From a virus: a stretch of 36,007 bases of DNA. Shown here one piece after another: positions 1-36,007 of the stretch. The translations under genes were made by a program, and so were the position numbers. Each line of letters opens with the position of its first letter. Positions within the stretch are counted from its first letter, which is position 1. Location: positions 1 to 36,007 of the IMG/VR virus record IMGVR_UViG_3300003690_000028; one strand, 5' to 3'. The notes beneath the pieces were generated by a model. That model was not told where the DNA came from and did no database searches. It saw nothing but the letters and a program-made list of their open reading frames with translations.

Positions 1-96
1 GCAGCCCCCGCAACGTAAGGGGCGGCCCTTGCCCCTTGGGAACGTCACATGGTTACATCTCAGGCACCGGTAGCCCGTTTTCTGTGGTCGCGTCAT
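1..96 (-). CDS. zinc-ribbon small protein, C-terminus cut by window edge
   Basis: A leftward gene starts at 96 behind an AAGGAG ribosome binding site and runs off the left edge after 32 codons. The visible part has a CLRC pair (residues 11-14) and a CGGC pair (29-32) separated by a basic, glycine-rich stretch. This CxxC-x14-CxxC spacing is typical of short zinc ribbons in phage early operons. The role is unknown; zinc ribbons of this size usually bind nucleic acid or partner proteins. It lies downstream of the structured leader at 171-253, so its expression may depend on readthrough there. Confidence 0.6.
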   Translation of the reverse strand, partial: MTRPQKTGYRCLRCNHVTFPRGKGRPLRCGGC

Positions 97-170
97 AGTG
101 CGCTCCTTGTTACTGGTACTTGGAAATGGTAGGGGTCACAGTAGTGACGCTTGAGCACACCAGGCTGGGC

Positions 171-253
171 AAAAGAAAACGCCGCTTTTGAGTCGCCCCG
201 TTGTTGCGCCGCCTCCGGAGAGACAGACCGGAACTACCCAAAAGCGGCGCAAC
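171..253 (-). promoter_or_regulatory. terminator/antiterminator-like leader RNA
   Basis: Read leftward, three segments occur in order. Segment 1 is GTTGCGCCGCTTTTG (253-239), segment 2 is GCGGCGCAAC (212-203) and segment 3 is CAAAAGCGGCG (190-180). Segment 3 is followed at once by TTTTCTTTT (179-171). Segment 1 can pair perfectly with segment 3 over 11 bp, giving an intrinsic terminator, or with segment 2 over 10 bp, giving an antiterminator. The two pairings exclude each other. A small TCCGG/CCGGA hairpin sits in the loop. It may also simply be the 3' terminator of the gene ending at 261. Confidence 0.6.
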
Positions 254-259
254 GGTGGG

Positions 260-265
260 ATTATA
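260..265 (-). promoter_or_regulatory. extended -10 element TGTGGTATAAT
   Basis: A perfect leftward TATAAT preceded by TGG overlaps the stop codon of the gene ending at 261. No good -35 box lies at 16-18 bases. Transcription from here would begin near 253, exactly at the first pairing segment of the structured leader. This placement makes a promoter more credible than the hexamer alone would. Confidence 0.4.
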
Positions 266-398
266 CCACATCGTCAAGGCCCCTCTCGTGCTGATATGCC
301 CGCACCAAGGCCAGCCGCGCCAACTGGCGCACGTAATCCGGCGCTGAGTCGTAAGAGCCGCTCCAAGTAATGTACTCATGCAGTATGCCGATCTTCAT
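261..398 (-). CDS. small hypothetical protein, 45 aa
   Basis: A 45-residue leftward gene whose ATG at 398 overlaps the preceding stop as ATGA. The ribosome binding site is GAGGAGGT, nine bases upstream. The protein begins MKIGILHEYITW and has a central amphipathic helix (about residues 20-38) rich in Arg and Leu. No family was recognised. The strong binding site and exact stop/start overlap make it a real gene rather than a chance frame. It is likely co-expressed with the zinc protein just upstream. Confidence 0.65.
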   Translation of the reverse strand: MKIGILHEYITWSGSYDSAPDYVRQLARLALVRAYQHERGLDDVV

Positions 399-556
399 GT
401 TGTGATGACCTCCTCTGTATTTTCATCATTTTCATCCTCACACGCTGGGCACTCACCGCCGCAGTGGTCGAGGCATTGGGCGCAGAACTCCTCGTGAACT
501 AGAGGAGCACCGCAGCACATGGACAGCCGTTCCACGTCGTCATGAGCGCATACCAT
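395..556 (-). CDS. Cys-rich zinc-finger small protein, 53 aa
   Basis: The chosen start is the ATG at 556, with GGAGG six bases upstream; an in-frame upstream extension lacks such a site. The protein has an N-terminal CC-GAP pair, then CAQC, CGGEC and CPAC clusters in the central 30 residues, and ends in a very acidic tail (EDENDENTEE). This looks like a double zinc knuckle. Small proteins of the form CCGAPL...C..C are common in phage early regions, but their job is not known. It overlaps the next gene by four bases. Confidence 0.65.
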   Translation of the reverse strand: MVCAHDDVERLSMCCGAPLVHEEFCAQCLDHCGGECPACEDENDENTEEVITT

Positions 557-591
557 CGGGGGCCTCCTCTCCGTACCGGCCACAATACTTC

Positions 592-744
592 CTAGACGTG
601 TCCCTGGGCTTGTCGTGGCCCCACAGGCCCGACAGGTCGTGCCCCATGCCTTGAGCGCGTACAGCGGCCTCTCAGAGCAAATCTGGCCTCGTGCGCGGTG
701 GGCGCGTCGTCATACTTGGTCCTTGTCGATGTTCCAGTTTCCAT
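592..744 (-). CDS. uncertain small ORF coupled to the GP88-like gene, 50 aa
   Basis: An ATG at 744 overlaps the stop of the GP88-like gene as TGATG, which favours coupled translation. The first half (KYDDAPTAHEARFAL) reads like protein. The second half is rich in Arg, Gly and Pro and reads like a wrong frame. A second frame in the same stretch (ATG near 648) gives a plausible 35-residue peptide containing LWGHDKPRDTSRKYC. Either one gene is frameshifted here or two tiny overlapping genes exist. No function is proposed. Confidence 0.35.
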   Translation of the reverse strand: METGTSTRTKYDDAPTAHEARFALRGRCTRSRHGARPVGPVGPRQAQGHV

Positions 745-1316
745 CAGTGGGGTAAAAACCTGACGTCGCCCTTTTGACCCTTGAAACAATATTTGCACTG
801 GTCGCAGTTTTCTTTTTTGCCTGACTGTTCGGGACATACAATCCCTGAGGTGGTGTAGTTCTCTGTTTCGAGGTAGGCTACCCGCCAACCAGTGGGCGTA
901 GACTCCGAGATTGTGCTATCCGTTGACGCGAATAGTTGCATGTTAGGTTCCGCACGTAGGCGCTCAAGCGACGGGAGTAGTTCTGGTATGCGCCATGATC
1001 GCGTATATGCCCAGAACATGACGTTGGGATGTGCCCGAACCTTGTCAATCCACGACTGGATATATTCGACGGTGTCAAAATCTCCGGCGACATGTATCCT
1101 ACAGATTTCAATGCTTGCCGGAATCATGGGCAGTGGCGCTACCGTGCGCTCTGCCCACCCCTTGGCAACTGAGTCGTAACGCATCATGGTGACCGCGTAG
1201 CATATGGCACAAGCTTCGCTCATGCCGGGGCATGTAGTCCCCGGTGTGCGACTCCAAGTCGCGATGTGCTTCCCTGTGCCTATCTTGTGATTCCCAGGGA
1301 GTATCCCAGTAGCCAT
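744..1316 (-). CDS. GP88-type phage Cys-cluster protein, 190 aa
   Basis: The N-terminus carries GNHKIGTGKHIATWS, then TCPGMSEACAICYA (Cys29, Cys36, Cys39). The C-terminus carries a second cluster, CP..SGKKENCDQCKYC, near residues 162-178. This two-cluster layout matches the phage GP88 protein family, whose members resemble radical-SAM or metal-binding folds but have no proven reaction. The start at 1316 has a GGGGGG-rich ribosome binding site, and the leader is nearly the same as that of the gene upstream. The gene sits mid-operon among small zinc proteins, consistent with an early host-takeover or DNA-metabolism role. The family call is fairly firm; the function is unknown. Confidence 0.7.
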   Translation of the reverse strand: MATGILPGNHKIGTGKHIATWSRTPGTTCPGMSEACAICYAVTMMRYDSVAKGWAERTVAPLPMIPASIEICRIHVAGDFDTVEYIQSWIDKVRAHPNVMFWAYTRSWRIPELLPSLERLRAEPNMQLFASTDSTISESTPTGWRVAYLETENYTTSGIVCPEQSGKKENCDQCKYCFKGQKGDVRFLPH

Positions 1317-1374
1317 GATCCGCCCCCCTTGTGTGTTGTGCTCTGTGCCGCGTCAAGGCCTAGTTCCAGTAGCG

Positions 1375-1701
1375 TCAGTCGCCTCTCGCTTCCTTAATGG
1401 CGGCTTCGGCTACCACCACGGCCTCCAGCCCATTCAAGGCTTGGTACTTTTGCTCCCAGGCAGCGTCCACGATCGCCACATATAGCTTTTCCAGGGCCTG
1501 TAGTAGGGCGGGGGCAGAGGCTATCAGCCGTGCGTTAGCGGCACCCTCGTGGTTAGATGGTACGGGGTTGGTCATGTAACAGATCATATTTCCATAGGGT
1601 GCTTCGCCATAGATGCCACGCATCGTCCCGTCTCCGTTGTTGTGCCCGCGCCACGGCCCTGGTGTGTGTCTTGTCTGCTTCGTCTCTGTGATCTTCGCCA
1701 T
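1375..1701 (-). CDS. HTPGPW-motif phage protein, 108 aa
   Basis: From the ATG at 1701 the protein starts MAKITETKQTRHTPGPW. It ends with the block ANARLIASAPALLQALEKLY followed by a helical tail. HTPGPW plus ANARLIAxAPxLLxAL is a signature of a very common small phage and plasmid protein with no known function. An upstream in-frame extension was rejected because GGAGGG sits directly before this ATG. It is the second gene of the leftward operon. Confidence 0.75.
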   Translation of the reverse strand: MAKITETKQTRHTPGPWRGHNNGDGTMRGIYGEAPYGNMICYMTNPVPSNHEGAANARLIASAPALLQALEKLYVAIVDAAWEQKYQALNGLEAVVVAEAAIKEARGD

Positions 1702-1732
1702 GATCCGCCCTCCTTTGTGTGCTAGTTGTGTG

Positions 1733-1873
1733 CTAGTTGGCCGCAAGAATCTGGGCGCACTCGAGTATGTTGATGAGGTCACGCGCCCAATCCTCAGCTT
1801 GCTCATCCTTCCCACACTCCTTGTACGCTATGGCCTTGGCCAAGGCTGTCGCCGCTTCGCTCCGGTCTATCAT
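1733..1873 (-). CDS. small helical hypothetical protein, 46 aa
   Basis: This is the first gene of the leftward operon. The start at 1873 is fixed by GGGAGGT nine bases upstream and lies about 30 bases after the predicted transcription start. The product (MIDRSEAATALAKAIAYKEC...) is almost wholly alpha-helical and resembles small TPR-like or helical-hairpin proteins. No family was recognised. A tandem repeat of GTGTGCTAGTT at its stop supplies a second TAG. Confidence 0.6.
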   Translation of the reverse strand: MIDRSEAATALAKAIAYKECGKDEQAEDWARDLINILECAQILAAN

Positions 1874-1908
1874 GCTCCGACCTCCCTTTGTTAATTGACT
1901 ACACCGGC

Positions 1909-1938
1909 AGTGTACCCTAGCGGTGCATGGCTTGTCAA
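1909..1938 (-). promoter_or_regulatory. sigma70-type promoter of the leftward operon
   Basis: On the minus strand a perfect TTGACA (+ strand 1933-1938) is followed after 18 bases by TACACT (1909-1914, 4 of 6 consensus). The first gene's ATG at 1873 follows with a normal leader. It is back-to-back with the rightward gene at 1984. Confidence 0.7.
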
Positions 1939-1965
1939 GGGGTCTGGCCACGAATGATCAACTTA

Positions 1966-1976
1966 CGTGCTACACT
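1966..1976 (+). promoter_or_regulatory. extended -10 motif CGTGCTACACT
   Basis: TGC directly precedes TACACT. A start site about seven bases on would fall at the first in-frame ATG (1984), so the transcript would be leaderless or nearly so. The same core recurs at 3103 (CGTGCTACAAT) and 14773 (CGTGATACAAT), each just ahead of a rightward gene block. No convincing -35 box is present. Confidence 0.4.
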
Positions 1977-1983
1977 TCAAGGC

Positions 1984-2502
1984 ATGAGCATGCAACCCCA
2001 CGACAAGAACACTGGAATTACTCCCACACAAACGGCATGGCGCGAATCTCCCCCGGCCCAAGTTCCATGGCAATATCGCTATATCGTCGCCCGCCTCATG
2101 TCGGCTACCGATAATGACGCCGTGCGTAAGGCAAGAGTCTCTGTCCCTATTGTATTAAGAGAGTGTGAGATTAACCCGGAGTTCGCCGCCCTCAGGCAAC
2201 AGGCCATCGATCGTACTCTGACGCTGGATAATGAAGACTCGTCGCAACTCGCACGCGATGGGTTCCCACATCTGATACAGCGTGCCCTTGAGCGTGCCAT
2301 TGACCCTGATGTAAGGGATAGAGACCAGATAGCATGGGCACGGCTTGCGGGCGACGCTGCTGGCGCTATCGGGCCAGGTGCGCATCAAGGTTCAACCGGT
2401 GGATCACCCACGTCTCTGACATTCATAGAGAGATACATCGACATGCGCAAGACAATCAACAGAAGAGACGACGCAGTGATCGACCTTGACGGCCCAACGT
2501 AG
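1984..2502 (+). CDS. putative DNA-packaging (small terminase-like) protein, 172 aa
   Basis: This is the first rightward gene, upstream of the large terminase, where a small terminase subunit is usually found. The protein is mostly alpha-helical and charged, and its C-terminal helix (FIERYIDMRKTI) could be a coiled coil. No clear HTH could be read by eye, so the small-terminase label rests on position and helix content. The start is ambiguous: ATG at 1984 or at 1990. AAGG is correctly spaced for 1990, while the promoter-like motif would put the transcript start near 1984. A 390-base gap separates it from the next gene. Confidence 0.45.
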   Translation: MSMQPHDKNTGITPTQTAWRESPPAQVPWQYRYIVARLMSATDNDAVRKARVSVPIVLRECEINPEFAALRQQAIDRTLTLDNEDSSQLARDGFPHLIQRALERAIDPDVRDRDQIAWARLAGDAAGAIGPGAHQGSTGGSPTSLTFIERYIDMRKTINRRDDAVIDLDGPT

Positions 2503-2534
2503 AGAGAGAGGGGAGAGTATGAGAGGGGAGAGAG

Positions 2535-2561
2535 TGGTGGGAAGCTTAACATAACCCACCA
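2535..2561 (+). other. 7-bp hairpin after first rightward gene
   Basis: TGGTGGG (2535-2541) pairs with CCCACCA (2555-2561) around a 13-base A/T-rich loop. A C8T5 tract follows about 16 bases later. The T-run is too far away for a standard terminator, so this may be a weak terminator or a packaging-site structure. Confidence 0.35.
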
Positions 2562-2623
2562 TTAGCTTGACCTACCCCCCCCTTTTTATATGAACTTTTA
2601 CACCCTGTCACACCGGCGACCAT

Positions 2624-2644
2624 GTCCTGGGCGTAGCCCCTCAG
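2624..2644 (+). repeat. 21-base exact repeat, copy 1 (non-coding)
   Basis: The segment GTCCTGGGCGTAGCCCCTCA plus one G occurs here and again at 7325-7345 inside the 873-residue virion protein gene. A perfect 21-base match is not expected by chance in 36 kb. Confidence 0.75.
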
Positions 2645-2893
2645 CCTCAGGCAAGTACCCTCTCTCGATCCGGCTGCACTGTGTCGCACCACTACCAAAG
2701 GAACGCGGGGGGGGCCGGCGGGCATGGGCGCGAGGGCGGGCAGGGGGAGGGAATTATATGGGTGCCCAAAGATGCCACCGGGGCACTCTGCCTTCATTCG
2801 TGGGGTACCCCCCTCGGATTGCTGGGGTCGAGGGCCCGTCGGATATTTTCCCGGAAAAAATTCTGATGAATTGGGCAAAGGAGGTCTGTGGTG

Positions 2894-3037
2894 ATGGAGA
2901 ATATTGCGCAGGAAGGTGGTACGATGGAGGCTCATGCCCATATGATCACGCTCGGGCTAGATAAGGCGCTGGACTTGGGGAGGCCGCTTGGCTGGCAGTG
3001 GGAGCGTATCTTGGCTGGGGTCTCTGATCAGCCCTAG
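2894..3037 (+). CDS. small hypothetical protein, 47 aa
   Basis: A near-ideal ribosome binding site, AAAGGAGGT, lies nine bases before ATG 2894; GTG at 2891 is in frame and also possible. The product starts MENIAQEGGTMEAHAHMITL and ends with a helical, Trp-containing segment, GWQWERILAGVSDQP. No family was recognised. It stands alone, about 90 bases before the next gene, and is the only convincing coding sequence in the 2503-3130 interval. It may be a regulator or packaging accessory; nothing in the sequence decides. Confidence 0.6.
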   Translation: MENIAQEGGTMEAHAHMITLGLDKALDLGRPLGWQWERILAGVSDQP

Positions 3038-3102
3038 CAGCCTCCTTTCTTCGGGGCCTCCGGGGGTTCATACCGCCCTCGGGGGCCTCACGCTTTACCA
3101 GT

Positions 3103-3113
3103 CGTGCTACAAT
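3103..3113 (+). promoter_or_regulatory. extended -10 motif CGTGCTACAAT
   Basis: TGC-TACAAT (5 of 6 to TATAAT) sits 18 bases before ATG 3131, so the predicted transcript would start within a few bases of the AAGGAGG ribosome binding site. It shares its core with the motifs at 1966 and 14773. No good -35 box is seen. Confidence 0.5.
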
Positions 3114-3130
3114 CGCAGAAGGAGGGGACC

Positions 3131-3328
3131 ATGAACAAAGTGGAAATCATCATCACGCCTGATGAGCATGGGAACCTCAATGTCAACGGTCCTCTGGAGA
3201 ACAAGATCGCCTGCTACGGTATGCTAGAGATGGCGAAGGACCTCTTCCGCAGGTACGTCCCACCTCCTCAGAACGATCTGCGCTACACGGTCTGTTGCCA
3301 GGAGCCCTACCGGTACTGGAGCAACTGA
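3131..3328 (+). CDS. small conserved phage protein, 65 aa
   Basis: The ATG at 3131 follows GGAGGGG. The product (MNKVEIIITPDEHGNLNVNG...) has a beta-hairpin pattern with the block ITPDEHGNLNVNGPLENK and then a helix (YGMLEMAKDLFRRY). Small phage proteins with this form are widespread beside packaging or replication genes and are of unknown function. Its TGA overlaps the terminase ATG as TGATG, so the two are translationally coupled. A small terminase role is possible but not supported by motifs. Confidence 0.65.
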   Translation: MNKVEIIITPDEHGNLNVNGPLENKIACYGMLEMAKDLFRRYVPPPQNDLRYTVCCQEPYRYWSN

Positions 3329-4989
3329 TGACGGAGCAGCCCGCCCTCACCTTCGACGAGATTCTGGCCGATTGCATCTGGGCCGCTCGGGAAAAGAAGG
3401 ACTGGCTGCCATTTGCTCAGACGTTCCTCTCTGTCCGCAACATGGAGGGCCAGATTGTGCCGTTCAAACCCAACCGGGTCGAGATGGCGATACGCGACGA
3501 CCGCGTTATCCATGGCCATCGGCGCGTGATGCGCCTCAAGATGCGCCGCGGAGGCTCGACCCTCGCGGAGATCATCGCGGCCTTCACCTACAGCCTCGCC
3601 AACGCCAACTACAACACTGTAGTGGCGTCAGATGACCGCCAATCCTCCCAGCGTATTGTGAGCCAGCTCCTCGAACCCCTCGTGAACTCCGTGTCGGATG
3701 AGGTGACCCAGGCTCTTGGGGTGCGGATCGAGCTGGTGCGCAACGAGTTGAGGGTTGAGCACGTCACGTCGGACGGTCGGCCCAAGGGGCGCAGCATCAT
3801 GTTCATCGGGGGGCTGCGGGACGACTCCTTCGGTCTCGGCTACGATATTCACTACGGCATCATGACAGAGGCGGCGTATGCCCCCGAACGCGGCGCTGCG
3901 ATCTGGCTCGACCTTCTTCAGGCCGTGCCGTTTGACGGGCTCGTGACGGAGGAAACTACCGCGAGAGGCGTCGGTGGCCAGTTCCACAAGGACTGGATCC
4001 AACGTCAACGGGAGGGGACGTGGAAATGTCAGTTCTTCCCATGGCACATGCGGGAGACCGCCACGATCCCACCGGGTGACTCCAACCTGCCCCAAGAGAT
4101 CCGGGGAGACTTCGTCCTGAACGAGCGCGAAGAGGCGCTCCAGCGGGAGTTCGGCGTCACCCTGGACCAGTTCCGCTTCTACCGGTTCCACGAGGTAGAG
4201 GACGGCGACCTCGTCCGACAATACTACCCCAACGACGCGATGGAGGCGTTCCGCTCCACCTCCATGATCCAGTTCCCCGTCACCATGTTGGAGGATATGT
4301 ACAACAGCGCCCCATCGCCGCAGGCTAACCTCCCAGAGGAATGGCGCGGCACGATGGCGGGCCTGGACTGGTCCCCGAACCTTCCCCCAGAGGGCAATGG
4401 GCTCCGCATCTTCGAGCTCCCCATGGCGTCCCGATCCTATACCATTGGGATAGACAGCGGAAAGGGTGAGATATCCTCAAACCGCACCGTCGCACAGGTG
4501 TTGTGCGACCAGACGGGTCAGCAGGTCGCCATCCTCCGTGGGGTCTACCGGCCGAACGAGACGGTCGAGAAGGTCTACGGGCTGGGATTCGCCTATAAGG
4601 GGGGCGTCGACCCCGCATATCTCATTCCAGAGGCCAACGGGATCGGCGCCGGCATCTGCGACGGGCTGGAGAACGCGATGAAGTACCCGCCCCATCGCCT
4701 GTTCCGTCACGAGCCCAACCGGTCCTGCGGCTACTCCATGACAAGGGCCCGCAAGTGGGAGTTATTCACCACAACCTCCGAGGCAATCGCCGCGCTTTCC
4801 ATCACGCTCAACGATCAGGTCACGATCTCCGAGATGCTGACGTACCGGGCGGATAAGAACGGCAAGCTGTCCGCGCCAGAGGGGATGTTCGACGACTGTA
4901 CCGATGCGCTCATGCTGGCCTGCCACAACCGGTCTGCCAGCAGGATAGGGCTGGGGATGCCAAGAAAGAAGAGCACTGTCTATGTTTAG
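3328..4989 (+). CDS. terL: terminase large subunit (DNA-packaging ATPase/nuclease), 553 aa
   Basis: This is the motor that cuts concatemeric DNA and pumps it through the portal. The N-terminal ATPase carries a degenerate Walker A, RRGGSTL (residues 73-79), after the usual HRRVMRLKMR lead-in. Its Walker B position reads GIMTEAAY (177-184), with TE instead of the usual DE. The C-terminal RNase H-like nuclease shows GIDSG (Asp376), PEANG (Glu435) and DDCTDAL (Asp522/523/526), the three acidic positions expected. The start at 3328 is set by coupling to the upstream gene; longer in-frame starts overlap that gene and lack a binding site. Length is normal for the family. The gene ends inside a microprotein start and is followed by the portal gene. 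Confidence 0.88.
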   Translation: MTEQPALTFDEILADCIWAAREKKDWLPFAQTFLSVRNMEGQIVPFKPNRVEMAIRDDRVIHGHRRVMRLKMRRGGSTLAEIIAAFTYSLANANYNTVVASDDRQSSQRIVSQLLEPLVNSVSDEVTQALGVRIELVRNELRVEHVTSDGRPKGRSIMFIGGLRDDSFGLGYDIHYGIMTEAAYAPERGAAIWLDLLQAVPFDGLVTEETTARGVGGQFHKDWIQRQREGTWKCQFFPWHMRETATIPPGDSNLPQEIRGDFVLNEREEALQREFGVTLDQFRFYRFHEVEDGDLVRQYYPNDAMEAFRSTSMIQFPVTMLEDMYNSAPSPQANLPEEWRGTMAGLDWSPNLPPEGNGLRIFELPMASRSYTIGIDSGKGEISSNRTVAQVLCDQTGQQVAILRGVYRPNETVEKVYGLGFAYKGGVDPAYLIPEANGIGAGICDGLENAMKYPPHRLFRHEPNRSCGYSMTRARKWELFTTTSEAIAALSITLNDQVTISEMLTYRADKNGKLSAPEGMFDDCTDALMLACHNRSASRIGLGMPRKKSTVYV

Positions 4990-5098
4990 TGACTTTTACC
5001 TAGTGGTCGTGTTCCTATTCATCTTTTCTGGCGGCTTTGCCGCTGGCGCTATGTTTACGAACTGGTTTACTCAATCAAGTGAGTGGAATAATGCCTAG
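4982..5098 (+). CDS. single-span membrane microprotein between TerL and portal, 38 aa
   Basis: The ATG at 4982 overlaps the terminase stop, and the stop at 5098 lies eight bases inside the portal gene, so the frame fills the gap exactly. The product is MFSDFYLVVVFLFIFSGGFA followed by AGAMFTNWFT and a polar tail. This is one hydrophobic helix (about residues 5-25) with a small-residue GGFAAGA motif. Purine-rich AAGAAGAG upstream may serve as its ribosome binding site. No family was recognised. A membrane peptide at this site is unusual in a packaging operon. Confidence 0.6.
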   Translation: MFSDFYLVVVFLFIFSGGFAAGAMFTNWFTQSSEWNNA

Positions 5099-6941
5099 CA
5101 AAGAAGTCGTCATCAAGGCTGCCCTGGACGCCGAGAAACGGCTCAAGAGTTTCTGGCTCACCCGCACGGAGATGATGGGGGTTGACCGGAAGCTGCGAGA
5201 CCTCGACCCCATGGAGTCGATCCTCAAGGATAAGAAGATCACCCCCAAGGTGCAGAAGGTGATCGACAACCATCCCCAAGCCTACTGGGACTGGGCCGTC
5301 GCCTCCCTGGCCAACAAGCAGTTCGAGTGGGTCGTCCCCATGACGAACGTGCTGAGTGACGATAACAAGCGGAGCAAGCTGGAGCGCCTCACCTACGGGG
5401 TAGATGCCCAGATCGACGAGATCCTCCTGCGGCGCGGGCTGGAGCCGTGGCGGTTCATGCTGGCAGAGCAAATCGTCTCCGGCTGGTACGCCATCTTTCC
5501 TGATGTGATTGAGGTCGGGACGGAACGGTTCTTCACCATCGAGTTCTGGGACCCCATAACGGTGTTCCAGGAGTTCGACTCCATCGGGCTCTCCGCCGTC
5601 GTGCGGAGCTACAAGACTACGTTGGGAGATGCTCTGACCCACGTTAAGGCGCAGGGCGAGACGTCACCGGACATGTTCGACGGCGATCTGGAGCAAGCGG
5701 TCTCCGTCGTTGACCATTGGTGGAGGCCACCAGGTAAGCGCGTGATGAACAGCTTCGTCATCGAGGGTAAATTGGCTCTCGACGAGCGCGAAGAGGCGGA
5801 ATACATGCAGCATATCCCGATCCTCACCGGCGCCGTGACGGGCCGCAGCGGAGAGACCGGTTCGGGCATGACCAACACGCATCGGGCCAACTGGGGCCGG
5901 TCTATTCTTGCTCCCAACCGCGACCTCATCCGGCAGAACAACACATGGTTTACACTTCTGCGAGAGCGGGCCCGCAACATTACGTTCCCCCATTACATCG
6001 ACACCACCCAGGATGCCCAGGGATTGGTGGAAGAGGGGGATTTGGATGCGGGGGAGTCTAGGGTGTTCCACGCGAGACAAGGGGAAGACCTCAGGGAGAT
6101 TCAACGTTCCAGCATCCCCTTCGACGTGCGGCTGGAGGCCGAGCGCCAATCCGTTGCGATACAGCGCGGCTCCATACCGGACGCTCTCTTCGGCTCTAAC
6201 CAGCCCTCCTTCGCCTCCGGCTTCCTGGAGGTTGACCTGGCGCACAAGGCGACCCTACGGCTGGGCCGGGCCGGCGCCACCTACCGGAGGGTGGGTGAGT
6301 CCGCCATGATGCAGATTGTGCGCAAGCTGAAGAAGATCGGCGGCACGGTCAAGCTGACTGGGCATAACCTCCGTAAGAACGCCCTAGACGGGTTCATCCA
6401 CGAGGAGTTCGATTCGGAGGCGGACATCCCCGATCAGTTCTACATCACGATGAAACATCGTCTCGACACGCCTATTGACCGCTCGGCCATCGTGGACCAG
6501 GAGACCCGGCTGGCCCAAGCCGGTATTCACTCCAAGCGGCGGGCCATGGAGGAGACTAGTGTTGAGGACCCGGTGGCGGAGACGTTGCAGATCCTCGACG
6601 AGTCAGCAGCCATGCAAATGTTGGAGGGGTCGGCCATCCTGGCCATGAACCTTGAGGAAAAGGCCGGCCGGCTGGACGAGGCTGGGGAGTTCTCCCAGGC
6701 CCGGGCGTTCCGGGCTCAGGCCGACATGGTACGGCAGCAGGCCGCGATACAGGCGTCTCAGGCGCAGGCCGGGCAGAACCAGCCACAGCAGAGAAACCAG
6801 GGCAGCGACCAGCGGGTGTTGCCCAACGATCAGACGGGCGGCAACCAGGACCTCTTCCCAAGAGGCGGGCGGAGACCTCCGCCGAGAGGACCAGTGATGG
6901 CCAGGCCTGGTAACCAGAACGCTCGGAATGGTGGCGGCTGA
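5091..6941 (+). CDS. portal protein, 616 aa
   Basis: The portal is the 12-fold ring at the capsid vertex through which DNA passes. Evidence is position directly after TerL, length in the range of podovirus portals, and a central stretch (about residues 340-420) with RGSIPDALFG and a following helical region like the portal stem and wing. The last 90 residues are rich in Gln, Ala and Pro (QASQAQAGQNQPQQ) and look disordered. The chosen start is ATG 5091, GAGTGGA upstream, overlapping the microprotein; the earlier in-frame ATG lies inside that gene. The stop overlaps the next start as TGATG. Confidence 0.75.
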   Translation: MPSKEVVIKAALDAEKRLKSFWLTRTEMMGVDRKLRDLDPMESILKDKKITPKVQKVIDNHPQAYWDWAVASLANKQFEWVVPMTNVLSDDNKRSKLERLTYGVDAQIDEILLRRGLEPWRFMLAEQIVSGWYAIFPDVIEVGTERFFTIEFWDPITVFQEFDSIGLSAVVRSYKTTLGDALTHVKAQGETSPDMFDGDLEQAVSVVDHWWRPPGKRVMNSFVIEGKLALDEREEAEYMQHIPILTGAVTGRSGETGSGMTNTHRANWGRSILAPNRDLIRQNNTWFTLLRERARNITFPHYIDTTQDAQGLVEEGDLDAGESRVFHARQGEDLREIQRSSIPFDVRLEAERQSVAIQRGSIPDALFGSNQPSFASGFLEVDLAHKATLRLGRAGATYRRVGESAMMQIVRKLKKIGGTVKLTGHNLRKNALDGFIHEEFDSEADIPDQFYITMKHRLDTPIDRSAIVDQETRLAQAGIHSKRRAMEETSVEDPVAETLQILDESAAMQMLEGSAILAMNLEEKAGRLDEAGEFSQARAFRAQADMVRQQAAIQASQAQAGQNQPQQRNQGSDQRVLPNDQTGGNQDLFPRGGRRPPPRGPVMARPGNQNARNGGG

Positions 6942-9562
6942 TGAGTAACGGCAACGGGCGCAACGTCGACTCGGAGGAGTTCCTCCAGTACATCGCCAAC
7001 CTCGTGGCGGAGAAATACCCGAACCTCCCGCCGGAGGAACAGCAGCGAATCAGCATGGATATCTTGGACTACCAGCAAGGGCGCTTGGACGTCGATATGC
7101 TGTCCGAGCAAGCCTTGCAGGCGCTCAGCTCCATACAGGCTACCGTGGGCCGAGGCAATCTCCCGCCGGCATCGGCTGGGAGACCCCCGGGGTTTCAGGC
7201 GCCCACCAACTTCCCGATGGACTTCGCTGATGTTGGCAAGAGTAGGGAAGAAGACTGGCGTGCGATTGTTGGTCAAGAAAAGGTTAGGTTCGGTCCCACG
7301 GACGTCATGGTTGAACGCTACCCCGTCCTGGGCGTAGCCCCTCAGGAGGGAGTGTGGCAGCTAGAGGCGCCCACTATATTTACAGAGGCGCAGGAAAAGA
7401 ACGCCGCCGAAATGCGGTTACTCAGTGAATACGAGGGGCGCATTGGTGTCGACGACCCTGATCTCAAAACTCTACTGAAGGGGTTCGACAGCCTGTGGAA
7501 TCGTTACAAGGGTTCCATATCGGTGGAGGAAACTGCTCGAAGGAGCGATAAAGAGGACGAGGGTTACAAGGGTCTCAACGCCGATAATACGCCCTTCACC
7601 AGTGCGGAGTTCGCGCACTGGTTCAGCATAGGCGCAGGAAAAGAGCACCGCAAGGAGCTGGACGACACGGTGGTCGAGTGGGAGATGTGGGAGGAGTGGG
7701 CGGTACGCGAGACCGGTGGCGACCTCGGCCTCTTTAACGATGTGATGGGTCTGCGCGACCCTGTCCTTGCGCAACTTGGCCAGATCGGCCTGTCATTCTA
7801 CGAAGCTATCTGGTCGGACAACTTCGATGCCATCTTGCTAGACGTGACGCAGACTTCTACCGAAGGGAAAGGTATCAGGGCCCGTCGAAAGGCAAATATG
7901 GATCTCTTGGGGATGCAGTTCAGGCAATATATGATGGAGGAGTTCGTAGGCCCCCAAATGGAGATGCTCCGGGACGCCACGATGTCTAGTGAGCGGGAGA
8001 TTCTAGAACGGAGGATTGGTGGCATCAATGACATCATCGCGGATACCGGACCCAACAGCCTCCTTGAAGAATATATCAATTATGCCATAACGGATCGGCG
8101 TTTCATCACCCCGGAAACGTTCGGCAGCGGGCCGAATGAATTCTTCGCGGACAATCCCGTCTACGTTGACCATTTGATGTACCAGAGGCCCGCAAGTTCC
8201 CTCGGCCCTACCGCTGCCATCTCCTCTGTGGAGTTCCAGGAGACGTACTCAGCCAATGTGCTCGGACCACTCAATGCCAAGCTCATGCAAGCATCCTTTG
8301 TGGGCGACATAGCGGAAGGTGTAACCACCGAGGAAAGGCAACGTGCCTTCACTATAGCCACCGAGAACTACGACGCAGCCGCTCTGGCCATGAACCCGCT
8401 CGCCGAAGAGTTCGGGTCGTGGAAGGTGGCTAACCCAGATGGTTCAGCGGAGGACTTCCTCAACGAACCGGGGGTTACCGAGATACTCAGGGGGGAGACG
8501 GGCTTCACGACGGACATCCAGGCCCTTGAGCCTTACTGGTTCATGATCCAGCGCCGGGAGCGAGATCGGGTGAGCGCCGCCATCGACGTCGAGCGCACCA
8601 AGAAGTTCAACGATGAGTACGAGGCCAGTTACCTCACGCCTATTCGGAAGCAGCTTCTCCAGACCAGTGACCTCGATGAGCGTAGACGGCTAGAGTCACG
8701 GCTGGAGCTCTTGGACAAGGCGCAGGGCAGCCTGCTGCCCCAATATCTCGACGACTTCGCAGCTTCTCCAGTAGAGTTCCGTCTGACCCTAGAGCAGTTC
8801 TTCTCCGGTGACCGTGATGTGGTGTTGAGCGGTGGCCGGGCAGCCAACCCCGTGCCGGGCCTTGAGAACACGCAGATCTTGCTCATGGACATCGACGAAC
8901 AAGAGGCGGACGAGGAACTACGCTTCCGGCTCGATCAGGCCGCGCTCGTCGCCCATGTGGAAGGGATGGCCCAACTTGACCGGGTTCAACTGGCCAAGGA
9001 GCAACTCCGGCCCGCTATAGGTGCCTTCGGCTTCTGGGATAAGGACATCCCCGCCACAGCCCTAAGGGAGTTGGCCGGATTCCCCACTGGTGATCCAGTC
9101 AATACGGCCCTTGACGTCGCCCGTAACTCCGTTCTGTTCAGCCGGGCGCTTGGCTGGGACGTCATGAACCCGCCAGAGGGCGGGGCGACCGCCAAGCATC
9201 AGGATGAGTTCCAGGCACTCTTTGATAGGTTACAGGAACACCTTAGGGAGCCAGGTATCGAGGTCACGCAACAGGCGCTCAAACGCGCCCAATCCTTCCT
9301 GTCCGATGAGGAGGAGAAGCGGATTGCGGCCGAGGGGGAGTTGCGTGGTAGAGCCGAGGAGTTACAGTTTACCACAGAGAAGACGACAGAACGCCTCGGG
9401 ATGTTAAAGCGCGGAGAGATCCCTTCCCTGTTTATCAACGACGAGGAGAAGGAGCGGGCGGAGCAGGCGCTACGGGACAGGATGGCCTCATCCATCCCCC
9501 AGCCCGAGCCAACTAGAATCGGCCAACGCATCGGTCGTGGCATCAGGAGATTCAGGAGATGA
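6941..9562 (+). CDS. large virion-associated protein, 873 aa, unknown
   Basis: The start is coupled to the portal stop (TGATG). The protein is charged and largely helical, with an N-terminal region (about 1-75) of EEFLQYIANLVAEKYPNLP type and a basic C-terminal tail ending RIGRGIRRFRR. There are no transmembrane segments and no recognised enzymatic motif. Large helical proteins encoded between portal and capsid genes are commonly internal or ejected virion proteins; that assignment is inferred from position. A 21-base stretch at 7325-7345 also occurs in the non-coding gap at 2624. The stop overlaps the next gene's start (ATGA). Confidence 0.55.
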   Translation: MSNGNGRNVDSEEFLQYIANLVAEKYPNLPPEEQQRISMDILDYQQGRLDVDMLSEQALQALSSIQATVGRGNLPPASAGRPPGFQAPTNFPMDFADVGKSREEDWRAIVGQEKVRFGPTDVMVERYPVLGVAPQEGVWQLEAPTIFTEAQEKNAAEMRLLSEYEGRIGVDDPDLKTLLKGFDSLWNRYKGSISVEETARRSDKEDEGYKGLNADNTPFTSAEFAHWFSIGAGKEHRKELDDTVVEWEMWEEWAVRETGGDLGLFNDVMGLRDPVLAQLGQIGLSFYEAIWSDNFDAILLDVTQTSTEGKGIRARRKANMDLLGMQFRQYMMEEFVGPQMEMLRDATMSSEREILERRIGGINDIIADTGPNSLLEEYINYAITDRRFITPETFGSGPNEFFADNPVYVDHLMYQRPASSLGPTAAISSVEFQETYSANVLGPLNAKLMQASFVGDIAEGVTTEERQRAFTIATENYDAAALAMNPLAEEFGSWKVANPDGSAEDFLNEPGVTEILRGETGFTTDIQALEPYWFMIQRRERDRVSAAIDVERTKKFNDEYEASYLTPIRKQLLQTSDLDERRRLESRLELLDKAQGSLLPQYLDDFAASPVEFRLTLEQFFSGDRDVVLSGGRAANPVPGLENTQILLMDIDEQEADEELRFRLDQAALVAHVEGMAQLDRVQLAKEQLRPAIGAFGFWDKDIPATALRELAGFPTGDPVNTALDVARNSVLFSRALGWDVMNPPEGGATAKHQDEFQALFDRLQEHLREPGIEVTQQALKRAQSFLSDEEEKRIAAEGELRGRAEELQFTTEKTTERLGMLKRGEIPSLFINDEEKERAEQALRDRMASSIPQPEPTRIGQRIGRGIRRFRR
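7325..7345 (+). repeat. 21-base exact repeat, copy 2 (coding)
   Basis: Same segment as 2624-2644, here encoding VLGVAP within the 873-residue protein. Its neighbours on either side do not match the other copy. Confidence 0.75.
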
Positions 9563-12500
9563 CGACACCGAGGACGGACCTCCCTGGACTCGTCCCTGGC
9601 CCCACCGCCTCAAATGCGCCCCGGCCTACCTCCACTCCTGCGCCCCCCTCTCGCATCTCCCTCACGGAGTCCTTCCTCAACCAGAAGGCCGAGACCGAAC
9701 GACTTGCCGGACGGCAGGCCGAGAGACAAACGAGCCAGGACTTCTTCAGCAACTTCTTCTCTAGGCCCAAGGCTCCAACGCGACCACTCAGCTCCTTCGA
9801 GCAATATCTATCCCTTGGCGGTCCGCCGGAGGTTGGAGCTAGGACAAGGTTAGCTCGTGGGGAACCATGGGTTGATGCGCTCCTGAAACTGCACTCTTCA
9901 CAGCGCCTGCCTGTCCTGACACAGCTCTTTGCCAAGCATAGCCAAGGCGGGAATCTGGCATCCTTTGTCAATACGCTGGACGCCGACCTCGGAACCATGG
10001 CTAGGCCGTCTCGGGATGGCTTTTCCATGATTGGCCGTGGGCTCAAGAGCCTCTACAATCTGGAGCTTCCCTTAATCGCCGAGCCGATGGCCGGCCTGCT
10101 CGTGGGAACCCCCACCGGGATTGTTGAAGACTTAGTAGATATGGCTCGTGGGAGGGAACTGAAGTCTCGGAGTGCTCCACATCCATCGCTGAATCCCCTA
10201 GCCTTTAAATTGAACATCCCAAACTTTCGAGCCCAGTACGACGATCTCCCGGCTCAATGGCGACGGTGGGCGGCGGAGTTATTTCGGCCATCCAACCTCA
10301 TTGGCACCGGTCTCGTAACGAGGGGGCCCCGGATTATCACGGCTCTTGACCGTGCCTTGTTCCAGGCATCCGATGTGGCCGTCCGCGGTGCGGGCCGGGC
10401 CGTTGGCGCCCCAGTGAAGCCCATTATCAAAGCCATCGCCCCCGTCGTGAGGAGCACCGCGAAGCCCATTATCAACATGAGTAGTAGGGCGCTCGCATCG
10501 CCTCCTGGGAAAGTGGTTTCGAATCTAATCGCCCGCCCGGCCGGCGCGGCAGCCCGAACCATCACGAGCATCCTGGACCCCGCCAGCAGGAGAATCCGCG
10601 CCAATGGTCTGCCGAAGATCAACGGTCCACGGCTTGTGCGCCCCGGCAGGAGCCAGGATATTCTCAACGGTCTGGGCATTAGTGACCAGGGGGCTGACGA
10701 CATGTACCGCCGGGTCGCACGTAAGGCCGCGGAGTGGCAGGTAGGCCAAGTCAGACCCCTTGCCAAGGGCATCGACATAATCAACCCCTCTGCGTTAGTC
10801 GATGGCCCTGTGCGTCGAGCCCAAATCGCCAGGTTGTGGATCATCGACTATGGGGATGACGTTGCTGTCTCCCTCATGGACCGCGTGAGGGTTCTGGGGG
10901 ACACGAAGAAGATTATGGGGCTGCAACGAATGGCGGTGGAGGCGCCTGGGGAGATCCCCGGTACGGTGGTGACCAGATTTGTGGACGAGGCGACGGCGGC
11001 TGTCCCGAAAGAAGAGGGGTTTGGGCGGGCATGGCACGACGTCCTGGAGTTCGGGGAGACGCGCTATACGCTCACGCCGGAGCTCGCACGCCTGCGTGAG
11101 GAGATCACGGGCATGATCGACGAACTCCGGGTGATGGCCGAGGCCGAGGGGGTCAACATCAGCGAGTGGCTTCAGTTGGAAGTGGGACGCAAGTATATCC
11201 CCCGCTGGGTCACGGATATCGCCGAGGTCGAACTGAACGCAGCCCGCCAGGGCCGTATCGGGGGTCTCCAGGGCTTCCAGAAGGCCCGCTTCTACAAGGA
11301 TGACATCCTAACCGGCATGATGCACGGGGTAGAATACTCCGGCCCTCTCACGACGCTCGATACCTATATCCGTTCTATTTTCCGTGCCGTTGCAGACCAG
11401 CGGTTCAAGAACATTGTGGCGCCGTATGGCAGATCTCCATTGCAGCTTGCGAGCCAGGTCGTGCGGAAGAAGGTGTTGGACTCCCAGGCTGTAATGAGGG
11501 CCACGATTATCGCAGAGGGTCTCCTGAAGCGAATCATGATCCGCGGCGAGCGCGTGCCTAAGAAGAGCATCCAGGCGCTGCGCATCCATCTCCCACAACT
11601 CGCTGGAGAACTCGAAGCGATGCGCTCCCTGGCCATCGGAGGCCGGGATGACCTCATCGCGGAGATCCGGACCATTGGCAATGGAGTTGACCGTCTGATG
11701 AGACAGGCAAAGGATGATGTATCCCTCTCGGCCACCCAACTCGGCCGGTTGGTCCGAACCGAGCTTCGGGCGTTGAACAAGCTGGCCCTCATGGAGTCTG
11801 GCACACTCTCGACCAGGCTGACGGTGGCGCAGAGATCCCTGGCTGCTGAGATCGTGCGCCAGTCCGGCAAAACGGCCCAGGAGATCGCCAAACTGCACCG
11901 TGACGTCAGCAGGGCCGATATTATGACAGTGGAGAATCTCGTTAAGGCTCTTGGTGACGGCGTCAGCAGCAGCGATGTCCGCGCCTACCTTCGTGCCTCA
12001 GGGCTGGACGAAGGCAGTCAGGCCAAGAGTCTGATGCACGCCCTCCTCAACGGGCTGCGGGAAACCATGAAGGGGAGCAGGGGCGTCCAGACATCCGCTG
12101 TGAGGGACTTCCAAGGTGCGCTGGGGGAGTTGGCCACATTGAGTCGAGATCTCTCTCAGGGTGTCACGAGGAGCAAGGACGAGGTTATTGCACGGCTGAG
12201 GGCGGTGAAGTCGGATGTTGGGGAGAGTATGTCTGACCTCCGCAGAATCGCCACAGAGATCAAGCGCCCGATTTCCCTGCAACTCCGCAACGAGGGCAAG
12301 GTGATCGCGGCGAAGATTGATACGGCGAAGGGGCAGGCGAAGGACGCTAGCTGGTCTGCCAGAGCCGCCCTGAAGCAACATCTGGCGGACATGGCTGCCG
12401 GGAGAGTGCGCAACGGGTGGGAGGTAGTGAGCGCCCCTATCTTCGGGTCGAAGAACCTCTTCCCCACTGTGGACATGAACGGCGTCCCTATATCCTCGGA

Positions 12501-14568
12501 GCTCATGGCCGTTATGAATGAGCAGTCCAACCGGTTCCTCGATGTCACCGCGGAGATTTCAGGGTTCTTCGTGACGGCCCAGGCGACTGCGGACTGGTCC
12601 GCTCCCATGATCCAGGGCCTAGTGGCCTTTGGGGATAACCCGGCCCGCTGGGCCAAGGCGACGCTCATCCATCTCGCGTCCCTTCTGGACCCATCCATTG
12701 GGTCTACATTCCGAGTGGCCCATGCGGAGTCGATCCAGAGGGCCATGCGCAACGGCGTCCACTTCGCATCCAACGATATTTTCGAGTCGGCCAAGACGGG
12801 GATCATGGCGAAGCTCCCCGTGGCGCCAGTGTTCCGACGATTCGGCAACGCCTTCGATACCTACGGCGACACAATCAGGACCCTATGGTGGGAGGCGCTC
12901 GAGGATGGCATGGGGAGACAAAGAGGGGTGATCGGCTCCGGCAAGAGATTCCTTGCTGAGAAGGGCCTCATGACGGATATTAGTAAGTATGGACCTCAGG
13001 GCCTCCGAGATCTTGCCCAGTTCATTAACAAATCGACCGGAGTTCTGAGCACGAGAGGACTGGGCATCGGGATTAACCAGCGCCTCTTCGAGCGCGGCTG
13101 GCTCATGTTCTCCCCGCGTTACACCCGCTCCTACATCGGGCTCATGGCCGATATTTTCCGTGGTGGGTATGCCGGGAGCCGGGCCCGCCGGTCCCTGGCC
13201 AAGCTCGGTATGGTGGGCATAGGGACCTACGTCGGCGTTTCTAAGACGCTGGGAAAGGACAACGATGAGATCCTAGAGGGATTGAACCCCACCAACCCCA
13301 ACTTCTTGAGCATAATGATTGGCGGCGAGCACATTGGCGTGGGCGGAATCCTGCGCACCATGATGAAGACTATAGCGAACATCACGACGAACATCGCCTC
13401 TCTCGGCGGGGACGTGTTGACCGGTAACATCGACGGCGATGCGGACGACCGCGTGGGGCGCAGCATCATGGAGGCAGGAAGTGACCTTGCGCGGTTCGGG
13501 CGCGGGAGATTGTCTCCGCTGGGGTCGATTGGCTGGGATGTACTCCAGGGTCGCAACTATATTGGGGAGGACACGAACACCTGGGCGTCTATTCCCCGCC
13601 AGGTCACTGAAGCATTACTCCCGTTCTCCGTCGAAGGCCGGCTGTTGGGCAACCCGCGGTCCGGCTGGGGGACACTCCCACTGGAGATGGCGGGGCTCAA
13701 CATCTACCCTATCCAGCCGTGGGAGGAGACAAACGTGCAGCGTGACCTCACCTCCAACGAGATGTATGGGGTGGACTACGAGGACCTTACATCGGTTGCT
13801 GACCGCCAGGAGGTGAATAACGACCCTTTGGTGAGGGAGCGGCTCGAGTTTGAGCTCGCCATGGGGGAAGACCGGGGCCAGCCCATGAACCGGCGGATCT
13901 CCATTCACCGGGTCAAGCAGCGTGACATCATTGAGGAGCGTATCGAGGACATCGAGAAGGATGAGGACCGGGTCAATCGCGGAATCATCTCCAAGAGCGA
14001 GTTTCGCCGGCGGTTGGCTGGGCACTACAAGAAGTTCGGCGTGCTCTGGGCTCAACTGGAGGAGGATAGCCCGTTCAACGAGCTCAAACTCTCTGAGCCA
14101 GAGCCCGACGAACTCGCCATCCAGCAGTATTTCGAGGCGGTGGACCTGAAGAACTTCGAGAACGAGTTGACTGGTGAGTTCGACTGGGATGCCCGGGAGC
14201 TGGCCAAGGCCAAGGCGATCAGTGGCGTGACAAAAGCTATCGCCGATGATATTGACCGGCTCGTGGAGTTCTATAAGACCCCACTAGAGCGAGAGTTGAC
14301 CAAAGCGAGGGAGACCCTCCGGATCTATTGGGAAACGTGGAAGCAGGTCGTGGGGGACAACTCAGAACTCTACCTGATCTTCCAGAAATATCAGAACCTG
14401 CGGGCCGTGAACGAGGCGAAGGCCAAGGACTTCGCCCGCCGTAACCCGGAGGTGCGCCTCATCGAGAAACGGATCACCCAGAGGAAAAAGCTGCTTCGGT
14501 TAAATGAGCGGGAGATTGATGACGCGCTTGTTACTTGGTACGGCCTCACGCCGATCAGAGGGCGATGA
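9559..14568 (+). CDS. giant virion/ejection-type protein, 1669 aa
   Basis: This is the largest gene in the window, coupled to its predecessor by ATGA with AGGAG just upstream. The N-terminus is Pro-rich and low-complexity. The region around residues 250-330 is hydrophobic, basic and alanine-rich. The middle has long helices with coiled-coil character (about 640-960). A later block (about 1183-1226) with LFSPRYTRSYIGLMADIFRG and then GMVGIGTYVGVS resembles the C-terminal part of large polyvalent or internal virion proteins, which cross or contact the membrane during DNA entry. No lysozyme or transglycosylase motif was seen. The ejection-protein role is inferred from size, order and this block. 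Its C-terminal end is highly charged. Confidence 0.55.
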   Translation: MTTPRTDLPGLVPGPTASNAPRPTSTPAPPSRISLTESFLNQKAETERLAGRQAERQTSQDFFSNFFSRPKAPTRPLSSFEQYLSLGGPPEVGARTRLARGEPWVDALLKLHSSQRLPVLTQLFAKHSQGGNLASFVNTLDADLGTMARPSRDGFSMIGRGLKSLYNLELPLIAEPMAGLLVGTPTGIVEDLVDMARGRELKSRSAPHPSLNPLAFKLNIPNFRAQYDDLPAQWRRWAAELFRPSNLIGTGLVTRGPRIITALDRALFQASDVAVRGAGRAVGAPVKPIIKAIAPVVRSTAKPIINMSSRALASPPGKVVSNLIARPAGAAARTITSILDPASRRIRANGLPKINGPRLVRPGRSQDILNGLGISDQGADDMYRRVARKAAEWQVGQVRPLAKGIDIINPSALVDGPVRRAQIARLWIIDYGDDVAVSLMDRVRVLGDTKKIMGLQRMAVEAPGEIPGTVVTRFVDEATAAVPKEEGFGRAWHDVLEFGETRYTLTPELARLREEITGMIDELRVMAEAEGVNISEWLQLEVGRKYIPRWVTDIAEVELNAARQGRIGGLQGFQKARFYKDDILTGMMHGVEYSGPLTTLDTYIRSIFRAVADQRFKNIVAPYGRSPLQLASQVVRKKVLDSQAVMRATIIAEGLLKRIMIRGERVPKKSIQALRIHLPQLAGELEAMRSLAIGGRDDLIAEIRTIGNGVDRLMRQAKDDVSLSATQLGRLVRTELRALNKLALMESGTLSTRLTVAQRSLAAEIVRQSGKTAQEIAKLHRDVSRADIMTVENLVKALGDGVSSSDVRAYLRASGLDEGSQAKSLMHALLNGLRETMKGSRGVQTSAVRDFQGALGELATLSRDLSQGVTRSKDEVIARLRAVKSDVGESMSDLRRIATEIKRPISLQLRNEGKVIAAKIDTAKGQAKDASWSARAALKQHLADMAAGRVRNGWEVVSAPIFGSKNLFPTVDMNGVPISSELMAVMNEQSNRFLDVTAEISGFFVTAQATADWSAPMIQGLVAFGDNPARWAKATLIHLASLLDPSIGSTFRVAHAESIQRAMRNGVHFASNDIFESAKTGIMAKLPVAPVFRRFGNAFDTYGDTIRTLWWEALEDGMGRQRGVIGSGKRFLAEKGLMTDISKYGPQGLRDLAQFINKSTGVLSTRGLGIGINQRLFERGWLMFSPRYTRSYIGLMADIFRGGYAGSRARRSLAKLGMVGIGTYVGVSKTLGKDNDEILEGLNPTNPNFLSIMIGGEHIGVGGILRTMMKTIANITTNIASLGGDVLTGNIDGDADDRVGRSIMEAGSDLARFGRGRLSPLGSIGWDVLQGRNYIGEDTNTWASIPRQVTEALLPFSVEGRLLGNPRSGWGTLPLEMAGLNIYPIQPWEETNVQRDLTSNEMYGVDYEDLTSVADRQEVNNDPLVRERLEFELAMGEDRGQPMNRRISIHRVKQRDIIEERIEDIEKDEDRVNRGIISKSEFRRRLAGHYKKFGVLWAQLEEDSPFNELKLSEPEPDELAIQQYFEAVDLKNFENELTGEFDWDARELAKAKAISGVTKAIADDIDRLVEFYKTPLERELTKARETLRIYWETWKQVVGDNSELYLIFQKYQNLRAVNEAKAKDFARRNPEVRLIEKRITQRKKLLRLNEREIDDALVTWYGLTPIRGR

Positions 14569-14569
14569 C

Positions 14570-14770
14570 GTGGTGGTCTCTATCGTAGATGACAAGGACA
14601 AGGCCAAATGCGATGGCTGTGGCATCCGTGTGGGGACCTATGTGAACGGAGAGTTGACCCTCCGGGCCGAAGAGGGTGTTGCGTTTCTCCCTCAGAAAGA
14701 TGGGGTCAAGGCTATCTGTAGAAAAGGGCACACAAGTTGGCATCCCTTGACAAAGGGTCGAGAGTTGTAA
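14570..14770 (+). CDS. zinc-ribbon small protein, 66 aa
   Basis: The chosen start is GTG 14570, with GAGGG seven bases upstream and just two bases after the preceding stop. The protein has CDGCG near the N-terminus and C-RKGHTSW near the C-terminus, a CxxC...CxxGH zinc-ribbon arrangement around a short beta sheet. No specific role is known. It is the last gene of the packaging/ejection block, immediately before the promoter and terminator at 14773-14860. Confidence 0.6.
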   Translation: MVVSIVDDKDKAKCDGCGIRVGTYVNGELTLRAEEGVAFLPQKDGVKAICRKGHTSWHPLTKGREL

Positions 14771-14772
14771 GG

Positions 14773-14783
14773 CGTGATACAAT
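14773..14783 (+). promoter_or_regulatory. extended -10 motif CGTGATACAAT
   Basis: TGA-TACAAT lies just after the zinc-ribbon gene and shares its core with 1966 and 3103. The predicted start (about 14790) is 32 bases before a strong terminator, so it would give a roughly 70-base RNA, or a leader to the scaffold/capsid genes if terminator readthrough occurs. Confidence 0.45.
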
Positions 14784-14821
14784 GCTGTAGACGCGACAAC
14801 CGAATAGCGGTTTGGGTGGAT

Positions 14822-14860
14822 GCCCGCTTACGGCGCGGATGCGCTGAGGTGGGCTTTTTT
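14822..14860 (+). terminator. strong intrinsic terminator before the scaffold gene
   Basis: GCCCGCTT (14822-14829) pairs with AGGTGGGC (14847-14854). Inside it a second stem, GGCGC/GCGCT, has a GGAT loop, and TTTTTT follows at 14855-14860. It separates the ejection-protein genes from the capsid block. TGGATGCCCG occurs on both sides (14817 and 14868), so the GGGC arm has an alternative downstream partner. Confidence 0.75.
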
Positions 14861-14933
14861 GTTGGCTTGGATGCCCGAGCGGGGATTTGGCCTAGCCGAT
14901 GCCCCTGCAAGGATTTCAAGAGAGGAGATCAAA

Positions 14934-15488
14934 GTGACGCAGCAAAAAACAGAGCCGAAGATGGTTCCAGAGACCGACTTGGATAACCTGCGCTCGGAAA
15001 AGGACAAAGAGGTGGCTACGGCCAAGAAGGAAGCCGAGGACGCTAAGTCTGCTTTGAAACAGCAGGGCGACCTATCGGCTGCGAGAGAGAAGTATGGCGA
15101 AGATGACGATGCCACCAAACTCCGTAAGGAGCAAGAGGCTGGTCGCGCTGCCATGCAAGCCGAGCGGGTGGACCTCAAGATCGAACGGGCCGTCATTTCG
15201 TTGAAGGTGGACGAGGCCGATCTCCGTAAGGCGTTCGGTGAGCTACCTGAAGCGGAGCGCGTACCGGAGAAGATCGCAGACCTGGCCGAGTCCATGGCGA
15301 CCGCTAAAGAGAACGCTGACCTCAAGGCGGAGAACGCTCGCCTCAAGAGCGGCGGGGGCCGCATGGCCTCTGGCGGTCAAGGGGGCGCCTCCGACGAGCC
15401 TTGGCGCAATCTCTCTCCAGAGGCCAAGATCGAGCACGGGTTGAATAATAACCCCAAGTGGGAGCACCTGGAGCCGTCGACGAGGTAG
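14934..15488 (+). CDS. capsid scaffolding protein, 184 aa
   Basis: The start is GTG 14934 with GAGAGGAG eight bases upstream; upstream in-frame codons fall in the terminator region. The protein is a long charged coiled coil (about residues 12-150, heavy in Lys, Glu and Ala) with a Gly-rich linker (GGGRMASGGQGG) and a short C-terminal segment, WRNLSPEAKIEHGL. This matches scaffolding proteins that guide HK97-type shell assembly. Its place just before the capsid gene supports the call. An HNH gene now lies between the two. Confidence 0.75.
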   Translation: MTQQKTEPKMVPETDLDNLRSEKDKEVATAKKEAEDAKSALKQQGDLSAAREKYGEDDDATKLRKEQEAGRAAMQAERVDLKIERAVISLKVDEADLRKAFGELPEAERVPEKIADLAESMATAKENADLKAENARLKSGGGRMASGGQGGASDEPWRNLSPEAKIEHGLNNNPKWEHLEPSTR

Positions 15489-15490
15489 CC

Positions 15491-15943
15491 ATGCAGGCAG
15501 TGGATCGCTTCATGAAGAGAGTTCTCCTAGCACCCAATGGTTGCTGGGCCTGGACTGGCTATCTGGAGCGAAATGGCTATGGCCGGTTTACTGTCGGTGG
15601 AATACGCCGAGGCGCTCATTCCGCAGCGTATGAGTTCTTCTGCGGTCCCATTCCAAACGGACAGGAGATCGACCATCTTTGCCGTAACCATGCCTGTGTA
15701 AACCCGCACCATCTTGAAGCTGTCCTGCACGTCGTTAATGTTCGGCGTGGAGAAGTTGCAAGTTGGCAGCGGGAGAAGACTCATTGCCCGTATGGGCATG
15801 AGTACACAACCGTAAACACTTGTCTTAAAAATAACGTGTCGCGCCATTGTCGGGTATGTAATCGTACCCGAGCTGATGCCCTGCGAAGGCGGCAAGGGTG
15901 TCCAGTCATACCACATCGGGCGCGGCATCGGATCGCTGCCTAA
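15491..15943 (+). CDS. HNH homing-type endonuclease, 150 aa
   Basis: A free-standing HNH nuclease. The catalytic block reads EIDHLC...HACVNPHHLE (residues 59-76), preceded by the GCWAWTGY and YGRFTVGG strands typical of phage HNH proteins. A C-terminal zinc pair, CPYGH (99-103) and RHCRVC (118-123), follows. It starts three bases after the scaffold stop behind GAGGT and ends 12 bases before the capsid start, so it is inserted exactly between two genes normally adjacent. Its C-terminal zinc motif closely resembles that of the protein at 32500. It probably spreads by cutting genomes lacking it. Confidence 0.88.
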   Translation: MQAVDRFMKRVLLAPNGCWAWTGYLERNGYGRFTVGGIRRGAHSAAYEFFCGPIPNGQEIDHLCRNHACVNPHHLEAVLHVVNVRRGEVASWQREKTHCPYGHEYTTVNTCLKNNVSRHCRVCNRTRADALRRRQGCPVIPHRARHRIAA

Positions 15944-15948
15944 AGGAG
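15942..15948 (+). promoter_or_regulatory. ribosome binding site AAAGGAG defining an ATT start
   Basis: AAAGGAG overlaps the stop of the HNH gene and lies six bases before ATT 15955. No ATG, GTG or TTG lies at a suitable distance downstream. The position fixes ATT as the most likely capsid start. Confidence 0.65.
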
Positions 15949-15954
15949 ACCACC

Positions 15955-16902
15955 ATTCCTACCCTTTCAGAATACGCGAAACTCGCCAACGATGAGGTCG
16001 TGGCGGGCATCTTCGAGAATGTCGTGACGGAGAGCCAGCTCGCCCGACATCTCCAGTTCGAGTCATTCGAGGGCAACTCCTTGGTCTACAACCGGGAGAA
16101 CGTCCTGCCGACCGCGGCCACGTTCGCTGTCGGTTCCTTGTTGACGGACACCGAGCCGACCTTCACGAAGAAGACCGCTTCGCTTACTGAAATCTACGTG
16201 CAGAGCCCCCTCGACCGGTTCGTCATGATGACCAGGGGGAACGTCCAGTCTCAGGAAGCCGCGCTCTTCTCCTCCATGTCGAAGTCCATCGGTCGCAAGA
16301 TCGCCGACCTGACGATCACTGGAGAGCCTGAGTCCACCACTACCCAGTGGGAAGGGTTGGACTCTTTGGTCCGCTCCGAGACCCGCATGATGGCGATGGA
16401 CGACGGCGTCGTCGATGGGCCTGGGGTGGCTGAGACAGAACTTACCCTGGACCGCTTGGATGCCATGATTGATGAGGTCGAGTTCGGTGGACCTCAAATC
16501 CTCATCATGAACAAGCGGATGCGGAGGAAGTTGACCTCCCTCTCCCGGGCGTCTGGTTCCGGCATCCTGACTACCGAGATCAATGAGTTCGGTCAGCAAG
16601 TCTCTCGGTACAGTGGCATCCCCATTGTGATCGAGGACTTCATCACCAACTCCGAGGAGTACAACGACTCGTCCACCTGGGCCTCCAGCACGGCCACCAG
16701 CATCTTCGCCGTGCGGCTGGGCCGGGCCAACCAGGGCTACACCATCATCCATAACGGTACGGTGTTGCAGCCGGACATCCAGACCATCGGCATCAAGGAG
16801 AGCAAGAACGAGAACCTGTATCGGATCGTGGTCTACCTCCAAGCCATCACCTATTCCGCCAAGGCGGTTTCCGCTCTGGGCGGGATCGACGCAAACGCTT
16901 GA
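15955..16902 (+). CDS. major capsid protein (HK97-type fold), apparent ATT start, 315 aa
   Basis: This is the shell protein. It begins (I/M)PTLSEYAKLANDEVVAGIFE and continues with the NSLVYNRENVLPTAA block. This N-terminus is typical of a widespread phage capsid family of about 310 residues, usually starting MPTLSEAAKLSND. Later blocks such as GPQILIMNKRMRRKL and the C-terminal YRIVVYLQAITYSAKAVSALGG also fit. The in-frame codon at the family's normal start is ATT, with AAAGGAG six bases upstream. The only upstream alternative is GTG 15898, deep inside the HNH gene and poorly placed. The start is either a genuine non-canonical codon or a mutation or sequencing error at ATG. Confidence 0.85.
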   Translation: MPTLSEYAKLANDEVVAGIFENVVTESQLARHLQFESFEGNSLVYNRENVLPTAATFAVGSLLTDTEPTFTKKTASLTEIYVQSPLDRFVMMTRGNVQSQEAALFSSMSKSIGRKIADLTITGEPESTTTQWEGLDSLVRSETRMMAMDDGVVDGPGVAETELTLDRLDAMIDEVEFGGPQILIMNKRMRRKLTSLSRASGSGILTTEINEFGQQVSRYSGIPIVIEDFITNSEEYNDSSTWASSTATSIFAVRLGRANQGYTIIHNGTVLQPDIQTIGIKESKNENLYRIVVYLQAITYSAKAVSALGGIDANA

Positions 16903-16965
16903 ACCGAACCAATCAGCGTGACCGGTGCGGCTCGTTACCCCCGGGGCGCAAGGAGAGCAAGCAAA

Positions 16966-17031
16966 ATGTACCGACTTCTGCGGAAATCCTTAATCGCACT
17001 CACCAAGGAGGACTACCGTAATGGCTTCTGA
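16966..17031 (+). CDS. tiny ORF overlapping the decoration gene, 21 aa
   Basis: ATG 16966 follows AAGGAGAGCAAGCAAA, a fair ribosome binding site. The peptide (MYRLLRKSLI then ALTKEDYRNGF) ends inside the next gene. Its last residues, TKEDYRNG, equal the C-terminus of the 116-residue protein at 18155, because the underlying 25 bases are duplicated. It could be a leader peptide or a gene remnant carried with the copied ribosome binding site. Confidence 0.35.
   Translation: MYRLLRKSLIALTKEDYRNGF
17002..17026 (+). repeat. 25-base direct repeat carrying an RBS, copy 1
   Basis: ACCAAGGAGGACTACCGTAA plus the next five bases (start codon included) recur exactly at 18479-18503. Both copies supply the ribosome binding site and ATG of a virion gene. 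Confidence 0.85.
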
Positions 17032-17845
17032 CGCGCAGGTACGGTCTGCACAAAACGTCTTTACCGGCCTTATCGGCTCAACTGCCGTGACGGCTGGGGA
17101 CATGGTCTACTTCGACGGGACCGACTGGGAGCTTGCCGACGCCGATGACAACACCAAGTTCTCCGAGGCGATGGTGACACACTCCTTCGCTTCCGGCGAG
17201 ACTGGGACCCTCTGCACCGGCGGCGTCATCGAGGACATCGACGCTCCGTACACTCAGGGCGCCGAGCAGTACCTCTCGACGACTGCCGGATCCGTCACGG
17301 CGACCCGCCCGACCGGCGCTAACAACCTGATGCAGGTGGTCGGGTTCGCCCTTTCGACCTCGCTCGTCCACGTTCAGATCCGCATCCCCCACGAGATCAC
17401 CGTGCAATGGGTGTTCCTCCAGGGAGGTTCGGCGGTTGCCTACGACAAGGACAACGACTTCATCGGGACCGTTCTCCAGGACGCGAGCAACGGCATTGTG
17501 GGCTACTCCTTCATGGTGCCCCAGAACGTCGTGGAGCACAAATTCTCGTACTTCTGGTGGTGCGGGACGGGGACCCTTCTGGATACCAGCGATACCTACA
17601 CCATCGACGTTTCGGCGGGCGTTGACGACGAGACAACTTCCGCGACCACGGACGGCATCACTGCCGCCTCGCTGGCCGTTGCAGCCAACGACCTGGCGAA
17701 CGCGGATGTCTCTGCCGCGTTCGATGCGTCCGGCATCATCGAGCCTGGAAACATCGTTGGAGTCGTTATCAACAAGGCCGCTGAAGGCTCGGGCGGTGAC
17801 GACCCGATCGTCTTGACTGGCCAGAGTGTGTTTCTCGTAGTCTAG
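17021..17845 (+). CDS. capsid decoration / head-fibre type protein, 274 aa
   Basis: It lies directly after the capsid gene with an AAGGAGG site. The N-terminal half (about 1-120) has the alternating pattern VTAGDMVYFDG then WELADADDN, TGTLCTGGVIEDI and VVGFALSTSLVHVQI. This resembles the DUF2190-like capsid cement domain with its short beta strands. The C-terminal half (about 125-274) begins with VQWVFLQGGSAVAYD, is beta-rich and hydrophobic, and carries Thr/Ala-rich turns. It is probably a second surface domain, perhaps for adhesion to the shell or to carbohydrates. The decoration role is inferred from position and the N-terminal pattern. Confidence 0.65.
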   Translation: MASDAQVRSAQNVFTGLIGSTAVTAGDMVYFDGTDWELADADDNTKFSEAMVTHSFASGETGTLCTGGVIEDIDAPYTQGAEQYLSTTAGSVTATRPTGANNLMQVVGFALSTSLVHVQIRIPHEITVQWVFLQGGSAVAYDKDNDFIGTVLQDASNGIVGYSFMVPQNVVEHKFSYFWWCGTGTLLDTSDTYTIDVSAGVDDETTSATTDGITAASLAVAANDLANADVSAAFDASGIIEPGNIVGVVINKAAEGSGGDDPIVLTGQSVFLVV

Positions 17846-17859
17846 GTTCTGAGTGAGCC

Positions 17860-18168
17860 ATGACATTAGCCGACGACAACAGGCAGGGGGACGTGGACGT
17901 TTCGGCTGAAGCGTTCTCCTGGCCTATTGTCGTCGCCGAGGATGGCCCGCAGTTCCCCTTCCCGGGCTGGCACATAACCTGTCCTCAATATGGGAACGAC
18001 TACATTCGGGCCTCCTCGTGGAACTACGATCAGGATGGATGGAAGCGGGGGGATTTCCAAGTCGTGGTGCCGAAGGAGATGTATGATCGCCCGGATCCAC
18101 GGAGCTCCCGGTGGCGAGAGGTGAAGGAGATCATGGAAACCGGGAGGTTGTCCCGTGCCAGAGATTGA
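17860..18168 (+). CDS. hypothetical virion-region protein, 102 aa
   Basis: The ATG at 17860 follows a purine-rich GTGAGCC stretch just after the decoration gene stop. The product begins with an acidic region and has a central aromatic stretch (FPFPGWHITC, SSWNYDQDGW) and a charged C-terminal helix. No family was recognised. It overlaps the next gene by 14 bases, so the two are probably translated together. Its position fits a head-completion or minor virion protein, without direct proof. Confidence 0.6.
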   Translation: MTLADDNRQGDVDVSAEAFSWPIVVAEDGPQFPFPGWHITCPQYGNDYIRASSWNYDQDGWKRGDFQVVVPKEMYDRPDPRSSRWREVKEIMETGRLSRARD

Positions 18169-18505
18169 CACTTACTCCCTCCGAAACTTCAAAGTTGGCG
18201 GTCAGGAGTTCGGTATCACCAAGTCGACCAAGACGCTTCACATCGCTGGCGATGACTGGAGCGTGGAGAAGTGGCATGACCTCGTTGATCGGGTCCACAT
18301 CGCCTTGACCCGCGATGGTCTGGTGAATGGCGTTTCCAGCAAGGGCAAACTGGCCAGGGACCCCAGCTTCGGCATGTCGACGTTCCTGTCGAATAACGTG
18401 GGGCAGATCCACAGGCAGAAGCGTGGGTTCCTGAAACGTGCTCCCATCTGGCTCCGGTGGCTCTACGAGTCCGTGGTGACCAAGGAGGACTACCGTAATG
18501 GCTGA
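18155..18505 (+). CDS. hypothetical virion-region protein, 116 aa
   Basis: GTG start at 18155 with GGGAGG upstream, overlapping the preceding gene. The product (MPEIDTYSLRNFKVGGQEFG...) has beta-rich N-terminal and helical middle parts and a basic C-terminus (IHRQKRGFLKRAPIW). Its last residues, VTKEDYRNG, are encoded by the 25-base segment that also carries the next gene's ribosome binding site and recurs at 17002. No family was recognised; it may belong to the head-tail connector group. Confidence 0.6.
   Translation: MPEIDTYSLRNFKVGGQEFGITKSTKTLHIAGDDWSVEKWHDLVDRVHIALTRDGLVNGVSSKGKLARDPSFGMSTFLSNNVGQIHRQKRGFLKRAPIWLRWLYESVVTKEDYRNG
18479..18503 (+). repeat. 25-base direct repeat carrying an RBS, copy 2
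   Basis: Exact copy of 17002-17026. Here the bases encode the C-terminus of the 116-residue protein and also form the AAGGAGG site and ATG of the next gene. This copy may be the original, since the bases serve two purposes. Confidence 0.85.
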
Positions 18506-18914
18506 TGCGAAACAGATCACCTTTGACTATGCGGACTGGGATAACCGCAGGGACATCGCGCTCTTGGGGCCTGGGAGTCAGGCTGGGTACGCAACGCTCA
18601 ATGGTGCGCTGAAGATCGGTAAGGCCCCCACGGTGCGCCAGGGGAGGCGTAGCCCCCACATCGGGCCCCTCATCGACGGCGTGATCGGGACCCTGGCCGG
18701 TGCCCTGGAGTGGTGCCGAGAATACGGTCTAGGCCCGGAGGATGTCAGGTCCAGGGTGACGGCCTATATGGCAAACAACCGGAGCTCGCCTCGGCAGGTG
18801 AGTCTCCTAGCGTCTGCGTCGGCAGTGACGCCAATCGCGGATCCGGATGGTGTGTATGAGCGGGTGCCGGCCGGCGTCCGTGAGGCTTTTGTCGGCAAAG
18901 AGCCGAGATGGTAG
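18498..18914 (+). CDS. hypothetical virion-region protein, 138 aa
   Basis: ATG 18498 sits eight bases inside the previous gene, behind AAGGAGG. The protein contains a glycine-rich centre (LIDGVIGTLAGALEWCREYG) and a loop-rich C-terminal half with a SASAVTPIAD segment. No signal peptide or clear membrane span was found. It is followed after about 20 bases by the next gene. Its place in the run from capsid to fibre suggests a connector or minor structural protein, but no motif confirms it. Confidence 0.6.
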   Translation: MADAKQITFDYADWDNRRDIALLGPGSQAGYATLNGALKIGKAPTVRQGRRSPHIGPLIDGVIGTLAGALEWCREYGLGPEDVRSRVTAYMANNRSSPRQVSLLASASAVTPIADPDGVYERVPAGVREAFVGKEPRW

Positions 18915-18935
18915 TTAGGAGATAGAAGGGGCGAT

Positions 18936-19319
18936 ATGCTTTGTGGTTGTGGAAAAGAGATAACCTCACGCGGGAAGACATTTCACGAGAACGGCAAGCA
19001 GCACAAGGAATGGGCCGCTTCTGTGCCTCCTGAGTCGGCTGCTGCTGCACCGATTATCACAGAGACCGTACCGGCTGAGGTAGCTAACGTGATAATGGAA
19101 GAAGTCCCCGCCAAGGTTCCCGTCGACGATCTTGACCATGACCTACGCAGCCCCGTCCAGGACGTGAAGAACAGCCCAGAGCGCCGGGCCAAGGCGGTGC
19201 GCATGGCGTTCTCCCATCGCGGCTGGGCAAACGGTTCGCTGGGGCCCTTCGGGACCGTGCGGAACTTCTGCGAGACCTATGGTATCCCCGTAAAAGACAC
19301 AATCCGAACGACCACTTAG
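18936..19319 (+). CDS. hypothetical protein with N-terminal zinc-finger-like motif, 127 aa
   Basis: The start at 18936 has GGAGATAGAAGGGG upstream. The N-terminus, MLCGCGKEITSRGKTF then HENGKQHKEW, looks like a compact C-C-H-H zinc motif (Cys3, Cys5, His17, His23). The middle is Ala/Pro/Val-rich and probably disordered. The C-terminal 60 residues are compact and charged (SPERRAKAVRMAFSHRGWAN). No family was recognised. A zinc-bearing protein in a virion gene cluster could be a DNA-binding or assembly factor. Confidence 0.6.
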   Translation: MLCGCGKEITSRGKTFHENGKQHKEWAASVPPESAAAAPIITETVPAEVANVIMEEVPAKVPVDDLDHDLRSPVQDVKNSPERRAKAVRMAFSHRGWANGSLGPFGTVRNFCETYGIPVKDTIRTTT

Positions 19320-19330
19320 GAGGTTGACGC

Positions 19331-19687
19331 ATGGCTAACGACAGACCCGCGACGAAAGCAAAGACCCGATTCTCCATCATCGCCATAGAGTCGCTGGCGA
19401 TGGGGGCGTCTGCCGAGGGCATCGCGGCCGCTGGGGGCACCATTCCTCAGAACACCGGCGAGATCCTCTTCTACTGTCCCACTGGGGACGACCTCCACTG
19501 GCATCCCACGGGAACCCCCACCTCGTCATTTGGCCATGCGGTCCCGGCGAACGAGATTGGTCAACTGGCCCATAATCAGCACCTAGCGAAGATCATCTCG
19601 GACGATGGGAGTGACGTAACCGTACTCATCGCCTACATGAGGGGGAGTGGAAGGGGAGACTCCTTCAGTCTAGCCCGACCTTTCTAA
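19331..19687 (+). CDS. hypothetical virion-region protein, 118 aa
   Basis: ATG 19331 follows AGGAGGT. The product has a short basic N-terminus and then beta-rich segments with many Gly, Thr and Ser residues (GGTIPQNTGEILFYC, HWHPTGTPTSSFGHAVP), compatible with a small virion beta domain. The 34 bases at 19496-19529, coding HWHPTGTPTSS here, occur again at 27395-27428 in another gene and another frame. No family was recognised. Confidence 0.55.
   Translation: MANDRPATKAKTRFSIIAIESLAMGASAEGIAAAGGTIPQNTGEILFYCPTGDDLHWHPTGTPTSSFGHAVPANEIGQLAHNQHLAKIISDDGSDVTVLIAYMRGSGRGDSFSLARPF
19496..19529 (+). repeat. 34-base repeat with one mismatch, copy 1
   Basis: The segment begins CACTGGCATCCCAC and ends CACCTCGTCAT. 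It matches 27395-27428 with a single G/A difference. The two copies are read in different frames. Confidence 0.85.
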
Positions 19688-19739
19688 GAAGCTGACAGCC
19701 GGATAACCGTCACTGAAACAGAGCAGGAGGTGATAGCCA

Positions 19740-20069
19740 ATGCCGCAGTATGGACCTATTATCAGCACCGATGCAGACGAGAGCATCGCTGTCGATGCCA
19801 CCGCGAGAACCCTCACCTTGCCCGCCGAGTATGCTACCAATGGTGGTCGAACGGGCGGTCGCGCAACGATTCAGGTTCGCACCGCCGCCATCCTCTACAC
19901 GATCAACGGGACTGCGCCTACGGCTACCGACGAGTCTACGGGCGTCAAGCTCAACGTGGGGGACCTGCTTATTCTCACGAATACGCAGGAGATGAGGAAC
20001 CTCAAGATGATCGAGGCGACCGCCACCGACGCTGCCGTGTTCGTGCAATACGAGAAGAAAATCAACTAG
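19740..20069 (+). CDS. hypothetical beta-rich virion protein, 109 aa
   Basis: ATG 19740 follows CAGGAGGTGATAGCCA. The protein is almost entirely beta strand and Thr/Ala-rich (DATARTLTLPAEYATNGG, RAAILYTINGTAPTATD) and ends with FVQYEKKIN. The ILYTINGTAPT segment is like short Ig-like or jelly-roll domains on phage heads and tails. It directly precedes the fibre gene. The function is inferred only from context. Confidence 0.6.
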   Translation: MPQYGPIISTDADESIAVDATARTLTLPAEYATNGGRTGGRATIQVRTAAILYTINGTAPTATDESTGVKLNVGDLLILTNTQEMRNLKMIEATATDAAVFVQYEKKIN

Positions 20070-20085
20070 TTTAGTTATACACTGT
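20069..20085 (+). promoter_or_regulatory. possible AT-rich promoter before the tail-fibre gene
   Basis: An AT-rich patch includes TTATACACT about 30 bases before the fibre ATG. It is the most AT-rich gap among the virion genes. No clear -35 box is present, so this is tentative. Confidence 0.25.
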
Positions 20086-20113
20086 TCTCCGCCATGAAAA
20101 GAGGCCAACCAGT

Positions 20114-21547
20114 ATGACCGCCACGATTATTCGTATACCTACTGCTGGCGCAAACCCTGCGTTATCTAACCTAGCTTCTGTTGCTATAAACCTTCCGCTT
20201 CTTCCTGACGCTGCTGCTGCTGATGATTTCGGATCTGGTTCGTTGCCGTTCAAGGAAATATTCATATCTGGCTCCTCTGGTTCGCCTGGGACAAATAACT
20301 TCAAACTAACTGGAGCGTCTACATCTGGAACAAGAGCAATTACTCTGCCGGATGCGACAGATACTCTTGTTGGTAAAGCAACTACGGACACGCTTACGAA
20401 TAAAACCTTCGTGGCGCCTGCTCTGGGCACACCCGCGTCCGGAGTTATGACCAATGTGACTGGGTTGCCGACTGCCGGGCTAGTCGATGCTGCTGTAACC
20501 CTGGCGAAGATGGCCAACCTTGGCCAGGACCTGTTTATCGGCAGGGTTACGGCATCAACAGGGGTGCCGGAAACTACAACGATCACGGCGGCTGCTCGTA
20601 CTGTCCTGGATGACACAACAGTTGCTGCGATGGTGAATACCATTGGCGGTGCTACGGCAACTGGGTCAGGTGGTTTGGCCCGTGCTACCTCACCGGTATT
20701 TGTAACCCCGACTTTGGGCACACCCGCGTCCGGTGTTATGACCAACGTGACCGGCATCCCCATCACCGCCCTTGCCAACGGTACCGATGGCGAACTTATA
20801 ACCTGGAACGCTAGTGGAGTCGCTGCTGCTGTCGCTGTTGGCGACGATGGTGAAGTCCTTACCAGTAACGGGGCTGGAGCAGCGCCAACGATGCAGGCTG
20901 CTGGAGGCGGAGGAACGCCAAGATTTGTGCTGTCTACTCCGTTTGAGTCCTTGGATAGTCACGGAACTGGAGCCCACAAGTATCAGCAGAGCAACACTGG
21001 CTCGGGGGGGCAGGCGCTTGCAGCAAATGGACTCAAATTCAATACGGGGACTACCGATGGGTCGCGGTCTAAGTTGATCTTGGGAGGAACCGCCTATACG
21101 TTGGCTATTTGGGCGGAAAACCCCGAGATTCATTTCGTGGCAATCATGTCCAACGAGACTAGCACTGGGTTTGTCTCTTACGTATGTTTTGACACAAATG
21201 GCACCGTTCCCGACGCAGCAGGGGCAATGACAGTCAGACATTTTGGGTTTATTCTCGACACTACAGTTCTTGACGCGAGTAACGCCAACAGCAGCAGCCA
21301 AACGACTACCGACATTTCTTCTGGTATTACGATCACGAACCTGAATGTTTTCAGGGCTATCCAGACAGGAACGACCAACGTTAAGTTCTATGTCAATAAC
21401 GTGCTTGTAGCTACCCACACAACAAACCTACAGGGCTCGGCTTCGCCTAACCACATATGGGACGCGGGAATAGTAAATGACTCTGGAACAACGACGGACA
21501 GATTCATGGAGGTATTGCAACTGAACGCCATGTGGGATTCAGAATAG
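20114..21547 (+). CDS. tail fibre / receptor-binding protein, 477 aa
   Basis: The ATG at 20114 follows AAAAGAGG. The middle has two copies of the classic phage fibre repeat, TFVAPALGTPASGVMTNVTG (about residues 99-118) and VFVTPTLGTPASGVMTNVTG (about 196-215), with the accompanying LPDATDTLVGKATTDTLTNK motif. The C-terminal half (about 270-477) is a beta-rich globular domain with LGGTAYTLAIWAENPE, a likely receptor-binding or trimerisation tip. Codons are visibly richer in T and A at the third base than in neighbouring genes, especially in the first 300 bases. This suggests that the fibre was acquired from a different source, as is common for host-range genes. Confidence 0.8.
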   Translation: MTATIIRIPTAGANPALSNLASVAINLPLLPDAAAADDFGSGSLPFKEIFISGSSGSPGTNNFKLTGASTSGTRAITLPDATDTLVGKATTDTLTNKTFVAPALGTPASGVMTNVTGLPTAGLVDAAVTLAKMANLGQDLFIGRVTASTGVPETTTITAAARTVLDDTTVAAMVNTIGGATATGSGGLARATSPVFVTPTLGTPASGVMTNVTGIPITALANGTDGELITWNASGVAAAVAVGDDGEVLTSNGAGAAPTMQAAGGGGTPRFVLSTPFESLDSHGTGAHKYQQSNTGSGGQALAANGLKFNTGTTDGSRSKLILGGTAYTLAIWAENPEIHFVAIMSNETSTGFVSYVCFDTNGTVPDAAGAMTVRHFGFILDTTVLDASNANSSSQTTTDISSGITITNLNVFRAIQTGTTNVKFYVNNVLVATHTTNLQGSASPNHIWDAGIVNDSGTTTDRFMEVLQLNAMWDSE

Positions 21548-21554
21548 AGGTTGA

Positions 21555-21947
21555 ATGATGCCAAAGACGATCATTAAAATCAGGAGCTGGCGCTGCCCGA
21601 GTTGCGATTACAGTCAGGACTTTGACCCTGCCGATGCAGCGGCGATGGCCCTGCATTTTCCGAGGGTTGCTGCAGGAACCTGCCCTGCCTGTGCTATGGG
21701 GAAAAACCCCTCTTGTGTTAGGGGGAAGTCCGTGATGCGGAAAGAAACCAATCCAGCTAAGAAGGTCACTATTATTGTGAAGGGAGTAGAAGATATAGAG
21801 GCGGAACTGGCAAGTGAAGATGTGAACCGTCTGGGGTTGGGACAGCCCGCGCTTTCAGTAGCAGAGAAGGCAGCCTACCGCACGGAGAACCAGGCGGACA
21901 TTGCAGGAGCCATTGTAGACGCGCGAAAACTGGAGGATATATCCTAG
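21555..21947 (+). CDS. zinc-ribbon protein, 130 aa
   Basis: ATG 21555 (or the adjacent ATG 21558) follows GAGGTTGA. The N-terminus carries CPSC (about residues 14-17) and CPAC (about 43-46), a long-spaced zinc ribbon with an intervening DPADAAAMALHF helix. A further Cys lies at CVRGKS. The C-terminal half is helical and acidic. It sits between fibre and adaptor genes. The role is unknown; it may be a minor virion protein or fibre assembly factor. Confidence 0.55.
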   Translation: MMPKTIIKIRSWRCPSCDYSQDFDPADAAAMALHFPRVAAGTCPACAMGKNPSCVRGKSVMRKETNPAKKVTIIVKGVEDIEAELASEDVNRLGLGQPALSVAEKAAYRTENQADIAGAIVDARKLEDIS

Positions 21948-22213
21948 TGACAAACAGAGCACAGCGTAAAGGTGCACCTGGGAACGGTATAGCAGAACTA
22001 CCCGAAGGAGCTATCAAGCTCACGGTATCTCAGGGTATCGCTCTCCAGGCGTGTCAGGCCGAGGTGAATAACGCTCAGGCGCGACTCGTTGCGGTGCTCT
22101 CGGAGATCGGCGTTGCCGCTGGAGCATCGGTAGAGCTAACGCCTGAAGGAGTGCTCATTCCTGTCCAGGAAGTAGGTCGAGAGCCTGAGAGGCCGGTAGT
22201 TGGAGAGGAGTAA
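21947..22213 (+). CDS. small helical hypothetical protein, 88 aa
   Basis: A GTG start whose G is the last base of the preceding TAG, so coupling is likely. The central helix ALQACQAEVNNAQARLVAVL is followed by a short Val/Glu-rich strand region (ASVELTPEGVLIPV). A pattern of helix plus strands with a Pro/Glu-rich tail is common in small phage proteins near tail genes. No family was recognised. Confidence 0.55.
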   Translation: MTNRAQRKGAPGNGIAELPEGAIKLTVSQGIALQACQAEVNNAQARLVAVLSEIGVAAGASVELTPEGVLIPVQEVGREPERPVVGEE

Positions 22214-22216
22214 CCC

Positions 22217-23587
22217 TTGGCCACGACGCAGATAGCCAAGACGCTGGGGGAGGCTGTTCGAGATGTGGCCGACCGGCTGCCCAACGCGCTCGTGGAGGAC
22301 ACCGAGGCCACCGCTGGGGCGTCTGGCAGCGTCACCCTTGGCAACGTGCCTATCGAGGCCATATCGGGCAACAACGACCATTACAACGACCTCTGGGCCT
22401 ATATCTACAAAGACACCGGCGCTGGCCAAGAGAGATTCATCTCCGACTACGTCGGCAGCACTCGGGTTGCCACAACCGTTCCAAATTGGACCACTACCCC
22501 TGACAGTACATCCAACCTCATCATTGTCCGAGGGTTTCGCCCGTCCTACATCGAGCGGGTCGTCAGGGAGGCGATCCGGCAGGCGTCCCAGGTCCTTCAC
22601 CCGCCGCTAACCGATGCCTCCCTACGCATCGGCAACCTGATCGACAACGGCCACTTTGAATACTGGGATAGCGGTTCGGCCGTCTCCGCGGGCAGTTTCA
22701 TCTTTGGCTCCGACGGTTGGGCCGTCCGCGGCACCGGTGCCACGGGGACCAGGGAGGCGACGTTCGCTCGGAACAGCAGCGTCTATACCCAATACTCAGG
22801 CAAGCTCGTCAGCGATGGGAGTAACGAGGCTTACTTTGAACGGCTGATACCGAACTGGGCCCTCTACGCCAGCAAGTCCATCACGATCAAGTGCTGGGTC
22901 TACACCACCACGGCCGACCGCGTTCGCATCCGGCTCCAAGACGGTGTCACCACCATCACGGACGCCGACTCCTCGGATCACACCGGGACGGCTGGGTGGC
23001 AGGAACTCACCGGCACCTTCACGGTCAACGCGGCTCCTATAAAGCTCGCGCTGGAGTGCTACATCAGCTCTGGCGGCGCCGTCACGGCTTACTTTGATGA
23101 TGCTCGGATTACCCCCGCCGCCTTCTCCTATGACCTCCGCATCCCGGCGCCGTTCACCTACCTCAAGGAGTTGAGGGTAGAGAGTGGGACGGAGGGGGTT
23201 TTCGACCAGACCGTACCGCGGGAGATGTGGTTCCATCGGCGTCACTCCGATGGCCACCCCTATATCTCCTTCGATCCCCAGTCGACCGGCGAACACTTGG
23301 TGGGGGATGCGAACAGCCTTGGGATCCTCGTGAAGGACCGCCACCTGCTGCTCCAGGGCCAGGGCTATCGCACGGACACGATGGCGGCGGCGACCAACAT
23401 CGAGCGGCCCCACCAGTACGTGGTGGCCCGGGCCGTGGCGGACATCGCCTCAACGCGGATGCACGGAGGCAGCGACGAGAGCCGGTTCTGGGTGTCGCTC
23501 TACGACCGGTACGCTGTAGAGGCGGAGCACAGCCTGAGAAGTCAGGCCAATCGGAGAGAAGCCGGAACAATGCGCGTGAGAGGATAG
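22217..23587 (+). CDS. head-tail adaptor-like protein with inserted carbohydrate-binding-like domain, 456 aa
   Basis: A TTG start at 22217 behind GGAGAGGAG. The outer parts (about residues 1-135 and 300-456) resemble phage neck/adaptor proteins that sit under the portal: helices at each end around a small beta core, including the block IPAPFTYLKELRVES and a final helical RAVADIASTRM...RFWVSLYDRYAVEAE segment. Between them, about 139-294, lies a self-contained beta-sandwich with the galactose-binding/CBM4_9 pattern: NLIDNGHFEYW at its start, then DGWAV, SITIKCWVYT, GWQELTGTFTV and YFDDARI at its end. This inserted domain could bind cell-surface glycans. Both assignments are from sequence pattern and gene order. 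Confidence 0.6.
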   Translation: MATTQIAKTLGEAVRDVADRLPNALVEDTEATAGASGSVTLGNVPIEAISGNNDHYNDLWAYIYKDTGAGQERFISDYVGSTRVATTVPNWTTTPDSTSNLIIVRGFRPSYIERVVREAIRQASQVLHPPLTDASLRIGNLIDNGHFEYWDSGSAVSAGSFIFGSDGWAVRGTGATGTREATFARNSSVYTQYSGKLVSDGSNEAYFERLIPNWALYASKSITIKCWVYTTTADRVRIRLQDGVTTITDADSSDHTGTAGWQELTGTFTVNAAPIKLALECYISSGGAVTAYFDDARITPAAFSYDLRIPAPFTYLKELRVESGTEGVFDQTVPREMWFHRRHSDGHPYISFDPQSTGEHLVGDANSLGILVKDRHLLLQGQGYRTDTMAAATNIERPHQYVVARAVADIASTRMHGGSDESRFWVSLYDRYAVEAEHSLRSQANRREAGTMRVRG

Positions 23588-23592
23588 CTCTC

Positions 23593-25632
23593 ATGGGCCT
23601 CATCACGCTCGACTCCCAGAAGTACCCGGTCGACGGCTACATCCTGCGAGAGCCCTTCAGCCCCAAAGGGTTCCCCGACCCATCGCCTGAGTCCGGGGAG
23701 CCTTCCGAGAAGACCTACACCCCCGTCAACATCATCTCGCAGACTTCCCCCTTGGGTATCGGGCTCCTCCGCACCTACCAGGAAGATCGGGTTTGGGACA
23801 TGGAGGCTGATGCCCGTTTCCCCAGCGGCATCTATCCCCCTAGGCTCATCACCAGCACCACCTTCCCCGGAGAGGTTGCGGCTGTCCAGTTCCACGGCTT
23901 CGAGCAACTCAATGGCGACCTCTTTATGTTCGGCAAGGGTACGTCAACGGTAGTCACCGCTGATGAAGCCTGTCTCTACTTTGATGGCGCGAACTGGGCC
24001 GATACTACCACCAAAGACGACATTAACGACGATGGTGGCGGCGGTGCCGCGACTGGCACGCATATAGTCTCCAGCATGACGGCGCACGTTGGCAGAACCT
24101 ACCAAGCACTCATAGGAACCCTAACGACTAATGCTGCATCAGGCAGTGCCGTCATAAAGATCGTAAGGTCTGACGTTGGCTCTACAACCGCTTGGACTGC
24201 TGACGGGCTCTCTACCTCAGCTACGAGCAATGGTATGGGCAACGACACGCCCTACGGCCTGAAGACAGATGGGGACCTTATGTATTGCGCCACTTGGGAT
24301 GGTACCGACACTATCAGCATCAGGGAATCGCCCACCGGTAATGGTGGCGTGGACTGGAACGGCTTCACTGCGAACCCTACCATCCTGTCCTCCCGCGCTC
24401 CGGTGGTCGGTAACGCCGCCGTCATGTATGGTGACGGCACCATCACGCCTGTGCTGGACTACTGGTTAGGCACTGCCGAGGGACTCATACACGTTGACAT
24501 CAGCGCCGAGACGTTCGAGCAGGTGGTGTCGTTCCAGCACCCTCAGTCTTCGTTCAGCGGGACGCTTGTCAAGGCGGCAGACGGCCTTCTCTTCACGGAC
24601 GGGCCGCAACTCTTTTTCGGCAGGTGGGAGAACGGCGTCTTTGTCTTCACGGCGCTCGGCCCAGAGGGTATCGACGACGGTGTGCCGCTGGAGCAATTAG
24701 GCGACATCCAGTGGGTGTCCTACGATAACACCTTGGGTGAAGTCGCTATTGGCAAGGGCGGACTGGCGGCTGACCGGAACCAGGTGATCTATATCGGGAA
24801 CCTCAACGTTCTGCGGCGCGGTGATACCTCTGGATGGAGGGCCAAGATGGGGCGTAACACCACGGCCAATCGACAGTCCTTCGGCGGCGGCTACTCCAGC
24901 GAGACGGACGGCATCAACCGCCTGCACTTCGCTCGGGACAATGGCACTTCCAACGACTCCGAGGCGCTGTACCTGAACTACATCTCGGAGAACCCGGACG
25001 TGCAGACTGCGGCCACGTTCTTCTCCGGCGGCACCGTCACGACGAGCTGGTACGACGGCGGCGTGAGCGTGCTTCTGAAGGGTTGGTTCAAGGGCCGCTA
25101 CCGGGCCGATGACCTGACCTCTACCGAGACACTTGGGGTGAAGTTCGCCTTTGACAACGGGACGTTGGGGTCCAGCCAGAGCATCACGTCGGGCCCGGTG
25201 GGGAGCGTGTGGACGGATGGGGCTGGAGCGGTTGGTACAAGTGGGCGCAACATCCAGACCGAGATCACGATGGCCAGAGGGTCCACGACGACGACGCGGC
25301 CGGCGATCCGTTCCATCGGGTACGCCTTTATGCCAAAGGCGCTCAAGGACGACGGCACCCCCCTCATATCGTACAAGTTCACCATCTCGAGGGACCCAAC
25401 TCGGCTCCACCCATTCAGTCTCACGCCGGAGAAGGTGTTGAGCAGCCTGGACACTTCCTTTGCGAAGCTCCCACTTGTCCCGTTGACGTATGATGAGGGG
25501 AAGACGTCGGTATCGACAAGCGTCGTCATCTACCCATACAAGGTGGAGCAGAAGCCGGCGGACCAAGGTGGCGTGCTCGATGCCCAGTCTGAATACAAGT
25601 CCATCCCGATGATGTGCGTAGAGGTGATCTAG
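23593..25632 (+). CDS. tail nozzle / beta-propeller-like virion protein, 679 aa
   Basis: ATG 23593 follows GAGAGGA; an earlier in-frame start would overlap the whole end of the adaptor gene and is not credible. The protein is beta-rich throughout, with repeated blade-like patterns of aromatic, Gly and Asp residues (MFGKGTSTVVTADEACLYFDG, TPYGLKTDGDLMYCATWDG, LDYWLGTAEGLIHVDIS). In podoviruses the adaptor gene is normally followed by the nozzle, a beta-propeller closing the short tail. Size and order fit. No enzymatic motif was found. Alternatively it could be a second tail protein with a propeller. Confidence 0.5.
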   Translation: MGLITLDSQKYPVDGYILREPFSPKGFPDPSPESGEPSEKTYTPVNIISQTSPLGIGLLRTYQEDRVWDMEADARFPSGIYPPRLITSTTFPGEVAAVQFHGFEQLNGDLFMFGKGTSTVVTADEACLYFDGANWADTTTKDDINDDGGGGAATGTHIVSSMTAHVGRTYQALIGTLTTNAASGSAVIKIVRSDVGSTTAWTADGLSTSATSNGMGNDTPYGLKTDGDLMYCATWDGTDTISIRESPTGNGGVDWNGFTANPTILSSRAPVVGNAAVMYGDGTITPVLDYWLGTAEGLIHVDISAETFEQVVSFQHPQSSFSGTLVKAADGLLFTDGPQLFFGRWENGVFVFTALGPEGIDDGVPLEQLGDIQWVSYDNTLGEVAIGKGGLAADRNQVIYIGNLNVLRRGDTSGWRAKMGRNTTANRQSFGGGYSSETDGINRLHFARDNGTSNDSEALYLNYISENPDVQTAATFFSGGTVTTSWYDGGVSVLLKGWFKGRYRADDLTSTETLGVKFAFDNGTLGSSQSITSGPVGSVWTDGAGAVGTSGRNIQTEITMARGSTTTTRPAIRSIGYAFMPKALKDDGTPLISYKFTISRDPTRLHPFSLTPEKVLSSLDTSFAKLPLVPLTYDEGKTSVSTSVVIYPYKVEQKPADQGGVLDAQSEYKSIPMMCVEVI

Positions 25633-25742
25633 TGGCAAAGAACAGCGTTGGCTACGACGGTATCGCTCAGGGCACCGACAACGCCACCGTAGAGCGGGAG
25701 AAGGCGGCTGGGCTGCGCGAGTTCGAGGACCTGGAGGGTTAA
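25632..25742 (+). CDS. small hypothetical protein, 36 aa
   Basis: A GTG start sharing its G with the preceding TAG, behind GAGGTGAT. The peptide (VAKNSVGYDGIAQGTDNATV...) ends with a charged helix, EREKAAGLREFEDLEG. It exactly fills the gap to the next ATG, one base after its TAA, and its own last codons provide CTGGAGGG, the next ribosome binding site. No family was recognised. Confidence 0.5.
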   Translation: MAKNSVGYDGIAQGTDNATVEREKAAGLREFEDLEG

Positions 25743-25743
25743 C

Positions 25744-25902
25744 ATGACGGTCAAGCAGGCAGGCGGGAAGTTCAAGCTGATCTCCAGAACAGGGAAGACC
25801 CTTGGCACCCATCCTACAATGGCGAAGGCAGAGGCCCAAGAAAAAGCCATCCAAATCTCCAAGGCCCGGGCGGCCGGCCATAGAATTCCGAGGAGGAGTT
25901 AG
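25744..25902 (+). CDS. small conserved phage protein (GKTLGTH motif), 52 aa
   Basis: ATG 25744 is preceded by GGAGGG. The product contains FKLISRTGKTLGTHPTMAKA and then AEAQEKAIQISKARAAGH. This is a pattern seen in many tiny phage proteins: a beta strand with a GKxLGxHxT turn, then a helix with AxxQxxAIxxSKA. The function is unknown. It lies between tail genes and the SpeD-like gene, and its last codons supply the GAGGAGGAG site for that gene. Confidence 0.65.
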   Translation: MTVKQAGGKFKLISRTGKTLGTHPTMAKAEAQEKAIQISKARAAGHRIPRRS

Positions 25903-25906
25903 GAAG

Positions 25907-26275
25907 TTGCAGCTCCTCGTTGACGCCGTATACCAGCGCCAGTTGACCTTCGATGAGTTGTACCCTCTGGGGGAAGCCTTCGCCGGGCACATCGGCATGA
26001 CCACCATGGGACCAACCATCGTGGTCGGGCAGGGACACCCATGGGGTCTAACGCTGATCCAAGGTCTCATGGAGTCGCACTGGGCGGCTCATTACATGTT
26101 CCCACCAACGGTCTGCTTCGACGTCTTCTCCTGCAAATCCTTCGATGCTCAGAGCGCCCTGGACTATCTGATTAGGGAGTTTCTCCTCACCGACATCCTC
26201 CAAGTGCTCAATATAAAGCGCCATGCCGACGTGTTCGATGGCGCTAACCTTGTTCACGAAGGGAGTCTGCGATGA
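25907..26275 (+). CDS. speD: SpeD-like pyruvoyl-dependent decarboxylase, 122 aa
   Basis: A TTG start at 25907, eight bases after GGAGGAG. It encodes a protein the size of class-1 bacterial S-adenosylmethionine decarboxylase. The self-cleavage motif is present as MESHWAAHY: Glu56-Ser57 is the expected processing bond, Ser57 would become the pyruvoyl group, and His62 lies five residues on as in the family. CFDVFSCK supplies Cys76, matching the conserved DVFTCG acid. The canonical THTWPE segment is altered to YMFPP and is one residue shorter. Known SpeD enzymes make decarboxylated SAM for spermidine; some relatives decarboxylate arginine or ornithine instead. The substrate here is undecided. It would be a metabolic accessory gene in the late operon. 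Its stop overlaps the next ATG. Confidence 0.75.
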   Translation: MQLLVDAVYQRQLTFDELYPLGEAFAGHIGMTTMGPTIVVGQGHPWGLTLIQGLMESHWAAHYMFPPTVCFDVFSCKSFDAQSALDYLIREFLLTDILQVLNIKRHADVFDGANLVHEGSLR

Positions 26276-26367
26276 ACCCGAACCCCAACCTCCGATTCAC
26301 AGGAGGAAGCCATTCAGCGTCTAGCCGCCGAACGAGGCTGGGGCGAGGAAGAGTAGGATTCAGATAG
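26272..26367 (+). CDS. short ORF, possible remnant of the holin-like gene start, 31 aa
   Basis: ATG 26272 overlaps the SpeD stop as ATGA. The peptide starts MNPNPNLRF, very like MTPNPNLRLL of the holin-like protein at 28379, then turns into Arg/Ser/Gly-rich sequence. The frame continuing after the SpeD stop reads EEAIQRLAAERGWGEEE, which looks more protein-like but has no usual start. This stretch is probably broken by an insertion/deletion or duplication. Confidence 0.3.
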   Translation: MNPNPNLRFTGGSHSASSRRTRLGRGRVGFR

Positions 26368-26370
26368 CTG

Positions 26371-26979
26371 ATGAGCATCTCAAGCATCAAACTGCCAATT
26401 GCCGTGATCGGTATTATCGTGGCCCAGGCGTTTGGGATCATATGGTATGTGGCGACTCTCGATAGCACGGTTTCGTCATTGGAGGTAGCGGTAGAAGAGA
26501 TACGGTTGAACGCAGCCGAAACCTCAGTGGCAGTTATCCAGAATGACATTGCGAACATAAAGATCAATGTAGAGAAGCTGGAGCAATCCGCGAACGGGAA
26601 GGCTTTTGATGATGGGGCGCTCTGGAAGGCCATTGAGGGGTTGACTGTGGAGGTAGAGAGTCGGGACGGAGAAGTGCGTCAAGGCTTGGAGGAAATGCGC
26701 CAGGTACTTGATGGTAGGGCTTCATCAAAGGATTACAAGAAAACAACGCAGGCAATCCTTGAACTTGATGCGAAGTATGAGGCGCGGATAGGGGCGATTG
26801 AGGTTGAGGTCGCGTCTGTGTCGGATGCGCTCCAGAATGTTCTTGATGGGAAGGGCGCTGCCTGGAAAAAGTCTGATTTGAAGGAGAGTATTAATGCGTT
26901 GAAGAAGGAACTCGTCATCTTGGGTGAGGACATAGAGAAGAACCACCCGCCGAAAGACAAGCCGAACCGCAAAAAGTAG
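26371..26979 (+). CDS. membrane-anchored coiled-coil protein, 202 aa
   Basis: The N-terminus is one membrane span (about residues 7-27, IKLPIAVIGIIVAQAFGIIW) with few preceding charges. The rest is a long acidic coiled coil (about 30-185) ending in a basic tail, KDKPNRKK. This is the outline of an inner-membrane spanin or another lysis/attachment accessory. No lipobox partner gene was seen, so the spanin idea is only a possibility. The ribosome binding site is weak. Its 3' end lies in the 59-base segment that is duplicated just downstream. Confidence 0.6.
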   Translation: MSISSIKLPIAVIGIIVAQAFGIIWYVATLDSTVSSLEVAVEEIRLNAAETSVAVIQNDIANIKINVEKLEQSANGKAFDDGALWKAIEGLTVEVESRDGEVRQGLEEMRQVLDGRASSKDYKKTTQAILELDAKYEARIGAIEVEVASVSDALQNVLDGKGAAWKKSDLKESINALKKELVILGEDIEKNHPPKDKPNRKK

Positions 26980-27131
26980 CGTAAGAAAGGTAGTGCGTTA
27001 ATGCCACGTCATGGGCCACCAGGCGACCCGCACAAATTGAACGCCAAGAAGGAACCAACGCCAACGCCAACCCGAAAGACAAGCCGAACCGCAAAAAGTA
27101 GCGTAAGAAAGGTGGTGCGTTAATGGCACGT
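26951..27131 (+). repeat. tandem duplication: 59-base direct repeats, 122 bases apart
   Basis: 26951-27009 and 27073-27131 match over 59 bases with two mismatches. Each copy spans the end of a gene, the GTAAGAAAGGT spacer and the start codon of the next gene. The first copy ends the 202-residue protein; the second is read in another frame as the end of the 40-residue ORF. It looks like a 122-base tandem duplication, later diverged between the copies. Confidence 0.85.
27001..27123 (+). CDS. duplication-born short ORF, 40 aa
   Basis: ATG 27001, with GAAAGGTAG upstream, gives MPRHGPPGDPHKLNAKKE, then a PTPTPT stretch, then a very basic tail RKTSRTAKSSVRKVVR. The tail is the duplicated 3' end of the upstream gene read in a different frame. 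The stop overlaps the next ATG as TAATG. It probably arose from the 122-base duplication. Whether the peptide is made and useful cannot be told. Confidence 0.35.
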   Translation: MPRHGPPGDPHKLNAKKEPTPTPTRKTSRTAKSSVRKVVR

Positions 27132-27518
27132 AAGGAAGTTCTACCCAAGAAGAAAACGCTTCCTCCTATCATGATAGACCGCAGTAAAGCACGGAATAGA
27201 CCGCCAGAGATCTCCGCCGACCCTAGAGTCAGGGCCATAGAGAGCGCCGCGAGAGACAAACGAACCCTTGCCGATCTAACGCCAAAGCAAATGGAGGCCG
27301 CCAGGAGGTTGGCGGTCCGCCGGAGCGGCTATACTCTGGAGGACGTTATTGGGCCGGGTATGCCGGAGGACATTAAGAAGAGGCGACGACCGAGCACTGG
27401 CATCCCACAGGAACCCCCACCTCGTCATGGCGATATCTATAGTGTGGCGGACATTATAGGGACTCCGCCACCGAAGAGGACATTAGCTCGTCGTCAACGC
27501 CCGAGGAAACCGCGATGA
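27123..27518 (+). CDS. basic, disordered hypothetical protein, 131 aa
   Basis: The start lies in the second duplicate copy behind GAAAGGTGG. The protein is rich in Arg, Lys and Pro at both ends, with a helical centre (DLTPKQMEAARRLAVRRSG). It contains a 34-base segment (27395-27428) that also occurs in the virion gene at 19496, there in another frame. The gene appears to be assembled partly from copied DNA. It may bind nucleic acid because of its charge; nothing more can be said. The stop overlaps the next ATG (ATGA). Confidence 0.5.
   Translation: MARKEVLPKKKTLPPIMIDRSKARNRPPEISADPRVRAIESAARDKRTLADLTPKQMEAARRLAVRRSGYTLEDVIGPGMPEDIKKRRRPSTGIPQEPPPRHGDIYSVADIIGTPPPKRTLARRQRPRKPR
27395..27428 (+). 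repeat. 34-base repeat with one mismatch, copy 2
   Basis: Matches 19496-19529. Here the bases encode STGIPQEPPPRH, in a frame shifted relative to the other copy (HWHPTGTPTSS). Confidence 0.85.
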
Positions 27519-27721
27519 TAAAGTTATTACTCAGGTTCCTCCCATCAGACAAGCGAGCGATCTTGGAGCTTGGGTTGCGTATAGTGTCCAGCCTAGATAC
27601 GCCAGAGGAGCGGCGGGCTTTTGTAAGTTATGCCCAGGAGGCCCTTGAAGACGGACGGATGACTGTAGCGGAATGGAGCAAACTAGGGTCGATCTGTGGC
27701 ATTCTCAAAGGGGAACACTAG
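27515..27721 (+). CDS. small helical hypothetical protein, 68 aa
   Basis: ATG 27515 overlaps the preceding TGA. The product is all-helical and amphipathic (MIKLLLRFLPSDKRAILELG...), with a middle block SLDTPEERRAFVSYAQEALEDG and a final MTVAEWSKLGSICGILKG. Small helical proteins like this often sit next to holin genes in phages. No family was identified with confidence. It is the first gene after the patchwork region and has ordinary codon use. Confidence 0.55.
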   Translation: MIKLLLRFLPSDKRAILELGLRIVSSLDTPEERRAFVSYAQEALEDGRMTVAEWSKLGSICGILKGEH

Positions 27722-27735
27722 GGGAGGAATCTAAA

Positions 27736-28368
27736 ATGAAGTCTCCGGCGGTTATTGCAGCGATAGTTGTAGCACTGATTACCGGCATGTTGGGACCGTT
27801 GTCCGTCACCTACTTCCAGGGAAAGCAGGAAGCGGCGTCGGAAGCACGGCGGCTTGAGCAGGGGGTGATTGATACCCAAACCTTGCTGGAGCATGCCCTC
27901 TTCACTCATGCCGATACATGGGTTGACCTAATCATCCCTCAGACCAAGGTGTCACCTGAAGCTCGGGAGTTTCTGACCATCAAATTCACGGCGTTCCACG
28001 ACGCGCTCCAGGACTTGGTCGTGAATACGGATTTCAACAGCTTTAGTAACGACAGATTCCACGCTATCGCTAGCAAGAACCTCAATGACACAGTGACAAG
28101 TTACATCGCTGATGCGCGGAAGGCAGGAATCAGCGACGAGTTCATCACAGAATTCAATGAGTGGCACCAGCAGGTGGTGGACATCCTCGTGTCAGCCATT
28201 GAAGACAACGTATACTCGCCTATCCACTCATCGCAGAACGCCAAAATGTATGCCATCCTGACAGCTTACGACTCTGCTCTGGGGGCCACCCTTGATGACG
28301 TAGCCAGAACATTACAGGAGCCTGTCCCTGACCGCGATTCTCAAAGGGGCGCACCAGGGAAGGGGTAG
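27736..28368 (+). CDS. membrane-anchored hypothetical protein, 210 aa
   Basis: The start at 27736 follows GGGGAGGAATCTAAA. An N-terminal signal anchor (about residues 4-26, AVIAAIVVALITGMLGPLSV) is followed by a soluble helical domain with many Asp, Ala and Phe residues (NTDFNSFSNDRFHAIASKN, DEFITEFNEWHQQVVDILVSA). It is probably exposed to the periplasm or cell exterior. No enzyme motif was seen. Being next to the holin-like genes, it could be a lysis or superinfection-exclusion factor; this is inference. Confidence 0.55.
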   Translation: MKSPAVIAAIVVALITGMLGPLSVTYFQGKQEAASEARRLEQGVIDTQTLLEHALFTHADTWVDLIIPQTKVSPEAREFLTIKFTAFHDALQDLVVNTDFNSFSNDRFHAIASKNLNDTVTSYIADARKAGISDEFITEFNEWHQQVVDILVSAIEDNVYSPIHSSQNAKMYAILTAYDSALGATLDDVARTLQEPVPDRDSQRGAPGKG

Positions 28369-28378
28369 TGGAGGCAGC

Positions 28379-28594
28379 ATGACACCAAACCCGAATCTCC
28401 GGCTACTCATGCGGGCCATCATCATCTTTGGCTTGCTCCTCGCGGCGGGCTATGTCATCACGACGTTGGTGTACGGCCTGGACGATGGCAACATCACCCC
28501 CGGCGTCGCGGCCCTCCTGGGCAGCATCGTGACAGCCCTCGGCGGGGCCATCACCATTGCGGTCAAGGGGATGTTCCCAGACAAGGACGATTAG
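28379..28594 (+). CDS. holin-like protein with two membrane spans, 71 aa
   Basis: GGAGG precedes ATG 28379. There are two hydrophobic helices (about residues 10-34 and 42-64), separated by a short acidic loop (LDDGNITPG), with an acidic C-terminus, FPDKDD. Size, topology and place at the end of the late operon match class II holins, which open the inner membrane at lysis. No endolysin was recognised nearby, so the partner is missing or divergent. The first residues, MTPNPNLR, resemble the ORF at 26272. Confidence 0.6.
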   Translation: MTPNPNLRLLMRAIIIFGLLLAAGYVITTLVYGLDDGNITPGVAALLGSIVTALGGAITIAVKGMFPDKDD

Positions 28595-28636
28595 CGCACA
28601 CTTTCCTCAAACTACAGGTGTGGTAGCCTAGACGGG

Positions 28637-28936
28637 ATGACCGAATTGGAACAGATAGTCATTGGCCTCTTGGGCCTGCTCTCATTGGCGATTGGCGCGA
28701 TGGCCTATGCTGTGCGCCAGATTACCAAGTCTGTAAAGAACGGGAGCCCAGGAGCATTTGTGCCGAACGGTGGCGTCTCGTTGATGGAGAAGGTGGTGCG
28801 GCTTCAGGAGCAGCACGAAAGAAGCGCAGTCGACAGGGAGACGCGCCTTACCCAAGTGCTCGATGGGATGCTGCAACGTGGTGAACGGATAGAGAGCAAC
28901 CAGAATATCATCCTTGACCGCACCCGCGACAAGTAG
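28637..28936 (+). CDS. single-span membrane protein with coiled coil, 99 aa
   Basis: This is the last rightward gene before the terminator. One hydrophobic helix (about residues 6-28, IVIGLLGLLSLAIGAMAYAV) is followed by a linker and a coiled-coil tail (about 50-95, EKVVRLQEQHERSAVDRETR). It is a plausible second holin/antiholin or small spanin. The ribosome binding site is weak (GACGGG). No family was identified. Confidence 0.5.
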   Translation: MTELEQIVIGLLGLLSLAIGAMAYAVRQITKSVKNGSPGAFVPNGGVSLMEKVVRLQEQHERSAVDRETRLTQVLDGMLQRGERIESNQNIILDRTRDK

Positions 28937-28951
28937 CCCCGTTATCTGACT

Positions 28952-28984
28952 GCCAGCGGGGATTCGCCTCCTTAGTCCGCTGGC
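28952..28984 (+). other. 8-bp hairpin ahead of the terminator
   Basis: GCCAGCGG (28952-28959) pairs perfectly with CCGCTGGC (28977-28984) around a 17-base loop. It lies just before the U-tracted hairpin and may stabilise the 3' end of the late transcript. Confidence 0.5.
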
Positions 28985-28992
28985 TTATCCTG

Positions 28993-29026
28993 CCCCCGGT
29001 GCTCCTCACGCCGGGGGTTTCTTCTT
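28993..29026 (+). terminator. terminator of the late operon
   Basis: CCCCCGG (28993-28999) pairs with CCGGGGG (29011-29017), followed by TTTCTTCTT. It sits between the last rightward gene and the last leftward gene, where the two directions converge. No U-tract exists for the leftward direction. Confidence 0.75.
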
Positions 29027-29046
29027 CGCTCACTCCTGCGCCTCCA

Positions 29047-29589
29047 TCATCCTAGTAATTGGCCTCCGAATGGGACGCTGTACAACGTCCCGTATCGCTG
29101 CTCCACCTCCGCGTCCGTCTGCGGCTCGATGTTGACCACCTCCCCGTCCGTGGTCGGGTAGGTGACGTACATGTGCTTGCCGCCGTAGGCCCAGGACAGC
29201 ACGCCTGTAACGCCACGGAAGGCCAAGCTTGCCACAGTCCTCATGCTGAAGTGCACGCAGTCGCCCATGTCGTTCACCCAAGGGAAGGTGCTGGTGTCGT
29301 CCTCGGCCAGCAGCCGTAGCAGCGTCGCCTTGTCCGTCAGATAGTAGTGCTCTCCCCACTTGATAAACCGCACCGGCTGTGTGCCATCGGGGAATAGGTG
29401 GCGCATGGAACCCAGCAGCATCTCGTGCATCTCGTCAGCCGTGACCTCAACCACAGCGATAGGCTCTGCGGGCTCCGGTACGACTGGGGTGGATAGGCGC
29501 GCCTCCAGGTCTGCGATCCTGGCCTGGAGCATCTCCACTTGGCGCTTGTTTTGCCATAGCATCGCCATCAGGGAATCAAGGACGCTCAT
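29047..29589 (-). CDS. cysteine-peptidase-like (agglutinin C-terminal-type) domain protein, 180 aa
   Basis: This is the last gene of the leftward operon; ATG 29589 with GGAGGAC upstream, coupled to the nuclease gene by ATGA. The N-terminus is a short coiled coil (about residues 10-32) and a Pro/Val linker. The C-terminal domain has NDMGDCVHFSMRTVASLAF (Cys111), a GGKHMYVTY strand (His139) and VVNIEPQTD (Glu155). The order Cys-His-Glu, with the IEPQTD ending, is that of a papain/transglutaminase-like fold found in a fungal agglutinin C-terminus and in many phage proteins. The usual DCDDF is DCVHF here. Activity is unproven. Confidence 0.55.
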   Translation of the reverse strand: MSVLDSLMAMLWQNKRQVEMLQARIADLEARLSTPVVPEPAEPIAVVEVTADEMHEMLLGSMRHLFPDGTQPVRFIKWGEHYYLTDKATLLRLLAEDDTSTFPWVNDMGDCVHFSMRTVASLAFRGVTGVLSWAYGGKHMYVTYPTTDGEVVNIEPQTDAEVEQRYGTLYSVPFGGQLLG

Positions 29590-29951
29590 CGGTTGTCCTC
29601 CGTTATCGCCTCCAGCACCGCACTCATCTGGTGGGGCTGCCACACATACCAGCCGAGACGCTCAACCTGCGCCAGCCCGTCCATCCACGCCTGCTGGTCC
29701 TCGGAGAGTTCCTTCCCCTCGGCCTTTAGCTCGGCGAAGATCAGCTTGCCGGGAAGCAGGATGACTAGGTCCGGGAATCCCGCCGCCGAGTGGCGACTAT
29801 CGTGAGTGTGATACACCAGCGCCTTGTCGCCGTGGACGTCGCGCACTGCCTTGATAACCTGGGCCTGCCAGTCGACCTCCTTGATGTCTGAGTACGGCGA
29901 AGGCTCTCGCTTGGCTCTCGTGGGCTTGTGGCGCGTTCTGCGGGCCGTCAT
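29586..29951 (-). CDS. VRR-NUC domain nuclease, 121 aa
   Basis: ATG 29951 overlaps the preceding tiny ORF's stop (ATGA). The VRR-NUC fold is a PD-(D/E)XK nuclease. Its motifs are clear: an early E/Q helix (DWQAQVIKAVRD), GFPDLVILLPGKLIFAELKA (Asp61, Glu74-Leu-Lys76) and SEDQQAWMDGL with Gln87. Family members act on branched DNA or make nicks in recombination and repair. In this operon with RecT, SSB and a RecA-fold ATPase, it probably processes replication or recombination intermediates. The length is that of stand-alone phage members. Confidence 0.85.
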   Translation of the reverse strand: MTARRTRHKPTRAKREPSPYSDIKEVDWQAQVIKAVRDVHGDKALVYHTHDSRHSAAGFPDLVILLPGKLIFAELKAEGKELSEDQQAWMDGLAQVERLGWYVWQPHQMSAVLEAITEDNR

Positions 29952-30037
29952 GGCTTCCCCCCCCAGCGTGCCGCGACCCACAGCGCCACAGCCAGGCAAC
30001 CAATGGCCACCAGCGCGAGCTTGCGGTTCCTGGTCAC
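29948..30037 (-). CDS. single-span membrane microprotein, 29 aa
   Basis: The frame starts at GTG 30037 (GTG 30040 also possible), overlapping the stop before it, and ends in the ATGA of the nuclease gene. The peptide has a basic start (VTRNRK), a hydrophobic helix LALVAIGCLAVALWVAA and a basic end (RWGGKP). The exact overlaps on both sides argue for a real coupled gene. No ribosome binding site is evident, so it would rely on re-initiation. Confidence 0.45.
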   Translation of the reverse strand: MTRNRKLALVAIGCLAVALWVAARWGGKP

Positions 30038-30093
30038 CACTTGTCATCGGGCAGAATATCGCCGCTCCAGAGGCTTGCGTCCATCTTGCCCAT
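30034..30093 (-). CDS. tiny coupled ORF, 19 aa
   Basis: The ATG at 30093 overlaps the previous stop (TGATG), and its TGA overlaps the next GTG (GTGA). The peptide is MGKMDASLWSGDILPDDKW. It fills the gap between two genes with no spare base. It may be a real micropeptide or only a translational bridge that carries ribosomes to the membrane peptide and nuclease. Confidence 0.35.
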   Translation of the reverse strand: MGKMDASLWSGDILPDDKW

Positions 30094-30380
30094 CACCCCA
30101 CCTCGACCGTCACGCCCCATGGCGGCTCCGTTGCGCCCCTCGTAGCCTCCCACCAGCGCAGTATCTCGCCACGGTGCGTCTCCAGCGTCAGCGCGTGGAA
30201 CACTCGCCCCTTGGCGGTGGTGGCGGCACCCCTGCCGGACTTTGGGTTGAAGCCCAGGTGCGCCACGTACCGCTGGGCCAGCAGCCGGACCTCGTGCTCC
30301 GTGAGCAGCGTCGCGGCGCACGCCTTCTCGCACCAAGCCTGGATGCGCGGGTCACGGTACGGGGTGAGTTCACTGCCCAT
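30093..30380 (-). CDS. hypothetical early protein, 95 aa
   Basis: ATG 30380 has GAAGGAGGAGGGG upstream and overlaps the preceding stop (TGATG). The product is helical at its N-terminus (DPRIQAWCEKACAATLLTEHEVRLLAQRYVAHLG), then turns to beta with RGAATTAKGRVFHALTLETHRG. It contains one conserved-looking Trp pair, WWEATRGATEPPW. No family was recognised. It lies between a zinc-type small protein and the nuclease. Confidence 0.6.
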   Translation of the reverse strand: MGSELTPYRDPRIQAWCEKACAATLLTEHEVRLLAQRYVAHLGFNPKSGRGAATTAKGRVFHALTLETHRGEILRWWEATRGATEPPWGVTVEVG

Positions 30381-30610
30381 CACGCCCCCTCCTCCTTCTT
30401 CCTCCGCTTCCGCCTCGGCGGTGCCGCCTGCTGCCCCTGCTCAGGCCACCGCGAGGCCGCGTCGTGGTCCGGTTCCTTCACCGACCGCACATGGCCGCAG
30501 CCATTGTACCGGCACATCAGGACGCGCTCGCCGTCTGGGTCCACAGCCTCGCGGAGATAGTGCCGCCCGTTGGGGCTGTCACCGGCGCATTCGTAGGGCT
30601 GGTCGGTCAT
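30380..30610 (-). CDS. small Cys/His protein with basic tail, 76 aa
   Basis: ATG 30610 overlaps the previous stop (ATGA). The product starts MTDQPYECAGDSPNGRHYL and has CRYNGCGHVRS in the middle, a possible Cys/His metal site, then a Lys/Arg-rich tail (PPRRKRRKKEEGA). It may bind nucleic acid. The ribosome binding site is weak, so expression probably depends on coupling. No family was recognised. Confidence 0.55.
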   Translation of the reverse strand: MTDQPYECAGDSPNGRHYLREAVDPDGERVLMCRYNGCGHVRSVKEPDHDAASRWPEQGQQAAPPRRKRRKKEEGA

Positions 30611-30885
30611 GCGTGTTTCCCGAAAAGGCCACCGCCAAGGGGGTAGTCCTTGAAATGCCACCGATATAGGGTCTTCCACTCCACAAGCCGTGTTAACTTA
30701 ATCCCAACCCCCTGCAGCAACAGGCTCTCCCTTCGGGAGAGAGCCGAAGATGTTGTGCGAGGCCGATAACATTGTTGTACAACATGTTGCAACAGAAGTA
30801 GAAGGCCGCTATTTACAACATGTTGTTGTAATCCCTTTGTGGGTGCTTGTAACATGACGTTGTAAGGGTTGGGTATGGCGATCAT
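30607..30885 (-). CDS. ORF overlying the palindrome cluster, 92 aa
   Basis: ATG 30885 overlaps the ATPase stop (ATGA), and the stop overlaps the next ATG, so the frame is tied in at both ends. The N-terminal half (QQHVVNSGLLLLLQHVVQQCY) merely translates the repeated palindromic DNA. The C-terminal half (GVGIKLTRLVEWKTLYRWHFKDYPLGGGLF) reads like real protein. It may be a genuine short protein with DNA sites buried in it, or mainly a spacer. No family was recognised. Confidence 0.4.
   Translation of the reverse strand: MIAIPNPYNVMLQAPTKGLQQHVVNSGLLLLLQHVVQQCYRPRTTSSALSRRESLLLQGVGIKLTRLVEWKTLYRWHFKDYPLGGGLFGKHA
30773..30865. repeat. cluster of ACAACATGTTGT-type palindromes
   Basis: The cluster contains TGTTGTACAACA (30773-30784, perfect 12-bp palindrome), overlapping CAACATGTTG (30780-30789), then ACAACATGTTGT (30815-30826, perfect 12-bp palindrome) and a looser TAACATGACGTTGTAA (30850-30865). 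The spacing between centres is about 30-40 bases. It looks like a multi-site binding region for a dimeric DNA-binding protein, as an operator or an origin-type element. Confidence 0.6.
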
Positions 30886-32138
30886 CTTCGATCCTCGTCG
30901 TCTCCGAGGAGACCCCAAAGGCCACCCTCAAGATGGCGAAAATCCTTACCTTGATAGCGGGATAGGACGGCGGCTACAATGTTTTGCTTTAGATGTGTCC
31001 CTTCTGAGATAACCTGCGGGGTTTGTGCCCCGTGCTTCAGCATCGTAACGATCCGCTGCCTCTGCGTTAGGGCCTCCAAAAACTCCTCAAGGTTCACCGT
31101 TTCGCGCTCGACCCTGATGGCCCGCTCGGCCCAAGTGACCTTGAGCCCGACTGGCGGGATAGCCTTGCCGTCGTTGATCTTGTGGTGGAACAGCGTCATG
31201 TGGGCCTCGTCATCCTTGCTGCGGCCGCTTTGTCTTAACTCGAATTGCGACCTGACTTGATTCCTCCAGAACCTACTCCCGAAGGCCGACGCGCCGCCAT
31301 GCCGTCCGTTGGCTCCTTCGTGCGTGACGTGAGTCAGGATAAGGCTCCCAACACCTAGGCTGGTCAAGGCCCGGAAGAAGGTCGCCGCTGTAGCCTGGAG
31401 CGTCAGGTCGTCACCCGTTGCCCCGCTGAGGGAGTCAATGATGATATAGCCGATGTCCCGCTCTGCCACGATGCGGTGAATCTCGTCAATGTCGTCCGCT
31501 AACGGCTGATTGCACCGGCGGTACGCGATGTCGTCCCGCTCCACCAACTCCATGCCGCGCTGGAGTAGCAAAGCGCGACGCTGGTTATCGTCCCAGTCTG
31601 TCTCCCAATCGAGATACAACATGTTGGCATGTGTTGGGGTTAGCCCCGCGTGCTCCACGTCACGCTGCATGAGGAGGGCGAAAAAAATAGCGAGCAGGCT
31701 CTTGCCGACGCCACCGTCACCGAAGATCATCACTGGCTTGCGCTGGAGCAGCAACGGGGCTAACTGGTAGTTAATGGCCGGGACTTCTGTATCCCCGCCA
31801 ATATTCCTGACGGGCTCCCCACGCCGGAACCGCTCGACTGCGGTGGCGGTGACCGTCTCCACGATGTCATCCCAGTAGGTCCTGTTTCGGCCTGGAACCC
31901 GCTCTTCTAGGTCAGCAGCGATGCCCCGCTTGGTCTGTGAGCCAAGTAGGTTGCTGCATTGGATGTGCCGGACGTGCGGCGGGATGCCGTCAACGAGGCT
32001 ATGCACTCGGACCTCGGCGCTGATGCTCCCGCTGGAGTGCTGACGCATCCTCTCGATGGCGATAGAAATACCGATCTCCTCAAACCTGAACTTACAGTAA
32101 TTGCCGCTGGCCTCGACTTGCGGTAGCGTTTCACTCAT
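30882..32138 (-). CDS. RepA/RecA-fold replicative ATPase (AAA_25 type), 418 aa
   Basis: This protein probably drives phage DNA replication as a hexameric helicase or helicase loader. The ATP site is clear: Walker A GDGGVGKS (residues 140-147), LYLDWETDWDD (about 174-184) and Walker B YIIIDSLSGATGDD (231-244). These are followed by SLILTHVTHEG (265-274) and HGGASAFGSRFWRN, as in plasmid RepA and phage AAA_25 proteins. The N-terminal 120 residues are a separate beta-rich domain. The C-terminus has a short winged-helix-like segment (QRQRIVTMLKHGAQTPQVISEGTH). ATG 32138 overlaps the preceding gene by eight bases; no good binding site is seen, so coupling is likely. Confidence 0.8.
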   Translation of the reverse strand: MSETLPQVEASGNYCKFRFEEIGISIAIERMRQHSSGSISAEVRVHSLVDGIPPHVRHIQCSNLLGSQTKRGIAADLEERVPGRNRTYWDDIVETVTATAVERFRRGEPVRNIGGDTEVPAINYQLAPLLLQRKPVMIFGDGGVGKSLLAIFFALLMQRDVEHAGLTPTHANMLYLDWETDWDDNQRRALLLQRGMELVERDDIAYRRCNQPLADDIDEIHRIVAERDIGYIIIDSLSGATGDDLTLQATAATFFRALTSLGVGSLILTHVTHEGANGRHGGASAFGSRFWRNQVRSQFELRQSGRSKDDEAHMTLFHHKINDGKAIPPVGLKVTWAERAIRVERETVNLEEFLEALTQRQRIVTMLKHGAQTPQVISEGTHLKQNIVAAVLSRYQGKDFRHLEGGLWGLLGDDEDRR

Positions 32139-32382
32139 GGCCGATAGTAACCGTGCGCGGGCTGGTCTTTCCGCCACCACTGAACCCTGGGAACGTAGGG
32201 GCCATTAAACGCACCCACTCCATGAAACGTTGTTGCTCCTCGTACATTCCCGCGATGACCTTGGTTGGCTCTATGGCGTCAACGTAACTCAGCTTGTCCA
32301 GCCTCCGCTCGATCTCTGTGAGCCTGTCGAGGATTGGCTTGATGAGAAGCCGGTAGGACTCGTGTATCTCGTGGTCTTCCAT
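32131..32382 (-). CDS. small helical hypothetical protein, 83 aa
   Basis: ATG 32382 with AGGAGCACAAC upstream. It is the first gene after the strong leftward promoter and structured leader. The product is helical and charged (MEDHEIHESYRLLIKPILDR...ERRLDKLSYVD) with a short glycine-containing tail (FPGFSGGGKTSPRTV). It might partner the ATPase, being translationally coupled to it. No family was recognised. Confidence 0.6.
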   Translation of the reverse strand: MEDHEIHESYRLLIKPILDRLTEIERRLDKLSYVDAIEPTKVIAGMYEEQQRFMEWVRLMAPTFPGFSGGGKTSPRTVTIGHE

Positions 32383-32396
32383 GTTGTGCTCCTGAC

Positions 32397-32464
32397 AAAA
32401 AAATAGCCGCCCCCACCAACCCCCGCCACAGCTCTCACCCGTGACTGGAGCCGGTGAGAGCGGC
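32397..32464 (-). promoter_or_regulatory. structured leader between promoter and ATPase operon
   Basis: Read leftward, the leader has the hairpin GCTCTCACC/GGTGAGAGC (9 perfect bp; + strand 32453-32461 with 32431-32439). A G-rich stretch follows, then a U7 run (32397-32403) just before the ribosome binding site. GCGGC/GCCGC (32406-32410 with 32460-32464) can form an alternative long-range stem ending next to the U-run. This is compatible with attenuation or antitermination control, but it is not a textbook terminator. Confidence 0.5.
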
Positions 32465-32474
32465 CATTGCGTGG

Positions 32475-32503
32475 ATTCTACCCCCGCTTCGGTGCGATGT
32501 CAA
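32475..32503 (-). promoter_or_regulatory. consensus sigma70 promoter of the ATPase operon
   Basis: On the minus strand TTGACA (+ 32498-32503), a 17-base spacer, then TAGAAT (32475-32480). This is the best promoter in the window. The -35 box overlaps the stop codon of the upstream HTH/zinc gene. The predicted start is near 32468, giving about 85 bases of leader. Confidence 0.8.
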
Positions 32504-32997
32504 CCCATTGCCGCCTTCCGGCGCATATATCGTCTGTTGTTTTCCCGTTGCCTCTCTGGGTTCTCCCGTTGCCACCGGCTGGCACTTGCAATGTCGCAAG
32601 TCTTGCAGTGGCGCACCATGTACCCGGCCGCGTTCGTGTAGAAGGCCCTGGTATCTGGCGTGTAGAGGTGCCCTCTTGGGCAGTGGGTCTTCCCGTCTCT
32701 GGCCGACTTGAGAGCCGCATCAGAGCATCTTCTGCCGCAGTACTTCGCCCGCTTTACTTCGTAGGGGAGTACCTCCCGGGTCTTCGAGCAGCCTGGGTTC
32801 TGGCAGGGGATGGAGATGCGAGCCCCATGTGGGGCACCAGCCCTTGATGGCTCTGCCCTTGTCCGCACACCAGCCTTGTCGAGAACCTGGCGAACCCGTT
32901 CGCGCGACAAGCCAAGCGGATCGGCAAGCTCCCGTAGGGTCCGTCCTGGGTTCTCATGCCGGGCAATAATGATCAGCGCAGGGTCTATCCCTCGCAT
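32500..32997 (-). CDS. HTH plus zinc-motif DNA-binding protein, 165 aa
   Basis: ATG 32997 has AGGAGGAGAC upstream. The N-terminus contains a helix-turn-helix like sigma region 4 (residues about 19-43, TLRELADPLGLSRERVRQVL). A first Cys group follows (Cys65, Cys70, Cys87, Cys91), then a second: CPRGH (106-110) and RHCKTC (129-134). The second group is the same CxxGH...RHCxxC element found at the C-terminus of the HNH endonuclease at 15491. The tail is very basic. It could be a regulator, or an HNH-derived protein without the nuclease block. It lies just upstream of the consensus promoter and is a good candidate regulator of it. Confidence 0.6.
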   Translation of the reverse strand: MRGIDPALIIIARHENPGRTLRELADPLGLSRERVRQVLDKAGVRTRAEPSRAGAPHGARISIPCQNPGCSKTREVLPYEVKRAKYCGRRCSDAALKSARDGKTHCPRGHLYTPDTRAFYTNAAGYMVRHCKTCDIASASRWQRENPERQRENNRRYMRRKAAMG

Positions 32998-33013
32998 CAC
33001 GTCTCCTCCTAGG

Positions 33014-33574
33014 CTAGAATGGCCCCTCGTCCTCCGGCGCTTCGGCATGTGGCTTCGCCTCTTGGCCCAGCGCCTTCACGTCCACCCTGCCAGTTTTGAG
33101 CCAGTGATCGAACAGGTCTGCGAGCTCCAAAATGTGATACGGGCCCGGCTCCCCATTCTGGGCTGCGATCTTGGCCACTGCGATTTCCACTTCCACGGCC
33201 GCCTTGAGAGCCACCTGCCGCTCGATGGAGGCATCTCGACCGTCCACGAAACTACTGGGCTTGGGGGCGCTTGCCGCCGGAGTTGGTGCGGGTGGCGCAC
33301 CCGCCACCACGTTCTGGTAATCAAACCACCAACCTCTCTCCTCTTCGGGATCGCCGTCATCCTTCTGGCGTCCACGCTTCAAGTTGACGGTCACGCGGTC
33401 CCCATCCTGGAACGCCAGAACGTGCTCGTGTGGGACGCTGGTAATCTTCCGCGTGAACTTAGACGGCTTGCCGTTGAAGTCCGGCCTGATCTCCAGGGTA
33501 CAGAGGTCATCCTTGTTGGGCCTGCTCACGTTCTCTACGGTTCCTGACAGGATGATGGTTGCTGGGACTGTCAT
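33014..33574 (-). CDS. single-stranded DNA-binding-like protein (OB fold), 186 aa
   Basis: ATG 33574 follows AAAGGAGG; upstream in-frame starts lie in the RecT gene. The N-terminal 75 residues form an OB-fold pattern (TIILSGTVENVSRPNKDD, CTLEIRPDFNGKPSKF, DGDRVTVNLKRGRQ). A Pro/Ala linker and an alpha-helical part follow. The final residues EDEGPF are an acidic tip ending in Pro-Phe, as in SSB proteins, where it docks partner enzymes. Beside RecT, an SSB role in replication and recombination is very plausible. Confidence 0.65.
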   Translation of the reverse strand: MTVPATIILSGTVENVSRPNKDDLCTLEIRPDFNGKPSKFTRKITSVPHEHVLAFQDGDRVTVNLKRGRQKDDGDPEEERGWWFDYQNVVAGAPPAPTPAASAPKPSSFVDGRDASIERQVALKAAVEVEIAVAKIAAQNGEPGPYHILELADLFDHWLKTGRVDVKALGQEAKPHAEAPEDEGPF

Positions 33575-33603
33575 CGTTCGCCTCCTTTGTGTTCGGGTAC
33601 ACG

Positions 33604-34854
33604 CTAGAACTCCACAACCGCCTCGGGCTCTGGCTGCGCTTCGGCCACCGGCTCCGCTGCCGTCGTCTGCGCCAAAGACTCCTTGTACTCGTGGATCTGC
33701 TGCACGATGCAAACGTAGCCCAGAGGGGCGAGCTCGGCCCACGGCACCCCCAGGTACTCCGAGATCCTTTCCCTAATCTTTCCCTTCTCGATGAGGCCGG
33801 GCGCCACCTTCTCCAACTCCCCGGTGAGCCAGTCTTCCGGCGTCTTCTTGCACCACCCGTCCGGCCCTTTGACCGAGCAGGAATAGAAGTTATATGGCTT
33901 CCCGGCCTTCGTTGTGCCATGCTTCTGATTAAAGGCCGCACCGTGGTCTGGGCAGTACCCCATGAAGGCTTCGGGCGGGACCTCTACTGCCGGGACCTCG
34001 GGGCCATCGGCGACTGTCCCGACCACTACGTTTGCGGCCGTCGTCTCCGGAAAGGCGGGAAGGGGCCCGTCAGCCTCGGCCTCGACCACTATGGGGAGAT
34101 CGTACTCCGCATCAGGTCCGGTGCCTGGGACCGCCCGGCGAAGGGCCTGGGACTCGGCCACCTTGATAATCATGTGCTCAGGGATGTTCTGCCAAGGGCC
34201 GGGGGTGGTTTTCTTCCAGCGGCTCAACGTGACCGTGTGGACGTAGGGCTGTCGAGCCTCGACAAAGACTTGGCACCAGCCGCCCACGAGGGTATCGCCT
34301 GGGAATAGGAACTCTCCATCACGCCGGATGATCTCCTTGCCGTTCTGCACCATCACGCCGGAATTCATACCGCGGTAGAGGGGGTGCTTATCGGCCCGCT
34401 TGACGAAGAACCCGATCCCCACCACGATCTGATGCTTTCGGTTCTCCCCGGTGCCGAATGGGATCAGGTAACATTCGCCCACGAATGGGTTCATGTCGTA
34501 GTGTCGGCAGAACCGGATGAAGATTTCTACCTCGTCATCCTTGGCCAACGGCGCCAGGTATTGCTTGATGTCCCTCAGCACGAGGGCTCTTGAACCGTGG
34601 CCCTCTTCCGCTCTCGCTAATGCATGGCTCGTCATGTCTCCCAACCTCCTCATTTCTGATGATGGCTTCTTGATTAACCTTGGGGGCTCAGGGTAGCACT
34701 CACACCGGAATGAGTGAACTCCATCCTGTCCGAACGCTACTCCTGGCCGACAACCGCAGCGGGAGCAGATCGAACGCTCGGCCTGCTTCTCCATCGTGCG
34801 GCCGCGCTCCTTCTCGACCAACCTTGCTTGGATCTCCTCTTCGGTCAACGCCAT
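33604..34854 (-). CDS. recT: RecT/Bet-family DNA annealing protein with zinc motifs, 416 aa
   Basis: The protein anneals complementary single strands during phage recombination. The core has FIRFCRHYDMNPFVGECYLIPFG followed by HQIVVGIGFFVKRADKHPLYRGMNSGVMVQ, then AESQALRRAVPG. These are hallmark segments of the RecT/Bet family. Extra Cys groups flank it: CSRCGCRPG...FRCEC near the N-terminus and CPDHG...YSCSVKGPDGWC after the core, both probably zinc-binding. ATG 34854 is two bases after the upstream gene's stop; the binding site is weak and another in-frame ATG lies 21 bases upstream. The partner nuclease may be the VRR-NUC protein; no lambda-type exonuclease was seen. Confidence 0.82.
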   Translation of the reverse strand: MALTEEEIQARLVEKERGRTMEKQAERSICSRCGCRPGVAFGQDGVHSFRCECYPEPPRLIKKPSSEMRRLGDMTSHALARAEEGHGSRALVLRDIKQYLAPLAKDDEVEIFIRFCRHYDMNPFVGECYLIPFGTGENRKHQIVVGIGFFVKRADKHPLYRGMNSGVMVQNGKEIIRRDGEFLFPGDTLVGGWCQVFVEARQPYVHTVTLSRWKKTTPGPWQNIPEHMIIKVAESQALRRAVPGTGPDAEYDLPIVVEAEADGPLPAFPETTAANVVVGTVADGPEVPAVEVPPEAFMGYCPDHGAAFNQKHGTTKAGKPYNFYSCSVKGPDGWCKKTPEDWLTGELEKVAPGLIEKGKIRERISEYLGVPWAELAPLGYVCIVQQIHEYKESLAQTTAAEPVAEAQPEPEAVVEF

Positions 34855-34856
34855 GG

Positions 34857-35009
34857 CTAACCCACCACGATCCATAGGGGCCCAAGGTGTATTCCGGCGC
34901 AAAGCCCCTCATGTCGGCTCACGGAGAGGCCAAGGCCCCATTCCCGCGAGTCGAACGCGACGTGGACCCATGCCAATGGTTGCCATATCCGGTAATCCAG
35001 CAACTTCAT
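34857..35009 (-). CDS. small conserved-looking phage protein, 50 aa
   Basis: ATG 35009 overlaps the previous stop (ATGA), and the stop lies two bases before the RecT start. The product starts MKLLDYRIWQPLAWVHVAF, then DSREWGLGLSVSRHEG, and ends GIHLGPLWIVVG. It is beta-rich, with the closing HLGPL pattern seen in several tiny phage early proteins of unknown function. The tight fit between its neighbours supports it being real. Confidence 0.6.
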   Translation of the reverse strand: MKLLDYRIWQPLAWVHVAFDSREWGLGLSVSRHEGLCAGIHLGPLWIVVG

Positions 35010-35266
35010 GGCCTTGGCCTCTCTGGCCCGAAGAAGTCATCTTCGGTGAGGGTGGCCTTGTCCACGAGCGGGGTTGGTGCTGCCGGCTGGGCCTGGACGC
35101 CCAGGCTGGGCAGCGGCATCGACATTAGCCGTTCCTTTACTTTGGTTAAGAGGCGTACTAGGTTGTCGGCAGTAAGGAAGATTGTCTCGCTGGGCCGGGT
35201 TATCCTGGCTCTGAACTCCAAGCTCTTCGTATCGTACAAGAGAGTCGCCAATAGTCGTTCGCTCAT
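35006..35266 (-). CDS. hypothetical early protein, 86 aa
   Basis: ATG 35266 follows AAAGGAGG. The N-terminal half is beta-rich with LLATLLYDTKSLEFRARITR, a helix follows (TADNLVRLLTKVKERLM), and the last part is Pro/Ala-rich with an acidic EDDFFGPE segment. That tail resembles the acidic peptides that bind OB-fold or recombination proteins, which fits its place in the RecT/SSB operon. No family was identified. Confidence 0.55.
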   Translation of the reverse strand: MSERLLATLLYDTKSLEFRARITRPSETIFLTADNLVRLLTKVKERLMSMPLPSLGVQAQPAAPTPLVDKATLTEDDFFGPERPRP

Positions 35267-35276
35267 GGGGCCTCCT

Positions 35277-35453
35277 TTACGGCACCAACTGTGGCGGGTA
35301 GAGTTCATCGAGCTCCCGGACCAGCGCCGTGCTGGCCTCCACGATCTCGGCATCCGTCACCTCGTCGCCCGTGATCTCCACGGTGCAGGAGTAGGTATGC
35401 ACCCCCTTCACCGAGGTACTGACCTCGACCCTTTTTCTAGTCTGCTTTTCCAT
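35277..35453 (-). CDS. hypothetical early protein, 58 aa
   Basis: ATG 35453 with AGGAGGCACCT upstream. The product begins with a basic stretch (MEKQTRKRVEVS), then beta strands (KGVHTYSCTVEITGD) and a C-terminal acidic helix (AEIVEASTALVRELDELYPP). It is an alpha/beta protein of unknown function. It is set between the SprT-like gene and the 86-residue gene with short gaps, clearly within the operon. Confidence 0.6.
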   Translation of the reverse strand: MEKQTRKRVEVSTSVKGVHTYSCTVEITGDEVTDAEIVEASTALVRELDELYPPQLVP

Positions 35454-35505
35454 AGGTGCCTCCTTGCCTTTCCTTGATTGTCGCTTGCACTCTCGGATTG
35501 CCCAT

Positions 35506-36007
35506 CTAGTCCTCCGCCTCCCTCCTCGCCTGTTGTGGTTTAAACCACACTGAGGCTGTGAACCCAGGTAGAGAGAGATCGGCGTCGAAGTGCCCCCCGC
35601 AGTCCTCACAATCGGCGTTCATACGGACGGCGCGGACGATAGTACAGCCGCATGACCACTTGAGCATCCGTGTGGGGCTCTTTGACCTAGCCTCTGCCGC
35701 TTTCCGAGCGTAGTCAAAAGCCTCTTGGCTTACCTCTAGGCCGTTCAAGAACTCGGCCAACTCTTCGCCCGCCTGGGTAAACGCATGGCCTTTGGACTTG
35801 TCAGGGGGCGCTACGATGAGGCCAAGGGACTCCGCCGTTTCCTTGAACCGCTTATTGTGCCGTCCTCCGGCGGAGCAGTCCTTGACGCCCGCTAGCTCAT
35901 TGGCGTAGTGCGCCATTTCGTGAACAAGGGTGCTTAGGACTTCAAGCATAGTGCGACTCTTCAGTGTCTCCGCCGAAATACTGATCTCGGTAACGTCGCC
36001 CTTGCCG
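35506..36007 (-). CDS. SprT-like zinc metallopeptidase, N-terminus cut by window edge
   Basis: The frame is open to the right edge. Its first visible residues, KGDVTEISISAETLKSRT, fit the strand before the SprT active site, so the ATG at 35949 is internal and the start lies outside the window. The zinc site is HEMAHYAN. GRHNKRFKETAESLGL follows, as in SprT proteins. The C-terminus is a zinc ribbon, CGC...CEDCGGHF. SprT/Spartan proteins cleave DNA-bound proteins; phage copies are common near recombination genes, though their role is not established. Confidence 0.78.
   Translation of the reverse strand, partial: GKGDVTEISISAETLKSRTMLEVLSTLVHEMAHYANELAGVKDCSAGGRHNKRFKETAESLGLIVAPPDKSKGHAFTQAGEELAEFLNGLEVSQEAFDYARKAAEARSKSPTRMLKWSCGCTIVRAVRMNADCEDCGGHFDADLSLPGFTASVWFKPQQARREAED

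Follow-up and report, generated by a model that had tools for sequence, protein, structure and literature searches.

Phages are known to carry homologues of SpeD, and those characterised by Li et al. (2023, PNAS; PMC9992855) were shown biochemically to be true S-adenosylmethionine (SAM), arginine or ornithine decarboxylases. The homologue from pelagiphage HTVC201P (122 aa) is an arginine decarboxylase, and five freshwater phage homologues (117-122 aa) are ornithine decarboxylases. The protein of Sinorhizobium phage phiN3 is reported to be a SAM decarboxylase although it lies inside the ornithine clade, and it restored spermidine in E. coli (PMC9992855). A 2023 JBC paper from the same group named the cellular relatives SpeDA (arginine) and SpeDC (ornithine), gave Gln, Thr, Phe and Tyr as diagnostic residues of SpeDC, and described a conserved Pro that separates SpeD from SpeDA (PMC10407285). 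We matched the phiN3 report to AKF13430, an accession absent from the main text of PMC9992855, because it was the sole phiN3 match found.

The SpeD-like protein considered here is encoded by an uncultured phage (IMGVR_UViG_3300003690_000028; hereafter UViG). The window, i.e., the whole stretch of 36,007 nucleotides that was analysed, is a linear 36 kb record that is possibly a fragment, with 59% G+C and no tRNA. The initial annotation stated that SpeD relatives can act on SAM, arginine or ornithine, which agrees with published enzymology, and proposed that an altered pocket may mean a different substrate for this protein. As substrate-shifted SpeD homologues were published in 2023 (PMC9992855, PMC10407285), such a change is an established phenomenon. 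Enzymes of this kind, and phages that encode them, are already known, so the novelty was overstated; the UViG protein is a very divergent further member. The gene and its predicted functional positions are:

25744..25902, plus strand: 52-aa ORF of the same gene run, matching phrog_3684 (unknown function) and ending 4 nt before the speD TTG
25891..25896, plus strand: AGGAGG, likely ribosome-binding site, 10 nt 5' of the TTG (read from the sequence)
25907..26275, plus strand: speD-like gene, 122 aa, TTG start (translation; Pfam PF02675 above the gathering score)
26060..26062, plus strand: codon of Gln52, at the SpeDC diagnostic Gln position (diagnostic set from PMC10407285; column mapping made here)
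26072..26077, plus strand: Glu56-Ser57, predicted self-cleavage bond, at which Ser57 would become the pyruvoyl group (homology to Thermotoga maritima Ser63; PMC10407285)
26090..26092, plus strand: His62, equivalent of T. maritima His68, assigned to processing and catalysis by homology (alignment)
26093..26116, plus strand: altered loop YMFPPTVC, one residue shorter, replacing TFPE/TWPE (SpeD, SpeDA) or FMELDGTAY (SpeDC)
26132..26134, plus strand: Cys76, equivalent of T. maritima Cys83, followed by Lys77-x-Phe79-Asp80 (alignment)

All 122 codons from the TTG are present in the translation, and the ESH at residues 56-58, His62, the DVFSC ending at Cys76 and the YMFPP after His62 are exactly as first described. 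The G+C content of the three codon positions (62/37/72%) is coding-like and resembles that of the adjacent coding genes. A 457-aa antisense ORF (24697-26070, minus strand) spans the tail gene and speD and has the mirror pattern of codon-position G+C, which suggests that it is a non-coding shadow.

Profile searches and structure prediction together confirm the assignment of the product to the SpeD family, with a predicted SpeD fold. The protein matches Pfam PF02675 (AdoMet_dc) at 31.7 bits (cut-off 25, E 2e-7) and phrog_3125, annotated as S-adenosylmethionine decarboxylase (E 2e-8), and scores 65 bits against a profile made from 111 relatives with the protein itself excluded. Thus, the match is not due to chance. 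An AlphaFold model made with an 87-sequence alignment (86 aligned relatives) has a pLDDT of 88.8 and superimposes on T. maritima AdoMetDC (1tlu) with Z 14.7 and an rmsd of 2.0 over 108 residues. The same enzyme is the best solved-structure match in Foldseek (E 1e-4), and the Aquifex enzyme 2iii gives Z 13.4. The comparison with SpeD structures that had been proposed as a check therefore matches the AdoMetDC fold, through an alignment-based model. From the single sequence AlphaFold gave no usable model (pLDDT 43), so the evidence for the fold leans on the family alignment and is not independent of it. Used alone as query against PDB sequences, the protein returned a chance hit only; with the family profile, the hits at meaningful E-values were exclusively AdoMetDC entries.

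Relatives were collected by scanning viral contigs with the SpeD homologue of a 735-kb phage record (31 loci) and with an alignment led by the UViG protein (65 loci), and by scanning bacterial and archaeal genomes (80 loci kept, largely Chloroflexota). HTVC201P, phiN3, S-PM2, YS40, P2559S and others were taken from phage records. A sequence taken as Bacillus subtilis SpeD was included as one SpeD reference. Close relatives of the UViG protein were not found in the viral contigs and phage records searched with it as sole query, and no match was obtained when the pattern ESHWAAHYMF was back-translated and searched for; the pattern FDVFSCKxFDA recovered one further SpeDC-type locus.

The relatives sort into SpeD (ESH, HT(W/F)PE, Cys-Gly), an 'ESH..SCK' (SpeDA-like) group and a 'Q..TS..HF..Y..SCK' group. 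In the last, the diagnostic residues of SpeDC recur (Gln 100, Thr 100, Phe 96 and Tyr 93%). An agmatinase-like gene, recognised by motif, is near the 'ESH..SCK' gene in 49 of 80 genome loci, a neighbourhood that fits the label SpeDA given to the group here. Near genes of the 'Q..TS..HF..Y..SCK' group none was identified at 56 loci, nearly all of them viral, a count confounded by the fact that phages seldom carry speB.

The Ser, His and Cys catalytic set is kept in all 112 aligned rows, the UViG protein included. Lys77-x-Phe79-Asp80 after the cysteine is typical of SpeDA-like and SpeDC rows; SpeD rows have Cys-Gly. Met31, Ser75 and Lys77 are likewise found in both SpeDA-like and SpeDC rows, and few or no SpeD rows carry them. 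With SpeDC rows the protein has Gln52, Gly35 and Ala107 in common, and Gln at position 52 occurs in 27/27 SpeDC-type rows and in none of the SpeD and SpeDA-like rows. Glu56 and His58 are SpeD/SpeDA features, Gly30 and Trp46 are as in SpeDA, and Tyr63 and Cys70 are typical of neither SpeDC nor SpeDA. By the column mapping made here, one of the four SpeDC diagnostic residues is present (Gln52), with Thr replaced by Glu56, Phe by Tyr63 and Tyr by Cys70. Among the 112 rows, the resulting Gln-Glu-Tyr-Cys combination is unique to the UViG protein.

The spacing between His62 and Asp72 is 9 residues in 3/112 rows (including the UViG protein), 10 in 104/112 and 11-12 in 5/112, and the near-invariant N-terminal His of the family is Gln2 here. 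Loss of the usual THTWPE run, which had been highlighted, is true of this protein, as is the shortening by one residue. The run is one yardstick only, as SpeDC-type phage relatives also lack it (they have a run like HFMELDGTAY). We rejected the idea that its loss alone signals a new substrate because SpeDC-type rows lack THTWPE as a group. The Pro of HT(W/F)PE, taken as the residue that separates SpeD from SpeDA, can be aligned with Pro66, in YMFPP, if one residue is inserted, and the Glu is lost.

The protein is nearer to the SpeDA-like and SpeDC branches than to bona fide SpeD by profile scores (SpeDA-like 46.4, SpeDC 42.1, SpeD 27.6 and HTVC201P type 23.0 bits). A careful 51-row tree places it to the SpeDC side of a branch with support 82/70 and does not join it with SpeDA, though the SpeDA-like profile gives the highest score. 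Its own branch is very long (2.9 changes per site) and is not firmly placed, as AU tests rejected neither a SpeDA grouping (p 0.39) nor a SpeD grouping (p 0.16). A quick 112-row tree was too loose for placement; holding the protein with SpeD gave a likelihood above that of the free search.

Comparison with individual proteins shows the same mixture. The phage SpeDC ornithine decarboxylases (Lake Baikal phage LBP, UCP01-04; PMC9992855) are similar in being phage-borne and in size (117-122 aa), and SpeDC-type rows share the Ser/His/Cys set, Gln52, FSCK-x-FD and an Arg-x-Ala tail. They differ in having Thr before the serine (Glu in UViG), Asn after it (His), Phe after the His (Tyr) and Tyr at position 70 (Cys); in addition, the UViG loop is one residue shorter and its gene is among late genes. 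Marinimicrobia-type SpeDA (PMC10407285; taken as the 'ESH..SCK' rows) share IGMT, Trp46-Gly47, ESH and SCK-x-FD, whereas the UViG protein has Gln52 for Val, Leu50 for a near-constant Gly and no HTFPE. The cellular SpeDA cluster genes speB and aguA/aguB, which are not required of phages, were not recognised among the scanned UViG ORFs.

The phiN3 protein (AKF13430) resembles that of UViG in Gln52, the acid-Ser-His run, an aromatic residue after His62 and FSCK-x-FD, but has normal loop length and the fourth diagnostic Tyr, and is otherwise divergent. HTVC201P AXH71538 has the same length of 122 aa, Gln52, Ser-His and the status of single phage polyamine gene; it differs in having Thr before the serine, a longer loop and a TCS motif, and its gene, unlike that of UViG, adjoins exonuclease and ribonucleotide reductase genes. 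T. maritima AdoMetDC (1tlu, 1vr7) shares the fold and equivalents of Ser63, His68 and Cys83, but identity over the structural alignment is 17% and the SAM-type Phe and HTWPE are missing in UViG.

We predict from these comparisons that the protein is probably a self-cleaving class 1b SpeD-fold decarboxylase belonging with the substrate-shifted enzymes, which act on arginine (SpeDA) or ornithine (SpeDC). Self-cleavage of the proenzyme would break the Glu56-Ser57 bond and convert Ser57 to a pyruvoyl group that, with His62 and Cys76, may decarboxylate an amino-acid substrate. Putrescine or agmatine could thereby be made from host amino acids and fed into the host polyamine pathway, probably late in infection and presumably to the benefit of the phage. 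As the sequence points to the SpeDA/SpeDC side and not to an ordinary SAM decarboxylase, putrescine or agmatine is the likeliest product.

The altered pocket proposed initially holds to the extent that residues, loop and profile ranking differ from SAM-type SpeD; a particular substrate is not fixed by the sequence. We rejected assignment of the substrate from clade membership alone because phiN3, a reported SAM decarboxylase in the ornithine clade, contradicts it. With mixed residues, a loose tree placement and this precedent, the substrate is not readable from clade or motif. Ornithine or arginine is favoured by the sequence: ornithine would be the leading candidate, held tentatively; arginine and SAM rank equally behind it as lesser possibilities; and lack of activity, or another substrate, seems unlikely.

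A true SAM decarboxylase like that of phiN3, feeding the host spermidine synthase, is the alternative that survives best, and we consider it possible and rather less probable than a shifted substrate. Were phiN3 the closer model, decarboxylated SAM would be formed. Glu56-Ser57-His58 is as in 13/13 SpeD rows, the SpeD grouping was not rejected by the AU test, and Gln52 with an acidic residue before the serine occurs in one of the 111 relatives, which is the phiN3 protein that restored spermidine. Against these points, the SpeD profile scores 14-19 bits under the SpeDC and SpeDA-like profiles, and residues typical of SpeD are replaced in UViG: Phe (100%) by Gly43, Pro-Glu (92%) by Pro66-Pro67 and Cys-Gly (85%) by Cys-Lys. 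The protein is also far under the cut-off of the class 1b SAM decarboxylase equivalog NCBIfam TIGR03330 (21.3 bits, cut-off 75.65).

The very long branch, Gln2 in place of a near-invariant His, the shortened pocket loop and the lack of close relatives in the viral contigs and phage records searched could also indicate a decaying or repurposed member in which decarboxylase function is gone, and fusions with a second SpeD domain that has lost active-site residues are on record (PMC10407285). We consider this unlikely: the frame is open with coding-type codon positions, and all processing and catalytic residues are retained while the rest diverged. It is improbable that the Gln-Glu-Tyr-Cys pocket and short loop define a further functional class with a substrate beyond SAM, arginine and ornithine, expressed with the structural genes so that polyamine is loaded onto packaged DNA, although neutralising packaged DNA, as first proposed, would in itself be a plausible role for phage polyamines.

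The UViG protein is a very divergent addition to a family in which shifts between SAM, arginine and ornithine are so far charted by few residues. Among the proteins compared, only those of UViG and phiN3 have both the ornithine-type Gln and an acidic residue at the cleavage site, and this rarity makes the UViG protein suited to testing whether the published diagnostic residues predict substrate.

Plus-strand genes of the window include those for a terminase, an HNH endonuclease and the major head protein, together with a series of structural genes, and several of these have co-linear matches in related viral contigs. The last large ORF 5' of speD matches a tail-region ORF of those contigs (26% identity), and 3' of speD are small proteins with predicted membrane segments, as read from their sequences. 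AAA, RecT and sigma-like genes are on the minus strand. The gene had been described as part of the late operon, with tail genes on one side and lysis-type genes on the other; the upstream head/tail homologues and downstream small membrane-type proteins agree with this in part, but no lysis family was matched by the UViG genes tested. At other phage speD loci most neighbours are nameless, and those that can be named are mostly DNA polymerase, thymidylate synthase, dCMP deaminase, primase and ribonucleotide reductase genes. Compared with these replication and nucleotide genes, a speD placed last among the late genes seems out of the ordinary, and such a position would be relevant to the question of why polyamine genes occur in phages. 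Sister phages found via the major head protein (~70% identity) share the head/tail module. A SpeD homologue was not found in the sister-phage sequence examined, which consists of fragments and hence gives no sign of absence.

Two other genes of the window have unusual matches. A 182-aa ORF (32500-33048, minus strand) has an N-terminal match to sigma-70 region 4 and a C-terminal match to HNH endonuclease, and the major head protein (15898-16902, plus strand) matches the SrpI-like type 2A encapsulin shell family weakly, with a score below the threshold.

Several of the collected loci encode more than one polyamine enzyme. At L085:5292-5636 and the paired loci L052, L057, L068 and L071, the SpeDC-type gene has a second SpeD gene, of SAM type (ESHISIHTWPE), close behind it, and those phages may thus produce putrescine as well as decarboxylated SAM. 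The jumbo phage MaAM05 of Microcystis (L040; MW495066) encodes a four-gene polyamine cassette at 1501-4279, with speE, speB and two SpeD homologues, one SAM-type and the other of the 'ESH..SCK' type. A SpeDC-type gene of Rhizobium plasmid p7 (L109, 2453-2839) is near ribonucleotide reductase and glutaredoxin genes, in an arrangement that looks phage-like.
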